Positions 1-64,000 of a stretch of DNA of 64,000 nt are shown here, in pieces. How positions within the stretch are numbered: the first letter of the stretch is position 1; every line of letters starts with the position of its first letter. The notes beneath the pieces are model-generated. The model saw nothing but the letters and a program-made list of their open reading frames with translations. It did not search any database and had not been told where the DNA came from. Source of the DNA: Arthrobacter sp. FB24 (lineage in GTDB: Bacteria; Actinomycetota; Actinomycetes; Actinomycetales; Micrococcaceae); contig NC_008541.1 of the NCBI RefSeq assembly GCF_000196235.1, positions 3,844,001-3,908,000 of the forward strand, read 5' to 3'. The translations under genes were made by a program, and so were the position numbers.

Positions 1-1
1 C

Positions 2-526
2 CTGCTGCCGTTCCGCGGCCGCACCCTGGTGGACGTGATCGCCGGGGTGCTGCTCGACGGCGGATGCCGCGACGTCGTGATCGTCCTCGGGGCCGACGCG
101 GTCCGGGTCCGCGAAACCGCCGACCTGGCCCCGTACACCGTCGTCCATAACCCGGACTGGCAGTCCGGGATGGGCGGTTCGTTCCGGCTGGGAGTTGCCG
201 CAGCGGCAGCTGACGACCATGTGCTGGTCGCGCTGGTGGACCAGCCCGGCCTGACTCCGGAAACCGTGTCCCGGCTCCTGGCAGCCCACGCGCCCGGCCG
301 GGTGACTGCCGCCGCCTACCGCGGTGAGGACGGTGTCCTCCGGCGCGGCCATCCGCTGCTGCTGGACGCCGGCCTGCGAGCCGACGCGGCTGAATCAGCA
401 ACAGGCGACGCCGGAGCCCGTCATTTCCTGCAGGCCCACCCCGAGCTCATCGATCTGGTGGACTGCAGCGACCAGTCCGGCGGCGGGGACCTCGACACCC
501 CTGAGCAGCTGGGGCTTCTCGGCTAG
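2..526 (+). CDS. Molybdenum-cofactor nucleotidyltransferase (MobA/MocA-like), 5' partial
   Basis: The reading frame is open from the first bases of the window, so the N-terminus, including the usual glycine-rich NTP-binding loop, lies upstream. The visible part begins LLPFRGRTLVDVI and continues with VVIVLGADAVRVRE and an LVALVDQPGLT segment, the pattern of the NTP_transf_3 family (MobA, MocA and CoxI-associated enzymes), which attach a nucleotide to molybdopterin. The gene lies a few kilobases from a molybdenum hydroxylase operon on the opposite strand, so it could supply that enzyme with cytosine-dinucleotide cofactor; that link is inference. It ends 4 bases before the convergent gene at 531. 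Confidence 0.75.
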   Translation: MLPFRGRTLVDVIAGVLLDGGCRDVVIVLGADAVRVRETADLAPYTVVHNPDWQSGMGGSFRLGVAAAAADDHVLVALVDQPGLTPETVSRLLAAHAPGRVTAAAYRGEDGVLRRGHPLLLDAGLRADAAESATGDAGARHFLQAHPELIDLVDCSDQSGGGDLDTPEQLGLLG

Positions 527-530
527 CGGC

Positions 531-1181
531 TCAGGGCCGCATTCCCGCTGCGAGCAACTCCTCCAGTCCGCGTTTGAAGCCGGACCGGCCGCCATGGGCT
601 GGATGCCTGATCTTCGGCACGTCCAGGCCGCTCCGGTGCAGGCTGCGGTGCGCCACATTGCCTACGGCCACCACGGTTTCGATCGGAAAGAGCTCTGTCA
701 GTGCCTGCCAAAAAGGAGTGCCGAGTGCTGCCTCGGCCGGCTTCGGTGTGCGGTTGGACAACGGACGCCCCGGCACGTGCGTATGCCACGGGCAGGCGCT
801 CCACAGCAGGGGCAGGACTTCCAGCTCGGCCAGGACCTGCCACATGACTGTTGCGGTGGGCTCGGCTGCGACGCCGGCTGCTTCAGCCGGCAGCACATAT
901 CCCTTGCCCGGCCCGAACAGGCCAAAGCTATTGGGCGGACCTTCAAACATGGTGCGGTTGGTAAAGGGAACACCGGTGACCCTCATGCCCCTGAAGCCGG
1001 GGGCCTCCCCCACCAGCAGCACTTTCGGGGATCGGTCCAGCATTTCCTGCAGGTAGATCCCCAGGTTCCGCCGGCGCTGCGCATTTTCCGGGACGGCGTG
1101 GTCGAAGAAGTTGTTGCACCCCGGCCCTGTTGCCACGGCCGCGAGCCGCTCGATGAAGGCATCGATTGCCGATGAAGTCAT
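531..1181 (-). CDS. Uracil-DNA glycosylase superfamily protein
   Basis: A 216-residue protein starting MTSSAIDAF. The frame stays open further upstream, to about 1469, but that part overlaps the divergent gene at 1251 and is not protein-like, so the start at 1181 is preferred. A GEAPG motif at about residues 58-62 matches the first conserved motif of family 4/UdgX-type uracil-DNA glycosylases, and IRHPAHGG near the C-terminus sits where the second (His-containing) motif is expected. The likely role is recognition of damaged bases in DNA. Substrate cannot be told from sequence. Divergent from the DUF488 gene. Confidence 0.65.
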   Translation of the reverse strand: MTSSAIDAFIERLAAVATGPGCNNFFDHAVPENAQRRRNLGIYLQEMLDRSPKVLLVGEAPGFRGMRVTGVPFTNRTMFEGPPNSFGLFGPGKGYVLPAEAAGVAAEPTATVMWQVLAELEVLPLLWSACPWHTHVPGRPLSNRTPKPAEAALGTPFWQALTELFPIETVVAVGNVAHRSLHRSGLDVPKIRHPAHGGRSGFKRGLEELLAAGMRP

Positions 1182-1250
1182 TCCATGCCGTTTCCCTTGG
1201 CAGCTGGTCGGGCAACCAGAATATCCGGGCCGCCGCCGTAGCATGGGGGC

Positions 1251-1775
1251 ATGACGGATATGACCATCTTCACGGTGGGGCACTCCACTCATGCCATCGA
1301 CGAATTCGTCGGCATCCTCAAGGCCCACGGCATCAAGAAGCTGATCGACGTGCGCACCGTCGCGAAGTCGCGGCACAATCCGCAGTTCAACGAGGGCGCC
1401 CTGGCGGCGAGCGTGCGCGCCAGCGGGATCACCTACCGGCGGATGGAATCCCTTGGCGGACTGCGGCACGCCCGGAAAGACAGCTCCAACGGCGCCTGGC
1501 GGAACGCGTCTTTCCGGGGGTATGCGGACTACATGCAGACCGAAGAGTTCTCGTCAGCGATCGATCAGCTGATGGAACGCGGGCGCACCAACAACGCGGC
1601 GATCATGTGCGCTGAGGCGGTCCCGTGGCGCTGCCACCGCTCATTGATCGGTGACGCACTCCTGGTCCGCAACGTCCAGGTGCTGGACATCATGACCGAA
1701 AAGTCCGCCAAACCCCACACCCTGACTTCCTTTGCACGCGTCGAGGGAGAGCGGGTGTGGTATCCGGCGGACTAA
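1251..1775 (+). CDS. DUF488 family protein
   Basis: A 174-residue cytosolic protein. TVGHSTHAIDEFVGIL at the start and CAEAVPWRCHRSLI at about residues 120-133 are the two hallmarks of the DUF488 family; the conserved Cys and the Arg-Cys-His cluster suggest a metal or substrate pocket, but no reaction is established for this branch. The start at 1251 follows a short purine-rich stretch; an in-frame ATG three codons later is also possible. It ends 4 bases into the convergent HEAT-repeat gene. Confidence 0.75.
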   Translation: MTDMTIFTVGHSTHAIDEFVGILKAHGIKKLIDVRTVAKSRHNPQFNEGALAASVRASGITYRRMESLGGLRHARKDSSNGAWRNASFRGYADYMQTEEFSSAIDQLMERGRTNNAAIMCAEAVPWRCHRSLIGDALLVRNVQVLDIMTEKSAKPHTLTSFARVEGERVWYPAD

Positions 1776-2512
1776 CGAGCTGTCCGTTCCAGGACGGCGG
1801 CCACTTGCTCGGCAGCTGCCGGGTCGGCCCGGGCCAGGCGTGCCTTCTTGAGGTTTTCCCGCACGATCCAGCGCACATCCTTGTCGTCGCTGGCCGCCCA
1901 CCTTTCCAGCCGGTGGAAGCCCTCCGCCGGTGCCGCCGCAATGGCAACACTCCAGCAGTACCCCAGCCCCTGCCGCAGCACGCGGAACTCTTGGGCACGC
2001 CGGGACTGGGGCCCCAGTCCCTGGACTGACGCCGTGATCCGGTCCAGGACCTCCACCGCCCGGCGGCCATCGTCCGGATTGGCGAGCAGCCGGGGTTCAC
2101 AGATACCGGCCGCCACGGCGCGCTGCACCAGTAGCGGGCCATCCACCCAGTCATCGGTTACGGCCCACAATGCCGGCATGTCCGCATCGCCGAGTCGCTG
2201 CAGGGCCATCGCCACACCCTCGCGCACCCGCCAGCGGGAATCCGCTGCCAGCGACCTCAACACTTCCGCAGCCTGCGGCTCGCCGTCGGCAAGTAAACGG
2301 CCAAAGCCGACGGCGCCGCAGGTGGCCAGGAATTCGTCCTGGCTCTCCGCGCACCTTCGGATCAGGGCGGGGTCAGCCACGTCGGCGAATGCCTCCGCAA
2401 GTTCTATGTTGCCGCGGGGGCCGGGAAGGCCGGATTCGTGGTTAAGGTAGGCCACCACCTGGTCAGCGGGGAGCGACTCCAGCACCGCCCTGTAATCCGA
2501 ACGTTTGGTCAT
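1772..2512 (-). CDS. HEAT-repeat protein
   Basis: A 246-residue soluble protein composed of helical repeats: LRSLAADSRWRVREGVAMAL and KDVRWIVRENLKKARLARAD are typical HEAT/PBS-lyase-like units. Such proteins are usually scaffolds; related ones include DNA-alkylation-repair-like folds. No catalytic motif is seen. It lies 53 bases downstream of the aldo/keto reductase on the same strand and could be co-transcribed with it. Confidence 0.6.
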   Translation of the reverse strand: MTKRSDYRAVLESLPADQVVAYLNHESGLPGPRGNIELAEAFADVADPALIRRCAESQDEFLATCGAVGFGRLLADGEPQAAEVLRSLAADSRWRVREGVAMALQRLGDADMPALWAVTDDWVDGPLLVQRAVAAGICEPRLLANPDDGRRAVEVLDRITASVQGLGPQSRRAQEFRVLRQGLGYCWSVAIAAAPAEGFHRLERWAASDDKDVRWIVRENLKKARLARADPAAAEQVAAVLERTAR

Positions 2513-2565
2513 CGGCCAATTTCCCCGCTCCCGAAGTGCCCCTGACCGTCAAGGAATCCTGCGCG

Positions 2566-3552
2566 CTACCAGCGCGGGTGGATCGATTCGCGGAAGTAGC
2601 GGTCGTAGATTTCGTGGACACCGACGTCGAACGTGGCATCGATTCCGCTGACATCCGCAGCTGCAGCGTTGGAGCGCGCCTGGTCCACGTTGCGTGCACC
2701 CGGGATCACCGTGCTGACCCCGTTCTGAGCCGTGATCCAGGCGATGGCCGCCTGTGCGGTGCTGACGCCGTCGGGCACCAGTTCCTCGAACTCGGCCACG
2801 GCTTTGAGGCCCTGCCCGAAGTCCACGCCGGAGAAGGTCTCCCCGACGTCGAACGCAGAGCCGGTGCGGTTGTAATTCCGGTGGTCGTTCTCCGCGAAGG
2901 AGGTATCCTCGGTGTATTTTCCGGAGAGCAGCCCGGAGGCGAGCGGCACGCGGGCGATGATGCCCACCCCGGCAGCCTCCGCCGCGGGCAGCACGTCGTC
3001 CAGCGGCTTGAGCCGGAAAGCGTTGAGGATGATCTGCACGGTGGCAGTGCCCTGGTGGCGCATGGCTTCAAGGGCTTCGTCGGTACGCTCCACGCTGACG
3101 CCGTAGTTCCGGATAGCACCCTCGGCCACCAGTGTGTCCAGCGCATCGTAGACTTCCGCGTTGCTGTACACGGCGGTGGGCGGGCAGTGGAGCTGGACCA
3201 GGTCCAGCTGTTCCACGCCCAGGTTCCGCCTGGACCGGTCCGTCCACTCGCGGAAGTTGGCCAGGTTGTAGTTCTCCGGCCGCTGCTCCATCCGGCGGCC
3301 CATCTTTGTGGCCACCGTGATGTCCAGGCCCGGGTTATCGGCCAGGAACGCGCCGATGGCCTGCTCGCTGCGGCCGTCGCCATAAACGTCTGCAGTATCG
3401 AAGAACGTGACGCCCTCTTCCACGGATGCAGCCAGGATGGCCTGCGCCTGCGCAGGGTCCACGTTGCCCCAGTCCGCGCCAAGCTGCCAGGTCCCCAGGC
3501 CAACAATGGAGACGTTCCGTCCGGTCTTGCCCAATATTCGCTTTTCCATCAT
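2566..3552 (-). CDS. Aldo/keto reductase
   Basis: NADPH-dependent oxidoreductase of the AKR superfamily. From MMEKRILGKTGRNVSIVGLG onward it shows the (beta/alpha)8 signature: FFDTADVYGDGRSEQ (catalytic Asp and Tyr), TVATKMGRR (Lys) and DLVQLHCPP (His). The chosen ATG pair at 3552/3549 begins just after the stop codon of the molybdenum hydroxylase (3557). The frame extends to 3579, but that would overlap the upstream gene and adds non-AKR sequence. It may be the last-but-one gene of the xdh operon. Substrate unknown. Confidence 0.85.
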   Translation of the reverse strand: MMEKRILGKTGRNVSIVGLGTWQLGADWGNVDPAQAQAILAASVEEGVTFFDTADVYGDGRSEQAIGAFLADNPGLDITVATKMGRRMEQRPENYNLANFREWTDRSRRNLGVEQLDLVQLHCPPTAVYSNAEVYDALDTLVAEGAIRNYGVSVERTDEALEAMRHQGTATVQIILNAFRLKPLDDVLPAAEAAGVGIIARVPLASGLLSGKYTEDTSFAENDHRNYNRTGSAFDVGETFSGVDFGQGLKAVAEFEELVPDGVSTAQAAIAWITAQNGVSTVIPGARNVDQARSNAAAADVSGIDATFDVGVHEIYDRYFRESIHPRW

Positions 3553-3556
3553 CCGA

Positions 3557-6409
3557 CTATAGGCCGTTAGCGCTCTCAAATCGCGAGGCGACGCCTGCTT
3601 CCTTCAGACCAAGGTAGATCTTGTCCCTGGCGATGGGCAGCTCGGCGAACCTCACTCCGGTGGCGTTCCGGATGGCATTGGCGAGCGCCGGCGCCACTGG
3701 GTTGAACGGGCTTTCGCTCATCGATTTCGCCCCCAGCGGGCCCAGTTTGTCGCTGGTCTCGGCGAAATAGACCTCGCTGCGGGGCACGTCCGCGAAAGTG
3801 GGGATGTGGTACTGCCGCAGGATGTCCGTGGTGACCTTTCCGCCGGCGTCCACCTTCACTTCCTCGTACAGCGCAGCGCCGAGGGCCTGCGCGATCCCGC
3901 CTTCGATCTGCCCGCGGCACTGCCGCGGGTTGACCACCACGCCGGCGTCGGCGGCCTGGACGCTCTGCAGGATCTTCAGTTCGCCGGTGCCCGTATTTAC
4001 GGCCACGCGGAAGCCCTGGACATTGAATGCCACCGAGCGCGGCGTGCCGCCCCAGTGTCCCTCGGTGGCGAGTTCGACGCCGGCGGCCTCGGCGGCGTCG
4101 AAAATTTCCGTCAGCGGCACCCGCGTTCCTTCGCACACCACAGCGTCATCCTCCAGCACGCAGCCGGAGGACTGGACCTGACGGATGCCGGCAGCGAACG
4201 CCCGGATCCGGATGGCGAGTTCTTCGGCCGCGGCCAGCGTGGCCTTGCCTGCCACCACGGTTCCGGCCGAGCCGAACGCGCCGGTATCGTGCTGCACCAG
4301 GTCCGTGTCCGACTGCCGCACCGTGATGCGCCCCGCCGTCGTGGACAGCGCGGTGGCCGCGAGCTGCGCATGGACGGTGGTGGTGCCGTTGCCGAATTCG
4401 GCGGTCCCGACGTCGGCAGCGTACGTTCCGTCCGGAAGGAGCCGGAGCTTTGAGTGGGCAAAGTGGCCGCGCGGCGGGACGGTGTCGATCATGGACAGCG
4501 CGGTCCCCTCGCCCGTGACCCAGTCCGGGCCCAGGTCGTCCAGTCCGGCGGCACGGTACCGTTCCAACCCGCGGGCCAGGGCACCCTGCACCAGCCGCGT
4601 GCACTGGTCCAGCCCGTAGCTGCCATAGTGCACGTCTTCCTCGGGCTCGGGATGCGTGGAGAGCATGTCGTCGCCCTCCAGGACCATGTTGCGGCGGCGG
4701 AACTCCAGCGGATCCATCCCGATCCCGGTGGCCAGCTCGTCAATGCCGGATTCGATGGCGAAGATCATCTGGCTGAGGCCGTAGCCCCGGAACGCGCCCG
4801 ACGGGACTGTGTTGGTGTACACGGCGTGGGCGTCCACTTTCTTGTTGGCGCACTTGTACACGCCGAGTGATTCGCCGCAGCCGTGGAACATCACGCCCGG
4901 GGCATGGTTGCCGTAGGCGCCCGTGTTGGTGAGCACGTCCAGCTGCAGCGCGGTGACCCTGCCGTCCCTCCTGGCGCCGGCCTTGAGGTGGATGGTGAAC
5001 GGGTGCCGGGTGGTGGCGGCCGTGAACTGCTCCGTCCGGGTGAATTCGAGCTGCACCGGCCGCTTCAGCTTCATCGCAGCCAGTGCCACCACGTCCTCCG
5101 TGAGCACCTCCTGCTTGCCGCCGAAGCCGCCGCCCACGCGGCCGGCCACCACGCGGATCTGTTCTTCCGGGATATCGAAGACCCGGGACAGGGTGCGCCG
5201 GACCAGGAACGGGACCTGGCTGGAGGTGCGGACCTGCAGCCGGCCTTCCCCGTCCACGGATGCGATCGCGGCGTGCGTCTCCAGTGCGGTGTGCTGCACC
5301 CGCTGGGTCCGGTATGTCTGTTCGTGGATGAAGTCGGCCTCGGCGAACCCGGCTGCCACGCTGCCGAGTTCCGAATGCAGCTCTGCCACGACGTTCTGCC
5401 CGGGCCGGCTGATGCGGGCCGTGACCGCGTCCTTTTCCCCGTGGATCGCGGGGGCACCTGGGCGCATCGCGTCCTCGGGGGTGAAGACGGCGTCGAGCAC
5501 CTCGTACTCGACTGTGAGGGCGCGGACGCCGGCTTCCGCCGCCGCCACGGATTCGGCGACGACGGCAGCCACCTTCTGTCCGATGAACCGCACGACGTTG
5601 TCCAGGACGCGGGTATCGTCCGGATCGTCGGTGTAAAGCTCGTGCTGGGCGGTCGAGAAAAGCTGCGCCGGAGCGTCCTCGTGGGTGAGGACGGCCACGA
5701 CGCCTGGAACCTGCAGCGCCGCGCCCGAGTCAATGGAGACGACCCGCGCATGGGCGTGGGGTGACCGCAGGAGCTTCAGGTGCAGTAGCCCTTGCAGCTC
5801 CTCTGCCGGAACGTCCAGGGTATAGCGGGCTTTCCCGGTGACCACCGCAAGGCTGGCAGGGGCGGGAACGTCGTCTCCGAGCTGGCCCGGCTTGGGCTCG
5901 GGCTGGCCTTCGCCGGCGATGCCCGAACCCGGGCCCCTGGGGTCCGGGTGTCCTTCCTGGCCGCACACGGCATCCTCGATGGCCCGGTAGCCGGTGCAGC
6001 GACACAGGTTTCCCTTGAGGTTCCGGGGCAGGTTTTCCTTCTGCTCCTCGTCGAACGTGGCCGCCGTCATCACCATGCCGGCGGTGCAGAATCCGCACTG
6101 GAATCCCTGGCGGTCCAGGAACTGCTGCTGCATCGGGTGGAGGGCGCCGGCAGTTCCACAGGTGCCGGCCAGGCCCTCGACCGTGGTGACGGAGTGCCCT
6201 TCGGCCCGAACGGCCGGGTAGATGCAGCTGTGCACGGGAGTGCCGTCCACGTGCACGGTGCAGGCACCGCAATCGCCACCGTCGCAGCCCTTCTTGACGC
6301 CGAAGTTGCCCTGTTCGCGCAGGAAGGTGCGCAGGCACTGGCCGGGGCGCGGCGCGGCTTCGGCCTGGACGCCGTTGATTTCAATGGCGCGGGTGGTGTC
6401 GTTGGCCAT
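3557..6409 (-). CDS. Xanthine dehydrogenase-type molybdenum hydroxylase with fused [2Fe-2S] domain
   Basis: A 950-residue protein that joins two usually separate subunits. Residues 1-150 are the iron-sulfur subunit: a plant-type cluster (C42, C47, C50, C62) and a second cluster (C105, C108, C136, C138 in NLCRCTGYR). From about residue 195 onward is the molybdopterin-binding large subunit: LLRSPHAHARV, GRVGGGFGGKQE, PSGAFRGYGLSQ, and near the C-terminus AKSMSESPFNPVAPA, which holds the position of the catalytic Glu. It likely oxidises xanthine or hypoxanthine to urate, feeding the uricase downstream. The FAD subunit gene ends 2 bases upstream. Substrate is inferred from the purine context. Confidence 0.85.
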   Translation of the reverse strand: MANDTTRAIEINGVQAEAAPRPGQCLRTFLREQGNFGVKKGCDGGDCGACTVHVDGTPVHSCIYPAVRAEGHSVTTVEGLAGTCGTAGALHPMQQQFLDRQGFQCGFCTAGMVMTAATFDEEQKENLPRNLKGNLCRCTGYRAIEDAVCGQEGHPDPRGPGSGIAGEGQPEPKPGQLGDDVPAPASLAVVTGKARYTLDVPAEELQGLLHLKLLRSPHAHARVVSIDSGAALQVPGVVAVLTHEDAPAQLFSTAQHELYTDDPDDTRVLDNVVRFIGQKVAAVVAESVAAAEAGVRALTVEYEVLDAVFTPEDAMRPGAPAIHGEKDAVTARISRPGQNVVAELHSELGSVAAGFAEADFIHEQTYRTQRVQHTALETHAAIASVDGEGRLQVRTSSQVPFLVRRTLSRVFDIPEEQIRVVAGRVGGGFGGKQEVLTEDVVALAAMKLKRPVQLEFTRTEQFTAATTRHPFTIHLKAGARRDGRVTALQLDVLTNTGAYGNHAPGVMFHGCGESLGVYKCANKKVDAHAVYTNTVPSGAFRGYGLSQMIFAIESGIDELATGIGMDPLEFRRRNMVLEGDDMLSTHPEPEEDVHYGSYGLDQCTRLVQGALARGLERYRAAGLDDLGPDWVTGEGTALSMIDTVPPRGHFAHSKLRLLPDGTYAADVGTAEFGNGTTTVHAQLAATALSTTAGRITVRQSDTDLVQHDTGAFGSAGTVVAGKATLAAAEELAIRIRAFAAGIRQVQSSGCVLEDDAVVCEGTRVPLTEIFDAAEAAGVELATEGHWGGTPRSVAFNVQGFRVAVNTGTGELKILQSVQAADAGVVVNPRQCRGQIEGGIAQALGAALYEEVKVDAGGKVTTDILRQYHIPTFADVPRSEVYFAETSDKLGPLGAKSMSESPFNPVAPALANAIRNATGVRFAELPIARDKIYLGLKEAGVASRFESANGL

Positions 6410-6411
6410 GC

Positions 6412-7383
6412 TCAGGCCCCTTCCTGCAGAGACGAAGCCTGCGGTGAAGACGTTTGCTGTGGTGAACCGTGCTGTGGTGATTTTCGCTGCGGCGGCCAGA
6501 AATCCCCGGAGACACGGACCGGCGGAACCCCGGCAGGGGCTGCCAGCTCTGCCCGGATTTCCTCGGCAAGCCGGTACGTCATGTCTTTCCGCCAGGCGGG
6601 CAGGCCGTGGATGTCATCGTGGTAGAGCTCCGCCGGAATGGCGGCGTCGAGCGCGTCTACGAGGGAAGCCGCGGAGACCGCCGCGGTGGCCGGAAAGCGC
6701 AGCTGCACGGGGCGTTTCGTGGCGGCCGTGACGGTCAGGACCAGGGTGCCGTCGTCGTCGAGCCTTCCGAGCAGCAGCACCCCGGACCGTCCCAGGTTGC
6801 TCAGCGACAGCCGGCGGAAAGCCACCCGGGCGGCAAGGGCCGACGCCGGAAGGTGGACTTTGCGGAGGAGCTCGCCGGGTGCCAGGCAGTTGCGCCCGTC
6901 CCCCGTGACGAACTCCGCCACCGGGACGGTCCGGCTGGCGCCGTCCGCCCCGAGCACCGTGGCCACTCCGTCGAGGGCGGCGCAGAGCGAGGTCATGGGG
7001 CCGGCGGGCAGCGCGGTGCAGAGATTGCCGCCCACGGTGGACATGTTCCACACCTTGAAGGAGGCCACGAAGGAGTCGCAGCAGGGGCGGATGAGGTCCA
7101 AGGCGGGCCAGGCAGCGGCCTGGTCCACCGCGGCAGCGGACCCGGGCAGGGCGTACAGCTCCGCCACCGTGCAGGTCGCCGCGAGCTCGATGCCCGCGTC
7201 CGTCACCGTGACGGCGGGCCAGCCGGCGGAGCCGAGGTCCAGCAGACGGCGGAGCGGTTCTTTGCCGAAGGCAAGGCTTCCATAGGAGAAGAGCACCGTT
7301 CCGCCGGCCAGCCAGGCATCGCCGTCGCGCCATTCGGCCGGGTCCTCGGTGCGGACCACGGCCTCGATGGTGTTCATGTCCAT
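6412..7383 (-). CDS. FAD-binding subunit of xanthine dehydrogenase family
   Basis: A 323-residue flavoprotein that passes electrons from the Mo/Fe-S partner encoded next door. DAWLAGGTVLFSYGSLAFGK is a form of the FAD pyrophosphate-binding loop, and VWNMSTVGGNLCTALPAGP matches the second FAD motif (TIGGN). An AGGAG box lies 5 bases before the ATG at 7383; a second ATG at 7377 overlaps the XdhC stop as ATGA and is an alternative. The C-terminal ~25 residues are a low-complexity Ser/Gln/Pro tail (KSPQHGSPQQTSSPQASS) unlike the family core, encoded by short DNA repeats. Confidence 0.85.
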   Translation of the reverse strand: MDMNTIEAVVRTEDPAEWRDGDAWLAGGTVLFSYGSLAFGKEPLRRLLDLGSAGWPAVTVTDAGIELAATCTVAELYALPGSAAAVDQAAAWPALDLIRPCCDSFVASFKVWNMSTVGGNLCTALPAGPMTSLCAALDGVATVLGADGASRTVPVAEFVTGDGRNCLAPGELLRKVHLPASALAARVAFRRLSLSNLGRSGVLLLGRLDDDGTLVLTVTAATKRPVQLRFPATAAVSAASLVDALDAAIPAELYHDDIHGLPAWRKDMTYRLAEEIRAELAAPAGVPPVRVSGDFWPPQRKSPQHGSPQQTSSPQASSLQEGA

Positions 7384-8675
7384 GGGGTCTCCTGGTGTTG
7401 CGCGGTGTTGACGTTGTCAATGGGTCCGGTTTCGTGAACGGGGCCGGTTCTGTGAATGGGGCCTGCGCCGTCTTTCAGCGACGCCGCCAGCATGGAGGCA
7501 CCGGCCGAGCGGCTGCGGCTGGCCACGAGTTCTGCGGTGATGGACACGGCCACTTCGGCCGGGGTCACGGCGCCGAGGTCCAGCCCGATGGGCGAATGTA
7601 GCCGGGACAGGTCTTCGGGGCCTACCCCGGCGGCAAGCAGTGCATCGACGCGTTGCCGGTGGCTGCGCCGCGATCCCATGGCGCCCACATAGGCGAGGTC
7701 AAGCCCCAGCGCGGTGTGCAGCAGCGGGATGTCGAACTTGGGATCGTGGGTCAGGACGCACGCCACGGTACGGGCGTCGATGCGCCCTGACGCAGCTTCC
7801 TCAGCCAGGTAGCGGTGCGGCCAGGCAGTGACCACCTGGTCCGCCCCGGCAAACCGTGACTGGCCGGCGAAGGCCGGGCGGGCGTCGCAGAGGGTCACGT
7901 GGTAGCCCAGCAGTTGGGCGGCGGGCAGCAGGGCGGCGCCGAAGTCGTTGGCTCCGAAGATCAGCAGCCGCGCAGGGGGCAGCCGGCTCTCTACGAGGAG
8001 TGTGACGGGCTCCGGTACGGTGGCCGGGCTGGTTGGGGCGTTAGGCGGCACGGCTGCGCCGGAAAGGCAGCCTTCCGGCGGGGCGAGCCGGACCAGGCCC
8101 GTGCGGCCGCCGCGCAGCAGGGGTTCCAGCTGGGCGGCGGCCGCCAGCATCAGATGCCCGGCCGCGGGTGCTCCCAGCCCGGTCAGGCCCAGCAGCGCCG
8201 CGAGTTCCGTGGAATGCTCCGCCTGGAAACTTGCCGGGTCCGGAATCACGACGGCGCCGCCCCCGTGGGCGTCCACCCTGCGGATGAGTGCGAGTGCGCT
8301 GGCGGATCCCTGACCGGCAAGGAGCCGCAGGCTTTCCAGCCGGAGCGCGCCGGGCGCCGCGCCCAGGGGTTCGATATGGATCTCCAGCTCTCCCCCGCAG
8401 GTGAGCCCGACGGCGAACGCGTCCTCCGCGCTGTAGCCGAAAAACTCGCGGCGTGTGCCGCCGTCGTGCATTGCCGCCAGCGCCGCCTCCACGACGGCGC
8501 CCTCAACGCAGCCGCCGGACAGGCTCCCCAGGACGTCGCCGGCCTCGGACACCAGCATGGAGGTGCCCAAGGGCCGGGGTACGGATCCGCCGGCCCCCAC
8601 CACGGTGGCCAGTGCGCAGCGCTGCCCGGTGGCGGCGGGCCGCCATTCCTTCAGTGAAGGCATCAGATCCAACAT
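7374..8675 (-). CDS. xdhC: XdhC/CoxI family molybdenum cofactor maturation protein
   Basis: A 433-residue protein with the N-terminal XdhC_CoxI domain (ATVVGAGGSVPRPLGTSMLV, then LSGGCVEGAVVEAA) and a C-terminal Rossmann-like domain (RLLIFGANDFGAALLPAAQ, VLTHDPKFDIPLL, YVGAMGSRRSHRQRV). XdhC binds molybdenum cofactor, helps sulfurate it and inserts it into the apo-hydroxylase. It is the first gene of the three-gene leftward operon and overlaps the FAD-subunit start. AGGGAG lies 8 bases before the ATG. Its upstream gap contains a 13-base palindrome (8795-8807). Confidence 0.85.
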   Translation of the reverse strand: MLDLMPSLKEWRPAATGQRCALATVVGAGGSVPRPLGTSMLVSEAGDVLGSLSGGCVEGAVVEAALAAMHDGGTRREFFGYSAEDAFAVGLTCGGELEIHIEPLGAAPGALRLESLRLLAGQGSASALALIRRVDAHGGGAVVIPDPASFQAEHSTELAALLGLTGLGAPAAGHLMLAAAAQLEPLLRGGRTGLVRLAPPEGCLSGAAVPPNAPTSPATVPEPVTLLVESRLPPARLLIFGANDFGAALLPAAQLLGYHVTLCDARPAFAGQSRFAGADQVVTAWPHRYLAEEAASGRIDARTVACVLTHDPKFDIPLLHTALGLDLAYVGAMGSRRSHRQRVDALLAAGVGPEDLSRLHSPIGLDLGAVTPAEVAVSITAELVASRSRSAGASMLAASLKDGAGPIHRTGPVHETGPIDNVNTAQHQETPWT

Positions 8676-8794
8676 TGCTGCACTCCCTTTTCCTGTGCGG
8701 CGATGGTGTCCATATTCTCGTTCCTATCGTGCGCCGGGGGAAGCACCGGCAGTTGTGGCGCCTGCGTCAGTTTCATTGCACTCTGTGGCTTGCC

Positions 8795-8807
8795 GTTGTT
8801 GAACAAC
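8795..8807. promoter_or_regulatory. Palindrome GTTGTT-G-AACAAC upstream of xdhC
   Basis: A perfect inverted repeat with six-base arms around a single G, 120 bases upstream of the xdhC ATG in the gap behind the purine permease. The TTGT/ACAA arms resemble sites of GntR (FadR-subfamily) regulators. Operator function is inference. Confidence 0.35.
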
Positions 8808-8831
8808 CGGGTAGTGAACCAGCGGTTTGGT

Positions 8832-8866
8832 GGACCGGGGCCGGCCCCATCTGCCTGCCCCGGTCC
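8832..8866 (-). terminator. Hairpin downstream of the purine permease
   Basis: Perfect 10-base arms GGACCGGGGC (8832-8841) and GCCCCGGTCC (8857-8866) lie 27 bases after the permease stop. No T-run follows, so it may be a weak or factor-assisted terminator separating guanine deaminase-permease from xdhC. Confidence 0.45.
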
Positions 8867-8892
8867 GGTCTATGTGGTCCCTACGGGGGTCC

Positions 8893-10389
8893 CTATGCGC
8901 CCAGCAGCGCGTTGATGGGACCGCGGGCAAAATAGATCAGGAAGCCGGCCGTGACCACCCACATCAGCGGGTGCACCTTCCGGATCCTGCCGGAGCAGGC
9001 ACTGATCACCGCCCAGGAGATGAAGCCCACGCCGATGCCGTTGGCGATGGAATAGCTCAGCGGCATGGTGACGATGGTCAGGAAGGCGGGCAGTGCCACG
9101 GAGAACTTGCTGAACTTGATCTCGCGGATCTGGGCCATCATCATTGCGCCAACAACCACCAGCGCTGCCGCGGCCACTTCCAGCGGCACCACGGACGTGA
9201 GCGGCGTCAGGAACATCGAACCCAGGAACAACGCGCCGGTGACCACGGAGGCCAGACCCGTGCGGGCGCCTTCCCCGATGCCCGCGGCGGAGTCGATGTA
9301 CACCGTGTTGGACGAACCTGACGTGGCACCGCCGGCCACGGCCCCCAGACCTTCGACGATGAAGGCGGACTTCAGCCGCGGGAACGTGCCGTCCTTGTGC
9401 GCCACTCCGGCGCTCCTGGCCAGGCCGGTCATGGTGCCCATGGCATCAAAGAAGTTGGTGAACACCAGCGTGAACACCAGCATGGTCGCCGCGAGGCCGC
9501 CGATCCGGCCGAAGGCGCCGAACAGGTCGAACTGCCCCACCAGGGAAAGGTCCGGGGCGGACACCAGGTGGCCGGAGAGGACAGGGGTGTTCAGGTGCCA
9601 GCCGCCGGGGTTGCTCGCGCTGCCGGGGCCGATCTTCATGACTGCCTCGACCACCGCGGCGAGTACGGTGGTCGCCACGATGCCGATCAGCAGGCCGCCC
9701 TGCACCTTGCGGGCCACAAGCACTCCCATGACGAGCAGGCCCACGATGAACACCAGGGTTGGAACCGACGTGATGGAACCGTTGTCGCCCAGCTGGACAG
9801 GGGGACCCGCCGTGGTGGCCCGGACAAATCCGGAATCCACGAATCCGATGAAGGCGATGAACAGCCCGATGCCCACCGTGATGGCGGCCTTCAGTTCCTT
9901 GGGCACGGCCCGGAAGATGGCGGTCCGTGCGCCGGTGACGCCGAAGAGGACGATCAGGATTCCGTTGATGACCACCAGGCCCATGGCCTCGGCCCAGGTG
10001 ACCTCCTGGATCACGGCCACGGCCAGGAAGGAGTTGATGCCCAGCCCTGCCGCGAGCCCGAAGGGGAGGTTGGCGATCAGGCCGAACAGGATGGTCATGA
10101 CGCCGGCGGTGAGGCCGGTGACGGCGCCCACCTGCGCTGCGGACAGCCAGCCCCCGGCAACGTCGGTGGGGGCATTGTCCGCGCTGAAACCACCCAGGAT
10201 CAACGGGTTCAGGATGACGATGTAGGCCATGGTGAAGAAGGTGACCAGGCCGCCGCGAACCTCGCGGGCCACAGTGGAACCGCGTTTGGTGATTTCGAAG
10301 AATCGGTCCAGGAAAGCATTGGCTGGCTGCGGGCGCTTGGGTGCGGCCGGTTGCTGCCGCTCGTCGGAGGTAGTGTCCAGGATTGTCAT
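8893..10389 (-). CDS. NCS2-family adenine/guanine/hypoxanthine permease (AzgA-like)
   Basis: A 498-residue integral membrane protein with about 12-14 hydrophobic segments. VRGGLVTFFTMAYIVILNPLIL and LPFGLAAGLGINSFLA are hallmarks of the AzgA/PbuG branch of the nucleobase:cation symporter-2 family, which imports purine bases with protons. The gene starts 14 bases after the guanine deaminase stop, so the pair is almost surely one transcript that imports and deaminates purines. Confidence 0.85.
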   Translation of the reverse strand: MTILDTTSDERQQPAAPKRPQPANAFLDRFFEITKRGSTVAREVRGGLVTFFTMAYIVILNPLILGGFSADNAPTDVAGGWLSAAQVGAVTGLTAGVMTILFGLIANLPFGLAAGLGINSFLAVAVIQEVTWAEAMGLVVINGILIVLFGVTGARTAIFRAVPKELKAAITVGIGLFIAFIGFVDSGFVRATTAGPPVQLGDNGSITSVPTLVFIVGLLVMGVLVARKVQGGLLIGIVATTVLAAVVEAVMKIGPGSASNPGGWHLNTPVLSGHLVSAPDLSLVGQFDLFGAFGRIGGLAATMLVFTLVFTNFFDAMGTMTGLARSAGVAHKDGTFPRLKSAFIVEGLGAVAGGATSGSSNTVYIDSAAGIGEGARTGLASVVTGALFLGSMFLTPLTSVVPLEVAAAALVVVGAMMMAQIREIKFSKFSVALPAFLTIVTMPLSYSIANGIGVGFISWAVISACSGRIRKVHPLMWVVTAGFLIYFARGPINALLGA

Positions 10390-10403
10390 CTCAGCCGCCG
10401 GCC

Positions 10404-10898
10404 CTAGTAGTCAATCCTGGAGTCGAGCGTGTTCCAGGTGTTGAAAGGTTCGAGGATCGGCGGTGCCTGCGGGTCGTCGAGTTCCAGCTTGGCCACCGGC
10501 ATCAGCGCGTCGCGCCCGCCGTTTTCGAAGTACTCGTAGAAGACTGCGTCGTCGAAGCCAACGGAGGCGGCGTCGTGCCGGTCCGCTGCGAACACCACGC
10601 GCTCCACCCGCGCCCACAGTGCTGACGCCAGGCACATGGGGCACGGCTCGCAGCTCGTATAGAGGGTGGCGCCGGTGAGGTCGAAGGTGCCCAGCTCGCT
10701 GCAGGCACGGCGGATGGCCGTGACTTCGGCGTGGGCTGTGGGGTCGTTCGTAGCGGTGACGCGATTGACGCCGCCGAACGATTGTCCGTCTGCCGTGACA
10801 ACGACGGCACCGAACGGGCCGCCGCTGTTAAGGACGTTGGCCGTGGCCAACCTGATTGATTTGGCCAGGTAATCCTGGGCCGTGACGGTGGTACTCAT
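10404..10898 (-). CDS. guaD: Guanine deaminase (GuaD-type nucleoside deaminase fold)
   Basis: A 164-residue zinc enzyme of the cytidine-deaminase superfamily. The catalytic HAEVTAIRRAC (His and Glu) and SCEPCPMCLASALWARV (two zinc Cys) motifs are intact, and the later DAASVGFDDAVFYEYFEN matches the distinctive C-terminal segment of Bacillus-type GuaD. It converts guanine to xanthine. The start MSTTVTAQDY at 10898 has GGGAG seven bases upstream; a longer in-frame extension to 10979 lacks such a signal. Followed by the purine permease and divergent from 8-oxoguanine deaminase. Confidence 0.8.
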   Translation of the reverse strand: MSTTVTAQDYLAKSIRLATANVLNSGGPFGAVVVTADGQSFGGVNRVTATNDPTAHAEVTAIRRACSELGTFDLTGATLYTSCEPCPMCLASALWARVERVVFAADRHDAASVGFDDAVFYEYFENGGRDALMPVAKLELDDPQAPPILEPFNTWNTLDSRIDY

Positions 10899-11307
10899 GA
10901 TGCGACTCCCTTTGCTGGGAAGCCGGTACGCCGAGGTGGGACGAAAAGGCCAGATGCGACGGTTACCAGGCTTCAGCATGTGCTTTTGAAGGTTAAGTTG
11001 CGCCTGGTAGATAGCTTCCCCGGAGTCCGGGGGCCCGCCTTTGGCAAAATCGAGATTAGCACCTGAACGTGAGCTGCGCCATAGGTTTTGGAAAGTTAAT
11101 TTCGTGATGTGAAATTACGGCGGCCGGGCCGGCCGCCAGACGGGGCGCCACGTGCTGTCACAATCCAGTGCGTTGACGCGGCGCTTCCCGCCGTCCTACG
11201 CTGATGCCGAACCGGCGCTCGCCTTACCCGCGCCGGGAGCCTGGATCAGCAGACAGGCCCTCACTGAGCTGGCATTCCATCCGCACGCTCAGACAGGAAT
11301 CCCGTTT
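10899..11307. other. Divergent regulatory gap, guanine deaminase / 8-oxoguanine deaminase
   Basis: A 409-base gap with no convincing gene. It contains a small palindrome CCCCGG-agt-CCGGGG (11018-11032) and, almost exactly midway between the two start codons, the three-part operator-like element at 11089-11114. The frame of the rightward gene is open from 11152, but that extension is not protein-like. Confidence 0.6.
11089..11114 (+). promoter_or_regulatory. Operator-like element, copy 1 (TGRAA-N6-TTYC-N7-GRAA)
   Basis: TGGAA, six bases, TTTC, seven bases, GAAA. The last two parts sit inside a perfect inverted repeat TAATTTC-N7-GAAATTA (11097-11117). The same layout recurs at 14714-14739 and 18392-18417, each before a purine-degradation gene. 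It probably controls both divergent genes. Likely bound by the IclR- or RpiR-family regulator encoded in the cluster; this is inference. Confidence 0.5.
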
Positions 11308-12672
11308 ATGGCTACCCACCGCTCCGCACACAGGCTCTGGATCCGGAATCCACTCGCAGCCTTCACCGCCAACAATCTTGATGCCACCGGCGGGATCGTG
11401 GTGGCCGGCGGCATCATCACGGAAGTCCTGGCCGCCGGCCAGCAGCCTTCCGCGCCCTGCCAGGAAACGTTCGAGGCCGGCAGCCACGTCCTGCTGCCGG
11501 GCCTGATCAACACCCACCACCACTTCTACCAAACACTCACGCGTGCCTGGGGTCCGGTGGCCAACGTCCCGCTGTTTCCGTGGCTGCAGAACCTGTACCC
11601 GGTCTGGGCCCGGCTCAAGCCGCGGGACCTGGAACTGGCTACCACCGTTGCACTCGCGGAACTGCTGCTCTCCGGCTGCACCACAGCCGCTGACCACCAC
11701 TACCTCTTCCCCCAGGGCATGGAAGACGCCATCGACATCGAGGTCCGGGCGGTGCGGGAGCTCGGCATGCGGGCCACGCTCACCCGCGGCTCCATGACGC
11801 TCGGAGAGGACGACGGCGGCCTGCCGCCACAGTCCACCGTCCAGCAGCCGGACGTGATCCTGGCGGACAGCGAGCGGCTCATCCGGGAGTATCACGAACG
11901 CGGCGACGGCGCCGTCATCCAGGTTGCCCTGGCCCCGTGCTCGCCGTTCTCCGTGACCAAGGAGATCATGGCCGAGAGCGCCGCACTGGCCGAACGGCAT
12001 GACGTCCGGCTGCACACGCACCTGGCTGAAACGCTGGACGAGGAAGACTTCTGCCGGAAGATGTTCGGCCTGCGCACGGTGGAATACCTGGAGAGCGTGG
12101 GCTGGCTCGGCAACCGGACCTGGCTGGGCCACGGCATCCATTTCAGCGATGCAGAGATCGCCGCGCTGGGAGCCGCGGGCACCGCCGTCGCGCACTGCCC
12201 CACGTCCAACATGCGGCTGGCCTCGGGCACTGCCCGGGTACTCGAACTGGAGGATGCCGGAGTGCCGGTGGGGCTGGGAGTGGACGGGTCGGCGTCGAAC
12301 GACGCCTCGAACATGATCCTGGAGGCACGGCAGGCCCTGTACCTGCAGCGGCTGCGCTACGGGGCGCAGGTCCCGGTGGAGCGGGCGCTGGGCTGGGCGA
12401 CCCGGGGGTCGGCGGCGGTGCTGGGCCGCTCCGACCTGGGCCAGCTGGCACCCGGGATGCAGGCGGACCTGGCGTTGTTCCGGCTCGACGAGCTGCGGTT
12501 CTCCGGCAGCCACGACCCCCTCGCCGCGCTCCTGCTGTGCGGAGCGGACCGGGCCGACCGGGTGATGGTGGGCGGGCAGTGGCGCGTGGTGGACGGGCAG
12601 ATCCCGGGCCTTGATGTTGCCGGGCTGATCGCGGAACACTCGGCCGCTGCACGGAAGCTGGTGAACGGGTAG
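11308..12672 (+). CDS. 8-oxoguanine deaminase (amidohydrolase family)
   Basis: A 454-residue metal-dependent amidohydrolase. The start MATHRSAHRLW at 11308 has AGGAA about ten bases upstream. Metal-binding motifs in order: LINTHHHFYQTLTRAW, RLHTHLAETLDEE, WLGHGIHFSD and VGLGVDGSASND. This is the layout of the 8-oxoguanine deaminase/atrazine-chlorohydrolase-like branch, which converts 8-oxoguanine to urate. Position beside guanine deaminase and ahead of uricase fits that role. Hydroxyatrazine-type amidohydrolases are close relatives, so the substrate is likely rather than certain. Confidence 0.8.
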   Translation: MATHRSAHRLWIRNPLAAFTANNLDATGGIVVAGGIITEVLAAGQQPSAPCQETFEAGSHVLLPGLINTHHHFYQTLTRAWGPVANVPLFPWLQNLYPVWARLKPRDLELATTVALAELLLSGCTTAADHHYLFPQGMEDAIDIEVRAVRELGMRATLTRGSMTLGEDDGGLPPQSTVQQPDVILADSERLIREYHERGDGAVIQVALAPCSPFSVTKEIMAESAALAERHDVRLHTHLAETLDEEDFCRKMFGLRTVEYLESVGWLGNRTWLGHGIHFSDAEIAALGAAGTAVAHCPTSNMRLASGTARVLELEDAGVPVGLGVDGSASNDASNMILEARQALYLQRLRYGAQVPVERALGWATRGSAAVLGRSDLGQLAPGMQADLALFRLDELRFSGSHDPLAALLLCGADRADRVMVGGQWRVVDGQIPGLDVAGLIAEHSAAARKLVNG

Positions 12673-12682
12673 CCATTTCCCG

Positions 12683-12750
12683 CCGTTTCGACGGTTCCCT
12701 GCGCCCACGACGTTCGGCGGCGTCGTGGGCGCAGGGAACCGTCGAAACGG
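12683..12750. terminator. Long perfect intergenic hairpin (30-base arms)
   Basis: Arms at 12683-12712 and 12721-12750 are exact reverse complements over 30 bases with an 8-base loop. It starts 10 bases after the 8-oxoguanine deaminase stop and ends 39 bases before the LigD-polymerase ATG. No T-run follows. Likely a terminator or a mobile palindromic repeat. Confidence 0.7.
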
Positions 12751-12789
12751 GCCTATGCCCCGGCAGGTGTTCGTTGCTAGCGTGGCGGC

Positions 12790-14034
12790 ATGAATCCGTC
12801 GAAGACGCCGGCCGAGATCCTCGACATTTCCGGCACCGAGGTTCGCATCTCGAGTCCGGACAAGGTGGTTTTTCCCGAGCCCGGGCTGACGAAGCTCGAC
12901 CTGGTGCGCTACTACCTCGCAGTCGCGGATGGTGCGCTGCGCGGCGCGGGCGGCCGGCCCATGGTGCTCAAGCGCTTCCCGAAGGGCATCGACGCCGAGC
13001 CGTTCTTCCAGAAGCGCGTGCCGGAAAACCACCCCGACTTCATCGAGACGGCAACACTGCACTATGCGTCCGGAACATCGGCCGAAGAGGCCGTGATCCG
13101 CGATGCCGCCGGCCTGGCGTGGGTGGTGAACCTTGGATGCCTCGACCTCAACCCCCATCCCGTACGCGCCGAGGACCTCGAGCACCCCGACGAGCTCCGG
13201 GTGGACCTCGATCCGATGCCGGGGGTCGACTGGTCGCAGATCGTCGACGTCGCGTATGTGGCACGGGAGGTCCTCGACGACACGGGACTGGTGGGGTGGC
13301 CGAAGACGAGCGGCTCGCGGGGACTCCATATCCTGGTGCGCATCGCGCCGCACTGGTCGTACCGAGACGTGCGCCTCGCCGCCGAGACCCTCGCCCGCGA
13401 GGTGGAGAACCGCGCTCCCGGCCTTGCCACCGCGCGTTGGTGGAAGGAGGAACGCGGCGAGAGTGTGTTCGTCGACTTCAACCAGAATGCCAAAGACCGC
13501 ACCGTGGCCTCCGCATACTCGATCCGACCCCTGCCCGATGCCCGGGTCTCGACGCCGCTCACCTGGGACGAGGTCCGCTCCACCCGGCCCGAACAGTTCA
13601 CGGTGCCCACCGTACTCGGGCGCTTTGCAGAGGTGGGCGACCCGCACGCCGGCATCGACGACGCGGCCGGCAGCCTCGACGGGCTCCTCGCCCTGGCTGC
13701 CAAGCTCGGCCCCGCCGAGAAGCCGCCGCGCGGCGGCGACGGCTCCGGCCGCCGGCAGTCGGTGATGCCGCTGATCGAGGTGGCCCGCACCAGGACCAGA
13801 CCCGAGGCGCTCGCGGCACTCGACGAGTGGAAGTCCCGGCATGCGGACCTCGTCCCGGCCCTGCACCCGGCCGATGTCCTCGTCGACGGAATGCGCGGAT
13901 CGAGCTCGCTCTGGTACAGGGTGCGGGTGAACCTGCAACACATCCCCGAAGCGGAGCGTCCAGCGCAGGAGGAGCTCATCGCCGACTATGACCCCTGGGC
14001 CGGCAAGGAATGGCCGGGGCGCCCGGGGGCCTGA
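12790..14034 (+). CDS. Stand-alone LigD-type DNA polymerase/primase domain protein
   Basis: A 414-residue archaeo-eukaryotic-primase-fold protein equivalent to the polymerase domain of DNA ligase D, which fills or extends ends during Ku-dependent end joining. Visible motifs: VLKRFPKGIDAEPFFQKRVP, LRVDLDPMPGVDW (catalytic Asp pair), SGSRGLHILVRI and VFVDFNQNAKDRT. There is no ligase or phosphoesterase domain, and no Ku gene is near. A C-terminal ~100-residue extension follows the polymerase core. It interrupts an otherwise purine-related run, flanked by two unusual hairpins, so it may be an insertion. Confidence 0.85.
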   Translation: MNPSKTPAEILDISGTEVRISSPDKVVFPEPGLTKLDLVRYYLAVADGALRGAGGRPMVLKRFPKGIDAEPFFQKRVPENHPDFIETATLHYASGTSAEEAVIRDAAGLAWVVNLGCLDLNPHPVRAEDLEHPDELRVDLDPMPGVDWSQIVDVAYVAREVLDDTGLVGWPKTSGSRGLHILVRIAPHWSYRDVRLAAETLAREVENRAPGLATARWWKEERGESVFVDFNQNAKDRTVASAYSIRPLPDARVSTPLTWDEVRSTRPEQFTVPTVLGRFAEVGDPHAGIDDAAGSLDGLLALAAKLGPAEKPPRGGDGSGRRQSVMPLIEVARTRTRPEALAALDEWKSRHADLVPALHPADVLVDGMRGSSSLWYRVRVNLQHIPEAERPAQEELIADYDPWAGKEWPGRPGA

Positions 14035-14038
14035 CGCA

Positions 14039-14133
14039 GGCGACACGCAAAGCGCCCGGCGACACGCAAAGCGCCCGGCGACACGCAAAAGGCCTGGCGA
14101 CACGCAAAGTGTCCGGCGACACGCAAAAGGCCT
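14039..14133. repeat. Five 19-base tandem repeats
   Basis: Units begin at 14039, 14058, 14077, 14096 and 14115; each starts GGCGACACGCAAA. Units 1 and 2 are identical, units 3 and 5 are identical (ending AGGCCT), unit 4 differs at its end. A sixth, diverged copy of the GGCGACAC start at 14134 belongs to the 5' arm of the adjoining terminator, so the array looks like repeated copying of that arm. Confidence 0.85.
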
Positions 14134-14168
14134 GGCGACACCCGGATTCGGGTGTCGCCAGGCCTTTT
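14125..14168. terminator. Bidirectional terminator
   Basis: Twenty-base arms (14125-14144 and 14149-14168) are exact complements around a GATT loop and carry four A on the left and four T on the right, so the stem can terminate transcripts from either side: the LigD polymerase on the + strand and the small gene at 14196 on the - strand. Confidence 0.8.
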
Positions 14169-14195
14169 GGGCGTCGTCAGCGAAGAAGCGTGTCG

Positions 14196-14393
14196 TCAGC
14201 CTCGTTGCGACCGTTGGCCGCCGAAGCCCGGCAGGCCGTGGACCCAGCGCGAGAAGCGGCCCGGGACGTGCTCCCGGTCTGCAGGCAGGTAGAAGTCCGG
14301 ATCCGTTCCGCCTCCGAGGGGGAGGTAGAACTCCGGGACTGAAGGTGCCGCCGTCGGTGCCGGTGCAACCGGCGTTGTGTCCTGCTGGTACAT
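14196..14393 (-). CDS. Small hypothetical protein (65 aa)
   Basis: Starts MYQQDTTPVAPAP, with GGAGG five bases before the ATG, a strong ribosome-binding site. The sequence is Pro-rich at the N-terminus, then has a repeated EFYLP/DFYLP motif and a basic Gly/Arg tail (GRFSRWVHGLPGFGGQ). No membrane segment and no family recognised. Its upstream AT-rich region contains the palindrome TTCCA-N5-TGGAA (14432-14446), the core of the element found before the purine genes, so it may belong to the same regulon. Confidence 0.55.
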   Translation of the reverse strand: MYQQDTTPVAPAPTAAPSVPEFYLPLGGGTDPDFYLPADREHVPGRFSRWVHGLPGFGGQRSQRG

Positions 14394-14431
14394 CTGATCC
14401 TCCTCCAAGGTGATTTGGTTAAGCTCTCAAC

Positions 14432-14446
14432 TTCCACAAAATGGAA
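14432..14446. promoter_or_regulatory. Palindrome TTCCACAAAATGGAA
   Basis: Perfect inverted repeat TTCCA-N5-TGGAA, equal to the TTYC-N7-GRAA core of the purine-gene elements, 39 bases upstream of the ATG of the leftward 65-residue gene. Operator role is inferred from its recurrence. Confidence 0.4.
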
Positions 14447-14537
14447 AATAACTTTTGCTATGTGAAATAGCGTAGAGCGCTGCCCGGTATTCGTCAATGG
14501 TCCGGGAGGCCGCCGGTCACAATCTGATTTTTCAGCT

Positions 14538-14553
14538 AGTGATGTACACCACG
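14538..14553. promoter_or_regulatory. CRP/GlxR-like site 1 before uricase
   Basis: AGTGATGTACACCACG matches 13 of 16 positions of the actinobacterial GlxR/CRP consensus TGTGANNTANNTCACA, including the central TA. A second such site is centred 45 bases downstream. Confidence 0.4.
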
Positions 14554-14582
14554 GCGATGCTCGGCTACGCTTTAAGTCAACT

Positions 14583-14598
14583 CGTGGCGTAGGTCACG
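14583..14598. promoter_or_regulatory. CRP/GlxR-like site 2 before uricase
   Basis: CGTGGCGTAGGTCACG matches 13 of 16 positions of TGTGANNTANNTCACA, with the central TA. It lies 31 bases before the rightward terminator. Confidence 0.4.
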
Positions 14599-14628
14599 TA
14601 ACCTGGGAGCAGCAGGCAGGGTCGTAAT

Positions 14629-14660
14629 GAGCTGGCGTCATTGGATGCCGGCTCTTTTTT
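14629..14660 (+). terminator. Rightward intrinsic terminator upstream of uricase
   Basis: Eleven-base arms GAGCTGGCGTC (14629-14639) and GATGCCGGCTC (14644-14654), paired with two G-U wobbles around an ATTG loop, followed by six T. No + strand gene ends here, so it closes either a small RNA or an attenuated uricase leader. Confidence 0.65.
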
Positions 14661-14713
14661 GTTGGGTCGGCTCCATCAGAAACGCGTGTGTAACACGCGC
14701 TTAATTTCAATGA

Positions 14714-14739
14714 TGGAACCTAGGTTCCACATCACGGAA
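14714..14739 (+). promoter_or_regulatory. Operator-like element, copy 2, before uricase
   Basis: TGGAA, six bases, TTCC, seven bases, GGAA. The first 16 bases form a perfect palindrome (TGGAACCTAGGTTCCA, 14714-14729). It ends 14 bases before the uricase ATG, so a bound repressor would block transcription or early elongation. Confidence 0.55.
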
Positions 14740-14753
14740 GTTGGGAACAGACC

Positions 14754-15662
14754 ATGAGCAGCAAAATCATCCTCGGCCAGAACCAGTACGGCAAGGCCGA
14801 AGTCCGGGTCGTCAAGATCACCAGGGACACCGACCGCCACGAGATCGAAGACCTGAACGTCACCTCGCAGCTCCGCGGGGACTTCGCCGCCGCGCACCTC
14901 CAGGGCGACAACAGCCACGTCGTTGCCACGGACACGCAGAAGAACACCATCTACGCGTTTGCCCGTGAAGGCGTCGGTTCGCCGGAGGCCTTCCTCCTGC
15001 GACTGGGCGAGCACTTCACCTCCAGCTTCGACTGGGTTACGGGCGGCCGCTGGGAAGCCGAGTCCTACAGCTGGGATCGGATCCAGGCCCATGGAGCCGA
15101 GCACGACCACTCCTTCGTGCGTAACGGCCAGGAAGTCCGCACTGCGGTGCTGGTCCGCGACGGCGCGGCCGCTCATCTCATCTCCGGCCTGAAGGACCTC
15201 ACCGTCCTCAAGTCCACCCAGTCCGGCTTCGTCGGCTACCCGCGGGACAAGTACACCACCCTCCCGGAAACCACTGACCGCATCCTGGCTACGGACGTTT
15301 CCGCCCGCTGGCGCTTCAACGCCAACACGGACTTCAGCGCGCTCGACTTCAACAAGAGCTACGAGGACGTCAAGAGCCTGTTGCTGGAGGGTTTCACCGA
15401 AAAGTACTCCCACGCCCTGCAGCAGACCCTGTTCGACATGGGCGCCAAGGTACTGGAAGCGCACAGCGAGATCGACGAGATCAAGTTCTCGATGCCCAAC
15501 AAGCACCACTTCCTGGTGGACCTCTCACCGTTCGGCCTCGACAACCCCAACGAGGTCTTCTTTGCCGCGGACCGTCCGTACGGCCTGATCGAGGCCACGG
15601 TCCAGCGCGAGGACGCCACCCCGGCGGACATCGCCTGGTCCGGCATCGCCGGCTTCTGCTAG
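14754..15662 (+). CDS. uox: Urate oxidase (uricase)
   Basis: A 302-residue enzyme, the same length as Arthrobacter globiformis uricase. It oxidises urate to 5-hydroxyisourate in the cytosol without a cofactor. The catalytic residues known from the Aspergillus enzyme are present: Lys14 in YGKAEVRVVK, Thr59 in VVATDTQKN, and the Asn-Lys-His of MPNKHHF (His251). It lacks a clear peroxisomal-type C-terminal tail, as expected for a bacterium. Upstream lie an operator-like palindrome and a terminator; the next gene is a urate/xanthine-type permease. Confidence 0.95.
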   Translation: MSSKIILGQNQYGKAEVRVVKITRDTDRHEIEDLNVTSQLRGDFAAAHLQGDNSHVVATDTQKNTIYAFAREGVGSPEAFLLRLGEHFTSSFDWVTGGRWEAESYSWDRIQAHGAEHDHSFVRNGQEVRTAVLVRDGAAAHLISGLKDLTVLKSTQSGFVGYPRDKYTTLPETTDRILATDVSARWRFNANTDFSALDFNKSYEDVKSLLLEGFTEKYSHALQQTLFDMGAKVLEAHSEIDEIKFSMPNKHHFLVDLSPFGLDNPNEVFFAADRPYGLIEATVQREDATPADIAWSGIAGFC

Positions 15663-15683
15663 ACCGCACTTAGCGGCCCGCGC

Positions 15684-15790
15684 CGGTGGTTGAGCCGGGC
15701 CCCGCCTGACGGGTTCCCTGACCGAGCTTGCGAGGTTAGGGGGCAGGCGGGGCCCGACATCCCCGGGTCTCGCCAGTCTCGACCACCGGG
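15684..15790. terminator. Nested inverted repeat after uricase
   Basis: An inner perfect pair CGGGCCCCGCCTG (15696-15708) and CAGGCGGGGCCCG (15744-15756) is enclosed by an outer imperfect pair CCGGTGGTTGAG / CTCGACCACCGG (about 15683 and 15778). Likely terminator or palindromic repeat between uricase and the permease. Confidence 0.5.
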
Positions 15791-15846
15791 CACCTCCCGG
15801 CCTCACTCCCCAGCTCGACCACCCGGGCCACCAACGATTCAAAACT

Positions 15847-15920
15847 GTTAGCCAGACACCGTTAGCCAGACAAAGACGTCTGCCATGAACACCAAGAAAG
15901 TCTGCCATGAACACCAAGAA
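15847..15920 (+). repeat. Two tandem duplications across the permease start
   Basis: GTTAGCCAGACA occurs at 15847 and 15861 (14-base unit). A 21-base block, GTCTGCCATGAACACCAAGA plus a final A, occurs at 15878 and 15900 (22-base period). The second duplication copies the start codon: ATG at 15885 and at 15907. Because 22 is not a multiple of three, only the second is in the permease frame. Confidence 0.9.
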
Positions 15921-17409
15921 GAAATCGGCCGCCGCAGCCGCAGCCGGCCGCAAGAAGTCCGACCGCCCCGAAGACCAGCGGCTGCCCCTGGGAAGCACCT
16001 TCGCCTACGGCTTCCAGCACGTCCTCACCATGTATGGCGGCATCATCGCCCCGCCGCTGATCATCGGCGCAGCCGCCGGCATGTCTTCGCAGGACATTGG
16101 CCTGCTGATCGCCGCCTGCCTGTTTGTGGGCGGCCTTGCCACCATCCTGCAGACCATCGGCATTCCGTTTTTCGGGTCGAAGCTCCCGCTGGTCCAGGGC
16201 GTCTCCTTCGCCGGTGTTTCCACCATGGTGGCGATCGTCCACGGCGGCGGCGGTATCCAGGCGGTCTTTGGCTCGGTGATTGCCGCTTCGCTGATCGGCC
16301 TGCTCATCACTCCCCTGTTTTCCAAGATCATCCGGTTCTTCCCGCCGGTGGTGACGGGCACGGTGATCACCACCATCGGGCTGACCCTCATGCCGGTCGC
16401 GGCCAACTGGGCCATGGGCGGCAACAACAAGGCCCCGAACTACGGCAGCATGGCCAACATCGGCCTGGCCGCGGCCACCATGGCGATCGTGCTGCTCCTG
16501 AGCAAGGTGGGCAACGCGGCAATCTCGAGGCTTTCCATCCTGCTGGCGATGGTGCTCGGCACGGTGATTGCCTTCGCCTTCGGCATGGCTGATTTCTCCA
16601 AGGTGGGCCAGGGCGAAATCGTGGCGTTCCCCACCCCGTTCGCGTTCGGCCCGCCCACTTTCGAGCTCGCGGCGATCATCTCCATGCTGATCGTCATCCT
16701 GGTCACGCTCACCGAGACCTCGGCGGACATCATCGCAGTCGGCGAGATCGTGGGCACCAAGGTTGACTCCAAGCGCATCGGCGACGGCCTGCGGGCCGAT
16801 ATGCTCTCCAGCGCCATCTCCCCGCTGTTCAACTCCTTCACCCAGAGCGCTTTTGCCCAGAACGTTGGCCTCGTGGCCATCACCGGGGTCAAGAGCCGCT
16901 TCGTGGTGAGCGCCGGCGGACTCATCCTGGTGATCCTCGGCCTGCTGCCGGTGCTTGGCCGCGTGGTCGCAGCGGTGCCGACGCCCGTCCTGGGCGGCGC
17001 CGGCGTCGTTCTCTTTGGAACCGTTGCCGCAAGCGGCATCCGGACACTCGCCAAAGTGGAATACAAGAACAACATGAACCTGATCATCGTGGCGGCGTCC
17101 ATTGGTTTCGGCATGATCCCCATCGCCGCGCCGGCGTTCTACGACAAGTTCCCGTCCTGGTTCGGCACCATCTTCCACTCGGGCATCAGCTCGGCCGCCG
17201 TGATGGCCATCCTGCTGAACCTGCTCTTCAACCACCTCAAGGCCGGCAACTCAGAGAACCAGTCCGTCTTCGTGGCGGGAACCGGACGGGTTGTCCGCGA
17301 AGAGGACCTGAAATGCCTGGCCGACGGCGACCGTTACGAAGGCGGGAAGCTGATCGACTGCGACGGCAAGGAAGTCCCGGTGGAGTCGGCGTCGAAATCT
17401 GACCACTAA
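15907..17409 (+). CDS. NCS2-family urate/xanthine permease
   Basis: A 500-residue membrane transporter of the nucleobase:cation symporter-2 family (UraA/PucJK/UacT branch), about 14 transmembrane segments. LPLVQGVSFAGVSTM is the family QGxxFA-like motif and AFAQNVGLVAITGVKSRF is the NCS2 signature in segment 10. Next to uricase it most likely imports urate or xanthine. N-terminus is Lys/Ala-rich. The start codon region is duplicated (see repeat), and the upstream ATG at 15885 reads out of frame. Confidence 0.85.
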   Translation: MNTKKKSAAAAAAGRKKSDRPEDQRLPLGSTFAYGFQHVLTMYGGIIAPPLIIGAAAGMSSQDIGLLIAACLFVGGLATILQTIGIPFFGSKLPLVQGVSFAGVSTMVAIVHGGGGIQAVFGSVIAASLIGLLITPLFSKIIRFFPPVVTGTVITTIGLTLMPVAANWAMGGNNKAPNYGSMANIGLAAATMAIVLLLSKVGNAAISRLSILLAMVLGTVIAFAFGMADFSKVGQGEIVAFPTPFAFGPPTFELAAIISMLIVILVTLTETSADIIAVGEIVGTKVDSKRIGDGLRADMLSSAISPLFNSFTQSAFAQNVGLVAITGVKSRFVVSAGGLILVILGLLPVLGRVVAAVPTPVLGGAGVVLFGTVAASGIRTLAKVEYKNNMNLIIVAASIGFGMIPIAAPAFYDKFPSWFGTIFHSGISSAAVMAILLNLLFNHLKAGNSENQSVFVAGTGRVVREEDLKCLADGDRYEGGKLIDCDGKEVPVESASKSDH

Positions 17410-17428
17410 GCCCGCACACCGGCACAAC

Positions 17429-17488
17429 AAGCGCGAACGGACAGTTGGGGCCCCTTTCCCACAGGGGCCCCACTGTCCGTTCGCGCTT
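17429..17488. terminator. Long intergenic hairpin (25-base arms)
   Basis: Arms at 17429-17454 and 17464-17488 are complementary over 25 bases with one bulged T in the left arm and a 9-base loop. It follows the permease stop by about 20 bases and ends 51 bases before the RpiR regulator. Confidence 0.7.
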
Positions 17489-17538
17489 CTGCGTCGCTGA
17501 TCCATGCCACCGGGTCCCCGCTGTGAGACGGTTGTTTC

Positions 17539-18363
17539 ATGAGGATCGATGAACGAATCGAACGGCACTATGCGGAGCTGGGCCCGCAGGAACAAAAGGC
17601 GGCAGACACGCTCCTGGACCGCCTCGGCGACCTCGCCATGTACAACGCCGCCGAACTTGCCAGGCTCAGCGGCGTCTCCAAAGCCACCATGAGCCGGCTG
17701 TTCCGCCGCCTCGGCTTCGAGGATTTCAACGAGGTCAAGGAACATACCCGGTCCATCCGTTCCAGCGGCATGCCTCTGGGTCCGCAGTCGTCCGACGGCG
17801 GTCTGCCTGCCCATTGGGGGCAGGAGCAGGAAAACCTGCGCCGCCTGGCTGAATCGCTCGACGAGGACAAACTGTCGGCAGCCTGCGGCAAGCTCGCCGG
17901 CGCCGGGACCGTGCTGCTGCTCGGCTTCCGCAACAGCTTTCCCGTGGCGCTGCACTTCCGGCAGCAGTTGCTCCAGTGCCGCCCCGCGGTGTCTGTGGCG
18001 CCACAGCCCGGACAGAGCCTGGGCGAGGAGCTCGCCGGGCTGGGCGCCGGCGACGCGGTGGTCCTGTTCGGCTTCCGGCGGCGGCCCGCCGGGTTCCGTA
18101 AAGTCCTCCAGGGGGCGGCCGCCACAGGGGCAACCACGATTCTGATCGGGGACCCGGGGGCACGCCGCCTCGCAGCTGATGCCGCCCTGTGGCTCGAGTG
18201 CCCGGTGGACGGCGCCCACGCCTTCGACAGCTACGCCGCCGCCATGAGCCTGGTCAGCGTCCTTGCGAACGGCGTCCTCGTAGCCTTGGGACGTCCCGGC
18301 CGCGAGCGCGTCCGCGAGGTGACGGGAATATTCGACACCCTGGGCGAGATCGAAGCGAAGTAA
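17539..18363 (+). CDS. MurR/RpiR-family transcriptional regulator
   Basis: A 274-residue repressor-type protein. Residues 1-75 are the HTH_6 domain (LARLSGVSKATMSRLFRRLGF as the helix-turn-helix); residues about 110-250 are a SIS sugar-isomerase fold that in this family senses a phosphosugar or other small ligand. In Firmicutes and actinobacteria RpiR members often regulate purine or ureide genes placed beside them. It sits directly before the allantoin permease, with the operator-like element between, so it is one of two candidate regulators of the cluster. Confidence 0.8.
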   Translation: MRIDERIERHYAELGPQEQKAADTLLDRLGDLAMYNAAELARLSGVSKATMSRLFRRLGFEDFNEVKEHTRSIRSSGMPLGPQSSDGGLPAHWGQEQENLRRLAESLDEDKLSAACGKLAGAGTVLLLGFRNSFPVALHFRQQLLQCRPAVSVAPQPGQSLGEELAGLGAGDAVVLFGFRRRPAGFRKVLQGAAATGATTILIGDPGARRLAADAALWLECPVDGAHAFDSYAAAMSLVSVLANGVLVALGRPGRERVREVTGIFDTLGEIEAK

Positions 18364-18391
18364 ACAGGAATTGTTGCGCCAGAAACAGCTT

Positions 18392-18417
18392 TGAAACATT
18401 GGTTCCATCTAATTGAA
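18392..18417 (+). promoter_or_regulatory. Operator-like element, copy 3, before allantoin permease
   Basis: TGAAA, six bases, TTCC, seven bases, TGAA. It matches the uricase copy (14714-14739) at 18 of 26 positions and ends 49 bases before the permease ATG. Confidence 0.5.
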
Positions 18418-18466
18418 AGCGTGAAACGGCCGGATCGGCGGCTGTCCCAATCTCTTAGAGGAAACC

Positions 18467-20029
18467 ATGACAGATTCCGCGATGGCCGCCCCCCGGGTTG
18501 AAGCATCCGCCCGCACCGGCCAGCTCCCCGACTACGATCCGCAGCTCAGCAATGAGGATCTTGTCCCCCTGAAGAACCAGCGCTGGACCAGCTACAACCT
18601 GTTCGCCTTCTGGATGTCGGACGTCCACAGCATCGGCGGCTATGTCACGGCAGGAAGCCTCTTCGCCCTGGGGCTGGCCAGCTGGCAGGTGCTCGTGGCC
18701 CTGCTGGCGGGCATCGTGATCGTCAATATCTTCTGCAACCTCGTAGCCAAGCCCAGCCAGCTGACGGGTGTTCCGTACCCGGTCATCAACCGGGCCGTCT
18801 TCGGCGTCAAGGGCGCCAACATCCCGGCCATCATCCGCGGCCTGATCGCAGTGGCCTGGTACGGCGTTCAGACCTTCCTCGCCTCCGAGGCGCTGGTGAT
18901 TGTCTTCCTCAAGTTCTTCCCCGGCATGGCGCCGCTGTACGACGTCGAACAGAACGGCTTCCTGGGCCTCTCCACCTTGGGCTGGATCTGCTACGGCATC
19001 CTCTGGGTGGCGCAGGCAGCACTCTTCTGGAACGGCATGGAGAGCATCCGAAGGTTCATCGACTTCGCCGGCCCCGCCGTCTACGTGGTGATGCTGTTCC
19101 TGGCCATCTACCTGGTGTCCAAGGCGGGCATCGGGAACATCAGCCTGAACCTGTCCAGCGGGCCGCCCCTGGACTTCGCCGCCTCCATCCCCGTCATGGT
19201 CTCCGCCGTCGCGCTGGTGGTGTCCTACTTCTCCGGCCCGATGCTCAACTTCGGCGACTTCGCCCGGTACGGCAAGAGCTACAAGGCGGTCAAGAAGGGG
19301 AACTTCCTGGGGCTGCCGGTGAACTTCCTGTTCTTCTCGCTCCTGACCGTCATCACCGCCTCAGCCACCATCCCGGTTTTCGGCCGCCTCATCACGGACC
19401 CGGTCAAGACCGTCCAGGAAATCGACACCGTGTTCGCCGTGCTGCTGGGCGGACTCACCTTCGTCATCGCTACCGTCGGCATTAACATCGTGGCCAACTT
19501 CATCTCGCCCGCGTTCGACTTCTCCAACGTCAGCCCGCAGAAAATCAGCTGGCGGGCAGGCGGCATGATTGCCGCCGTCGGCTCCGTCATCCTGACGCCG
19601 TGGAACTGGTACTCCAACAACGACGCCATCCACTACACACTGGGTGTCCTGGGCGCGTTGATCGGCCCGCTGTTCGGCATCCTGATCGCCGGGTACTACG
19701 TGGTGAGCCGCCAGAAGGTCTGGGTGGACGACATGTACACGCTGAAAACCACCGGCCGGTACTGGTTCCGGAACGGCTACAACCCGAACGCCGTCAAGGC
19801 CGTGGCCATCAGCGGAGCCATCTCCATCGCCTCCGTGCTGATTCCCAAGATCCTGCTCGACACCGGTGCCACGGCAGTGAACGCAACCTGGATCGGCAAC
19901 TACAGCTGGTTCCTCGGATGCGCCCTCGGCTACGTAGTCTTCCGGGCGCTGGAGCGGCGGTCCCCGATGATTTCGCTTGAACCGGCCGGCAAGGAAAGCG
20001 GCACCGTCAGCGACGGCACGCTGGTTTAG
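18467..20029 (+). CDS. NCS1-family allantoin/hydantoin permease
   Basis: A 520-residue sodium- or proton-coupled transporter of the nucleobase:cation symporter-1 family (Mhp1, PucI, Fur relatives), 12 membrane segments. NEDLVPLKNQRWTSYNLFAF followed by WMSDVHSIGGYV is the family's first-helix signature. AGAGGAAACC precedes the ATG. Between uricase and the glyoxylate genes, allantoin is the best substrate guess; uracil or hydantoin permeases look similar. Confidence 0.85.
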   Translation: MTDSAMAAPRVEASARTGQLPDYDPQLSNEDLVPLKNQRWTSYNLFAFWMSDVHSIGGYVTAGSLFALGLASWQVLVALLAGIVIVNIFCNLVAKPSQLTGVPYPVINRAVFGVKGANIPAIIRGLIAVAWYGVQTFLASEALVIVFLKFFPGMAPLYDVEQNGFLGLSTLGWICYGILWVAQAALFWNGMESIRRFIDFAGPAVYVVMLFLAIYLVSKAGIGNISLNLSSGPPLDFAASIPVMVSAVALVVSYFSGPMLNFGDFARYGKSYKAVKKGNFLGLPVNFLFFSLLTVITASATIPVFGRLITDPVKTVQEIDTVFAVLLGGLTFVIATVGINIVANFISPAFDFSNVSPQKISWRAGGMIAAVGSVILTPWNWYSNNDAIHYTLGVLGALIGPLFGILIAGYYVVSRQKVWVDDMYTLKTTGRYWFRNGYNPNAVKAVAISGAISIASVLIPKILLDTGATAVNATWIGNYSWFLGCALGYVVFRALERRSPMISLEPAGKESGTVSDGTLV

Positions 20030-20035
20030 GACCGG

Positions 20036-20076
20036 CCGCCGTCGACCTCGCCTACGGCGGGGAAGTGCGACGGCGG
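20036..20076. terminator. Convergent hairpin, allantoin permease / IclR
   Basis: Perfect nine-base arms CCGCCGTCG (20036-20044) and CGACGGCGG (20068-20076) with an inner stem CGCC-tac-GGCG, in the 50-base gap between two converging genes. Confidence 0.6.
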
Positions 20077-20079
20077 GGG

Positions 20080-20835
20080 TCAGTTCTGGTTGAGTTCGTC
20101 GGAGATCGCCTGGGCTGCTTCGCGCAGCAGCGGCACGGCGCGTTCGGCGAAGGACTGGTCCACGCGCGACACCGGCCCGGACACCGAAATCGCCGTGGGC
20201 GTCGGCGCATTGGGGACTGCCATCGCAAAGCAGCGGACGCCGATCTCCTGCTCCTCCTCGTCGATGGAATAGCCGCGTTCCCGGATCAGCTTGAGGTCAA
20301 GGAGCAGGGAGTCGATGTCACCGATGCTCTTGGGGGTGGGCGTGGGCATGCCGCTGCGCTGGACGATTCCGCGGACGGTCTCGTCATCCAGCTGGGCCAG
20401 GATCGCCTTGCCAACGCCGGTGGCGTGGGTGTGCGCGCGGCGGCCCACCTCGGTGAACATGCGCATGGAGTGCAGGGACGGCACCTGGGCCACGTAGATG
20501 ACCATGTCCGAGTCCAGCACCGCCATGTTGGACGTCTCCCCCAGCCGGTCCACGAGGGACTTGAGCTGCGGACGCGCGAGTGCACCGAGCTGCTTGTTGG
20601 CACCTTCGCCGAGCCGGATGAGCCGCGGACCGAGTGCGTACCGCCGGTTCGGCAGCTGGCGGATGTAGCCCAGCGTGACCAGGGTGCGCAGCAGGCGGTG
20701 GATCGTGGGAAGAGGCAGGTCGGTGGAGGAAGACAGCTCGCTGAGCGTGACGTCTCCGCCGGCGTCAGTGATCAGTTCCAAAAGTTCGAAGACGCGCTCA
20801 ACGGACTGCACGCCTCCCGGGGCTTTTTCAGCCAT
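20080..20835 (-). CDS. IclR-family transcriptional regulator
   Basis: A 251-residue regulator starting MAEKAPGGVQSVERVFELL, with AGGAG nine bases upstream; an earlier in-frame TTG at 20868 is less likely. Residues about 10-75 form the winged helix (TLSELSSSTDLPLPTIHRLL), and the rest is the IclR effector domain (YVAQVPSLHSMRMFTEVGRR, ATGVGKAILA, DEEEQEIGVRCFAM). The family includes AllR, the allantoin/glyoxylate-responsive repressor of ureide genes in E. coli and Streptomyces. Divergent from malic enzyme and flanked by ureide genes, it probably has that role here; ligand is inference. Confidence 0.85.
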   Translation of the reverse strand: MAEKAPGGVQSVERVFELLELITDAGGDVTLSELSSSTDLPLPTIHRLLRTLVTLGYIRQLPNRRYALGPRLIRLGEGANKQLGALARPQLKSLVDRLGETSNMAVLDSDMVIYVAQVPSLHSMRMFTEVGRRAHTHATGVGKAILAQLDDETVRGIVQRSGMPTPTPKSIGDIDSLLLDLKLIRERGYSIDEEEQEIGVRCFAMAVPNAPTPTAISVSGPVSRVDQSFAERAVPLLREAAQAISDELNQN

Positions 20836-20950
20836 AACCGTGGTCTCCTGCGGTATCGATTCCGACAACTCTTATCCACATCGTGAAAAAAATTGCTTAG
20901 AAGTCCCAAGATACAGCACGCATCGCCCTCCGTCGATGCACAGGCGGGGC

Positions 20951-20964
20951 TTGTGTTTCCACAA
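20951..20964. promoter_or_regulatory. Inverted repeat TTGTG-TTTC-CACAA in the IclR/malic enzyme gap
   Basis: Lies in an AT-rich 221-base divergent gap (20836-21056). Its right part contains TTCCACAAA, also present in the palindrome at 14432. CATAAT at 20981-20986 could be a rightward -10 box. Probable autoregulatory operator of the IclR gene. Confidence 0.4.
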
Positions 20965-21056
20965 AGTAGATAATAATATCCATAATACGAAAACATTTGA
21001 TTGAGCAGTACGTCCGGGTGCGCTCCGCGTCCGGACCCGACCAGGAGGAACATTCA

Positions 21057-22496
21057 ATGGCGAACCCGAGCCCCGGAAATTCGATCACCCTGCGCGTGGA
21101 AGCGCCGTCCAGCTTTACCGCGACGAGCGAGCTGGCCGCCGCCGTCGGAGCCGCCGGAGCAGCCATCACGGCACTGGACGTCACCGAATCGCACCACGAA
21201 ACGCTGGTTGTTGACGTCACCTGCAACACCACCGACGACGAACACGCCGCCCGCGTCAAGGACGCCCTGAACGCGCTCGACGGCGTCACGGTCCAGCACG
21301 TCTCCGACCGCACCTTCCTGATGCACCTCGGCGGCAAGCTCGAAGTGGTCCCGAAGGTGGCCCTGCGCAACCGGGACGATCTCTCCCGCGCCTACACCCC
21401 CGGCGTCGCCCGCGTCTGCCTGGCCATCGCGGAGGACCCCTCAGCGGCCCGCAACCTGACAGTCAAGCGCAACACCATCGCAGTCCTGACCGACGGCTCG
21501 GCTGTCCTTGGCCTGGGCAACATTGGCCCGGCCGCGGCCCTGCCCGTCATGGAAGGCAAAGCCGCTCTGTTCAAGCAGTTCGCCAACGTTGACGCCTGGC
21601 CGGTCTGCCTTGACACCCAGGACACCGAAGAAATCATTATGATCGCCAAGGCCATGGCCCCCGTCTACGGCGGCATCAACCTTGAAGACATCGCCGCCCC
21701 GCGCTGCTTCGAAATCGAAAAGCGCCTCCGCGAGGAACTGGACATCCCGGTCTTCCACGACGACCAGCACGGCACGGCCATCGTCACCCTGGCTGCCCTG
21801 GTCAACGCCCTCCGCGTGGTGGACAAGAAGCTTTCGGAGGTCAGGATCGTGGTCTCCGGCGTCGGCGCCGCGGGCTCGGCGATCATCCAGCTCCTCAAGG
21901 CCCAGGGCGCGCAGCACATCATCGCTGCCGGCCGCTCCGGCGCCATCCACTCCGGCGCGGAATACAGCGACGAACACCGCAGCTGGATCGCCGCGAACAC
22001 CAACGAAGAAGGCTTCTCCGGCACGCTGCATGAGGCACTCGTCGGCGCGGATGTCTTCATCGGTGTGAGCGCCCCTCATGTGATCGGCGAGGAGCAGGTG
22101 GCCGCGATGGCTGAGAAGGCGATCGTATTCGCCATGGCCAACCCCACTCCGGAAATCGACCCGGTGGTAGCGTCAAAGCATGCGGCAGTGGTGGCTACGG
22201 GGCGCAGCGACTTCCCCAACCAGATCAACAACGTCCTGGCATTCCCGGGGTTCTTCCGCGGGCTGCTCGACGCTGGCGCCTCGGACATCACGCCGGACAT
22301 GCTGGTCGCGGCCGCCGAAGCCATTGCCAACCGCGTGGCTGACGACGAACTCAATGCCAGCTACATCATCCCCAGCGTCTTCGACCCGCATGTTGCGGCC
22401 GATGTGGCCACCGCGGTCGCAAATGCAGCTAACGCAGCAAGCGCCGCCAAGGCAGCAAGCGCAGCGCACGCAAACCTAGAACCCGCCAACGCCTGA
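21057..22496 (+). CDS. NAD(P)-dependent malic enzyme with N-terminal ACT-like domain
   Basis: A 479-residue enzyme that decarboxylates malate to pyruvate. AGGAGG lies eight bases before ATG 21057; the frame opens earlier at 20997 without a better signal. Residues about 10-85 resemble an ACT regulatory domain, followed by the malic domain ([49 protein letters not shown]) and NAD-binding domain ([12 protein letters not shown]). The C-terminal ~25 residues are an Ala/Ser-rich tail. Together with malate synthase downstream it can take glyoxylate plus acetyl-CoA to pyruvate. Confidence 0.9.
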
Positions 22497-22522
22497 TTCG
22501 CAGCCTAGAAAGGACCCGGACA

Positions 22523-24121
22523 ATGGCTCTCACAGTCACAGACCCGCAGCCGATTGCACGAGCAGAGGAAATCCTCACCCCGAAGGCACTGGCCTTCGTG
22601 GAGGAGCTCCACAAGCGGTTTGCGGGCACCCGCGCCGAACTCCTCAAAGCCCGCGTGGCCAAGCGCGAGCAGGTAGCCCGGACCGGAAAGCTTGATTTCC
22701 TGTCCGAAACCAAGGATGTCCGCGAGGGCGACTGGAAGGTTGCGCCGGCGCCCGCCGCGCTGCAGGACCGCCGCGTGGAAATGACCGGACCCGCCTCGCC
22801 GGCCAAGATGGCCATCAATGCCCTCAACTCCGGCGCCAAGGTGTGGCTGGCCGACCTCGAGGACGCCAGCACGCCCACCTGGGCCAACGTCATTGACGCC
22901 ATCCTGAACCTCCGCGATGCCGCCACGGGAACCCTGAGCTACACCTCCCCGGAGGGCAAGGAATACCGGCTCCGCTCCGACGCCCCGCTCGCCGTCGTGG
23001 TGGCCCGGCCCCGCGGCTGGCACATGGACGAGCACCACCTGCTGCTCGACGGCGAACACACCGTGGGCGCGCTGGTGGACTTCGGCCTGCACTTCTTCCA
23101 CACGGCCAAGCAGCTCCTGCTCAACGGCCAGGGCCCGTACTACTACCTGCCGAAGATGGAGAGCCACCTTGAGGCGCGCCTCTGGAACGACGTGTTCGTC
23201 TTCGCGCAGGATTTCCTGGGCATTCCGCAGGGCACCATCAAGGCCACCGTGCTGATCGAGACGATCCCCGCGGCCTTCGAGATGGACGAGATCCTGTACG
23301 AGCTCCGCGACCACGCCGCCGGGCTCAACGCCGGCCGCTGGGACTACCTGTTCAGCATCATCAAGTACTTCCGCGACGCCGGAGCGGACTTTGTACTGCC
23401 GGACCGCGCCACCGTGGCCATGACGGCACCGTTCATGCGGGCCTACACCGAGCTGCTCGTCAAGACCTGCCACCACCGCGGCGCGTTTGCCATGGGAGGC
23501 ATGGCCGCAGTCATCCCCAACCGTCGCGAACCCGAGGTCACCGCCCAGGCATTCGAGAAGGTCCGCGCCGACAAGACGCGCGAAGCCAACGACGGCTTTG
23601 ACGGCTCTTGGGTGGCCCACCCTGACCTGGTGCCGGTGTGCCGGGAAGTGTTCGATTCCGTCCTGGGCGAGCGCCCCAACCAGCTGGACAAGCAGCGCCC
23701 GGAGGTCCATGTCACGGCGGACCAACTGCTGGACATTGCCTCGGCCGACGGCACGGTGACGGAGGCCGGGCTGCGGCTGAACCTCTACGTTGCGGTCGCA
23801 TACACGGCTGTTTGGATCTCAGGCAACGGTGCGGTGGCCATCCACAACCTGATGGAAGACGCCGCCACGGCCGAGATCTCCCGTTCGCAGGTCTGGCAGC
23901 AGATCCGCAACAAGGTGGTCCTGGCCGATACCGGCAACACTGTCACCCGTGAACTGGTCAGCAGCATCCTGGCCCAGGAAACCGACAAGCTCCGCGGTGA
24001 AGTGGGCGAGGAGACCTTCGCCAAGTACTACCAGCCGGCCAGCGAACTGATCGCTGATATCTGCCTTTCCGAGGACTACACCGACTTCCTCACCACGCCG
24101 GCCTACGAACTGGTGGGCTGA
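22523..24121 (+). CDS. aceB: Malate synthase A
   Basis: A 532-residue TIM-barrel enzyme that condenses glyoxylate with acetyl-CoA to malate. It matches the length of malate synthase A and shows KVWLADLEDASTPTWANV, VVVARPRGWHMDEHH, TVLIETIPAAFEMDEIL, GRWDYLFSIIK and the C-terminal WISGNGAVAIHNLMEDAATA block. AGAAAGGA precedes the ATG. It is placed with malic enzyme and AllE rather than with isocitrate lyase, so its glyoxylate probably comes from ureides. Confidence 0.95.
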   Translation: MALTVTDPQPIARAEEILTPKALAFVEELHKRFAGTRAELLKARVAKREQVARTGKLDFLSETKDVREGDWKVAPAPAALQDRRVEMTGPASPAKMAINALNSGAKVWLADLEDASTPTWANVIDAILNLRDAATGTLSYTSPEGKEYRLRSDAPLAVVVARPRGWHMDEHHLLLDGEHTVGALVDFGLHFFHTAKQLLLNGQGPYYYLPKMESHLEARLWNDVFVFAQDFLGIPQGTIKATVLIETIPAAFEMDEILYELRDHAAGLNAGRWDYLFSIIKYFRDAGADFVLPDRATVAMTAPFMRAYTELLVKTCHHRGAFAMGGMAAVIPNRREPEVTAQAFEKVRADKTREANDGFDGSWVAHPDLVPVCREVFDSVLGERPNQLDKQRPEVHVTADQLLDIASADGTVTEAGLRLNLYVAVAYTAVWISGNGAVAIHNLMEDAATAEISRSQVWQQIRNKVVLADTGNTVTRELVSSILAQETDKLRGEVGEETFAKYYQPASELIADICLSEDYTDFLTTPAYELVG

Positions 24122-24124
24122 GGC

Positions 24125-25399
24125 ATGGCGGTACCCTCCGGATCGCTCAGCGCTGCCGATCTGGCACAGATCGACGAACAACTGGCCGCCACCGACCAGC
24201 TGCTGGAGCGCAACTACCCGGGCGATGATGGCTCCCGCCAGCCGGTACATACCGTGTATGTACCGGCGGACCGTTTCACGCCGTCGTTCTCCGCTGAGTG
24301 GGGGGCTACGGCGCTGGCGACGGCGGAAGCCCACGGCGGCCTGGCCCGTCTGGGCCACCTGCTGGGCCAGGACGCCGAGCTCGCCGAGGCCGTAGCGGCG
24401 CGCGTCCAGTCGAAATTGGAAAGCGAACCGGTTGAGGACCTGCGCCTGGACTTCGAAGACGGTTTCGGGGACAGGGGCGACGACGCCGAGGACGCGGCCG
24501 CTGTTGCGGCGGCTTCCGCCGTGGCCGCCGCCGTTGCGGCCGGCACAGCTCCCCCGTTCATCGGCATCCGCTTCAAGTGCTTTGAGGCGGCCACCAGGGT
24601 GCGCGGCCTGCGCACACTGGACCTGTTCGTCTCCGGTCTGGCCGCCGCGGGCGAGCTGCCGCAGGGCCTGATCCTGACGCTGCCCAAGGTCACCACCGTG
24701 GCGCAGGTCAAGGCGATGGACTTCGCCGTCTCCCGGCTGGAGGACGTGCACTCCCTGCCCGCAGGCCGGCTGCGGTTCGAGGTGCAGGTGGAGACGCCCC
24801 AGCTCATCCTCGGTCCGGAAGGAACGTCACCGGTGGCGCAGCTGCCCCACGCCGTGCCCGGTCGGATCAGCGGTCTGCACTACGGCACCTACGACTACTC
24901 CGCCTCGCTGCAGATCTCGGCCGAGTACCAGTCCATGGAGCACCCGGTGGCTGACTTCGCCAAAGAAGTCATGCAGCTGGCGGTGGCCGGAACGGGCATC
25001 CGGCTGTCGGACGGCTCCACCAACATCATCCCCGTGGGCGACAACGTGGAAAATGCGTGGCGCCTGCACGGCCGGCTGGTGCGGCGTTCCCTGGAGCGCG
25101 GCTACTACCAGGGCTGGGACCTTCACCCGGCGCAGCTGCCCAGCCGGTTCGCGGCCACCTACGCGTTCTACCGCCAAGGCCTCCCCGCCGCGGCGGCCAG
25201 GCTGCGCAACTACGTGGAACACACCGAAGGCGGGGTCATGGACGAGCCCGCCACGGCACGTGCGCTAGCAGCGTTCGTGCTGCGCGGCGTCCAGTGCGGA
25301 GCCGTCGGCGCCGAAGACGTCCAGGCGCTTGCCGGCGTCGGAATCCCCCAGTTGACCGGCCTGGCCCACCCTCGGCTGGCCCACTCCACTTCGAAGTAA
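24125..25399 (+). CDS. DUF6986 family aldolase/citrate-lyase-like protein
   Basis: A 424-residue protein beginning 3 bases after the malate synthase stop, so translation is probably coupled. It resembles HpcH/HpaI aldolase and CitE-type TIM barrels: VEDLRLDFEDGFGDRG at about residue 105 parallels the Asp/Glu-rich metal loop, FEVQVETPQLIL carries the second acidic metal ligand, and SGLHYGTYDYSASLQI and GYYQGWDLHPAQL are conserved family blocks. No reaction is established. Its place between malate synthase and AllE suggests a C-C bond reaction on glyoxylate, malyl-CoA or a ureide-derived acid; that is inference. Confidence 0.75.
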   Translation: MAVPSGSLSAADLAQIDEQLAATDQLLERNYPGDDGSRQPVHTVYVPADRFTPSFSAEWGATALATAEAHGGLARLGHLLGQDAELAEAVAARVQSKLESEPVEDLRLDFEDGFGDRGDDAEDAAAVAAASAVAAAVAAGTAPPFIGIRFKCFEAATRVRGLRTLDLFVSGLAAAGELPQGLILTLPKVTTVAQVKAMDFAVSRLEDVHSLPAGRLRFEVQVETPQLILGPEGTSPVAQLPHAVPGRISGLHYGTYDYSASLQISAEYQSMEHPVADFAKEVMQLAVAGTGIRLSDGSTNIIPVGDNVENAWRLHGRLVRRSLERGYYQGWDLHPAQLPSRFAATYAFYRQGLPAAAARLRNYVEHTEGGVMDEPATARALAAFVLRGVQCGAVGAEDVQALAGVGIPQLTGLAHPRLAHSTSK

Positions 25400-25406
25400 G
25401 GATCCA

Positions 25407-26222
25407 ATGATGGGAAAGTATTACTACCCCCAGGGCGGCCTGCCGCCCCAGACCCACCTCACCACGGAACGGGCCATCGTCACGGAGGCCTACACGGTCA
25501 TCCCCAAGGGCGTCATGACCGACATCGTGACCAGCACCCTGCCGGGTTTCTCCAACACCCGGTCCTGGATCCTGGCTCGCCCGATTGCCGGCTTTGCCAC
25601 CACCTTCTCCCAGCTCATCGTGGAGATCGGCCCCGGCGGCGGCGCTCCGAAAGCCGAGTTTGAGCCCGGCGTCGAAGGCGTCGTCTTCGTCACCAAGGGC
25701 AAGGTCAACCTGACCCTCGACGGCGAACTGCACCAGCTTGAGGAGGGCGGCTATGCCTACTTGGCCGCCGGCTCCACCTGGGGCCTGGAGAACGTCTCGG
25801 ATGACATCGTTTCCTTCCAATGGATCCGCAAGGCCTATGAGCGGCTTGAGGGTTACGAGGCAAAGTCCTTCGTCACCAGTGATGCCGAGGTGGAACCCAC
25901 CGCAATGCCGGATACCGACGGCGCCTGGAAGACCACCCGCTTCACGGATTCCAGCGACCTGGCCCACGACATGCAGGTGAACATCGTGACGTTCCAGCCG
26001 GGCGGGGTCATCCCGTTTCCGGAGACCCACGTCATGGAGCACGGACTGTATGTCCTCGAGGGCAAGGCCATGTACCTGCTCAACAACGACTGGGTTGAGG
26101 TGGAGGCCGGCGACTTCATGTGGCTCCGCGCCTTCTGCCCGCAGGCCTGCTACGCCGGCGGCCCGGGCGAGTTCCGCTACCTGCTGTACAAGGACATGAA
26201 CCGCCAGATCCGCCTGACCTAA
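25407..26222 (+). CDS. allE: (S)-ureidoglycine aminohydrolase
   Basis: A 271-residue bicupin. MGKYYYPQGGLPPQ at the start, GVEGVVFVTKGKVNLTLDGE in the first cupin and VIPFPETHVMEHGLYVLEGKAMYLLNNDW in the second (metal-binding His and Glu in the C-terminal cupin) identify AllE/UGHY, which releases ammonia from ureidoglycine to give ureidoglycolate, a late allantoin step. AAGGA lies five bases upstream; either of two adjacent ATGs may be used. It is the last gene of the malic enzyme-malate synthase-DUF6986-allE operon. Confidence 0.9.
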   Translation: MMGKYYYPQGGLPPQTHLTTERAIVTEAYTVIPKGVMTDIVTSTLPGFSNTRSWILARPIAGFATTFSQLIVEIGPGGGAPKAEFEPGVEGVVFVTKGKVNLTLDGELHQLEEGGYAYLAAGSTWGLENVSDDIVSFQWIRKAYERLEGYEAKSFVTSDAEVEPTAMPDTDGAWKTTRFTDSSDLAHDMQVNIVTFQPGGVIPFPETHVMEHGLYVLEGKAMYLLNNDWVEVEAGDFMWLRAFCPQACYAGGPGEFRYLLYKDMNRQIRLT

Positions 26223-26238
26223 GGCCTGACCTTCCCCA

Positions 26239-26306
26239 CCCCAACTGACTGGCAGTTAACGTCGCCAAAACGCGGTTTCGCAACGTTAACTGCGGGTCAG
26301 TTGGGG
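26239..26306. terminator. Long intergenic hairpin after allE
   Basis: Twenty-four-base arms (26239-26262, 26283-26306) match at 22 positions around a 20-base loop that can itself pair in part. It starts 16 bases after the allE stop and is the third such long palindrome in the window. Confidence 0.7.
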
Positions 26307-26379
26307 GTTAACGGGACTTTGACCGGGTTGCGACGGCGGCGCCCGCTAGCTATTGACGCGTCGGAAAGCCCTGAGGAAC

Positions 26380-27534
26380 ATGAGTTCCGTGGCACGGATT
26401 CGCGCACTTCCGTTTCGGACGGCGGCCGCGGCAACCGTCACCGTTCTGGTCGCCTCACTGGGCGGCTGCACCGCGGCCCCGGAGCCGCCGTCATCCCTGG
26501 CGCGGCTGGCGGCGGAGCTGGAAGAGTTTGGCAACGAAATGCTCGACGACGGCGCCCCCGCCGTCCTGATGCAGGCCAAAGTGCGGGGTGGAGAATGGGC
26601 TCGCGCCTCCGGTGTCAGGAGCCTGGAAGGCCGGGAGCCGGTGGAGTCCGCCGATCAGGTGCACATTGCCGGCGTGACCGAATCCTTCGTGGCTGTATCC
26701 GTGTTCAAGCTGGTCGCAGAAGGGAGGCTGGGGCTCGAGGACGACGTCAGCAAGCATCTACCGGACTTTGGGGCCATCATGCACCCGCCAGGGCCGGTCA
26801 CGGTCCGGCAACTGTTGCAGCACCGATCAGGGATGCCGGACTACATCATCCCGCTCCTCCAGCAGGGCAGCCTGCGCGATGTGCTGGCCACTGGCCGGAG
26901 CCACCGCGAATTACTTGCCTTGGCAGCGACCCAGCCGTGGAAGGGCCGGCTCGCACAGGGTTTTGAGCACTCCAATACGAACTACGTCGTGCTGGGCATG
27001 ATCGTGGAACGGCTGCGCGGACACCGGATCGGCGACGTGCTGCGGTCTGACATCATTGAGCCGCTGGGGCTGCGTTCCACCTCGATGACCGGCTCCGGTC
27101 CGGCCCCGCCCTCGCTGGTCCATGGCTATGTCACCACCTTCGGCGAGCGCTTGGACGCCAGTTACGCCGCACTGCATGCGGGCGATCCTGCCGGAGGCTT
27201 GGTGTCCACCGTCAGCGATCTGAACGTTTTCTTCGCGGCACTCCTCCAGGGCCGGCTGATCCCCCGGGCCTTGGTCACGGAAATGCAGGACCCTCCCTAT
27301 GCGCAGTACGGCCTGGGCATCCAGCGCTGGAACGATACCTGTACCAACAACTTCTACTACGGCCATGCCGGGCAGATCGCCGGGTACGGCGCCATTTCAA
27401 TGTCCAGCGCTGACGGAACCCGGCAGGCATCGTTCGCCCTTGCCATTCCGCCGCAGCCATTCAGCTACACCGGCAACGGCATCGTGGACGACCTCACCGA
27501 CGTCGTGGAGGAAGCCCTCAACGCAAGCTGTTAG
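26380..27534 (+). CDS. Beta-lactamase-fold lipoprotein lacking catalytic residues
   Basis: A 384-residue exported protein. Residues 1-30 are a lipoprotein signal ending in the lipobox SLGGC (Cys30). The rest aligns with class C beta-lactamase/serine hydrolases: LVAEGRLGLEDDVSKHLPDF, LLQHRSGMPDY, SNTNYVVLGMIVERL and YYGHAGQIAGYG. However the SxxK motif position reads G98-V-T-E101 (IAGVTESF), so both the nucleophile Ser and the Lys are absent, and the YxN motif reads H197-S-N. It is therefore probably not an enzyme but a binding or sensing protein at the membrane. The frame extends to a TTG at 26353; ATG 26380 gives the clean signal. Confidence 0.8.
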   Translation: MSSVARIRALPFRTAAAATVTVLVASLGGCTAAPEPPSSLARLAAELEEFGNEMLDDGAPAVLMQAKVRGGEWARASGVRSLEGREPVESADQVHIAGVTESFVAVSVFKLVAEGRLGLEDDVSKHLPDFGAIMHPPGPVTVRQLLQHRSGMPDYIIPLLQQGSLRDVLATGRSHRELLALAATQPWKGRLAQGFEHSNTNYVVLGMIVERLRGHRIGDVLRSDIIEPLGLRSTSMTGSGPAPPSLVHGYVTTFGERLDASYAALHAGDPAGGLVSTVSDLNVFFAALLQGRLIPRALVTEMQDPPYAQYGLGIQRWNDTCTNNFYYGHAGQIAGYGAISMSSADGTRQASFALAIPPQPFSYTGNGIVDDLTDVVEEALNASC

Positions 27535-27687
27535 GTCGCAGCTTATCCGGGGAACGGCAGGTCGTGCGGCCCTTCTGGCGGCACCCCGGGCGACGTAAAG
27601 TGAAGCATGCCCACCACGGCCGGCGAGGTCGGCCAAGCGCCAGCGTTGTCGCGTGGACCTTCCTGGCCGACCTGGGCAGGAGGGTTT

Positions 27688-27717
27688 CCCGGTGGAGGAA
27701 ATTTTCCCGCCACCGGG
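27688..27717 (-). terminator. Hairpin after the Zn-alcohol dehydrogenase
   Basis: Arms CCCGGTGG (27688-27695) and CCACCGGG (27710-27717) lie just past the stop of the leftward dehydrogenase. A second inverted pair, GGTCGGCCA/TGGCCGACC (about 27627-27672), lies in the same convergent gap. Confidence 0.5.
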
Positions 27718-27724
27718 CCCGCGG

Positions 27725-28900
27725 CTAGGGCTGCAGCACCACCTTGATGCAGCCATCCTCTTTTTTCTGGAATTTCTCGTACATCGCCGGAGCTTCTTCC
27801 AGGCCCACCCGGTGCGTCACCAGGTCCATGACGCCGAGCGGATCAGCTTCGTCTTCTACCAGCGGCAGGAGTTCATCGGTCCAGTTCCGGACATTGCACT
27901 GGCCCATCCGCAGCTGGAGCTGCTTGTCGAACATCGACAGGAGCGGCATCGGGCTCGCCTGGCCGCCATAGACGCCGCTGAGGGAAACCGTGCCTCCGCG
28001 GCGTACGGCATCCAAGGATGCATGCAGAGCCGCAAGGCGGTCCACGCCAGCGGTTTCCATGGCCTTTTGCGCCAACTTGTCCGGCAGAAGTCCCAGCGCC
28101 TGGTGGGCAAAACCTGCGACCGGGGAACCATGCGCCTCCATGCCGACGGCGTCAATTACCGAATCGGGCCCCCTTCCCTTGGTCGCCTCACGAAGCTCGT
28201 CGGCAATGCCCTTGGCATAGTCCATGGTTTCGATGCCATGCCGCTCGGCCATCGCCCGCCGCTCGGGTACGGGATCGACTCCGATCACACGGAGGCCGAG
28301 ATGCCTTCCGATGCGGCTCGCGAACTGACCCACCGGCCCCAGGCCAAACACTGCCAGCGTGCCGCCCTCCTCGGTGTCTGCGTATTTCACTGCCTGCCAT
28401 GCCGTGGGCAGGATGTCGGAGAGGAACAAGTAGCGTTCGTCCGGCAGCTCCGTTCCCACCTTGACCGGCCCATAGTCCGCATGCGGAACCCTCAGGTATT
28501 CGGCCTGTCCGCCGGGCACGGAGCCGTACAGCTCTGAATAGCCAAAAAGGGCGGCGCCTGAACCATGGCTCTTCACCTGCGTGGTTTCACATTGGGACTG
28601 CAGTCCGCGGAAACACATAAAGCACTTGCCGCAGGAGATGTTAAAGGGGATCACCACGCGGTCCCCTATGGACAGGTTGGTAACCGAACTTCCAACTTCC
28701 TCCACGATGCCCATCGGTTCATGCCCTATAACGTCGCCTTTGTGCATGTAGGGGCCGAGAACCTCGTAGAGGTGCAGGTCCGATCCGCAGATTGCGGTGG
28801 AGGTGACGCGGATGATCGCGTCCGTGGGCTCCTGGATGATGGGATCAGGAACGTTCTCCACGCTGACTGAGCGTTTGCCTTGCCAGGTAAGTGCCTTCAT
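27725..28900 (-). CDS. Zinc-dependent alcohol dehydrogenase (formaldehyde-dehydrogenase-like)
   Basis: A 391-residue medium-chain dehydrogenase. Catalytic zinc ligands are in TAICGSDLHLYE and GHEPMGIVEEVG; the structural zinc Cys set is in SCGKCFMCFRGLQSQC; the NAD-binding fold has AVFGLGPVGQFASRIG. The long insert and the length fit the glutathione-independent formaldehyde-dehydrogenase-like group widespread in actinobacteria. Expressed alone; divergent from the small gene at 29048. Actual substrate unknown. Confidence 0.85.
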   Translation of the reverse strand: MKALTWQGKRSVSVENVPDPIIQEPTDAIIRVTSTAICGSDLHLYEVLGPYMHKGDVIGHEPMGIVEEVGSSVTNLSIGDRVVIPFNISCGKCFMCFRGLQSQCETTQVKSHGSGAALFGYSELYGSVPGGQAEYLRVPHADYGPVKVGTELPDERYLFLSDILPTAWQAVKYADTEEGGTLAVFGLGPVGQFASRIGRHLGLRVIGVDPVPERRAMAERHGIETMDYAKGIADELREATKGRGPDSVIDAVGMEAHGSPVAGFAHQALGLLPDKLAQKAMETAGVDRLAALHASLDAVRRGGTVSLSGVYGGQASPMPLLSMFDKQLQLRMGQCNVRNWTDELLPLVEDEADPLGVMDLVTHRVGLEEAPAMYEKFQKKEDGCIKVVLQP

Positions 28901-29047
28901 GGTGCGCCTTTCTCTCAGCAGGGAGCTTGAAGATCAGCAAGCTTACTATTCTTTGCAAGAAAAGCTAAGCACCCTGAGCAATCCCTTGCTAAGCAGGGCG
29001 ACGGATCATAGCGTTGAGTAATCCGAGCATCGAGGAAAGGCAACGAC

Positions 29048-29266
29048 ATGACGCTTTATCAACCGGAGCCGGTAGAGATCTCAACGCGGATGCGTCCCGG
29101 CGAGTGGACCGAATCCAGCCTTGAAGAACTGATCACGTCATACCGGGCCAAGCTGATGGAAATGGGCGCGGGGCCCAACGATGTCATCACCGAAGTTGAG
29201 CGGGACGACGACGGCTCGGTCAGCGTCGCCGTCTCCTGGAACAAGGGTGCCATCGCGGACGTCTAA
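29048..29266 (+). CDS. Small hypothetical protein (72 aa)
   Basis: MTLYQPEPVEISTRMRPGEW, then an acidic alpha/beta-like segment ending VSWNKGAIADV. GAGGAAAGG lies about eight bases before the ATG. No known family recognised and no membrane segment. The upstream gap contains TTCTT-TGC-AAGAA (28949-28961), a small palindrome of unknown use. Confidence 0.6.
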   Translation: MTLYQPEPVEISTRMRPGEWTESSLEELITSYRAKLMEMGAGPNDVITEVERDDDGSVSVAVSWNKGAIADV

Positions 29267-29275
29267 GATCCCCGG

Positions 29276-29977
29276 TCACTGCGAGCTTCCGGCGAGCCTG
29301 CCGATTGCACTGTCACGCAGGTTCGCCAGGAGCTCCCTCGGATTTTCATAGATTTCCACTGCGCCGGCCTCCAGCAGTTCAGCGGCGGAGGTGCCGCCGC
29401 AGGTGAGTCCTATGGTGGGAATGCCCAGCCTGCCGGCGGCGTAAACATCCCAGACGGCATCACCCACGTACACAACGTCCGCTGCCTGCAGGCCGACCGC
29501 GGCGAGGGCCGCTTCCAGGATGTCCGGAGCGGGTTTACCCTCTTTGGCATCGTTGGCACTGGTGGCGGCATGGATAAAGGCGTCGGCCCGCAAAGTGGCA
29601 CGAAGTACCTCAAGGTCCCGCTGGCGCGCAGAGGAGGCCAGCGCGACGGCGAAGCCGCTTTCGTAGCATTGGGCTAAAAGGTCACGGGCCCCGTCGAGCG
29701 GACGGAGCGACGGCCAGAACGTGGCAAACACCGCCCCGTGGGAGGACATAATGGCGGAGTCAAGGGATTTGTCCCGGCCAGCCGGCAGGAGCCTGTCCAG
29801 CAGCTCCCGACCCCCCATCCCCACGGACCGGTGGATGGATGCCATCGGCACATCCAGCCCCGACTCCCGGAACGCCTGCCACCACGCGAGGGTATGCAGG
29901 TAACAGGAATCCACCAGGGTACCGTCGACATCAAAAAGTACGCCGCGCCTTCGCCCGCCAGGCCCGTTAGGCGACAT
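29276..29977 (-). CDS. HAD-family hydrolase (beta-phosphoglucomutase/phosphatase type)
   Basis: A 233-residue phosphatase-like protein. Motif I is LFDVDGTLVDS (nucleophile Asp and acid Asp), motif II ALASSARQ, motif III Lys in AKEGKPAPDI, motif IV VYVGDAVWDVYAAG. The helical cap after motif I places it in subfamily I, with phosphoglycolate phosphatase and beta-phosphoglucomutase as relatives. Substrate unknown. Ends 9 bases from the convergent small gene. Confidence 0.85.
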   Translation of the reverse strand: MSPNGPGGRRRGVLFDVDGTLVDSCYLHTLAWWQAFRESGLDVPMASIHRSVGMGGRELLDRLLPAGRDKSLDSAIMSSHGAVFATFWPSLRPLDGARDLLAQCYESGFAVALASSARQRDLEVLRATLRADAFIHAATSANDAKEGKPAPDILEAALAAVGLQAADVVYVGDAVWDVYAAGRLGIPTIGLTCGGTSAAELLEAGAVEIYENPRELLANLRDSAIGRLAGSSQ

Positions 29978-29991
29978 GGTCGGCTGTGGAC

Positions 29992-30303
29992 TCAGTAGTG
30001 CGTCCGGGCGCGTTTGACACCCGTGGCTCCGGTGGGCCTACCGGAACCCAGAACGCCGATGTTCTTGGGTGCCTTCACATGTTGCCGCACGGGCGGCTGC
30101 TTCAGCGGTTCCGAGTCCTGGCTAACGCTTAGGTCCCGGATCAACCCGGTTCCGGCGATCTCCCGGGCCTTGGCCACACCCGCCGCCGCGGCGCGCTTGG
30201 TTGGAAATGTCACCGAGATGGCCATCAGGTTTCCGCTTCCGTCGATGAGCTTGACGCGGTAGCCGCCATCCGGGGCATCAACCAGCTCGAAATGTCCAGC
30301 CAT
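29992..30303 (-). CDS. DUF1508 (YegP-like) protein
   Basis: A 103-residue protein. MAGHFELVDAPDGGYRVKLI and TKRAAAAGVAKAREIA match the single DUF1508 repeat found in YegP, small stress-related proteins of unknown action. The C-terminal third is basic and extra to the domain. GGAGGAG lies four to six bases before ATG 30303; the frame runs to 30411 without support. The gene has a perfect 14-base palindrome 37 bases upstream (30341-30354). Confidence 0.65.
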   Translation of the reverse strand: MAGHFELVDAPDGGYRVKLIDGSGNLMAISVTFPTKRAAAAGVAKAREIAGTGLIRDLSVSQDSEPLKQPPVRQHVKAPKNIGVLGSGRPTGATGVKRARTHY

Positions 30304-30340
30304 TGCAACTCCTCCGTTTTTACCCCAACCTGAGGTATTA

Positions 30341-30354
30341 GTAAGTATACTTAC
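30341..30354. promoter_or_regulatory. Perfect palindrome GTAAGTATACTTAC
   Basis: Fourteen-base perfect palindrome in the AT-rich promoter region of the leftward DUF1508 gene, in an otherwise GC-rich surrounding. It has the form of a TetR- or MarR-type operator. Function is inference. Confidence 0.45.
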
Positions 30355-30447
30355 CTGTGTTGGATTCGGAAGTCCCCAGGAGTTGTCAGGCGCTGGCGCC
30401 CGGAGTTCCACAAGCCGGAACCCTTGGCGAGGGCTTTCGGGTTGCGC

Positions 30448-31320
30448 TTAGGGTGCCGTGGTCCGGCGGAGAACCTGGCGCTGGCGGCCCAGTCCCTCGA
30501 CCTCCAGCTCCAGCACGTCGCCGTCCTGCAGGTAGGGAAAGCGCCCCGACAGAGCCACCCCCTCCGGTGTCCCCGTAAGGATCACATCACCGGGTTCCAG
30601 CACCATGAACTGGCTCAGGTGGTGCACCACGGCCGGGACGTCAAAGATGAGATCCGCCGTGGACGAGTCCTGGCGCAGCTCGCCGTTCACCCAGGTCCGC
30701 AGCCGCAGGGCCGACGGGTCCAGGTCTGCGGCCGGGACGAACCAGGGGCCAAGGGGCGTTGACGCGGGAAGCGACTTTCCCTTGACCCATTGCCCCGCCG
30801 CGCCCGGCAGCTGGTAGTCCCGTTCCGACAGGTCGTTGGCCAGCACGTAGCCGGCGACGCAGCCCGCGGCCTCGTCCACTGATTTCAGGTAGGAGGCTCG
30901 CTGTCCGATCACCACGGCCAGCTCAACTTCCCAGTCGTACTTGCGCGACAGCGGCGGGATGGGGGCGTCGTCGAACGGCCCTGCCACCGTGTTGCTTGGC
31001 TTCAGGAACACCACCGGCACCTCCGGCACCGCGGCGCCGGACTCGGCGGCATGCCCGGCGTAGTTCAGGCCGATCCCCACGACGGCGCCGGGGCGGGAAA
31101 GCGGGGCTCCGAGGCGGAGGCTGCCGGCATCGGGGATCTCGGCCAGGTCCCCGGCTGCGAGCGCGTCGCGAACCCGGTCAATGCCACCGGTTCCAAGGAA
31201 CGTTCCGTTAATGTCGGCGGTGATGCCGGCGAGTGAATACCACTTCCCGTTGGACTCGGGCCCGCCGGGCTGAACGGCCGGCTGCTCCCTGCCGGCATCT
31301 CCAAGACGCGCAAATTTCAC
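30448..31320 (-). CDS. Fumarylacetoacetate hydrolase family protein
   Basis: A 290-residue enzyme. GTG at 31320 (VKFARLGD) has GGAG nine bases upstream and gives the usual FAH start; the frame opens at 31365. VVGIGLNYAGHAAE, VFLKPSNTVAGP, DWEVELAVVIG (metal Asp/Glu), NDLSERDYQ and GTPEGVAL are the family's metal-site and active-site blocks. Members hydrolyse or decarboxylate beta-diketo acids such as fumarylpyruvate or 2-keto-3-deoxy acids. No aromatic-degradation partner lies nearby. Confidence 0.85.
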   Translation of the reverse strand: MKFARLGDAGREQPAVQPGGPESNGKWYSLAGITADINGTFLGTGGIDRVRDALAAGDLAEIPDAGSLRLGAPLSRPGAVVGIGLNYAGHAAESGAAVPEVPVVFLKPSNTVAGPFDDAPIPPLSRKYDWEVELAVVIGQRASYLKSVDEAAGCVAGYVLANDLSERDYQLPGAAGQWVKGKSLPASTPLGPWFVPAADLDPSALRLRTWVNGELRQDSSTADLIFDVPAVVHHLSQFMVLEPGDVILTGTPEGVALSGRFPYLQDGDVLELEVEGLGRQRQVLRRTTAP

Positions 31321-31412
31321 CGGTCCACACTCCTTCGTGCCTGTTCCAATAGGTTCCCTGACCATGGAACCACGCGGGGGACCGCGGTCCCCAGCTGAAC
31401 CAAATGTGACCG

Positions 31413-33206
31413 TTAGTGCCCGTGCACGGGGGCGTCACTGCGCTGCACACTGTCCTCGTGCAGCTCCATGGCACTCATGACCAGCGCGAAGTGGCTGAAC
31501 GCCTGCGGCGTGTTCCCCAGCTGTCGCCCCGCTTCCACGCCCCATTCCTCGCTAAGCAGGCCCACGTCGTTGCGCAGCGCCAGAAGCCTGTCGAACAGTT
31601 CCCTTGCTTCGCGGCGCCGGCCCACGCCGATGAGTGCTTCCACCAGCCAGAACGAGCAGGCCAGGAAGACGCCTTCGTCGCCCGGCAGTCCGTCGTCGGA
31701 GTCCTGAGGACGGTACCGGAGCACGAAGCCGTCGCGGGTGAGTTCCCGCTGCACGGCGTCGATGGTGCCCACCACCCTGGGGTCGTCGGGCGGCAGGAAC
31801 CCGACGCGGGGTATGAGCAGCAGGCTCGCGTCCAGCTCGGGCCTGCCGTAGGACTGGACAAAGGTGTTGCGTTCAGCGTCGAAGCCGTTCGCCATGACGT
31901 CGGCGTGGATAGTGTCGCGCAGGACCTCCCAACGGTCAGCGGGTCCCACCAGGCCGAAGTCCCGGACGCCCTTAACCATGCGGTCTGCCGCGACCCAGGC
32001 CATCACCTTTGAGTGGGTGAAGTGGCGCTGCGGCCCGCGCATTTCCCACAGGCCGTTGTCCGGCCGTCGCCAGGCCCCCTCGAGGTGTTCCATCAGGGCG
32101 ACCTGGACGTCCCAGGCTTCGTCGGTATGCTTCAGCAGGGAGTGCCGGGTCAGGGCCAGGCAATCCAGTACCTCGCCCCACACGTCCAGCTGGAGCTGAC
32201 CCGCGGCGCCGTTTCCGATCCGAACGGGGGTCGAATTTTCGTATCCGGCCAGCCAGGGCAACTCCATCTCCGGCAGCCGCCGCTCGCCGTGGATGCCGTA
32301 CATGATCTGCAGGTCGGCCGGGTCCCCGGCCACCGCCCGCAGCAGCCAGTCCCGCCAGGAGGCGGCTTCCTCCGTGTAGCCGGCGGCGAGCAGCGCCTGC
32401 AGCGTCAGCGTGGCATCCCGGAGCCAGCAGTACCGGTAATCCCAGTTGCGCGGTCCGCCCAGCTGTTCCGGGAGGGACGTGGTCACGGCGGCAACAATGC
32501 CGCCGGTCGGAGCGTACGTCAGCGCTTTGAGAGTGATCAGCGAGCGCTGGATGGCCTCCCGGTACGGGCCGGTGATCTTGCATCGGGCGGACCACTCCCG
32601 CCAGAACGATTCCGTTGACTCCAGGTACGCCTCAGGGTCAATGGCCCGGGGGCGGTCCAGGTGGCTGGGGGTCCAGGTCAGCACGAACGGGACCCTCTCG
32701 CCTGCATGGACGGTGAAGTCGCTGACCGTCTTCATGCGTTCGCCGCGCAGCGGGGCCTTGGTGACCAGATAGGCCGCATCCGGCCCGGCGACGGCGTGGA
32801 TGCCGTGCTCATCATGCCGGACCCACGGCACGATGTGCCCGTAGTCGAACCGGAGCGCCAGTTCGCCGCGCATACGGACGGACCCGTGGACACCCACAAC
32901 TATCCGCACAATGTCCGCCACGCTGTCCCGCGGCGGCATGAAGTCGATGACCTTCACCTTGCCGCTGGGGGTTTCCCATTCGGTCTCAAGAATCAGCGTT
33001 CCCTTGCGGTAATGGCGCCGGGTGCAGTCCCCGGCCCCGGCAGGCGCCAGCAGCCACCGCCCGGCCTTCGGCGTGTCCAGCAGCGCATTGAAGCAGGCGG
33101 GGGAATCAAACCGCGGCAGGCAGAGCCAGTCGATGGAGCCTTCAGTGCTGATGAGGGCCGCCGTGTGAAGGTCCCCCACTACCGCGTAGTCCTCGATGTG
33201 TGCCAT
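31413..33206 (-). CDS. Glycoside hydrolase family 15 protein (trehalase/glucoamylase type)
   Basis: A 597-residue enzyme, the typical length for actinobacterial GH15. The N-terminal beta-sandwich begins IEDYAVVGDLHTAALISTEG and IDWLCLPRFDSPACF; the (alpha/alpha)6 barrel includes LGGPRNWDYRYCWLRDATLT and GLLSEEWGVEAGRQLGNTPQ, which hold the expected acidic catalytic residues. It most likely hydrolyses trehalose or alpha-glucans in the cytosol (no signal peptide). TAAGG sits just upstream of the ATG. Confidence 0.85.
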   Translation of the reverse strand: MAHIEDYAVVGDLHTAALISTEGSIDWLCLPRFDSPACFNALLDTPKAGRWLLAPAGAGDCTRRHYRKGTLILETEWETPSGKVKVIDFMPPRDSVADIVRIVVGVHGSVRMRGELALRFDYGHIVPWVRHDEHGIHAVAGPDAAYLVTKAPLRGERMKTVSDFTVHAGERVPFVLTWTPSHLDRPRAIDPEAYLESTESFWREWSARCKITGPYREAIQRSLITLKALTYAPTGGIVAAVTTSLPEQLGGPRNWDYRYCWLRDATLTLQALLAAGYTEEAASWRDWLLRAVAGDPADLQIMYGIHGERRLPEMELPWLAGYENSTPVRIGNGAAGQLQLDVWGEVLDCLALTRHSLLKHTDEAWDVQVALMEHLEGAWRRPDNGLWEMRGPQRHFTHSKVMAWVAADRMVKGVRDFGLVGPADRWEVLRDTIHADVMANGFDAERNTFVQSYGRPELDASLLLIPRVGFLPPDDPRVVGTIDAVQRELTRDGFVLRYRPQDSDDGLPGDEGVFLACSFWLVEALIGVGRRREARELFDRLLALRNDVGLLSEEWGVEAGRQLGNTPQAFSHFALVMSAMELHEDSVQRSDAPVHGH

Positions 33207-33253
33207 GGACCTTACAGTGCCACAACCGGACCGGGCCGACTACTATCCAAGGC

Positions 33254-33364
33254 ATGCTGCAACGGAACTTCGGAAACTCGTCCCTGACCGTGTCCGACCT
33301 CGGATTCGGCCCCGGCCATGTTGGCCTTGACGACGTCAGCGCCGCTGCTGCGGCGGCTGGCTGA
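33254..33364 (+). pseudogene. Remnant of an aldo/keto reductase gene
   Basis: A 36-codon frame, beginning MLQRNFGNSSLTVSDLGFG, matches the very N-terminus of an AKR and then stops after an Ala run. No further AKR sequence follows before the DUF72 ATG at 33379. Probably the 5' stub left after an internal deletion. Confidence 0.65.
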
Positions 33365-33378
33365 GTTCGAAGGACGCC

Positions 33379-34110
33379 ATGGGGATCCACATCGGAACGT
33401 CCGGCTGGAGCTATGACCACTGGGAGAACGTGCTCTACCCGCCGGGACTTCCGGCGCGCGACCGTCTGGCCCACTACGCGGCCCGTTTCGGCACGGTGGA
33501 GCTGAATGCGAGTTTCTACCGCTGGCCGCGGGAATCATCCTTCGCCAGCTGGCGCCGGCGCCTTCCCGACGGCTTCATGATGTCCGTCAAGGCCCCGCGC
33601 GGACTGACCCACGCGAAGAAGCTCTACGCCCCCGAGGTCTGGGTTGAACGGATCATCAGGTGCTGGCATGAGCTCGGCGACAAGCGGGCGGTCCTGCTGG
33701 TCCAGCTCCCGCCGGGTTTCGCCCGCGACGACGCCCGGCTTGACTACTTCCTCGCGGCGCTGCCCTGGTGGGTGCGCGTGGCGGTGGAATTCCGCCACCC
33801 CAGCTGGGACCATCCCGAGGTATATGCCCTGCTGGAACGCCACGAGGCTGCCTATTGCATCATGAGCGGCGCCTTCCTGCCCTGCATCCTGCGGGCCACG
33901 GCGCCGTTCGTGTACGTCCGCCTGCACGGGCCGGACCATGATTACCTTTACGGGGGATCGTATTCCGACGACGACCTGCGGTGGTGGGCTGACCGCGTCC
34001 GGGAGTGGCAGGGCCAGGGCAAGGACGTCTTCGTCTATTTCAACAACGACGGCGGCGGCAACGCCGTGCGGAACGCCGACACCCTGCGATGGCTGTTGGG
34101 CGACGGCTGA
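33379..34110 (+). CDS. DUF72 family protein
   Basis: A 243-residue TIM-barrel-like protein. IGTSGWSYDHWENVLYPPGL, YAARFGTVELNASFYRWP, KAPRGLTH and VYVRLHGP are the conserved DUF72 (YecE) blocks. No activity is established for the family. It starts 14 bases after the AKR remnant and may have been transcribed with it originally. Confidence 0.8.
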   Translation: MGIHIGTSGWSYDHWENVLYPPGLPARDRLAHYAARFGTVELNASFYRWPRESSFASWRRRLPDGFMMSVKAPRGLTHAKKLYAPEVWVERIIRCWHELGDKRAVLLVQLPPGFARDDARLDYFLAALPWWVRVAVEFRHPSWDHPEVYALLERHEAAYCIMSGAFLPCILRATAPFVYVRLHGPDHDYLYGGSYSDDDLRWWADRVREWQGQGKDVFVYFNNDGGGNAVRNADTLRWLLGDG

Positions 34111-34184
34111 CTCTGTTGTTACGGTGCGGCGCCTTAGTGGCACCGCGCGGTTGGCGATGGGCGCCGTTGTGGCAGAGTGGAGAC

Positions 34185-35243
34185 ATGGAATTGGCGTCGC
34201 AGGAATCATCGGTGTCCGGAAATCATGCGTTCCGGGCGGCCCACAAGGTCTCGGACACGGTCAATACCGCCCGCATCAAGCTGGCCCGGCGCTGGAATTT
34301 TATTCCGCAGACGGTCGCCTACCAGGGGTACGGCTCCACGTCGTGGGTGCGGGTCCTTGGCCGGGTGGTTCTGACCACCAAACCGAAGCCGGGCAGCCGC
34401 GCCGAGCACGCCGCGAAAAACGGCAACCAGAACATCCGCGGCTGGCGGGCGTTCACCAGCGTGCCCCTCCAGTTCACCGAGGTGGACATCGAGATCGAGG
34501 GGGTGACCACGCGCGTCAAGGCGGACCGAGGCGGCCTGGTGGACACCGTGGTGGAGGTAGCGCTCTCCCCCGGCTGGCACACGGCGACGCTCCGGGCTGT
34601 CGGAACCGAAGCCGTGCAGGCCAATATCATCGTGATAGGTCCTGAGACCAAGTTCGGCATCGTGTCGGATATCGACGACACCGTGATGGTCACGGCGCTG
34701 CCCAGGCCGTTCCTGGCCTTGTGGAACACCTTCGTATTGAGTGAGCGGGCACGGATGGCCACGCCCGGCATGCCGGTCCTCATGGACCGGCTGGTGGTGG
34801 AGCACCCCGATGCGCCGGTGATCTACCTGTCCACCGGGCCGTGGAATGCCGCACCCACGCTGGCACGGTTCCTGACCCGCAACATGTACCCGGCCGGTCC
34901 ACTCCTCCTGACGGACTGGGGGCTGACCCAGGACCGCTGGTTCCGGAGCGGCCAGGAGCACAAGAACGGGAACCTGGACCGGCTCGCCAAGGAATTCCCC
35001 GACATGCGGTGGCTGTTGATCGGCGACAACGGCCAGCACGACGAACAGATCTATTCGCGGTTCGCCCGGGATCATGGCGACCGCGTAGCCGCCATTGCCA
35101 TCCGCCAGCTCTCGGTCGGCGAGTCCGTGCTGGCCGGCGGCCACTCGGAGAACGGCGACCACACCGGTTCAACCGTTCCGTGGATCTACTCCCCCGACGG
35201 CGCAGGCATCACCAAAGGCCTGGCCGACCTCAGGATCGTCTGA
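34185..35243 (+). CDS. App1-family phosphatase-like protein (DUF2183)
   Basis: A 352-residue protein. The start MELASQESSVSGNH at 34185 avoids overlap with the DUF72 gene; the frame is open earlier. VSDIDDTVMVTALP carries the DxDxT phosphatase motif and DMRWLLIGDNGQHDEQIY the later Asp motif of the App1 phosphatidate-phosphatase domain. The N-terminal half (about residues 40-150) is a beta-rich domain typical of bacterial members. Likely a phosphatase acting on lipid or other phosphates; substrate unproven. Confidence 0.75.
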   Translation: MELASQESSVSGNHAFRAAHKVSDTVNTARIKLARRWNFIPQTVAYQGYGSTSWVRVLGRVVLTTKPKPGSRAEHAAKNGNQNIRGWRAFTSVPLQFTEVDIEIEGVTTRVKADRGGLVDTVVEVALSPGWHTATLRAVGTEAVQANIIVIGPETKFGIVSDIDDTVMVTALPRPFLALWNTFVLSERARMATPGMPVLMDRLVVEHPDAPVIYLSTGPWNAAPTLARFLTRNMYPAGPLLLTDWGLTQDRWFRSGQEHKNGNLDRLAKEFPDMRWLLIGDNGQHDEQIYSRFARDHGDRVAAIAIRQLSVGESVLAGGHSENGDHTGSTVPWIYSPDGAGITKGLADLRIV

Positions 35244-35256
35244 TTCAAGCACCCTT

Positions 35257-35282
35257 GCCGGCCGGTGTGCATACCGGCCGGC
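35257..35282. terminator. Convergent hairpin between App1 and beta-glucosidase genes
   Basis: Perfect ten-base arms GCCGGCCGGT (35257-35266) and ACCGGCCGGC (35273-35282) with a six-base loop, in the 52-base gap between converging stop codons. Confidence 0.7.
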
Positions 35283-35295
35283 CGCAGGTGACGCG

Positions 35296-36795
35296 TCAGG
35301 CTACGGGCTCCGGTTCCCCGGCTGCACTCTCGCCAACAGCCTCAGCCGCGGCTTCCTTGCGGGCTTCCTGCAGCTCCTGCAGCCAGTAGTAGGACGCCTT
35401 GGGCGTTCTGGCCATCGTCTCGAAGTCAACATGCAGGAGTCCGAAGGGCTGTTTATAGCCCGCGGACCACTCGAAGTTGTCGAGAAGGGACCATACGTAG
35501 TAGCCACGCAGGTCAATGGATTCAGCAGGTCCCCCCGGGCTGGTGGCCTCCACCGCGCTGGAGATGTGCTCGGCAAGATAGCGCAGGCGGCGCTCGTCCG
35601 GAATGATGATCCTGTCCCCGGCCTTGTCCCGGACCACCACATCCTCAAAGCTCGCTCCGCCTTCCGTGATGAAGACGGGGGGCAGCTCCGGGTAGCGTTC
35701 GGCCATCTCGGCTAGGGCCACGGGCATGTAGTCGGGCCTGATCGGCCAGCCGTACGCAGTCGTCTCGGCATCCGGAAACTCAGTGATGTGGAACGGTGCG
35801 CCGGGAGCGCTGCCGCTGAGGTCATCCCCCATGGCCTCGGCCATCCCCGGGGGAACGGCGCCGTCGCCGGGACCTGCCGCAACCCGCGTTGGCATGTAGT
35901 AGTTGAGCCCGTAGAAGTCCAACGGCTGCGAGATCAGGTCCATGTCCTCATCGGAGGGGCTGAACGAGCTGAAGAACGTGGCGGCCCGGACGACGTCAGG
36001 GTACTTTCCGAGGAGCACCGGATCCGCGAAGAGCCTGTTCTGGAAAACGTCCATCAGCGCCGTGCTCAGCTTGTCCAGCGGGTTGATCGAGGCCGGAACC
36101 ATGGGCGAATAGACATTGGTGATGCCTATTTCGCCGGGTACGTTGGCAGCCCGCAATGCCTGCATGGCCAGGCCGTGGCCGAGGAGCTGGTGGTGGACTG
36201 TGGGGAGCGCTTTGAGCAACTGCGATTCGCCCGGCGCGTGGAGTCCCAGGGCGTAGCCGTTGGTGGTCACGGTGGCAGGCTCATTGACGGTGACCCAGCG
36301 GGCCACGCGGTCGCCAAAGGCCGCAGCCGCAATAGAGGCAAACTCGCCGAGCCGGTACGCCGTGTCCCGGTTCAACCAGCCGCCGGCCTCGTCGAGCGGC
36401 AGCGGGGTGTCCCAGTGGTAGAGCGTCACCATGGGTGAGATGCCGCTGGCCAGCAGCTGGTCCAGCAGCCGGTCGTAGAAGTCGATGCCCTTCGGATTGA
36501 CCGGCCCGCTGCCGCCGGGCTGGATGCGGGACCAGGACAGCGAGAACCGGTAGGAATCCACCCCCAGTTCCTTCATCAGCGCAACGTCTTCAGGCATGCG
36601 GTGGTAGTGGTCGCAGGCTGTGACAGGGCTGTGGTCGTCCACTATGGCGCCGGGCTTCCGGGCAAACACGTCCCACCCGGAGGGCCCGCGGCCGTCCTCG
36701 TCGAGGGCTCCCTCAATCTGGAAGGCGGCTGTGGCCACGCCCATCGTGAAGGACGGCGGGATCCTGGCAGCCAGGTCTTTGGCGGAGTGCTTCAT
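35296..36795 (-). CDS. Glycoside hydrolase family 1 beta-glucosidase
   Basis: A 499-residue GH1 enzyme. MGVATAAFQIEGALDEDGRG and DHYHRMPEDVALMKELGVDSYRFSLSW begin the barrel; WVTVNEPATV holds the acid/base Glu; VFITEGGASFED holds the nucleophile Glu, although the common ENG here reads EGG. It hydrolyses beta-glucosides in the cytosol. AAGGG precedes the ATG. No sugar transporter is adjacent. Confidence 0.9.
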   Translation of the reverse strand: MKHSAKDLAARIPPSFTMGVATAAFQIEGALDEDGRGPSGWDVFARKPGAIVDDHSPVTACDHYHRMPEDVALMKELGVDSYRFSLSWSRIQPGGSGPVNPKGIDFYDRLLDQLLASGISPMVTLYHWDTPLPLDEAGGWLNRDTAYRLGEFASIAAAAFGDRVARWVTVNEPATVTTNGYALGLHAPGESQLLKALPTVHHQLLGHGLAMQALRAANVPGEIGITNVYSPMVPASINPLDKLSTALMDVFQNRLFADPVLLGKYPDVVRAATFFSSFSPSDEDMDLISQPLDFYGLNYYMPTRVAAGPGDGAVPPGMAEAMGDDLSGSAPGAPFHITEFPDAETTAYGWPIRPDYMPVALAEMAERYPELPPVFITEGGASFEDVVVRDKAGDRIIIPDERRLRYLAEHISSAVEATSPGGPAESIDLRGYYVWSLLDNFEWSAGYKQPFGLLHVDFETMARTPKASYYWLQELQEARKEAAAEAVGESAAGEPEPVA

Positions 36796-36834
36796 CTGCT
36801 TGATCCCTTATGTAGTTCGGGTGGTGGACTGATT

Positions 36835-37224
36835 TTAGTGCACCGCGGCGTCGGAGCCGAAGAGGAATTCCTTGGCATGCGCCAGGGCTTTTTTGAACGC
36901 GTCGTTGCGGAGCGTAATCAGGTGTTCCGTCTCATCCGCTGCGGGTTCAAGGTAGCCCGTGAAGCCAGGGCGCAGCACCCAGATATCGCCGCCCGGTGGG
37001 AGATAAAAGACCCCAAAGGACCGGTGCTGGCTGTCATCCGGCGTCCAGACGGGCACCACGGCCAGTGCCGCACCCGTCTCCGGATGGATCCACTGGGCCC
37101 GCGGCAGCGGCTCCTCATGGGCTTCGGGGTCCAGGAACGGGGCCGTGCCCACGCCCCACCTTTGCTCAAAGCGTTCATGGAACGCCGGAATCAGATGGGA
37201 ATCATAACGGCGCCAGGCGCTCAT
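36835..37224 (-). CDS. Hypothetical protein (129 aa)
   Basis: MSAWRRYDSHLIPAFHERFE, then a beta-rich Trp/Pro-containing centre (FYLPPGGDIWVLRPGFTGYL) and an Ala/Lys helix near the end. AAGGAG lies exactly six bases before the ATG. No family recognised. It lies 18 bases downstream of the DnaJ-like gene in the same direction, which suggests a stress-operon link. Confidence 0.6.
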   Translation of the reverse strand: MSAWRRYDSHLIPAFHERFEQRWGVGTAPFLDPEAHEEPLPRAQWIHPETGAALAVVPVWTPDDSQHRSFGVFYLPPGGDIWVLRPGFTGYLEPAADETEHLITLRNDAFKKALAHAKEFLFGSDAAVH

Positions 37225-37242
37225 GGATTGCTCCTTCTCTAC

Positions 37243-37629
37243 TCATCCGGTGCCCGGCCAGGGGCCGCGCTCCCAAAGCACTGGTGTGACCCGCAGCAAC
37301 GGCGGCTGCGGAGTGTAAGTCCGGCGGACCGGCACCTCACGGGGTTCTCCCCCGCCAGGACGGGAAACGGATAATGTCCGGTCGTATTCAGCACGCGTTT
37401 TGGCATCACTGAGGACCGCAAAGGCTTCCATAATGCCCAGCAGCCCGTTATTGTCCGCGCCGCCGTTTTTCGGTCCGCCGCCGGTGTCCGGGCCGGCGCT
37501 GCTGGACCTGCCCTCGAGGTCGGGATGGTGGAGGCGCATCAGCGCCCGGTAGGCGCGCGATATCTCCTGCCTTGTGGCTGTCCTGGCCACGTTGAGTACG
37601 TCGTAGTAGTCCGGGGACTGGTTGATCAT
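37243..37629 (-). CDS. DnaJ-domain protein
   Basis: A 128-residue protein with an N-terminal J domain: DYYDVLNVARTATRQEISRAYRALMRLHHPDLEG contains the HPD motif that stimulates DnaK. The loop between helices III and IV is enlarged by a Gly/Ser/Asn-rich insert (about residues 43-62). There is no Gly/Phe region or zinc finger, so it is a minimal J-protein. It lies 80 bases downstream of hsp20. Confidence 0.8.
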   Translation of the reverse strand: MINQSPDYYDVLNVARTATRQEISRAYRALMRLHHPDLEGRSSSAGPDTGGGPKNGGADNNGLLGIMEAFAVLSDAKTRAEYDRTLSVSRPGGGEPREVPVRRTYTPQPPLLRVTPVLWERGPWPGTG

Positions 37630-37709
37630 GGCGGTGCCACTTCTGTCCGCTGCGTGGCGGGGCGGCCGCCGGCACCGGCCGGCTGCCGCCCCGCGGGTTC
37701 CACTGGGGA

Positions 37710-38138
37710 CTAGGTGCTGATCTCGTGCATCTTGTCTTGCTTGGTTTCGATTTCGATCTTGCGCGGCTTCGCCTGTTCGGCAACCGGGATGCGGAGAGTC
37801 AACACGCCGGCGTCGTAGCTGGCCTTGACGTTGTCCGTGTCCAGGGTGTCGCCGAGGATCAACTGGCGGCTGAAGACGCCGCGGGGGCGCTCCGAAACGA
37901 CCAGTTCCACGTTGGGCTGAGTTTGATCGCGCCGTTCAGCCCGCACAGTCAGCACGTTCCGCTCAATATTGAGGTCCACAGAGTCGATGTCGACTCCCGG
38001 CAGATCGAACGCGACTACGAACTCCCCGTCCTCCTGCCAGGCATCCATCGGCATGGCCGCGGGCCGGGCCGCGGTTCCAAACACCTGCTGGGTAAGCCTG
38101 TCCAGTTCACGGAACGGGTCCGTACGCATCAACATCAT
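37710..38138 (-). CDS. Hsp20/alpha-crystallin small heat-shock protein
   Basis: A 142-residue chaperone. [20 protein letters not shown] at the start, the alpha-crystallin domain from about residue 38 ([20 protein letters not shown]) to [20 protein letters not shown] (the IxI-like C-terminal contact follows). AAGGAG lies six bases before the ATG pair at 38138/38135. Divergent from an HspR-like regulator. Confidence 0.9.
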
Positions 38139-38193
38139 TTCCCACTCCTTCAGCATGTGGTTATTGCATTCTCTTGGGCCGCCCGCCTCACAT

Positions 38194-38215
38194 ATCTATG
38201 GTGGCGGGTATAGAT
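38194..38215. promoter_or_regulatory. Inverted repeat ATCTAT-N10-ATAGAT between hsp20 and the MerR gene
   Basis: Perfect six-base arms (38194-38199 and 38210-38215) in the 140-base divergent gap. Position and symmetry suggest the operator for the adjacent MerR/HspR-like protein. It differs from the classic HAIR sequence, so the link is inference. Confidence 0.45.
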
Positions 38216-38278
38216 TTTTTATAGCACCGGTGGGAGACTGTTGCAAGACCAATTTGCACGAATTTTTCGGGGAGGATC

Positions 38279-38575
38279 ATGGCCGAGCGCAATGCGGAGA
38301 CAGGCCTCTACGCGATCTCCGTGGTGGCCCACCTGGTGGGAACGGGCCAGCAGAACATCAGGCTTTACGAACGGAAGGGTCTGCTCACTCCGGACCGCAC
38401 CTCTGGAGGGACGCGGCAGTACAGCGACGCGGACCTCGCGGTGCTAAAACGCATCGGTGAACTGCTGGACGAGGGGCTCAACCTGGCCGGAGTGGCGAAG
38501 GTGCTGGAACTCGAGGCAGCCAATGCGAAGCTCAGGATCGAGCTGAAGAAGGCCCGCTCTCGCCCGCGGGGCTGA
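38279..38575 (+). CDS. MerR-family regulator (HspR-like)
   Basis: A 98-residue protein: YAISVVAHLVGTGQQNIRLYERKGLLTPDRTSGGTRQYSDADL is the MerR winged helix with the HspR-style spacing, followed by a coiled-coil-like helix (AKLRIELKKA). It has no effector Cys. HspR represses chaperone genes; here it faces hsp20 and the DnaJ-like gene. GGGGAGGATC precedes the ATG closely. Confidence 0.8.
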   Translation: MAERNAETGLYAISVVAHLVGTGQQNIRLYERKGLLTPDRTSGGTRQYSDADLAVLKRIGELLDEGLNLAGVAKVLELEAANAKLRIELKKARSRPRG

Positions 38576-38665
38576 CCCCCGCAGAGGTGATTTACGCAGA
38601 TGATCGGGTATTCAGGTCCGGCCGCCCGCGATCAGGTAGGACTCCCCAAGAAGTTCCGCCTGCTC

Positions 38666-39448
38666 CTAGCTTTCCACCGTATCGGCCTTGGACAATTCAC
38701 CGGTGATCTGTTCTCCCGGGATGCGCGCCGTTCGCCACGTGTCCAGGGCGATGACGGCGCCCAGAACGACGAAGGAGATGAACAGAGAGGCCAGGGCGTC
38801 GCTGACCCAGTGGTAGCCGAGGTAGAGCCGGCTGATGGATGCCAGGAAAATCCCGAAAACGGCCAGGGCGAAGGCGGCCACCGCCGGCCAGGTACTTTGG
38901 CGTCGCGAGAAGATCAGGAACGTGGTGACCAGCAGGAAGTCGCAAGCACCGAGCACGTGCCCGGAGGGGAAGGAGAAGGTGACGTCCGGACCGAACAGCA
39001 TGAGGTCCAGCGGCGGCCGCTGCCGTCCGACCGACCGCCCGATGATTTGGGCGAGCGCAACTCCGGTGAGCATTGCCCCGGCCAGCAGCATGGGCCGCCA
39101 GGCGTGCTTGGCGGCGATGCCCCAGGCCACGGTGACCACCAGGACGATGATCGGCAACGCCACTGGCCCGAACACGATCGCAAGGAAGATCATGACGGCG
39201 GTGAGCGGCTCCGACCGCTGGGTGACAAGCCACGCCCTGACCGGCTCGTCCATGAAGGTAAGGCCGTCTTTTCCGAGCACCCCGGTCAGGGCGAGCGAAA
39301 ACAGCACCGCGCCAACAATCATCAGGGTCACTGCGATGCGGTAGAGGTTCTTCCTGGAGTCAGCGCTCATGAACCGCTCTTCGACCACGAATTTGTCGTG
39401 GAAGACCCGCCACCAGTGGGGCGATTTCCGTGATCGATCTTCAGTCAT
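38666..39448 (-). CDS. PAP2-family membrane phosphatase
   Basis: A 260-residue membrane protein with about six hydrophobic segments. The three phosphatase motifs are visible: GRSVGRQRPPL (KX6RP-like), SFPSGHVLG (PSGH) and SRLYLGYHWVSD (SRX5HX3D). It dephosphorylates lipid phosphates at the outer membrane face. ATG 39448 (MTEDRSRKSPHWW) is preferred over an open frame to 39598, which overlaps the divergent gene's promoter region. Confidence 0.85.
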   Translation of the reverse strand: MTEDRSRKSPHWWRVFHDKFVVEERFMSADSRKNLYRIAVTLMIVGAVLFSLALTGVLGKDGLTFMDEPVRAWLVTQRSEPLTAVMIFLAIVFGPVALPIIVLVVTVAWGIAAKHAWRPMLLAGAMLTGVALAQIIGRSVGRQRPPLDLMLFGPDVTFSFPSGHVLGACDFLLVTTFLIFSRRQSTWPAVAAFALAVFGIFLASISRLYLGYHWVSDALASLFISFVVLGAVIALDTWRTARIPGEQITGELSKADTVES

Positions 39449-39612
39449 GTCCCGCTTCCGCCTATGCAGTCTTGAAAATTTGTGTCCGCTGAGATTATCC
39501 CGATTCCCAGGATTTGGCTCGCGGCGGCACGAAGAGCCAGTGCCGCCTGGCCACCGGCAGCCAGGCCGGGACGGGGCAACGGCAACCTGGCTGCACACGG
39601 TAGCCTGACTGC

Positions 39613-40725
39613 ATGGGTGCCATGAACGAACTGATTGACCAGGCCGCCGTCGGCCGGCTGGTTCGGGTCCTCGCGGACGCCGCCCCCGGGGCTTGCTGGT
39701 CCAACCTCGGCGACGCAGGGTCTTCCCTGGGGAACCTGAGCCTTCGCGAACGCACCGATCATGTGAGCCGGGGACTGCTCGCCGACTTTGCCGCTGCCGC
39801 CAGTCCGGCGGACTATTCGACGGCGGCGCGCGTCTTCCGGAGCGCCCTCCTGGATCCTGGCTTCACCGGCTGGACGCTCTGGCCGGTTACGGAAACAGCG
39901 GTAACGCTGGCCTTGAATTCGACCCGGTCCGCGGATTTTGAAGACTGCCTCCAGCTTCTGGCCGAACTGACTCCGCGGCTGACCGGGGAATTCGCCATCC
40001 GGCGGATGCTGGCCGCCGACCTGGACCGTGCACTCGCCGTCGTCCTGACCTGGACCGCCCACCCTGACCAGCATGTGCGCCGCCTCGCCAGCGAAGGCAC
40101 CCGACCGTATCTCCCGTGGGCGGTCCGGATTCCCGGCCTGGTCCAGCGCCCGGACGCCACGATTCCCATCCTGGACGCGCTCTACCGGGATCCACACGAG
40201 TACGTCCGGCGTTCAGTGGCCAATCACCTCAACGACCTGGCACGCCATTCTCCCGAGGCGGTGCTGGCCGCAGCTGCCGGCTGGACTGCCGCGCCGGACG
40301 CCAATACTCCGTGGGTGGTCCGGCATGGACTCCGCACCCTCGTGAAGAAGGCCCACCCGGGCGCACTGGCCCTGCAGGGGTTCGCTCCCGCGTCCCTCTC
40401 GGTATCCCCGCCGAGGCTGGACCGGCACACCGTGGCCCTGCCGGCGGACCTCGCCTTCGAATTCGAGATCTCCAACACGGGTGTCGATCCGGCCAGGCTC
40501 GCGGTGGATTACATCGTGCACTACATGAAGGCAAACGGCTCACAAACGGAGAAGGTCTTCAAACTGGCGGCCCTGACCCTGAATCCCGGCGAAACCCGGA
40601 CAGTGTCCAAACGCCATGCGTTCCGCCAGATGACCACCCGGGTGCACCATCCGGGCAGCCACGCTCTGGAGCTCCAGATCAACGGCGTCCGGTACGCCCA
40701 CACGCAGTTCCTCGTCGAGATCTGA
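39613..40725 (+). CDS. AlkC-like DNA alkylation repair protein
   Basis: A 370-residue protein made of HEAT-like helical repeats (about residues 1-260: WTAHPDQHVRRLASEGTRPYLPW, DPHEYVRRSVANHLNDLARH) followed by a beta-sandwich domain (residues ~262-370, LAFEFEISNTGVDPARLAVDYIVHY). This two-part layout is that of AlkC-type 3-methyladenine DNA glycosylases with a C-terminal Ig-like domain. An alternative ATG lies three codons in. No strong ribosome-binding site is visible. Confidence 0.75.
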   Translation: MGAMNELIDQAAVGRLVRVLADAAPGACWSNLGDAGSSLGNLSLRERTDHVSRGLLADFAAAASPADYSTAARVFRSALLDPGFTGWTLWPVTETAVTLALNSTRSADFEDCLQLLAELTPRLTGEFAIRRMLAADLDRALAVVLTWTAHPDQHVRRLASEGTRPYLPWAVRIPGLVQRPDATIPILDALYRDPHEYVRRSVANHLNDLARHSPEAVLAAAAGWTAAPDANTPWVVRHGLRTLVKKAHPGALALQGFAPASLSVSPPRLDRHTVALPADLAFEFEISNTGVDPARLAVDYIVHYMKANGSQTEKVFKLAALTLNPGETRTVSKRHAFRQMTTRVHHPGSHALELQINGVRYAHTQFLVEI

Positions 40726-40819
40726 CCTGGAGGGTTGATCCCAGCGTCGGCAACGCGGCGGCCTCCGAATCGAGAGGCGTTCCCGGCCCCAGCGCACGCG
40801 CCCGACTTCCACGCAGTGA

Positions 40820-40837
40820 GTGTGATTTGCTTCACAC
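40820..40837. promoter_or_regulatory. Perfect CRP/GlxR-type site
   Basis: GTGTGA-TTTGCT-TCACAC: perfect arms containing TGTGA-N6-TCACA, the CRP/GlxR consensus. It overlaps the predicted -35 box of the downstream promoter, which would make a bound regulator repressive. Confidence 0.6.
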
Positions 40838-40855
40838 CCTCTTGGTGGATAGCAT
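40827..40855 (+). promoter_or_regulatory. Sigma-A-type promoter
   Basis: TTGCTT (-35, 40827-40832), 17-base spacer, TAGCAT (-10, 40850-40855). Transcription would start near 40862, about 30 bases before the small gene at 40893. Confidence 0.5.
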
Positions 40856-40892
40856 TCCATGACTGTTAGCGTTCACAGAAGAGGACCCCCGG

Positions 40893-41102
40893 ATGACCGC
40901 CCCCGCACCTGACCCAACCTCAACCTGGCAGCAGTTGATTGGCAGCCGGGTGGAGCTGCGGCTCGACGGCCGGATAGTCCGCACCGGGGAGGTGGAAGAC
41001 GCCACCCATGATTCCTCAGTGATGTGGCTGCGCTTCGACGGCAACCACGGCCGACAGCTGGTGTCCAAGACCGACGGCTACGAGGTTCTACCGCTTAGCT
41101 AA
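40893..41102 (+). CDS. Small hypothetical protein (69 aa)
   Basis: MTAPAPDPTSTWQQLIGSRV, then a compact beta-rich segment (RVELRLDGRIVRTGEVEDAT, MWLRFDGNHGRQLV). The fold may be SH3/Sm-like. GAGGA lies about eight bases upstream. It has its own promoter with a CRP-type site. Its last 15 bases overlap the convergent NYN gene. No family assigned. Confidence 0.6.
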   Translation: MTAPAPDPTSTWQQLIGSRVELRLDGRIVRTGEVEDATHDSSVMWLRFDGNHGRQLVSKTDGYEVLPLS

Positions 41103-41936
41103 GGGAACCGCTCTCGCTTTGGCGTCGGTCGCCGCCCGGGCGACAGGCTTGCTGGTCACTTTCAACCCGCAGCCTTCCTCGGCAAATGCCTTCAGGGTCT
41201 TATATCCGAAGGTCCTGTAGGTCACGTTGGGCCAGCGGTCCCTCAAGAGCTGGCCGAGGCGGGGAGCGTTCACCAGGCCTTTCACCCAGAGGGAGGGATC
41301 GTCTTTGAGGAACGCATGGACACTGGCTGTGTAGAGTTCAAGCTCGGTGTGCTGCCCTCCGGTTTTCTTCCGGCACGGCTTTGCCGAGGCCGGGGGCTTC
41401 TTCACCGCCGGGACAACCGCGGCGGCAGGCGGCGCCGGGATGTCGATGACGTGGAAATGGTCGGCCACCGACTGCAGGACCTTGTTGACGACGCCGGCTT
41501 TCGGCTGTGACGTGGTGGCCACGAGCGAACGCTTTCCCAGCGCATGCAGGCGGCGGAGCAACGGGACGAAGTCGCCGTCTCCGCTGACAACCACAAAGAG
41601 CTCGATCCAGGGCATATCAGCGGCCACTTCCAGTGCATCAACCACCAGTTCAATGTCCGCGGCGTTCTTGCTGCTCTGGTCAAACGAGAAAACCTGCACG
41701 GGCTTGATGTTGTGGGCCAGCAGCTGGCTCCGGTAGCCGCCCATATCTGCCCTGCCCCAGTTGGCATATGCCCTCGTCAGTGCCGTTTGCCCGCCAAGAC
41801 CCGTATCCTCCACGACCTTTTCGATGTCACGCACGACCGTGGCGAGCGGTACGGACGTGACGTCGTTCTTGTACCCGCCAAAGAGATTCTCCATGTCCAG
41901 GAAAATGGCGACGTTCCGTTGCTGCGACCCTGCCAC
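41088..41936 (-). CDS. NYN-domain protein with LOTUS/OST-HTH-like C-terminus
   Basis: A 282-residue PIN-like nuclease-fold protein. NVAIFLDMENLFGGY, DIELVVDALEVA and VVSGDGDFVPLLRRLHALGK provide the acidic residues of the LabA/NYN active site. A Lys/Pro linker (about residues 175-195) leads to a C-terminal domain resembling OST-HTH/LOTUS (LGQLLRDRWPNVTYRTFGYKTLKAF). Likely binds or cuts RNA. Confidence 0.8.
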   Translation of the reverse strand: MAGSQQRNVAIFLDMENLFGGYKNDVTSVPLATVVRDIEKVVEDTGLGGQTALTRAYANWGRADMGGYRSQLLAHNIKPVQVFSFDQSSKNAADIELVVDALEVAADMPWIELFVVVSGDGDFVPLLRRLHALGKRSLVATTSQPKAGVVNKVLQSVADHFHVIDIPAPPAAAVVPAVKKPPASAKPCRKKTGGQHTELELYTASVHAFLKDDPSLWVKGLVNAPRLGQLLRDRWPNVTYRTFGYKTLKAFAEEGCGLKVTSKPVARAATDAKARAVPLAKR

Positions 41937-41994
41937 GTAGACCGTCCTCCCCCAGCGAATAGTAAACAGATCCTATCCCCCAGCAGGCGGTCGG

Positions 41995-42052
41995 TGACAA
42001 GTAAGGGAGGCCGACGGCGGCAGCCTCCTGCCGCCGTCGGCCTCCCTTGTCA
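41995..42052 (-). terminator. Strong hairpin after the second aldo/keto reductase
   Basis: Nineteen-base perfect arms (42005-42023 and 42028-42046), enclosed by TGACAA/TTGTCA (41995-42000 and 42047-42052) with a four-base bulge. It lies 17 bases beyond the AKR stop, in line with a terminator on the - strand. Confidence 0.75.
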
Positions 42053-42068
42053 GTTGCTTGTGCGCCGG

Positions 42069-43100
42069 CTACCGGCCGCCCTCAATCTTCCGGTTGCGTT
42101 GCTCCTGGGCCATGGGACCGTACGGGTACACGCCCACCCGTGGCTGGCTGGCCTCGGTCAGCCGCCGGGTCTCCTCCTCCGTCAGCTCCAGGTCCGCGGC
42201 TGCGAGGTTGTCCGCCAGCTGCTCCGTGGTGCGGGCGCCGAGGATCACGGACGTAACCGCCGGCCGGTCCGCCAGCCAGGCCAGTGCCACCTGGGATGCG
42301 CTCACTCCGTGGTCCGCCGCGATCTTCTCGACCGTTCCGATGACCTCCCAGGTGCGGGGATCGTCGTTGCGGGCCTGCCAGGCTTCCATGCCGCGCTTGG
42401 GGTTCTCGCCCAGCCGGGTCGCGCCGGCCGGAGCCTCATCGCGCTTGTATTTGCCGGAGAGCCAGCCTCCGCCAAGGGGGGACCACGGCAGCAGCCCGAT
42501 CCCCGCGTCCAGTGACGCAGGAACAATCTCTGATTCGATCTCCCGGACCAGCAGGCTGTACTGCGGCTGCAGTGTTACCGGCGCGCTCCAGCCATGGGCC
42601 TTGGCCAGGTGCACCGCCTTGGTCAGCTGCCAGCCCAGGAAGTTGGAGAACCCGTAGTAGGCGATCTTGCCGCTGCTGACGGAGTCATGCAGGAAGCGCA
42701 GCGTCTCCTCCAGGGGCGTAATGGGGTCCCACGCGTGCATCTGGTACAGGTCGATCTGTTCGACGCCGAGACGGCGCAGCGAGTCGTCCAGCGCCCGGGT
42801 GAGGTGGCGGCGGGAGGTTCCGAGGTCGTTCGGGGCCTGCCCCATGGGGAAGCGTCCCTTGGTGGCCAGAACGGCGCGGTCCTTGACGTCGGGACGGGCG
42901 GCCAGCCAGCGGCCGATGATCTCTTCCGAGACGCCCTGGCTGTAGACGTCCGCAGTATCGATGAAGTTGCCACCTGCTGCAAAGTAGTCGTCAAGAATGG
43001 CGAAGGATGTTTCCTCGGTGGCCTCTGCGCCAAAGGTCATGGTGCCCAGCGCGTAATTGGAAACGACGGCGCCGCTGTTGCCTAGTGTGCGGTATTGCAT
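42069..43100 (-). CDS. Aldo/keto reductase
   Basis: A 343-residue oxidoreductase beginning MQYRTLGNSGAVVSNYALGT, with GAGGAG four bases before the ATG; the frame remains open to 43403 but that part overlaps the epimerase gene. Catalytic tetrad residues lie in FIDTADVYSQGVSEE, VLATKGRFPMG and DLYQMHAWDP. Immediately downstream (8 bases) of the epimerase gene, so the two are probably co-transcribed and act on related carbonyl or sugar substrates. Confidence 0.85.
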   Translation of the reverse strand: MQYRTLGNSGAVVSNYALGTMTFGAEATEETSFAILDDYFAAGGNFIDTADVYSQGVSEEIIGRWLAARPDVKDRAVLATKGRFPMGQAPNDLGTSRRHLTRALDDSLRRLGVEQIDLYQMHAWDPITPLEETLRFLHDSVSSGKIAYYGFSNFLGWQLTKAVHLAKAHGWSAPVTLQPQYSLLVREIESEIVPASLDAGIGLLPWSPLGGGWLSGKYKRDEAPAGATRLGENPKRGMEAWQARNDDPRTWEVIGTVEKIAADHGVSASQVALAWLADRPAVTSVILGARTTEQLADNLAAADLELTEEETRRLTEASQPRVGVYPYGPMAQEQRNRKIEGGR

Positions 43101-43108
43101 GGTTCTCC

Positions 43109-43981
43109 TCAGTCCTCGGTGGGCGTGGTGCGGTTCGAGTGGTACGTCCGCCATGTGTGCTCCGGGGCAAACCCCAGGAGGCGCTTGGCCTTGTCGATGG
43201 AAAGCATGGTCTCGTGTTCGCCGAGCTCCTTGACCACCTTGACGTCCGGAAAGACTTCCGCTGCGAGGCTGGCGCTGGACCGGCTCATGACGGTGTCTTC
43301 GTTGGCAATGATGAACGCCTCGAATCCGGGCTTGCCGTTCTCCAACGCGCGGGCCACGGCCTGCGCGCCGTCGCGCCCGTCGATGTACCCCCAGAGGTTC
43401 CACTTCCGCAGGGAGGCGTCGGAGTCGAAGGAGGGAAAAGCCTCATAGTCCTCAGGGTCCATCACGTTGGAGAACCGCAGGCCGGTGATGCTCAGTTCCG
43501 GGTCCCAGCGGGTCAGCTGGATGGCCATCTGCTCCTCCAGGTGCTTCACCAGCGAGTAAGTGCTTTCAGGCCTGGCCGGGTATTCCTCATCCACCGGGAT
43601 GTAGGGAGGATCGACGTCGAACGGCAGCCCCAGCACCGTCTCGCTGGAGGCGTACACCACCTTCTTGATTCCGGCCCGGCGTGCGGCCTGGAAGACGTTG
43701 TAGGTGGCGAGAATGTTGTTCTCGAACGTGGCCGCATCCGGCGCGAGGCCCGGAGCCGGGATGGCCCCCAGGTGCACGATCGCGTCGAAGCCCTCGTGGC
43801 GGTCATCGAGGCCCAGGATGACGTCCAGGACCTGCCCGTAATTGCGCAGGTCAACCTCGGTGAAACCGCGGTCCCGGGTGCCCGTGCGGTCCAGGTTCAG
43901 GACGTCATGGCCGTCCTCGGTGAGCCTGCGGACCACGCTCCTGCCCAGTTTTCCGCTTCCTCCGGTTACAGCAACTCTCAT
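43109..43981 (-). CDS. NAD-dependent epimerase/dehydratase (extended SDR)
   Basis: A 290-residue protein. TGGSGKLGRSVVRRL is the Rossmann TGxxGxxG motif, IVHLGAIPAPG follows strand 4, and YSLVKHLEE supplies the Tyr-x-x-x-Lys pair. Family members epimerise nucleotide sugars or oxidise uronic acids to lactones; the short length fits the uronate-dehydrogenase-like branch. AGGAGTTCCTG lies upstream of the ATG. Confidence 0.8.
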   Translation of the reverse strand: MRVAVTGGSGKLGRSVVRRLTEDGHDVLNLDRTGTRDRGFTEVDLRNYGQVLDVILGLDDRHEGFDAIVHLGAIPAPGLAPDAATFENNILATYNVFQAARRAGIKKVVYASSETVLGLPFDVDPPYIPVDEEYPARPESTYSLVKHLEEQMAIQLTRWDPELSITGLRFSNVMDPEDYEAFPSFDSDASLRKWNLWGYIDGRDGAQAVARALENGKPGFEAFIIANEDTVMSRSSASLAAEVFPDVKVVKELGEHETMLSIDKAKRLLGFAPEHTWRTYHSNRTTPTED

Positions 43982-44136
43982 CAGGAACTCCTCTGGGTAG
44001 TTGGCGGCCGGCGGTCATCCGCGACCGTGCGCCGCCGCCGTCGTCATTCCACCCTAGAGGCGCAGCGGTACGGATGCAGCCTTTCAGCATGGCCCTCTGA
44101 GTCCTAGGAAGGAACGCCCCTGCCTGCCGGCGGCCT

Positions 44137-44511
44137 TCAGCCAAGCCGGAACAGCAGCGGGAGGGTGTTCGTGATGATGCTGAAGGCGGCGGCCACGATG
44201 CCGATGACTGCCGGTATGAGGCCCCGCGCCTCGCCGCGGCCCCGGGCCCTGAATCCGAGCACCGCCGCGGCCAGCTCGGGCGCCAGGATCAGCAGCAGGG
44301 CCGGCCCTGCTGCGAGCGCAACCACTCCCGGAGGCACTGAGTCCTCACCGGTGTATCCCTGCAGGGTCAACAGGCCCTCCCCGATGAGCATTCCGGCCAC
44401 GAACGCCACGGGAATGGCGGCAACGGCGATCCATGCCCAGCGAAGGGGCCGGAGGCCGGGGCGGGAGCTTGCGGAACCCGGGGCGGCGGGCACCTCGCCG
44501 GGTGAAGTCAT
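44137..44511 (-). CDS. Hypothetical membrane protein (124 aa)
   Basis: After a 22-residue Pro/Ser/Arg start there are three hydrophobic segments: AWIAVAAIPVAFVAGMLIGE, VVALAAGPALLLILAPELAA and AVIGIVAAAFSIITNTLPLL. No family recognised. It follows the DUF3040 gene by 12 bases on the same strand and is probably its operon partner. Confidence 0.65.
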   Translation of the reverse strand: MTSPGEVPAAPGSASSRPGLRPLRWAWIAVAAIPVAFVAGMLIGEGLLTLQGYTGEDSVPPGVVALAAGPALLLILAPELAAAVLGFRARGRGEARGLIPAVIGIVAAAFSIITNTLPLLFRLG

Positions 44512-44523
44512 CCGGGATGGCTG

Positions 44524-44841
44524 TCAGATGTGCTGCGACTGGCCCGGCAAACCAAGGCTCGGCCGGCCGAAAGGAAGCCTGCTCGGGCTGATGCCCAGGG
44601 ATGCGTAATAGCCGCCGGCCACCATCGCGGCGAACCCGGCGACGCCCAGGTAGACAATCTGCAAGGCGGCGCCGGCGATCACTGCAAGGAATCCGCAGAC
44701 CACGCACAGGGCACCAAGGACGATCCGCCGCATCAGCGACCAGGACTGGCCCTCCATGCGCGCGGCGAATTGCGGATCGTCCTCGTGAAGCGACTGCTCC
44801 ATCTGCCTGAGGATGTCCTTTTCATGTTCAGAAAGCGGCAT
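44524..44841 (-). CDS. DUF3040 membrane protein
   Basis: A 105-residue protein: MPLSEHEKDILRQMEQSLHEDDPQFA is the DUF3040 N-terminal signature, followed by two membrane segments (IVLGALCVVCGFLAVIAGAA and VYLGVAGFAAMVAGGYYASL). GGAGG lies six bases before ATG 44841. DUF3040 proteins are small actinobacterial membrane proteins of unknown role. Divergent from the universal stress protein with DosR-box-like sequences between. Confidence 0.8.
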   Translation of the reverse strand: MPLSEHEKDILRQMEQSLHEDDPQFAARMEGQSWSLMRRIVLGALCVVCGFLAVIAGAALQIVYLGVAGFAAMVAGGYYASLGISPSRLPFGRPSLGLPGQSQHI

Positions 44842-44898
44842 CATTGACCTCCGAACCGGATTGATATTAAGGATCGTCCCTCGGACGGTTAAGTCAAT

Positions 44899-44939
44899 AG
44901 AGCCGAAAGTCATGGCGGAACCCCGGTGACTTTGGACCC
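44899..44939. promoter_or_regulatory. Two DosR-box-like sequences between DUF3040 and universal stress protein
   Basis: On the + strand GTGACTTTGGACCC (44926-44939) matches 11 of 14 positions of the mycobacterial DosR core GGGACTWWAGTCCC. On the - strand, ATGACTTTCGGCTC (within 44899-44913) matches 9 of 14. One lies toward each divergent gene. Confidence 0.45.
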
Positions 44940-44975
44940 TAGGCAAGGGGTGCCGGGCGGCGCACGCTGGAACCC

Positions 44976-45455
44976 ATGAACACTGAAGAACGCATTGTGG
45001 TGGGAGTGGACGGTTCCGAATTCTCCACGGCTGCCTTGCAGCTCGCCGGACGAATGGCCCGAAGCCTCAACGCCCCGCTGGAGATCATCACATGCCTGGG
45101 CACCTCTGATTTCTACCTCGCTTCGCACATGCCTGCCGGGCGGGTCCCCAGCATGGAGGAACTCGAAGAGACAGCCAAGCGCCTGGTGGACCAGGCCGTG
45201 GAAAGGGCCTTTGGGGCAGAACCTCCGGCGCGGCTGTCCCGCACCGTGAAGTTCGGTCCGCCGGCAAAGACCCTGGTCGATGAAAGCCGCGATGCGCAGC
45301 TGCTGGTGGTGGGCCGGCGAGGGGAAGGCGGGTTCCTCACCCAGGTCATGGGATCCGTCAGCGGAGCCTGCGCCGCGCACGCACACTGCCCGGTCCTCGT
45401 GGTGGGCCAGGACTCGAAGGTTGCCGAACCGGAACCGGGTCCCACGTCCGGGTGA
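44976..45455 (+). CDS. Universal stress protein
   Basis: A 159-residue single-domain UspA protein. RIVVGVDGSEFSTAALQLAG starts strand 1, and VVGRRGEGGFLTQVMGSVS is the ATP-binding G-x2-G-x9-G-S motif, so it is of the nucleotide-binding type. Such proteins are prominent members of DosR regulons. A DosR-box-like sequence lies 36 bases upstream of the ATG. Confidence 0.9.
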   Translation: MNTEERIVVGVDGSEFSTAALQLAGRMARSLNAPLEIITCLGTSDFYLASHMPAGRVPSMEELEETAKRLVDQAVERAFGAEPPARLSRTVKFGPPAKTLVDESRDAQLLVVGRRGEGGFLTQVMGSVSGACAAHAHCPVLVVGQDSKVAEPEPGPTSG

Positions 45456-45491
45456 AGCCGGGCATCCCCGTGGCAGGCCCCTGGGCGTTCA

Positions 45492-45505
45492 GTGACTTTG
45501 TGCCC
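45492..45505 (+). promoter_or_regulatory. DosR-box-like sequence before membrane protein/response regulator
   Basis: GTGACTTTGTGCCC matches 10 of 14 positions of GGGACTWWAGTCCC and closely resembles the site before the universal stress protein. It lies 80 bases before the ATG at 45586. Confidence 0.4.
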
Positions 45506-45585
45506 TGATCACGGTTCGTACCCAAGCCATAACCTGAATGCATCAGCGCGGCACGCCCCGCGCGCCAAGTCCCGGGAGCATCGTC

Positions 45586-46299
45586 ATGAAAGCAACAACG
45601 GCGAGCATCATCGCAGGCGTGGTCCTCCTGCTGGCCGGAATCCTCTTATTGTTGGACGCCCTGCGCATCCTCGACACCGCACTGCTGGTGTGGCCCTTCA
45701 TCTTTGGCGCCTCCGGCGCCGCCTTCCTGGCAGTGTTTTCCAGAAGCCGCGCCAATTGGTGGGCAGCCATCCCGGGCTTTGTCCTCCTTGGGCTTGCCGC
45801 GGTGGTCGCCACCACACAGCTGTGGCCCGGGGTGGCGGGCGATTGGCCAGGTTCGCTGTTCTTCCTCTTCATCTCCGCCGGCTTCGCTGCCGTGTACCTC
45901 CGGGAGCGGGCCAACTGGTGGGCGCTGATTCCTTGCGGCGTCCTGCTCACCCTTGCACTGGTGGTGGCATTGCCGCCGGGCCTGGACGGCACACCGGTGG
46001 CCGCGGTGCTGTTCCTGGGGTTCGCCGCGACCTTTGCAGCGCTGACCCTCACGCCGGAGAGGATGAAGTGGCCATTAATCCCGGCGGCTGTGCTGGCCGT
46101 TCTTGGGCTGTCCTTCGCCATCCAGTCGGCCGTGAATTTCCGCACCATGGAGTACCTCACCGCCGTGGTGCCGCTGATAGTCGGCGTGTGCCTGCTGTAC
46201 TACGCATTCCATAACCGCCGGAGCGGCAGCCGGCACACGGGCCGTGCCGTGCCGGATCAGATGAAGCCGGGACTGGGTGATGCTCACGGTGGCCACTGA
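45586..46299 (+). CDS. Multi-spanning membrane protein (237 aa)
   Basis: MKATTASIIAGVVLLLAGILLL begins the first of about seven hydrophobic segments, spaced by short loops with repeated RANWWAAIPG / RANWWALIPC motifs, which suggests an internal duplication. No family assigned. GGGAG lies seven bases before ATG 45586. The gene overlaps the response regulator start by about 20 bases, so the two are translationally linked. Confidence 0.7.
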   Translation: MKATTASIIAGVVLLLAGILLLLDALRILDTALLVWPFIFGASGAAFLAVFSRSRANWWAAIPGFVLLGLAAVVATTQLWPGVAGDWPGSLFFLFISAGFAAVYLRERANWWALIPCGVLLTLALVVALPPGLDGTPVAAVLFLGFAATFAALTLTPERMKWPLIPAAVLAVLGLSFAIQSAVNFRTMEYLTAVVPLIVGVCLLYYAFHNRRSGSRHTGRAVPDQMKPGLGDAHGGH

Positions 46300-46918
46300 C
46301 CCAGCAATCGACAACACCGTTGTTGGGGGAACGCGCGTATACATCCTGGACAGCCATGCGCTGGTCCGGACAGGACTCCGCGAGCTGCTGGAAGAAGCTC
46401 ACTTCACGGTGGTTGGCGAGAGCGGATCCGCCTCCGAAGCAAGCCGCCGGATCCCGGAACTGTGTCCCGACCTCGTGGTGATCGGAGCCCATCTGCCGGA
46501 TGGCACCGGCATCGAAGTGTGCCGGGAAATTCTCGCGGACAATCCCGGCGTCCGGTGCCTGCTCCTGAGCAGTTACGACGACGACCATGCACTCAGCAGC
46601 GCCGTGCTGGCGGGAGCAGCCGGCTACGTGCTCCGGCAGTTACCCGGAACCGCGCTGGTTGAGGGAATCCGCCGGGTGGCCACCGGCGAGTCATTGCTGG
46701 AGCCCGGCACCGAGCGCAAGGTAATGGAGAGCCTGTACAAGGCGCAGGCGAACCGCGGGCTCAGCGGCCTCAGCTCACAGGAACTGAGGGTTTTGGCCCT
46801 CATGGCGGAGGGCCTGACCAACAGCCAGATCAGCGAGGAGACGCGCTTCGCGCGGACTGCGGTGACGATACAGGTTGCCGGCATCCTGGCCAAGCTGGGC
46901 TTCGAACTGCGCGGCTAG
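46280..46918 (+). CDS. NarL-type response regulator with degenerate receiver domain
   Basis: A 212-residue protein (ATG 46280; GTG 46277 is an alternative). The receiver fold is recognisable (RVYILDSHALVRTGLRELLE), but the phosphoacceptor Asp is replaced by Gly69 (VVIGAHLPDGTG), only one of the two N-terminal acidic residues remains (D24-S25), and the conserved Lys is Arg119. It cannot be phosphorylated in the normal way. The LuxR-type helix-turn-helix is intact (LSSQELRVLALMAEGLTNSQIS) but the recognition helix reads ARTAVTIQVAGILAKL, without the Lys-Asn residues DosR uses. The last helix is short. Confidence 0.85.
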   Translation: MLTVATDPAIDNTVVGGTRVYILDSHALVRTGLRELLEEAHFTVVGESGSASEASRRIPELCPDLVVIGAHLPDGTGIEVCREILADNPGVRCLLLSSYDDDHALSSAVLAGAAGYVLRQLPGTALVEGIRRVATGESLLEPGTERKVMESLYKAQANRGLSGLSSQELRVLALMAEGLTNSQISEETRFARTAVTIQVAGILAKLGFELRG

Positions 46919-46951
46919 TGGCCGGTGGACTAGGGCGCTGACGCAGCCAGT

Positions 46952-48622
46952 TCATCTCGACGGTGCGGTCCATGTCAGTCGGGTGCCGTGCCCGGGGCTG
47001 CTCGTGATGGAGCACTCGCCGCCCAGTGCCCTGGCCCGGTGCTTCATGTTTGCGATGCCGCTGATGCGGTCGGGATTTTCGAACCCGCAGCCGTTGTCCG
47101 CAATCCGAAGTTCCACGCCGTCGGGCCGGGCGGTCAGCGAAATCTCGATTTCGTCCGCCCCGGAGTGCCGGACGGCGTTGCTCAGTCCCTCGGACAGCAC
47201 CGGCAGCAACTGCTCGACGACGGCATCGGGCACCGCTTCGTCCACCGGTCCCGTCAGCTGGACCTTGGGGGAAAAGTCGGAGTTCCGGATCCCCTCGTGA
47301 ATGGTCCGCATGATGAGGCCGGTGAGCGGCTCCTTCAGGCCGTGGCCGGTCCGCATTGAGTAAATGGTGTCCCTGAGCTCATGGATGGTGCTGTCCAATT
47401 CGGCTGTCACCGCAGAGATACGTTCCTGGGCCACAGGGTCCGGGACATAGCGACGCAGGCTCTGCATGCTCAGCCCGGCACCGAAGAGCCGCTGGATCAC
47501 CAGATCGTGCAGGTCCCGCGCAATCCTGTCGCGGTCCATTGACAGCAACTGCTCTTCCCGCCGCCGCCGCGCCCTGGCCAGCCCGAGCGCCAGGCCAACC
47601 CGGGAGGCGAAAACGGCGCAGGACTGGATGTCCGATTGGAGGTACAACGGACCTCCCGGGGGACGCGCCAGGATCAGCAGGCCGCGTTCACCGCTCTTCC
47701 GTCCCAGGGCAGCCACCAGCAGGGGGCCGAGTTTCTCGTCCGTTCCCGGCCCAAAGACCTCGTACGGGTCCCTGACGAGGGCGGAAAGCCCGGTTTCCAG
47801 GACGTCGGCGATGGCCTTGGACGCAGGCAGCTCCTGGCCGGCAGGAAGGGACTGGGCCCCCACCATGGTGCGGCACCGTTGCATGCCGTCGGCGTCAGGG
47901 TAGGCAATCACGGCGAGGATCGAATCCGAGACAGTCAGTGCCCGCTCGGCCACGAGGTCCAGGTTGTCGGTTTCGCCGGGGAACATCGCCGAACTCAGCT
48001 GGTCACTGACTTCCAGCCCGGCCTCCAGCCAACGTTGCCGGCGTCGGGTGTCCTCGTACAGGCGGGCATTTTCGATTGCGACGCCGGCAGCCGCCGCCAA
48101 GGCGGAAGCGAGCTCCTGGTCCTCTGCGGTGAAGGGGCCGCCGTCGAGCTTGTCCGTCAGGTAGAGGTTTCCGAAGACGGAACCGCGGACCCTGACCGGC
48201 ACCCCAAGGAATGTCTTCATGTCCGGGTGGTTGGGCGGGAACCCGCTGGCCATTTCGTGCGCGGTCAGATCCTCCAGCCTCAGTGCCTCTGGTTGGCGGA
48301 TCAGATGCCCCAGTACCCCGCGTCCCGTAGGGAGGTCGCCGATCAGGCGGACGCCGTCGTCGTCGATTCCCACCGTGATGAAGTGCCCCAGCTCATGATC
48401 GCCGTCGATCACGCCCAGCGCGCCGTAGCGCGCGCCCACCAGCTCGCAGGCTGACTGCACCACACGGTCCAGGACGGCTTCGAGGCTGAGGTCTTCGGTG
48501 AGCGAAACCACGGCACCCAGCAGGCCCTGCATCTGGTCCTGGGCGCGCACCAATTCATCTGCCCGGGCCACGAAGTCGCGCAGCAGGTCCTCGGTGCGCC
48601 GGCGGATCGGTTCACGCCACAT
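46952..48622 (-). CDS. DevS/DosT-like GAF-domain histidine kinase
   Basis: A 556-residue cytosolic sensor kinase: two GAF domains (about residues 50-200, including FLGVPVRVRGSVFGNLYLTD, and 210-355), a HisKA_3 dimerisation helix with the phosphoacceptor His in RIARDLHDLVIQRLFGAGLS, and an HATPase domain (LSEGLSNAVRHSG, ELRIADNGCGF, GGECSITSSPGHGTRL). This is the order of mycobacterial DevS/DosT, which sense redox, oxygen, NO or CO through haem in the first GAF. Haem ligation is not provable here. It converges on a response regulator that lacks the phosphoacceptor. Confidence 0.85.
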   Translation of the reverse strand: MWREPIRRRTEDLLRDFVARADELVRAQDQMQGLLGAVVSLTEDLSLEAVLDRVVQSACELVGARYGALGVIDGDHELGHFITVGIDDDGVRLIGDLPTGRGVLGHLIRQPEALRLEDLTAHEMASGFPPNHPDMKTFLGVPVRVRGSVFGNLYLTDKLDGGPFTAEDQELASALAAAAGVAIENARLYEDTRRRQRWLEAGLEVSDQLSSAMFPGETDNLDLVAERALTVSDSILAVIAYPDADGMQRCRTMVGAQSLPAGQELPASKAIADVLETGLSALVRDPYEVFGPGTDEKLGPLLVAALGRKSGERGLLILARPPGGPLYLQSDIQSCAVFASRVGLALGLARARRRREEQLLSMDRDRIARDLHDLVIQRLFGAGLSMQSLRRYVPDPVAQERISAVTAELDSTIHELRDTIYSMRTGHGLKEPLTGLIMRTIHEGIRNSDFSPKVQLTGPVDEAVPDAVVEQLLPVLSEGLSNAVRHSGADEIEISLTARPDGVELRIADNGCGFENPDRISGIANMKHRARALGGECSITSSPGHGTRLTWTAPSR

Positions 48623-48977
48623 GGCGTCCCCGAAGGCAAGGACCGCGGAAGAGGCCGTCGGCCAGTCCAGCGGCAGGCGCAGTAAAAGGTGCGCCGCTCG
48701 GGCGACTAAGAAGAATTTTGTTTGACCGATACATGGTGACTACCGGAAGGTCCGGGCTCATGCGACTCCCCACAGCAGTGAGACACACACACGGCGGACT
48801 GCTTCACCGAGTTCTATTGCATCAACCCCAGACTGATACCAACACAGTACCAAGACCGACACAGGGGCTCAATAGACAGCGTAACGGGACTAAAGGCACT
48901 GGGCATCCACCTGCACGGCTGGGAATCTGATCGAGCGGCAAACTGCGGCGTCCCCGGGTCCGAGGAGATGATCCAAC
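48623..48977. other. Divergent gap, histidine kinase / glycosyltransferase
   Basis: A 355-base gap without a convincing gene; base composition is less GC-rich than the flanks. It contains a strong DosR-box-like sequence at 48886-48899. A 70-codon frame at 48718 is not protein-like. Confidence 0.5.
48886..48899 (+). promoter_or_regulatory. DosR-box-like sequence before the glycosyltransferase
   Basis: GGGACTAAAGGCAC matches 12 of 14 positions of GGGACTWWAGTCCC, with a perfect left half-site, about 80 bases before the GTG start. Confidence 0.5.
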
Positions 48978-50039
48978 GTGCGTATCGGACTGATCGCTCC
49001 CCCTTGGCTGCAGGTCCCGCCGCCCCGTTATGGCGGCACCGAAGTGGTGGTTGACGGGCTGGCCCGCGGACTCGTAGCCGCCGGTCATGACGTGCTGCTG
49101 GCCGCCCCGGCGGGAAGCACCTGCCCGGTTCCCCTTGTTCCGGACATGCCGGAGCCCAGCTTCGGTTCGTCGGCCACCTGGTCCGCTGGTGCCGAGCTTT
49201 ACCATGTGGCCTTGGCCTATGCCGCCCTGACGGACGTGGACCTCGTCCACGACCACACGGTGGCCGGTCCCTTTTTCCGCTACCGCCCGGCCTCGCTTCC
49301 CGTGGTCACCACCAACCACGGGCCGTTCAGCTCGCGCCTTGGCGACCTCTACCGGCTGATGGGGCCGGATGTGGCCATGGTGGCCATTTCGCACCGGCAG
49401 GCGGCGGATGCCGGGGGTGTGCGGATCGCCCGGGTGATCCATCACGGAATCGACGTTGATGCCGTGCCGGTGGGAGACGGCACCGGCGGCTACGCGGCGT
49501 TCCTCGGGCGGATGAGCCCGGACAAAGGGCCGCGGGAGGCCATCCTCATCGCGCGGCAGGCCGGGTTCAGGCTTCTGCTGTCCGCCCGGATCCAAGGCCG
49601 GGAGGAACAGGAATACTTCGACAGCCAGGTTGCCCCGCTCCTTGGGCCGGAGGTGGAGTTCCTCGGAGAACTCAATGTCGCGGAAAAATATCAGCTCATG
49701 GGCGGTGCAGCGGCATTCCTCAACCCGATCCAGTGGCCCGAACCGTTCGGCCTGGTGATGATCGAAGCACTGGCAACGGGCACCCCGGTGGTGGGCACCG
49801 GTTCCGGTGCGGCCCCTGAAATAGTGGACGACGGCGTCACCGGTTATCTCCGGACCGGCATAGACGACCTCGCCGAGGCCCTGACCTTGGCCCCTGGCCT
49901 GGACCGGGCTGCCTGCCGCCGGGCCGCCGAGCTGCGCTTCAGCGTGGGCCGGATGGTGGCCGATCACATCTCATTGTATGAGGAGATATTGCGGGACAAG
50001 CGGTTGGATCAGTCGCCGGCCCCGTCCCCGCCCGGCTGA
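48978..50039 (+). CDS. Family 4 glycosyltransferase
   Basis: A 353-residue GT-B enzyme starting at GTG 48978, with GAGGAG about ten bases upstream. PPRYGGTEVVVDGLARGLVAAGHDV is the N-terminal acceptor domain; PEPFGLVMIEALATGTPVVGT contains the EX7E motif that binds the nucleotide sugar, then GAAPEIVDDGVTGYL. It moves a sugar from a nucleotide donor to an unknown acceptor. It overlaps the convergent gene by 31 bases. Confidence 0.85.
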   Translation: MRIGLIAPPWLQVPPPRYGGTEVVVDGLARGLVAAGHDVLLAAPAGSTCPVPLVPDMPEPSFGSSATWSAGAELYHVALAYAALTDVDLVHDHTVAGPFFRYRPASLPVVTTNHGPFSSRLGDLYRLMGPDVAMVAISHRQAADAGGVRIARVIHHGIDVDAVPVGDGTGGYAAFLGRMSPDKGPREAILIARQAGFRLLLSARIQGREEQEYFDSQVAPLLGPEVEFLGELNVAEKYQLMGGAAAFLNPIQWPEPFGLVMIEALATGTPVVGTGSGAAPEIVDDGVTGYLRTGIDDLAEALTLAPGLDRAACRRAAELRFSVGRMVADHISLYEEILRDKRLDQSPAPSPPG

Positions 50040-51334
50040 AGGTAGCGGAGGAACCAGTCCCTGGCCAGCGCCGCGGCTTCCGACAACGTGCCGGGTTCCT
50101 CGAAAAGATGCGTGGCCCCCGGAACCACGGACAGCTGGCTGGGACAGCGCAACAGTGCCTGGGCCCAGCGGTTCAGTTCCAGGACCTCCCGGTCCGCCCC
50201 GCCCACTATCAGGAGCGTGGGGGCACGGACGGCTGAGAGCCTGTCACCGGCGAGATCCGGACGGCCGCCCCGCGACACCACGGCGCCAATACGGGCGCCG
50301 GGTTCCGCCGCAGCCCACAAAGCGGCCCCGGCCCCCGTGCTTGCACCGAAGTACCCCACCCTGCTCCGGGCGGTCTCCGGCCGTCCGGCGAGCCATTCCG
50401 TTGCCCCCGTCAGCCGGCCGGCAAGCAGCCCGATGTCGAACACATTGGCCCGATTAAGTTCCTCGGCCGGGGTGAGCAGGTCCAGCAGCAAGGTTCCCAG
50501 TCCCGCCCGCTGGAGGAACGACGCCACAAAACGGTTCCGGGGACTGTGCCTGCTGCTGCCGCTGCCGTGGGCGAACACCACGACGGCGGCGCCCTCCACC
50601 GGCACGTAGAGGTGCCCCTGGAGCCGCGCCGCTCCCGCTTCGATCTGGACGTCCTCGTCGACGGCAGTCCCGTTGGCTACGGCCTGGGCGCTGTGCAGCC
50701 GCTTGGCTGCCGCGTCGAGCAGCAGCACGACTTCGGCGTCGTCAGTCGGCGAGAAGTCACGGTAGTGATATCCGACGGCGGTGAACTGGCGCGGCGTGGC
50801 CAGGCAGACCACTTCATCCGGTTCCGTGAGGTCCGCCAGCGTGTCCGCCGGTGCCACCGGAACCGCCAGGATCACCCTGGCGGCGCCCAGCTGCCGGGCG
50901 ATGTGGCACGCAACGCGGGCCGTGGAGCCGGTGGCGATGCCGTCGTCGACGATCACCGCGGTGCGTCCCCTCAGATCCGCACGGGTCCGCCCTTTCCTGA
51001 ACCGGGCCACCCGCGTCTCGAGCAGGGCGCGCTCCCGGTCTTCAACGGCGTCAAGCTCTGCCTGCGTCACGCCCACGCGGGAAATGATGTGCTTGTCCAG
51101 GACCCGGGCACCGCCCTCGCCTATGGCTCCCATGGCCAGCTCAGGCTGGAACGGAACGCCCAGCTTCCGCACCACGATCACGTCCAGGGGTGCATCCAGC
51201 GCCGTGGCCACCTCGAACGCCACCGGAACGCCGCCCCGGGGCAGCCCCAGAACTACGATGTTCTGGCCGCGAAGGTATTCGAGCCGCTGCCCCAGCCGCC
51301 GTCCCGCTTCTACCCTGTCCTCGAAAATGCTCAT
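50009..51334 (-). CDS. Phosphoribosyltransferase-alpha/beta hydrolase fusion
   Basis: A 441-residue two-domain protein. Residues 1-215 are a type I phosphoribosyltransferase (RTAVIVDDGIATGSTARVA is the PRPP loop). Residues ~225-441 are a dienelactone-hydrolase-like alpha/beta hydrolase: VVFAHGSGSSRHSPRNR, nucleophile Ser in GYFGASTGAGAAL and His in VPGATHLFEEPG. This architecture matches Rv0571c, a DosR-regulon member in M. tuberculosis. ATG 51334 is chosen; the frame is open to 51541. A DosR-box-like sequence lies upstream at 51464. Substrates unknown. Confidence 0.8.
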   Translation of the reverse strand: MSIFEDRVEAGRRLGQRLEYLRGQNIVVLGLPRGGVPVAFEVATALDAPLDVIVVRKLGVPFQPELAMGAIGEGGARVLDKHIISRVGVTQAELDAVEDRERALLETRVARFRKGRTRADLRGRTAVIVDDGIATGSTARVACHIARQLGAARVILAVPVAPADTLADLTEPDEVVCLATPRQFTAVGYHYRDFSPTDDAEVVLLLDAAAKRLHSAQAVANGTAVDEDVQIEAGAARLQGHLYVPVEGAAVVVFAHGSGSSRHSPRNRFVASFLQRAGLGTLLLDLLTPAEELNRANVFDIGLLAGRLTGATEWLAGRPETARSRVGYFGASTGAGAALWAAAEPGARIGAVVSRGGRPDLAGDRLSAVRAPTLLIVGGADREVLELNRWAQALLRCPSQLSVVPGATHLFEEPGTLSEAAALARDWFLRYLQPGGDGAGD

Positions 51335-51714
51335 GGCCAGCCGTTCGCCTCGTGGCTCAAGGCCGCCAGGCGGGTCCGGTGAGCCGGCGTAGGAAGCTCG
51401 GCGTGGAGGGACGGACTGCGGCCGCTTTTCTCCAACTATCCGGCAGGTGGCGGCCGGTTGCGAGGGACTTTCGGCCCGGATTCGGCAGGCATCGACGGCC
51501 TCCTTCGCGGTGCGCGCACGACCGGGGGTGGGCCTTGTCACACGGGTCCGGAGCCCGGCGAGTGATGTATATAATTTCCCGGTACGGTTTAGCAGAGAGC
51601 CGTTGGATAGTTCTACGATCCGGTTCTCTGCCTGCTACCCGCCTTGCGACCGACAAGGTGGGCGGCCGCGTTGCCGGTTCGTTTTGACCTGAACGAAACG
51701 GCAGCAAGAACATC
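51335..51714. other. Divergent gap, PRTase-hydrolase / GAF-ANTAR
   Basis: A 380-base gap with no convincing gene. It holds the DosR-box-like sequence at 51464-51477 and a TATAAT hexamer at about 51565 in a locally AT-rich stretch. Confidence 0.5.
51464..51477. promoter_or_regulatory. DosR-box-like sequence before the PRTase-hydrolase gene
   Basis: GGGACTTTCGGCCC matches 12 of 14 positions of GGGACTWWAGTCCC and is the closest in the window to the common mycobacterial form. It lies 130 bases before the leftward ATG at 51334 and 238 bases before the rightward GAF-ANTAR start. Confidence 0.5.
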
Positions 51715-52458
51715 GTGGCCAGCGAGTCGACCGCAAACACCGCAACGTCCATCAGCCAGCACCTGAACGAATTGGTGTTGAACAGCTCGGATGTCGAGCA
51801 ATTCCTCCACGAACTCGCGCGCGTCTCCGCGCGCAGCCTCTCCGAACCGGGGGACGCCGTCCTGTGCGGGATCACCCTGCTCCGGCACCGGAAAGCGGCC
51901 ACCGTGGCCAGCAGCAGCCCGGAAGCACAAGCTATGGATGAAATCCAGTACGCCTTCGGTGACGGCCCGTGCATGACCGCTTCCCGCGACCAGGTGACGG
52001 TGCACATCAAGGACCTTGAAGCCCACGAACGCTGGCCGACGTACTCCACCACAGTCCTGGGGCACGGAGTCCGGTCCATCCTCGCCGTGCCCTTCCAGCT
52101 TGAGGGCGACACTCGCGCGGCGCTGAACCTCTATTCCCACCGCCCCGGCCGTTTCGAGGGCAAGGTCCTGGAGCTCGCCGAGGATTTTGTCAGCCAGACG
52201 TCCATGGCCCTCCGGCTGGCCGTGCGCTTCGCCCACTTCAGCGATACGGCGGCCAACCTCAAGGCAACGCTGGAGTCCCGCACCGCGATCGACGTCGCCA
52301 TCGGGATCATCATGGCCCAGAACCGCTGCAGCCAGGAGGAAGCCTTCGAACTCCTGAAGGCGGCCTCAAGTGCACGGAACGTCAAACTGCACGGCGTGGC
52401 AACGGCCATTGTGGATTCCTTGGGCCAGGGACCGACGAGGACGCACTTCGAGCTGTAA
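51715..52458 (+). CDS. GAF and ANTAR domain protein
   Basis: A 247-residue protein starting at GTG. Residues about 25-170 are a GAF sensor domain (FGDGPCMTASRDQVTVHIKD), and residues ~180-240 an ANTAR RNA-binding domain (AIDVAIGIIMAQNRCSQEEAFELL). ANTAR proteins bind twin hairpins in nascent RNA and prevent termination. Such GAF-ANTAR genes are abundant in Arthrobacter and often respond to stress. Target RNAs are not known; no ANTAR-type twin hairpin was found next to it. Confidence 0.85.
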   Translation: MASESTANTATSISQHLNELVLNSSDVEQFLHELARVSARSLSEPGDAVLCGITLLRHRKAATVASSSPEAQAMDEIQYAFGDGPCMTASRDQVTVHIKDLEAHERWPTYSTTVLGHGVRSILAVPFQLEGDTRAALNLYSHRPGRFEGKVLELAEDFVSQTSMALRLAVRFAHFSDTAANLKATLESRTAIDVAIGIIMAQNRCSQEEAFELLKAASSARNVKLHGVATAIVDSLGQGPTRTHFEL

Positions 52459-52536
52459 CCGGCGCCGTTCAGCTTCGGCCGGGGCTGTGGACCGAAATAA
52501 GCATTGCGCACGAATGTGATGCGTGCCATACTCTTC

Positions 52537-52564
52537 TCGATACGCATCGACGATACGCATCGAT
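52537..52564. promoter_or_regulatory. Tandem LacI-type operators before the regulator gene
   Basis: TCGATACGCATCGA (52537-52550) is followed at once by CGATACGCATCGAT (52551-52564), 13-14 bases apart centre to centre. The same sequence stands before the transport operon (53718-53732). Arms TCGAT/ATCGA are typical LacI-family operator symmetry. Confidence 0.75.
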
Positions 52565-52650
52565 AACATACATGTACCCAGCGCCGGCGCGGCCCGGAGC
52601 CGGTAGGCTCGGGACCCAAAGAGTGCCAGGAACAAAGGAGGTGGAGAAGA

Positions 52651-53673
52651 GTGCCAACCAGCAAAGACGTTGCGGAAGCCGCCGGCGTCGCCCAAAGCAC
52701 TGTCTCCTACGTCCTGAGCGGCAAGCGGCCCATCTCCGAGAAAACCCGAAGAAAGGTCGAAGCGGCAATTGAGCAGCTGACCTACCAGCCCAACGCCGGG
52801 GCGCGGGCGCTTGCCAGCCGCAAGACCCGGGTCATCGGGCTTGTGATCCCCTTCATTCCCGAACTGCATATGGCTTCCATCATGGAGTTCGTCTCCGTCA
52901 TCGCCTCCACGGCCCGGCAATACGACCACGACATCCTGCTGGTCACTGAGGATGAAGGAGCCGCCGGGCTCCGCCGCGTCGTCGGACAGCAGATCTGCGA
53001 CGGCCTCATCCTGATGCAGGTCGAGGGCGAGGATGAGCGCCTTCCCGTGGCGCGGACGCTGAACGTACCGGTGGTTCTCATCGGCATCCCCCGCGACCCG
53101 TCCGGCCTCGTCTGTATAGACGCGGACTTCGAAATGGCAGGCGAACAATGCGTCCGGGACCTCGCCGCAGCGGGGCATTCCGTTATTTCCGTCATCGACT
53201 GGCAGCCTGAAGTGGTGGAACGCCATGTGAATTACGTGGACCGGTTCATGCTTGGCACGGACAGCGCGGCACGAACCCTCGGCGTCACCGTGCAGCACCT
53301 GCCCGGCGGCGCGGACCGGGACACCATTTCCGCTTCCGTGGACCGGGCCCTTGCTCGGACCACGGGTGTACCGGCTTTCATCGCACCGGACGGCACGGTG
53401 CAGGACATCCTGCGCCGGACCCTCGCGTCCAGGGGACTGACTCCCGGGGTGGATGTCTCGGTTATTGGCAGCGCCTCACCCACTCTGGCCGAACTCCAGC
53501 CCGTCCCGCTCTCCACCATCGACCTGCGCCCCGCGGAGGTCTCCCGCCGGGCGGTGAAAATCATCTGCCAGCTTCTCGACGCCGATTCCCAGGGACCACA
53601 CGAATCCCTGGAGTTGGTGCCCACGGTCATCACGCACCGTTCCAGCACGCTCCGTCCACCCCACGGCGCCTAA
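52651..53673 (+). CDS. LacI-family transcriptional regulator
   Basis: A 340-residue sugar-responsive repressor starting at GTG 52651 after AAGGAGG. PTSKDVAEAAGVAQSTVSYVLSGKRPIS is the LacI helix-turn-helix and hinge region; residues 60-335 are a periplasmic-binding-protein-like effector domain. Operators of matching type lie upstream of its own gene and before the sugar ABC transport genes, so it controls itself and that operon. Confidence 0.9.
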   Translation: MPTSKDVAEAAGVAQSTVSYVLSGKRPISEKTRRKVEAAIEQLTYQPNAGARALASRKTRVIGLVIPFIPELHMASIMEFVSVIASTARQYDHDILLVTEDEGAAGLRRVVGQQICDGLILMQVEGEDERLPVARTLNVPVVLIGIPRDPSGLVCIDADFEMAGEQCVRDLAAAGHSVISVIDWQPEVVERHVNYVDRFMLGTDSAARTLGVTVQHLPGGADRDTISASVDRALARTTGVPAFIAPDGTVQDILRRTLASRGLTPGVDVSVIGSASPTLAELQPVPLSTIDLRPAEVSRRAVKIICQLLDADSQGPHESLELVPTVITHRSSTLRPPHGA

Positions 53674-53717
53674 CACCACTCGCACCGCCCTGCCCGAAGT
53701 ATTCATTTTGCCCATTG

Positions 53718-53732
53718 TCGATACGCATCGAT
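53718..53732. promoter_or_regulatory. LacI-type operator before the sugar transport operon
   Basis: TCGATACGCATCGAT, identical to the operators upstream of the LacI gene, 30 bases before the binding-protein ATG at 53763 and 44 bases after the regulator stop. Confidence 0.75.
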
Positions 53733-53762
53733 GACTCAGCCCAACAACCCAAGGAACAGACA

Positions 53763-54998
53763 ATGAAGTCAGCATTCACCAAGAGCCGTCCTCTCGCCGT
53801 TGCCGTCACCGCCCTCATCGGGCTGCCGGCCATGCTCTCCGGCTGCGGTACCGCCGCCTCATCATCATCCACGGAGTCAGTCTCGGAGATCTCCGTCATG
53901 GACTACTACAACAATGAACCTGACAAGACCTTCATCGGCGACGCCCTCACCGCCTGCGGCACCAAGGCCGGCGTCAACATCAAGCGGGAAACGGTGCCCG
54001 GTAAATCCCTGATCTCCAAGGTCCTTCAGCAGTCCTCATCCAAGACCTTGCCGGACGTGCTGATGCTGGACAACCCGGACCTGCAGCAGATTGCGGCCAC
54101 GGGCGCCCTGGCTCCCCTGGCCGATTTCAACATCAGCACCGCCGACTTCGCCCCCGGCGTGCTCAGTGCGGGCACGTACAAGGACAAGGTCTACGGGCTG
54201 GCCCCCACTGTCAATACCATCGCCCTCTTCTACAACAAGGACATCCTGACGAAGGCCGGAGTGACCCCGCCGGCCACGTGGGACGAGCTGGAAGCGGCCG
54301 CCGCCAAACTGACGTCCGGGGACCAATACGGGCTGGCGTTCAATGCCAACCCCACTTATGAAGGCACCTGGCAGTTCCTGCCGGTCATGTGGTCCAACGG
54401 CGGCAACGAAAAGAACATCGACACGGAGGAAACGGCACAGGCCCTGCAGCTCTGGACCGACCTGGTGAAGGACGGCTCGGTGTCCTCCTCCGCCCTGAAC
54501 TGGACGCAGGCCGATGTCAAGGACCAGTTCCTGGCCGGCAAGGCCGCCATGATGGTCAACGGACCGTGGCAGATCCCCTCCCTCGACAAGCAGGCCTCCC
54601 TGCAGTACGGCGTGGTGAAGATACCCGTCAGGGAGGCCGGCCAGACCGTTGTTGCCCCGCTCGGCGGAGAAGTCTGGACTGTTCCGCAGACCGGGAACAA
54701 GGCCCGGCAGGCCAAGGCCGCAGAGGTGGTCTCCTGCCTCAACAGCGACGAAAACCAGCTGGCCATGGCCAAGGTCCGGAACACTATCCCGTCCAAAACG
54801 ACCCTGGCAGCCAAGTTTGCCGAAGAAAACCCAAAACTCGCCACGTTCACCGAACTTGTGAAAACCGCCCGCGCCCGCACGGGACAGCTGGGTGAGGAAT
54901 GGCCCGCGCAGGCCACCAAGATCTACACCGCCATCCAGACGGCCCTCACCGGTAAGGCGACCCCGTCCGAGGCCCTGAAGCAAGCGCAGGGACAGTAG
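53763..54998 (+). CDS. Sugar ABC transporter substrate-binding lipoprotein
   Basis: A 411-residue exported protein. The signal peptide ends in the lipobox MLSGCG (about Cys24). The rest is a family 1 extracellular solute-binding protein: FYNKDILTKAGVTPPATWDE, AAMMVNGPWQIPSLD. AAGGA lies seven bases before the ATG. First gene of the transport operon; similar in order to ThuE of the Sinorhizobium trehalose/maltose system. Confidence 0.9.
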   Translation: MKSAFTKSRPLAVAVTALIGLPAMLSGCGTAASSSSTESVSEISVMDYYNNEPDKTFIGDALTACGTKAGVNIKRETVPGKSLISKVLQQSSSKTLPDVLMLDNPDLQQIAATGALAPLADFNISTADFAPGVLSAGTYKDKVYGLAPTVNTIALFYNKDILTKAGVTPPATWDELEAAAAKLTSGDQYGLAFNANPTYEGTWQFLPVMWSNGGNEKNIDTEETAQALQLWTDLVKDGSVSSSALNWTQADVKDQFLAGKAAMMVNGPWQIPSLDKQASLQYGVVKIPVREAGQTVVAPLGGEVWTVPQTGNKARQAKAAEVVSCLNSDENQLAMAKVRNTIPSKTTLAAKFAEENPKLATFTELVKTARARTGQLGEEWPAQATKIYTAIQTALTGKATPSEALKQAQGQ

Positions 54999-55007
54999 GC
55001 AGCGGCC

Positions 55008-56036
55008 ATGTCACTGACAACTGATTTGTCGCAGGCGACACCTCCCAATGGAAAGGCATCCAAGGGAAAGCCGGGCGGATGGAGGGCCGGCGGCCGGCAG
55101 TCCGGCGGCGCCGGAAGGAAGGATACCTTTGCGGCGCCGCGCCGACGCAGCCGCCAGCGGCGGGAGCGCCTCTTCCAGTGGCTGTTCCTGGTGCCCGCGG
55201 TGGTCTACATGGCACTCTTCTTCGGCTACCCCGTGGTCAAGAACGTCGTCATGAGTTTCCAGGACTACACAACCGCCACGTTCTTCACCGGCGAGGCCCC
55301 GTGGGTGGGGCTGGCCAACTACGTGACGGTGCTGTCGTCGTCGTTGTTTTCCACCGCGTTGCTCAACACCGCACTGTTCACCGTAGGGTCCATCCTGGGC
55401 CAGTTCGTGATCGGTCTGGCGCTGGCGATTTTCTTCCAGCAAAAGTTCCCGCTCAACGGGATCCTCCGGAGCCTGCTCCTGCTCCCCTGGCTGCTGCCGC
55501 TGATTGTCTCCAGCGCCGTGTGGCGGTGGATCCTGGACAAGGACAGCGGTGCACTGAACCGCTTCCTGGGTGACCTGAACATCGTGGACACCGGGGTGCC
55601 ATGGCTAACCAGCACGTCGCTGGCCCTGATCGCCGTCGTCGGCGTGAACATCTGGATCGGCATCCCGTTCAACCTGACTATCCTTTACGGCGGCCTGCAG
55701 GAGATCCCCGACGAGCTGTATGAGGCAGGCTCCTTGGACGGTGCCACGGGCTGGAAAGCATTCCGGCACATTACGTGGCCCATGCTCCGGCCGGTAGTGA
55801 GTGTGGTCCTGGTGCTCGGCGTCGTCTACACGCTCAAGGTCCTGGACATCATCCTTGGGCTAACAAACGGCGGACCGGCCAACTCGACACAGACGATCGC
55901 CACGCAGTCCTACGCGCTCTCCTTCCAGGAGTTCAAGTTCGGCGAGGGCGCCGCGCTGGGCAACATCCTGGTGATCATTTCGCTGGTGTTCGCGGTCCTG
56001 TATCTCCGTGCCAGCCGGCGAGCCGTTGATGAGTAA
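55008..56036 (+). CDS. Sugar ABC transporter permease (MalF/ThuF-like)
   Basis: A 342-residue inner-membrane protein with a long basic N-terminal extension (about 45 residues rich in Gly/Arg) followed by six membrane segments. ELYEAGSLDGATGWKAFRHITWPML is the EAA loop that contacts the ATPase. It begins 9 bases after the binding-protein stop. Confidence 0.9.
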   Translation: MSLTTDLSQATPPNGKASKGKPGGWRAGGRQSGGAGRKDTFAAPRRRSRQRRERLFQWLFLVPAVVYMALFFGYPVVKNVVMSFQDYTTATFFTGEAPWVGLANYVTVLSSSLFSTALLNTALFTVGSILGQFVIGLALAIFFQQKFPLNGILRSLLLLPWLLPLIVSSAVWRWILDKDSGALNRFLGDLNIVDTGVPWLTSTSLALIAVVGVNIWIGIPFNLTILYGGLQEIPDELYEAGSLDGATGWKAFRHITWPMLRPVVSVVLVLGVVYTLKVLDIILGLTNGGPANSTQTIATQSYALSFQEFKFGEGAALGNILVIISLVFAVLYLRASRRAVDE

Positions 56037-56043
56037 GGAAACC

Positions 56044-56934
56044 ATGACGACGACAACAATCACCTCCCGCGCCGGCGGTCACCGGCCCGGCGGGCGCAAG
56101 GCGGCCGGCCGCAGTACCGGGCCGACCCCGGATCGCAAGAACTGGGGTGCCACGGCGCTGGCCATTTTCTTCCTGGCGGTCATGCTGTTTCCGGTCTACT
56201 GGATGGTCAACGCCTCGCTGCAGCCGAACGGCACCACCCTGGAAACATCCTGGCTGCCGCTGAAACCGGATTTCACCGGCTACGCCACCGCCATCAGCGA
56301 ACAGGGCGGAAACCTGGGCACCAGCCTGGTCATTTCGCTCGGCAGCGTGGCGCTGAGTCTGGCCATCGCCGCTCCGGCAGCGTACGCCCTGGCCTACTTC
56401 AAGGTCCGCGGCGCCGGTATCGTGCTGTTCGCCATCCTGATCAGCCAGATGATCCCCGGAATCGTAGTGGCCAACGCCCTCTACACCGCCTACAACGACC
56501 TCGGCCTGCTCAACTCCATCCCGGGCCTCATCCTGGCGGACTCGGCGCACGGCATCCCGTTCGCAATCCTGATCATCCGTGCCTTCATGAACGGCATGCC
56601 GGCATCGGTGATCGAGGCGGCCCGGGTGGATGGCGCCGGGCACATCCGGGCGTTCTGGTCCATCGTGCTGCCGCTGAGCCGGAACTCGCTCATCACCGCC
56701 GGACTGTTCACGTTCCTGTTCGCCTGGAGCGACTTCCTGTTCGCCCTGACCCTGACCACCACCGAAGCTGTCCGGCCCGTAACGCTGGGAATCTTCCAGT
56801 ACATCGGCGCCTACGTGAACGACTGGAGTTCGGTGATGGCCACGGCCGTGCTCGCATCCATCCCTGCCATCATCCTGCTGGTCGCCGCACAGAAATACAT
56901 CGCCGCAGGCACAACCGGCGGCGCGGTCAAATAG
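56044..56934 (+). CDS. Sugar ABC transporter permease (MalG/ThuG-like)
   Basis: A 296-residue six-segment permease. SVIEAARVDGAGHIRAFWSIVLPLS is the EAA loop. ATG 56044 has AAGGA four bases upstream; an in-frame ATG at 56029 would overlap the previous stop. No ATPase gene follows, so the transporter must borrow a shared MsiK-type ATPase from elsewhere; this is inference. Confidence 0.9.
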   Translation: MTTTTITSRAGGHRPGGRKAAGRSTGPTPDRKNWGATALAIFFLAVMLFPVYWMVNASLQPNGTTLETSWLPLKPDFTGYATAISEQGGNLGTSLVISLGSVALSLAIAAPAAYALAYFKVRGAGIVLFAILISQMIPGIVVANALYTAYNDLGLLNSIPGLILADSAHGIPFAILIIRAFMNGMPASVIEAARVDGAGHIRAFWSIVLPLSRNSLITAGLFTFLFAWSDFLFALTLTTTEAVRPVTLGIFQYIGAYVNDWSSVMATAVLASIPAIILLVAAQKYIAAGTTGGAVK

Positions 56935-56967
56935 GCCGTCTTCAACAACACTTACGAGGAGAACATC

Positions 56968-57741
56968 ATGACTGACACCAAGCCCGTCCGCGTCACCGTC
57001 TGGAGCGAGAACCGCCACGAAAAGCGCGACGAACTCGTGGCCCGACTCTATCCCGACGGCATGCACGGCGCCGTCAAGGCAGGAATCGAGGAGAACCTCG
57101 GGGCCAAGGTCAGTGTCCGCACCGCCACTCTCGACGAACCCCAACACGGCCTTAGCGAGGAGGTCCTGGCCAACACCGACGTCCTGACCTGGTGGGGGCA
57201 CATGTCGCACGGCGACGTGGAAGACGAGATCGTGGAGCGCGTGCACCGCCATGTCCTTTCCGGCATGGGCCTGATCGTTCTGCACTCCGGCCACTGGTCC
57301 AAGATCTTCACCAAGCTCATGGGCACCTCCTGCACCCTGCGCTGGCGTTCCGAACAGGACCGCGAACTTGTCTGGACCGTGGACCCCACCCACCCGATTA
57401 CCAGGGGTGTACCGCATCCCATCGTGATCGACCAGCAGGAAATGTACGGCGAGTTCTTCGACATCCCCACCCCTGAGGAACTCGTGTTCATCAGCTCCTT
57501 CAGCGGCGGCGAGGTGTTCCGTTCCGGCTGCACCTTCCGCCGCGGCCACGGCAAGATCTTCTTCTTCAGCCCCGGCGACCAGGACTACCCCGTCTACCAC
57601 CACAAGGACGTCCGGCGCGTCATCGCCAACGCCGTCGAGTGGGCTGTGACCGACCGCCCCGAACGCGCCTACCCCGAACTGCTGCGCTACGAAACGAACG
57701 ACTTCTTCAACGGCAAGAGCTACCAGGGGGCCAACGCGTGA
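56968..57741 (+). CDS. thuA: ThuA-domain protein
   Basis: A 257-residue protein with the ThuA glutamine-amidotransferase-like fold: [47 protein letters not shown] and [18 protein letters not shown] C-terminal block ([20 protein letters not shown]). In Sinorhizobium ThuA acts with ThuB in converting trehalose or related disaccharides to 3-keto derivatives. AGGAG precedes the ATG. The Gfo/Idh gene overlaps its stop by three bases. Confidence 0.85.
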
Positions 57742-58850
57742 GCACGGACTTCGCCACTATTCCCGACGACGGAGCTCCCCTGCGCGTCATCGTCGTCGGT
57801 GCCGGCGGCATGGGCCGCGCCTGGCTAAACACGGTCCAGCAGTCGCCCCAGGTGGAACTGGCCGGCATCGTTGACCTCGACCTGGATGCCGCCCGCGCGG
57901 CAGCCGCCGCCATCGGGCGCCCGGACCTTCCGGTCGGCACCGGCACTGCAGCACTTGCGGCCGACGTCGGCGCCCGGGCCGTCATCAACGTGACAGTTCC
58001 TGCCGCGCACCACCCGGTCACCGCCGAGGCGCTGGCCGCCGGCCTGCCGGTCCTGGGCGAGAAGCCGGTTGCCTCCACCGTGTCACAGGGCCTCTCCCTC
58101 GCGGCCGCCGCCCAACTGTCCGGCCAGCTGTTTATGGTCAGCCAGTCGCGGCGCTACAACCGGCAGCTCTTCGAGGCGAAGCGGCTGGCGTCATCGCTGG
58201 GCAGCATCGGGATCGTGTCGGCCGAGTTCTTCAAAGCCCCGCATTTCGGCGGTTTCCGCGACGCCATGGACCACCCGCTGCTGTTGGACATGGCCATTCA
58301 CCAGTTCGACATGGCCCGGTTCCTGCTCGACGCCGATCCGGTGTCGGTTTTCTGCGAGGAGTACAACCCGTCATGGAGCTGGTACCGCGGCGATGCCGGG
58401 GCCAGCGCCATCTTCGAAATGACCGGCGGGGAACGCTTCGTCTTCACCGGCAGCTGGTGCAGCCCCGGGCAGGAGACGTCGTGGAACGCTTCGTGGCGGA
58501 TCAGCGGCGAGCACGGCACCGTGCTGTGGGACGGCGACAACGAACCCACCGTGGAATCGGCCAAACCGGCCGGATCGGCGCCGGGCGCCGACCCCGGCCA
58601 GGAGATCGCCGGCTCTCTCCGGGACTTCGTGGCAGCACTCCGCACGGGCGGCACCCCCATGGGTCAGGTTCACCGGAACATCATGAGCCTGGCAATGGTG
58701 GAGGCCGCCGTTCTCAGCGCCGCGACAGGAACCAGGGTTTCCGTCGATGGCCTGCTGGAAGAGTCCTACGCGGAGGCCATCCTGGCTGAGCGCGATCCGG
58801 GCGTGCTCGAGATCCTCAAAACCTGGCCGTCCGTCAGGGCCGCCTTGTAA
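57738..58850 (+). CDS. Gfo/Idh/MocA-family oxidoreductase (ThuB-like)
   Basis: A 370-residue NAD(P)-dependent sugar dehydrogenase, starting at GTG 57738 inside the ThuA stop (GTGA). [20 protein letters not shown] is the Rossmann motif, [10 protein letters not shown] the conserved EKP, and [20 protein letters not shown] the catalytic Asp/His region. With ThuA it probably oxidises a disaccharide or cyclitol taken up by the transporter. Last gene of the operon. Confidence 0.9.
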
Positions 58851-58854
58851 CTAC

Positions 58855-59253
58855 TCAGAACATCGGCAGCAGGAACCCGGCAACCATGGCCGCCGCACCG
58901 ATGCCGCTCAGGATCCAGCCGAGGACTCCGGCCGCCTCTCCGCGCACCTCCGGGGCACTGGTCCGCCAGCGGGTGGGCGTCTTCACCGCGTAGTGGATGG
59001 TGACGGCGTCCCCCGGGGCCATATGCCGGATGTCATACGGGGACATGGGCGCGTTGTGGACCTCGTGATGGTGGTCGTACCAGCGGAACCCCACGCCGCT
59101 CTCGTCGGAGTAGACCACGCCCTCCGACTGGGTCCACTGATCCTCGAACCGCCTCATCGTCTCCACCACCACCAGAAGAATGAGGCCGGCAGGCAGGCAA
59201 ATCCAGGTCAGCACTTCCAGGATGGGGCCTGCAATGTCAAGAACTCCGGGCAT
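58855..59253 (-). CDS. DUF3592-like membrane protein
   Basis: A 132-residue protein with one hydrophobic helix at each end (ILEVLTWICLPAGLILLVVV and GVLGWILSGIGAAAMVAGFL) and a beta-rich extracytoplasmic-type middle (GVGFRWYDHHHEVHNAPMSP), matching the DUF3592 layout. ATG 59253 and ATG 59280 are both possible; neither has a strong ribosome-binding site. Function unknown. Confidence 0.6.
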   Translation of the reverse strand: MPGVLDIAGPILEVLTWICLPAGLILLVVVETMRRFEDQWTQSEGVVYSDESGVGFRWYDHHHEVHNAPMSPYDIRHMAPGDAVTIHYAVKTPTRWRTSAPEVRGEAAGVLGWILSGIGAAAMVAGFLLPMF

Positions 59254-59381
59254 GGTCACGATGCTACCGTTCCCGCGCATTCACGGGCCACATCCGTCGT
59301 CCGCTCCGGGGCGGGCCACGAGCCCGGCCGGCGTGCCACACTAAGGACTACGAACGGCGCACGCCTAAGGGAGCAACACAC

Positions 59382-61799
59382 ATGGTGACGGGGCAACGCA
59401 CCCACCGGTTTGGCAAGGACAGGTGGCGCGGGAACGGCCTGTCCAGTGCGGACGTCTCCGAACGTGTCCGCGGGGGCCTGACCAACCTGGTTTCCAACGC
59501 GTCAAGCCGCAGCCTGTGGGACATCTTCCGTGCGAACGTCCTGACACTTTTCAATGCGATTGTGGCCGGCAGCTTCGTGCTGCTCCTGGCCTTGGGCCAG
59601 TGGCAGGACGCCCTCTTTGGCTTCGCCGCCGTCGGAAACGCCGTCATCGGGGTGGTCCAGGAGTACCGGGCCAAGAAGTCGCTGGACCGGCTTGCTGTGC
59701 TGAACTCCCCGCACGCACGGGTCCTGAGGGACGGCGCCATCCAGGACATTCCCACGGCCGAGGTGGTCCTTGACGACGTCATCCTGCTCTTCGCCGGAGA
59801 CCAGGTGCCTGCGGACGCCACCGTGTTCGCCGCCAACGGTCTGGAAATCGACGAGTCCCTGCTCACCGGTGAATCCAACCCCGTGGACAAAGAAGCTGGG
59901 TCCGAGGCGCTGGCCGGGTCCAGTGTTGTGGGCGGTCAGGGCCGGGCGCAGGTTGTCCGGGTGGGGGACGACTCCTTCGCCGGCAAGCTCACGACGGCAG
60001 CCAAGCGTTTTTCCCTGGTGAACTCGGAAATCCGCACCGGCCTCAACCGGGTCCTGCGCTGGATCACATGGGGCCTCCTTCCTGTCATGGCTGTCGTTGT
60101 CAACGGGGAGATGCAAGCCCAGGGAGGCTGGAACCAGGCGCTGGCCACGGGTTCCTGGAAGACCGCCGCGGTCGGCGCCGTGGCCAGTGTCATCGCCATG
60201 GTTCCGCTGGGCCTGGTGCTTATGGCCAGCGTCGCTTTCGCCCTCGGCGGGCTGCGGCTCGCGCGCGACAAGGTCCTCATCCAGGAACTGGCAGCCGTGG
60301 AAGGGCTGGCCCGGGTGGACATGCTTTGCCTGGACAAGACCGGCACCCTCACTGAAGGACGAATCGTTTTCGACGGGATGCACGACGCCGGCGCCTCACC
60401 GGTGCAGGGGTGGAAGGAGGCGCTGGGCTGGTTCGGGGCCGACCCCGATGCAAACGCCACCGCCCGCTGCCTCGCCGCCGTCTACAAGGACGACGGCGTC
60501 CCCCGCCCGGTATCCTCCGTCCCCTTCGCGTCGTCCCGGAAATGGAGCGCCGTCAGCTTCACCGACGGGTCAGCGCCCGGCACCTGGGTGCTGGGCGCGC
60601 CGGAACTCGTCCTCGAGTCCACGACCCCGGGACACGTCCAGGCCCTGTCCTCCGCGGCCGGGCTGGCATCGTCCGGCCTCCGGACCCTGGTTCTGGCCCA
60701 TGCCGGACAGCCCATGGCAGTCCGGGAAGCCGAGGAGGCAGCCCTGCCGTCCGTGCTGGTGCCTGCCGCGATACTGACATTCCGCGAAAAGATACGGCCC
60801 GACGCCGCAACGACCCTCGCCTACTTCCGGGAACAGGGCGTCGACCTCCGCATTATCTCCGGTGACGATCCGCGGACCGTGGCGGCAGTCGCCCGCGACG
60901 TGGGCCTGGACACCGCCGACGGCTACGATGCCCGCGACCTGCCGGAAGATCCCGAACTCATGGCGGACGTCCTGCAGGACCACAAGGTATTCGGCCGGGT
61001 TACCCCCGCGCAAAAGAAGGCCATGGTCTCTGCGCTGCGCAGCCGGGGCCACGTGGTGGCCATGACCGGGGACGGCGTCAATGATGCCCTCGCGCTGAAG
61101 GAAGCGGACATCGGGATTGCCATGGGCACGGCCGCCGCGGCCACCAAGGCCGTCTCCCGGCTTGTGTTGTTGGACGGGCGGTTCGACAGGCTTCCCGGCG
61201 TCGTGGCTGAGGGAAGACGGGTCATCGCCAACATCGAGCGCGTCTCGATGCTGTTCCTTGCCAAGACAGCGTATGCCATTGCCCTTTCGGTGGTCTTCGG
61301 CGGTTTGCTGTGGGGCTTTCCGTTCCTGCCGCGGCAGCTCTCCGCCACCGACGGGCTCACCATCGGCATCCCCGCTTTCTTCCTCGCGCTCATGCCCAAC
61401 GCCCGGCTCTACAGGCCCGGCTTCCTCAAACGCTCCCTGACGTTTGCCGTGCCCGCAGGCCTCATCATTACCGTGGCCGTCGTTGCACTGAATACCTATG
61501 CCGCGATCGCAGGCGTGTACGGGGAGGATTCCGTGCGAACCGGGTCGGTCATGGTGCTCGCCCTGGTGGCACTCTGGGTGCTCGTGGTGCTTTCCCGGCC
61601 GCTGAACCGCTGGCGTCTCCTCATCGTCGCCTCAATGTATGCCGGCCTCCTCGCGCTGCTCACCGTCCCCGTCATCGCAGACTTCTTCGGCATCTCTTGG
61701 CCCCCGGACGAGCTCCGCAACGCGGCCCTGCTGGCGGCGCTTGTCGGGTGCGCCGCCGTCGAGCTCGTGTTCCGGTTACGCCGCCGCCTCAACGTTTGA
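59382..61799 (+). CDS. P-type cation-transporting ATPase (CtpE-like)
   Basis: An 805-residue pump with about ten membrane segments. LLTGESNPVDKE is the actuator TGES, D318 in LDKTGTLTEG is phosphorylated, and MTGDGVNDALALKEADIGIA is the hinge. The membrane motif that is PEGL in calcium-type pumps reads V-P-L-G-L (Leu276), removing that acidic ligand. There is no heavy-metal-binding N-terminal domain. Closest in layout to actinobacterial CtpE. AAGGGAG precedes the ATG. Ion unknown. Confidence 0.85.
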   Translation: MVTGQRTHRFGKDRWRGNGLSSADVSERVRGGLTNLVSNASSRSLWDIFRANVLTLFNAIVAGSFVLLLALGQWQDALFGFAAVGNAVIGVVQEYRAKKSLDRLAVLNSPHARVLRDGAIQDIPTAEVVLDDVILLFAGDQVPADATVFAANGLEIDESLLTGESNPVDKEAGSEALAGSSVVGGQGRAQVVRVGDDSFAGKLTTAAKRFSLVNSEIRTGLNRVLRWITWGLLPVMAVVVNGEMQAQGGWNQALATGSWKTAAVGAVASVIAMVPLGLVLMASVAFALGGLRLARDKVLIQELAAVEGLARVDMLCLDKTGTLTEGRIVFDGMHDAGASPVQGWKEALGWFGADPDANATARCLAAVYKDDGVPRPVSSVPFASSRKWSAVSFTDGSAPGTWVLGAPELVLESTTPGHVQALSSAAGLASSGLRTLVLAHAGQPMAVREAEEAALPSVLVPAAILTFREKIRPDAATTLAYFREQGVDLRIISGDDPRTVAAVARDVGLDTADGYDARDLPEDPELMADVLQDHKVFGRVTPAQKKAMVSALRSRGHVVAMTGDGVNDALALKEADIGIAMGTAAAATKAVSRLVLLDGRFDRLPGVVAEGRRVIANIERVSMLFLAKTAYAIALSVVFGGLLWGFPFLPRQLSATDGLTIGIPAFFLALMPNARLYRPGFLKRSLTFAVPAGLIITVAVVALNTYAAIAGVYGEDSVRTGSVMVLALVALWVLVVLSRPLNRWRLLIVASMYAGLLALLTVPVIADFFGISWPPDELRNAALLAALVGCAAVELVFRLRRRLNV

Positions 61800-61931
61800 C
61801 AGTGCGCGGGCCGCGGCGCCGTGGACGCATAACTGTGTTTGGCACTACCCGGGGCCGGTTGCACCTAGGGTGGAGGGGCAACGGTTGGCATCCGCCCGCC
61901 TGCGACTGATCAACTGATTGAGGAAACAAAC

Positions 61932-62108
61932 ATGGGTTTGGGCGACAAGATCAAGAACGCTGCCGAGAAAGCAATCGGCGAGGCCAAGGAAGCACTGGGC
62001 AAGCTGACCAACAACAGCAAGCTTGAGACCGAGGGCAAGATTGATCAGGGCACGGCAGATGCGAAGCACGCAGCCGAGGACGTCAAGGACACCATCAACG
62101 ACAAGTAG
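61932..62108 (+). CDS. CsbD-family stress protein (58 aa)
   Basis: MGLGDKIKNAAEKAIGEAKE continues with GKLTNNSKLETEGKIDQG and a C-terminal Asp/Lys-rich helix, the CsbD pattern. These small, highly charged and soluble proteins are general-stress markers. GAGGAAAC lies about six bases before the ATG. Short enough to be missed by length-filtered gene calls. Confidence 0.85.
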   Translation: MGLGDKIKNAAEKAIGEAKEALGKLTNNSKLETEGKIDQGTADAKHAAEDVKDTINDK

Positions 62109-62118
62109 TCGTTACCCG

Positions 62119-62154
62119 ATGGCCGGGGCGCGGAACCTTCCGTGTCCCGGCCAT
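62119..62154 (+). terminator. Terminator after csbD-like gene
   Basis: Seventeen-base arms (62119-62135, 62138-62154) pair fully if two G-U wobbles are allowed, followed by TTTGG. It starts 11 bases after the CsbD stop. Confidence 0.7.
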
Positions 62155-62291
62155 TTGGTGTCCGGGACACGGCTTGCCGGGACCTTCGCCCCTTCCATTT
62201 GAGGGCGTCCGCGACCAGTCTTGTCACATGGCAGCCTGCCCCGGGGGGAACCGACAACGGCGGGCAATGATCGGTACAGGCGGCGACAGCC

Positions 62292-63239
62292 ATGGACGAG
62301 CCAGTGGTGCATATCAGCGGTTTCCGGATGGACTTCGCGGACACCACCGTGGTCCGCGACCTGTCCTTCGATGTCCGGGCCGGCGAGACGTTCGGGTTCC
62401 TGGGCAGCAACGGCTCGGGCAAGACCACCACCATCCGCGCCCTCCTGGGCCTCTACGAACCCACGGCCGGGGTCCTCCACATCAACGGCCGGCCCTTCAA
62501 ACCCGAGCACGGCAGCAGGCTGGGCTATCTTCCGGAGGAACGCGGGCTCTACAAGAAGGAAAAGGTCATGGACGTCATGACCTACTTCGGCCGGCTCAAG
62601 GGAATGGACCGGCATTCGGCGCGGCAGTGGTCCCTGGCCTACCTCGACCGGGTGGACCTGGCCGGCAAGGCCGCCACCCAGGTGGACAAGCTCTCCAGCG
62701 GCGAGCAGCAAAAAGTCCAGCTCGGCGTCACCATCATGAACCGTCCGGAGCTCCTCATCCTCGATGAGCCCACCAAGGGCTTCGACCCCGTGAACCGCCG
62801 GCTGCTGATGGACATCATCGGGGAACAGAAGAACGACGGCGCCACGGTGGTCATGGTGACCCACCAGATGGAGGAGGTGGAGCGGCTTTGCGACCGCATC
62901 ATCCTCCTGAAAGACGGCACGTCCGAGGCCTACGGCACCATCGATGAGGTGCAGAACAAATACGGCGGCCGGATCGTCCGTATCCGGCATGCCGGGCCCA
63001 TACCTCCTTCACCCCATTACGAGGTGACGCTGGAGGAGACCAACTATGCGGAGCTCTCCATCACGGACGACAGCGACGAAGCGGCCATCCTGCGGGAACT
63101 CATGGACGCCGGCCTGGTCATCCGCAGCTTCACCACCACCAAAATCTCGATGGAGGACATCTTCATCCGCGTGTACGGGGACCGCACCCAGCCGCCGTCG
63201 TCCGTTCCCGGGCGCGCAGCCGCAGAGCGGGGTGCCTAG
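62292..63239 (+). CDS. ABC transporter ATP-binding protein (NatA-like)
   Basis: A 315-residue ATPase. GSNGSGKTTTIRALLG is Walker A, KLSSGEQQKVQLGV the signature, and LLILDEPTKGFDP Walker B. After the ATPase core (about residue 215) there is a ~95-residue C-terminal domain typical of NatA/DrrA-type exporters. It lies two bases before the partner permease gene. Substrate unknown (sodium, drug or peptide export in relatives). Confidence 0.9.
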   Translation: MDEPVVHISGFRMDFADTTVVRDLSFDVRAGETFGFLGSNGSGKTTTIRALLGLYEPTAGVLHINGRPFKPEHGSRLGYLPEERGLYKKEKVMDVMTYFGRLKGMDRHSARQWSLAYLDRVDLAGKAATQVDKLSSGEQQKVQLGVTIMNRPELLILDEPTKGFDPVNRRLLMDIIGEQKNDGATVVMVTHQMEEVERLCDRIILLKDGTSEAYGTIDEVQNKYGGRIVRIRHAGPIPPSPHYEVTLEETNYAELSITDDSDEAAILRELMDAGLVIRSFTTTKISMEDIFIRVYGDRTQPPSSVPGRAAAERGA

Positions 63240-63241
63240 CC

Positions 63242-64000
63242 ATGGCACAGCACAACCTTGGAACGGTCATCAGCTTCGAATTCGTGCGCACCGTCACCAA
63301 GGTGCGCTTCTGGATCGGCACGCTGTCCGTGCCCGTCATCATGGCGGTGGTGTTCGGGATGATCTTCCTCAGCAACACCAGCACCAGCACTGCCGCCGAG
63401 GCCCAGAAGAACGCCCAGTTCAGCATCTCCTACCTGGACGCCTCCGGCCTCATCACACCCGCCGACGCGGCCGCATTCGGCGCCGTTCCCGCGGCCTCGT
63501 CCGACGCCGGGATCCGGGCCGTGCAGTCCGGCGCCGTCGATGCCTACTTCGAGTTCCCCGCGCACCCCGAGACCACTGCGGTGAAGGCGTACGGCGCGGA
63601 CCGGGGACTGTTCGAGAACGGCAAGTACGCCGCCGTCGCGCAGGCCATGCTGGCCCGCGCTGTGGCAGTCAAAATCGGCTCGCCCCAACTGTCCAGCCTT
63701 GCGTCGGGGTCGGCGCAGGTGGACACCGTCACCTACCAGGGGTCCGAGGTGTCCGGCGGCATGAATTCCGTGATCCCGCCGATGGCATTCCTGGTGGTTT
63801 TCTACGGACTGGTGGTGCTCCTTGCCGGGCAGATGCTGAACTCCACCCTGGAGGAGAAGGAGAACAGGGTCACCGAAATGATCCTGACAACGCTCAAGCC
63901 CACCACCCTCATCACCGGAAAGGTGCTGGCCCTGTTCATGGTGGGCCTGGTGCAGGTGGCCGTTTTCGCGTCCCCCATCCTGATCGGCGCCCTTTTCTAT
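63242..64000 (+). CDS. ABC-2 type permease (NatB-like), 3' partial
   Basis: The first 253 codons of an exporter permease cut by the window edge. One membrane segment near the N-terminus (WIGTLSVPVIMAVVFGMIFL), a large extracytoplasmic domain (about residues 45-175), then membrane segments beginning AFLVVFYGLVVLLAGQML and the conserved NSTLEEKENRVTEMILTTLK loop of the NatB/YhaP group. Confidence 0.85.
   Translation, partial: MAQHNLGTVISFEFVRTVTKVRFWIGTLSVPVIMAVVFGMIFLSNTSTSTAAEAQKNAQFSISYLDASGLITPADAAAFGAVPAASSDAGIRAVQSGAVDAYFEFPAHPETTAVKAYGADRGLFENGKYAAVAQAMLARAVAVKIGSPQLSSLASGSAQVDTVTYQGSEVSGGMNSVIPPMAFLVVFYGLVVLLAGQMLNSTLEEKENRVTEMILTTLKPTTLITGKVLALFMVGLVQVAVFASPILIGALFY

Follow-up and report, generated by a model that had tools for sequence, protein, structure and literature searches.

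A repeated element in a 64,000-nucleotide window of the Arthrobacter sp. FB24 genome (the whole stretch analysed) is probably, judging from sequence comparisons, an operator for a regulator of the IclR family; the likeliest such regulator is the protein whose gene lies at 20080, and it would govern purine-to-glyoxylate degradation. The operator mechanism is of a known kind. The gene set served was not found described; no description of the purine regulon, or of an RNA element present in two of its leaders, was found in the open-access literature (supplements excluded).

A sequence-only reading of this DNA had proposed a three-part unit, TGRAA-N6-TTYC-N7-GRAA, with constant spacing and differing spacers, before three purine-degradation promoters. 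This 26-base pattern is matched exactly at 11089-11114 and 14714-14739 and, as claimed, with one mismatch at 18392-18417; a further one-mismatch copy, not entered as such in that reading, lies at 14442-14467. The segment 14432-14446 (TTCCACAAAATGGAA) had been called a perfect palindrome, which is true of its 5-base arms (TTCCA/TGGAA) and not of its centre; together with the 14442 match it forms a single four-box site with one mismatch. The constant box spacing, the diverged spacers and the operator-like character of the element were borne out. The unit, however, has four boxes and not three: the full operator is a 36-bp TTYC-N7-GRAA-N6-TTYC-N7-GRAA, of which the 26-base pattern represents boxes 2 to 4. 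In the four-box sites it consists of two 15-bp IclR-type palindromes (TTYC-N7-GRAA) whose centres are 21 bp apart, and some promoters retain just three of the four boxes (Table 1).

Table 1. Features of the window discussed in the text (positions in the window; E, E-value in the operator profile search)
Feature	Position	Strand	Remarks
Operator	11079..11114	.	boxes 2-4 intact, box 1 absent; E 0.16
RNA-like leader element, 8-oxoguanine deaminase	11240..11275	+	CCTG-GAT-CAGC-AGA-CAGG-N-CTGA-GCTG
Small conserved ORF, 65 aa	14196..14393	-	downstream of the 14432 operator; tblastn
Four-box operator	14432..14467	.	1 mismatch; over predicted start of divergent small gene; E 6.5e-6
Same RNA element, uricase leader	14603..14637	+	CCTG-GGAG-CAGC-AGG-CAGG-N-TGA-GCTG
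Intrinsic terminator, uricase leader	14629..14660	+	predicted fold: 11-bp stem then T run; paired changes across species
Operator directly before uricase start codon	14704..14739	.	exact in boxes 2-4, box 1 displaced by one base; E 0.83
Uricase	14754..15662	+	TIGR03383, 380.8 bits (cut-off 168.4)
RpiR-family regulator	17539..18363	+	HTH_6 + SIS
Atypical site before allantoin-type permease allP	18392..18417	.	TGAAACATTGGTTCCA palindrome + weak third box
IclR-family regulator, proposed operator binder	20080..20868	-	PF09339 + PF01614
Operator, iclR/malic-enzyme divergent gap	20957..20992	.	exact outer boxes, degenerate inner ones (AGAT/ATCC); E 4.5e-4

The 11079 operator sits in the divergent gap between the 8-oxoguanine deaminase gene (plus strand) and minus-strand genes that probably form a guanine-deaminase/permease/xdh operon. 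At the 14432 site, a TTGAC -35 box with an adjoining -10 box was observed in the window and in all 16 chosen loci, and the predicted transcription start of the small gene at 14393 coincides with the beginning of the operator. The 65-aa ORF of this gene had tblastn matches in 43 of 80 loci and no Pfam match at E<=0.1.

Conservation of the operator was scored in loci of related genomes, omitting stretches where the gene start lay at or over the locus edge. A three-box match with at most one mismatch was present upstream of the 8-oxoguanine deaminase gene in 33/36 loci and of guaD in 36/40 (the same gaps), and within 300 nt of uricase in 31/80; a 14432-type four-box site with at most two mismatches was found more than 250 nt before uricase in 40/80, and an operator preceded uraD in 20/29. 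When four boxes with at most 3 mismatches of 16 were sought within 250 nt, iclR itself was preceded by the operator in 44/45 loci. By the same criterion, none was found in the control regions upstream of pbuX (0/66), glcB (0/50), allE (0/50), ligD (0/23), ald (0/53) and ncs2 (0/37), and two were found upstream of xdhC (2/38). The iclR/malic-enzyme operator gave no three-box match in any of the 45 loci, its inner boxes being degenerate. Among further iclR orthologues of at least 60% identity, 21/24 carried the operator, including distant carriers, Rhodococcus (L142) with 1 mismatch and mycobacteria with 3; four of these 21 sites have another form and may be chance matches. One-mismatch sites in L141 and L171 were left out, as they are not on the upstream side of iclR.

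Presence of the operator was associated with presence of the regulator: uricase, uraD, guaD or the deaminase gene was preceded by a site in 59 of 66 loci with an IclR orthologue in the genome, versus 5 of 12 loci lacking one (Fisher p 6e-4, not corrected for relatedness; L078 and L095 were excluded for want of data). The other seven of the 66 loci come from genomes that encode the orthologue yet have no site. Conversely, L066, L072, L099, L107 and L113 have a site yet no orthologue was found; the L099 and L113 sites are strong (1 mismatch), and both come from MAGs.

A profile built from 25 sites, all of other species, was run on the 5.07-Mb FB24 genome. At E<=10, with 150 of 180 candidates scored, at least 14 rows were obtained, corresponding to at least nine places: guanine/8-oxoguanine deaminase, uricase (two), uraD, hyi-glxR-gcl, iclR/malic enzyme, NCS1 permease, dctA and aceE. 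These nine all lie before pathway genes, dctA or aceE. All 16 box letters were matched at dctA and 15 each at the distal uricase site, the NCS1 permease and uraD; the hyi site has one mismatch and ends 74 nt upstream of hyi, after which come glxR and gcl. Four of the nine places had E values above 0.1 (NCS1 permease 0.11, guaD gap 0.16, aceE 0.23, proximal uricase site 0.83) and are singly weak; for two of these, the proximal uricase site and the guaD gap, the case is carried by conservation.

The sequence-only reading had named two regulators encoded in the cluster, IclR (20080) and RpiR (17539), as candidates. The first was upheld as the best one, because nearly all iclR upstream regions have the operator and RpiR is missing from most operator-bearing genomes (see below). 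IclR would bind the operators, and since palindrome centres 21 bp apart are separated by two helical turns, a pair of dimers (a tetramer) could occupy one face of the DNA. It would mainly repress, a proposal based on the small gene at 14393 and not on the guaD/8-oxoguanine deaminase gap. Release would be brought about by glyoxylate, the end product of the pathway, an effect already reported for IclR and AllR of E. coli. The ligand residues may point to such an effector: when the 20080 protein was aligned with E. coli IclR, four of the five residues listed for the glyoxylate oxygens in Table 1 of PMC11323563 were identical (G160, D212, S239, S241) and the fifth was changed (A161V). At the patch residues the comparison gave L143S, M146M, L154A and L220V.

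The 20080 protein scored below the cut-offs of both the AllR equivalog (NF007548, 117.5 bits, cut-off 406) and the BhcR equivalog (NF045644, 190.5 bits, cut-off 350), the latter being its best NCBIfam match. BhcR of Paracoccus denitrificans binds DNA in a glyoxylate-responsive manner and, as described in PMC11323563, activates the beta-hydroxyaspartate cycle; the pyruvate patch residues are altered in BhcR as in the 20080 protein. That this relative is an activator counts against assuming repression.

Three-box and tandem operators have been predicted for the IclR family (Suvorova and Gelfand, 2021; PMC8222616), and the sites described here resemble them in their TTYC/GRAA boxes and in that a single site combines the N7 arrangement of group 1 with the N6 arrangement of group 2. 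As in a three-box site, the group 2 pair GRAA-N5/6-TTYC has a box in common with the group 1 pair; the sites are linked to an IclR-family gene that has its own upstream site, and their 21-nt centre distance falls within the 18-22 nt given for the tandem predictions. Unlike the operators presented there, a single 36-bp unit here holds both arrangements as four boxes, and the main-text sections of PMC8222616 name no purine regulon of Micrococcaceae. E. coli AllR is an IclR-family repressor of allantoin/glyoxylate operons that binds the gcl promoter through TTGGAA..TTCCAA half-sites, its DNA binding being lowered by glyoxylate (PMC11323563, PMC8222616). Its regulon is similar in regulator family, in the allantoin/glyoxylate genes that the proposed regulon would include and in the half-sites; it differs in that the sites described here also stand before genes for earlier pathway steps (guanine/8-oxoguanine deaminase, uricase) and before dctA. 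The hyi-glxR genes are AllR targets, and Streptomyces AllR has reportedly been the subject of earlier work. Allantoin and glyoxylate in Pseudomonas are the topic of PMC12694930.

The allP site at 18392 stands apart. RpiR is a possible binder there, because the first box is absent, the profile search of the FB24 genome did not find the site, and sites of this type were observed solely beside the rpiR-allP pair; 18392 is thus a weak site that may belong to RpiR. Among seven relatives with allP, the site had at most one mismatch in L035, L051 and L076, two in L034 and L075, and had decayed further in L079 and L088. A division of labour, with IclR on the four-box sites and RpiR on the allP site, is quite conceivable, if somewhat short of probable: besides the missing box and the profile result, the palindrome TGAAACAT-N2-GTTCCA is kept in six of the seven relatives with the rpiR-allP pair, the L088 form being changed. 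Against it, the form TGAAACATCTGTTCCA (L075, L076, L079) also fits the group 2 consensus TGRAACA-N2-TGTTYCA given in PMC8222616, and therefore IclR could bind 18392-type sites too.

Another IclR-family paralogue would be an improbable regulator of these sites. The FB24 genome has at least 52 IclR-HTH matches, at least 21 of them at E<=1e-8 (150 of 307 candidates scored), one of which could share the motif, and one is some 5 kb away from the uraD site. However, the 20080 gene has the operator in its own upstream region in the 44 loci and in distant orthologues, whereas only one of seven distant paralogues (L170; 33-36% identity) has a four-box site before its gene, with 2 mismatches.

Binding of all sites by RpiR is most improbable. 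Its gene lies within the cluster, adjoins the 18392 site and accompanies every allP site observed, and GGAA-N6-TTCC is reportedly the motif of the RpiR-family IolR of Sinorhizobium. A general role is contradicted by the distribution of the protein, as no relative (E<=1e-20) was found in 18 of 19 operator-bearing genomes (1/20 of all genomes tested had one), and by the lack of an operator upstream of rpiR (0/8).

The bare 26-base pattern was rejected as a genome-wide marker: it is too loose, with 46 matches at up to one mismatch in the whole genome, compared with 19 for a reversed-pattern control. Eight matches are exact, of which four are regulon sites. By crude ORF calling, 22 of the 46 fall inside genes, including the NCS1-permease site, which was scored as coding because the ORF extended upstream. 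Intragenic frequency had been set beforehand as a refuting test, and its outcome is mixed, the bare pattern occurring inside genes too and being conserved upstream of orthologues. In the spacing table the (6,7) combination accounted for 47 of 173 cases, followed by (5,7) with 25, (6,6) with 23, (5,2) with 22 and (11,6) with 21; as read, these alternatives stem from overlapping registers, as in GGAAA. In spite of the 46 matches and of the singly weak profile places, chance or base composition is a negligible explanation, given dinucleotide shuffles of the window (mean 0.17 matches, 0/100 reaching 4), conservation despite changing spacers, zero or near-zero counts in control upstream regions, and the location of all nine profile places.

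A small pseudoknot-like RNA element, conserved and present in Micrococcales, is common to the 8-oxoguanine deaminase and uricase leaders; from its sequence it is a possible new riboswitch. In the uricase leader, GAGCTGG is both the 3' part of the element and the 5' strand of the terminator, so that the element has a strand in common with this expression platform; in L134 the deaminase copy, and in L199 the permease copy, is likewise followed by a terminator. Because the search pattern fixes part of the box letters, it partly dictates the invariance counts. In deaminase-type copies, both partners of one of the eight base pairs had changed in 2 of 23 sequences. Rfam gave no match at gathering score between 8000 and 26500 of the window, those at E<=10 being weak and far below that score. 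A family-wide RNA profile search gave matches in 53/186 genomes at E<=0.05, of which only the four best-scoring places (E<=2.4e-10) were accepted as genuine; five lower-scoring places were inspected and were unlike the element, and the remainder were taken as chance uninspected. A class-wide search beyond the order gave weak partial matches, treated as chance.

Tentatively, the same promoters may be controlled in two layers, by an IclR operator sensing glyoxylate and by a new pseudoknot riboswitch in both leaders. The riboswitch would plausibly act as an ON switch with urate or 8-oxoguanine as ligand, its 3' strand being used alternatively by the uricase terminator. The NMT1/xanthine riboswitch, a two-stem Proteobacterial OFF switch, places oxidised-purine genes under RNA control, as the leader element would, and its authors report in PMC7373994 that they saw no oxidised-purine degradation genes with their class. 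The leader element differs from NMT1 in sequence, in its occurrence in Micrococcales and in having no Rfam match at gathering score.

Through the operator, scattered genes of purine, allantoin and glyoxylate metabolism become a single regulon open to testing, for which a candidate regulator and effector can be named. Its four-box sites offer a clean case for the way in which dimers and tetramers of IclR sit on three-box and tandem sites. Should urate or 8-oxoguanine prove to be bound by the leader RNA, this would link a riboswitch to the degradation of oxidised purines.

The sequence-only reading had placed a three-part element, TGRAA-N6-TTYC-N7-GRAA (the three-box pattern, 26 bases), before three purine-degradation promoters of the window. 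All three copies were found there, with a fourth match at 14442; chance gives an expected 0.17 matches per window, and four or more occurred in 0 of 100 shuffles. Allowing one mismatch, the pattern matched 46 times in the 5.07-Mb genome and the reversed pattern 19 times. The observation is confirmed and its interpretation upheld in part: the pattern is conserved before orthologues, but a crude ORF test placed 22 of the 46 matches in coding sequence, and the pattern by itself is unspecific across the genome. Nor do three boxes make up the whole unit, as several sites lengthen to the 36-bp TTYC-N7-GRAA-N6-TTYC-N7-GRAA (four-box unit), in which two palindromes lie 21 bp apart, centre to centre. 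Across relatives the boxes are kept and the spacers vary. IclR sites of groups 1 and 2 are described in PMC8222616, where 32 orthologous groups have three-box sites and 94 have tandem sites spaced 18–22 nt; the operator seen here falls among these group 1/2, three-box and tandem arrangements. The operator is of a known kind; we did not find the regulon itself described.

Sites and other features. Bare coordinates refer to the window; G000:C4 denotes contig coordinates in the FB24 genome, and L numbers single loci from relatives or FB24.
Feature	Position	Box letters or remark
dctA site	L031:13435-13470	16/16; FB24 genome
Uricase distal site	14432	15/16
NCS1 permease site		15/16; FB24 genome
uraD site		15/16; FB24 genome
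Uricase proximal site	14704	14/16
iclR/malic enzyme site	20957	13/16
guaD/8-oxoguanine deaminase site	11079	12/16, without box 1
aceE site	L031:16990-17025 (G000:C4:3840990-3841025)	12/16
Allantoin-type permease site	18382	11/16
hyi site	G000:C4:4149953	1 mismatch
RNA element	11240-11275; 14603-14637; L178:1499-1533; L199
Word GTCACAATC	11157-11165; 14516-14524; L178:1415-1423
Inverted repeat CGCGTGT-gta-ACACGCG	14683-14699	perfect
LigD-type polymerase-domain gene	12790-14034
65-aa ORF	14196-14393 (-)

Twenty-five sites from other species were made into an operator profile, which was run over the FB24 genome (150 of 180 candidates scored). The 14 rows at E<=10 correspond to nine places (five with E below 0.03, four at 0.11–0.83), all preceding named purine-pathway genes, dctA or aceE. 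Conservation was followed in 80 uricase loci, the best 80 of 554 relatives, as a three-box pattern with at most one mismatch within 300 nt upstream. It was present before 8-oxoguanine deaminase in 33/36 and before guaD in 36/40 (these two genes sharing their gaps), before uraD in 20/29, uricase in 31/80 and allP-like genes in 5/12, and absent before the control genes pbuX (0/66), glcB (0/50), allE (0/50) and ligD (0/23). The distal uricase site (four-box unit, at most two mismatches, more than 250 nt upstream) was found in 40 of the 80 loci. The FB24 purine cluster also includes a LigD-type gene, located between uricase and the 8-oxoguanine deaminase gene; it was found in some but not all of the 80 loci.

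Uricase (TIGR03383), 8-oxoguanine deaminase (NF006055) and xanthine permease (TIGR03173) score above curated cut-offs, and the uraD product matches OHCU decarboxylase. Guanine deaminase is named from its cytidine-deaminase fold (PF00383) and position only; the xdh genes were named by reading, XdhC scoring under its cut-offs. The remote hyi site precedes a TIM-barrel gene (Pfam match PF01261 only) that we read as a putative hydroxypyruvate isomerase, hyi; it is followed by a gene read from its sequence as glxR and by gcl (over the TIGR01504 cut-off), and, counted from the site, an allantoinase passing TIGR03178 lies about 5 kb downstream.

Two regulators had been put forward, an IclR-family gene at 20080 (IclR HTH and ligand domains) and an RpiR-family gene at 17539 (RpiR HTH and SIS). 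The evidence favours IclR. First, the four-box unit (at most three mismatches) lies upstream of iclR in 44/45 loci, whereas the controls gave 0/66 (pbuX), 0/50 (glcB), 0/50 (allE), 0/23 (ligD), 0/53 (ald), 0/37 (ncs2) and 2/38 (xdhC). It was also upstream of 21 of 24 further IclR orthologues (at least 60% identity), those of Rhodococcus and mycobacteria (60% identical) among them; four of the 21 sites have another form that may be due to chance. In Arthrobacter sp. SF27 (genome of locus L110), it is still present upstream of the IclR orthologue, whose search match shows one in-frame TGA (L139, G017). Second, where the genome encodes an IclR orthologue, a site stood upstream of uricase, uraD, guaD or 8-oxoguanine deaminase in 59/66 loci, versus 5/12 where none was found (p = 6e-4 over 78 loci, relatedness ignored; L078 and L095, which had no data, are excluded). 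Against IclR (20080), the FB24 genome has at least 21 matches to the IclR HTH (E<=1e-8), a distant paralogue (L170) is preceded by its own site, and two MAGs (L099, L113) with strong sites yielded no IclR orthologue. RpiR fared poorly: no four-box unit precedes rpiR (0/8), and RpiR relatives occur in one of 20 genomes tested; all of these except L100 carry the operator, and 18 of those 19 have no RpiR.

The site at 18392, before the allantoin-type permease gene allP, lacks box 1, is seen only beside the rpiR-allP pair and is absent among the matches listed in the profile search. Of seven relatives that have allP, three keep the three-box pattern to within one mismatch, two show two mismatches, and in L079 and L088 it is decayed further. 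The site may belong to RpiR or, as a group-2 site, to IclR.

For AllR, BhcR and IclR alike, the regulator at 20080 scores under the curated cut-off. It is not an AllR equivalog, despite the likeness of the gene set to the E. coli AllR regulon. Its ligand domain can be aligned with E. coli IclR; relative to the residues in Table 1 of PMC11323563, 4/5 oxygen-binding residues are kept and 3/4 of the methyl patch changed, a pattern that would be compatible with a glyoxylate sensor. At the distal uricase site, a TTGAC -35 was read in FB24 and in 16/16 chosen loci, and a -10-like TA-rich hexamer ends at the operator or within about 2 bases of it, so that the operator overlies the predicted start; this would be a repression geometry. 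The predicted promoter is directed at the conserved 65-aa ORF, divergent from uricase, which has matches in 43/80 loci and no Pfam match.

8-Oxoguanine deaminase and uricase share a leader element, CCTG-N3/4-CAGC-AGR-CAGG-N-TGA-GCTG, that is probably a cis-regulatory RNA and possibly a riboswitch. A sequence model found three strong places in the FB24 genome (E 8e-11, 3e-9 and 4e-6; next 0.04), the third upstream of an 88-aa protein with no Pfam match. Across the order, 28 of 396 genomes, in several families, had matches at E<=0.01, 23 of them, FB24 included, at E<=5e-4. Outside the home genus, 13 of 15 strong loci lead to 8-oxoguanine deaminase, judged by start sequence; L199, from another genus, leads to a xanthine-permease gene, and in L201 the element adjoins an internal part of the deaminase gene. 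The sequence permits an H-type pseudoknot (helices CCUG/CAGG and CAGC/GCUG), the second helix being CGGC/GCCG in two genomes from different families; 99.5% of cells are paired, with a double change in 1/8 pairs. Since the remaining positions hardly vary, covariation support is thin. The uricase terminator, an 11-bp stem in the fold, uses GAGCTGG of the element as its 5' strand; in L134 a terminator comes after the deaminase copy as well, and in L199 one comes after the permease copy. No Rfam family matched at gathering score. This RNA lead within the interval is worth a separate study. Upstream of predicted promoters, the three RNA-bearing leaders also carry GTCACAATC, possibly an additional binding site, and an inverted repeat, retained in relatives with paired changes, lies between the uricase terminator and the proximal operator.

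The dctA site, before an SDF/dctA family dicarboxylate transporter gene, is the only perfect four-box unit seen in the FB24 genome, which suggests that C4-dicarboxylate uptake is part of the regulon. A weak operator-like site (profile E 0.23) precedes aceE (pyruvate dehydrogenase E1; ORF named by reading) and may point to a tie with central carbon metabolism.
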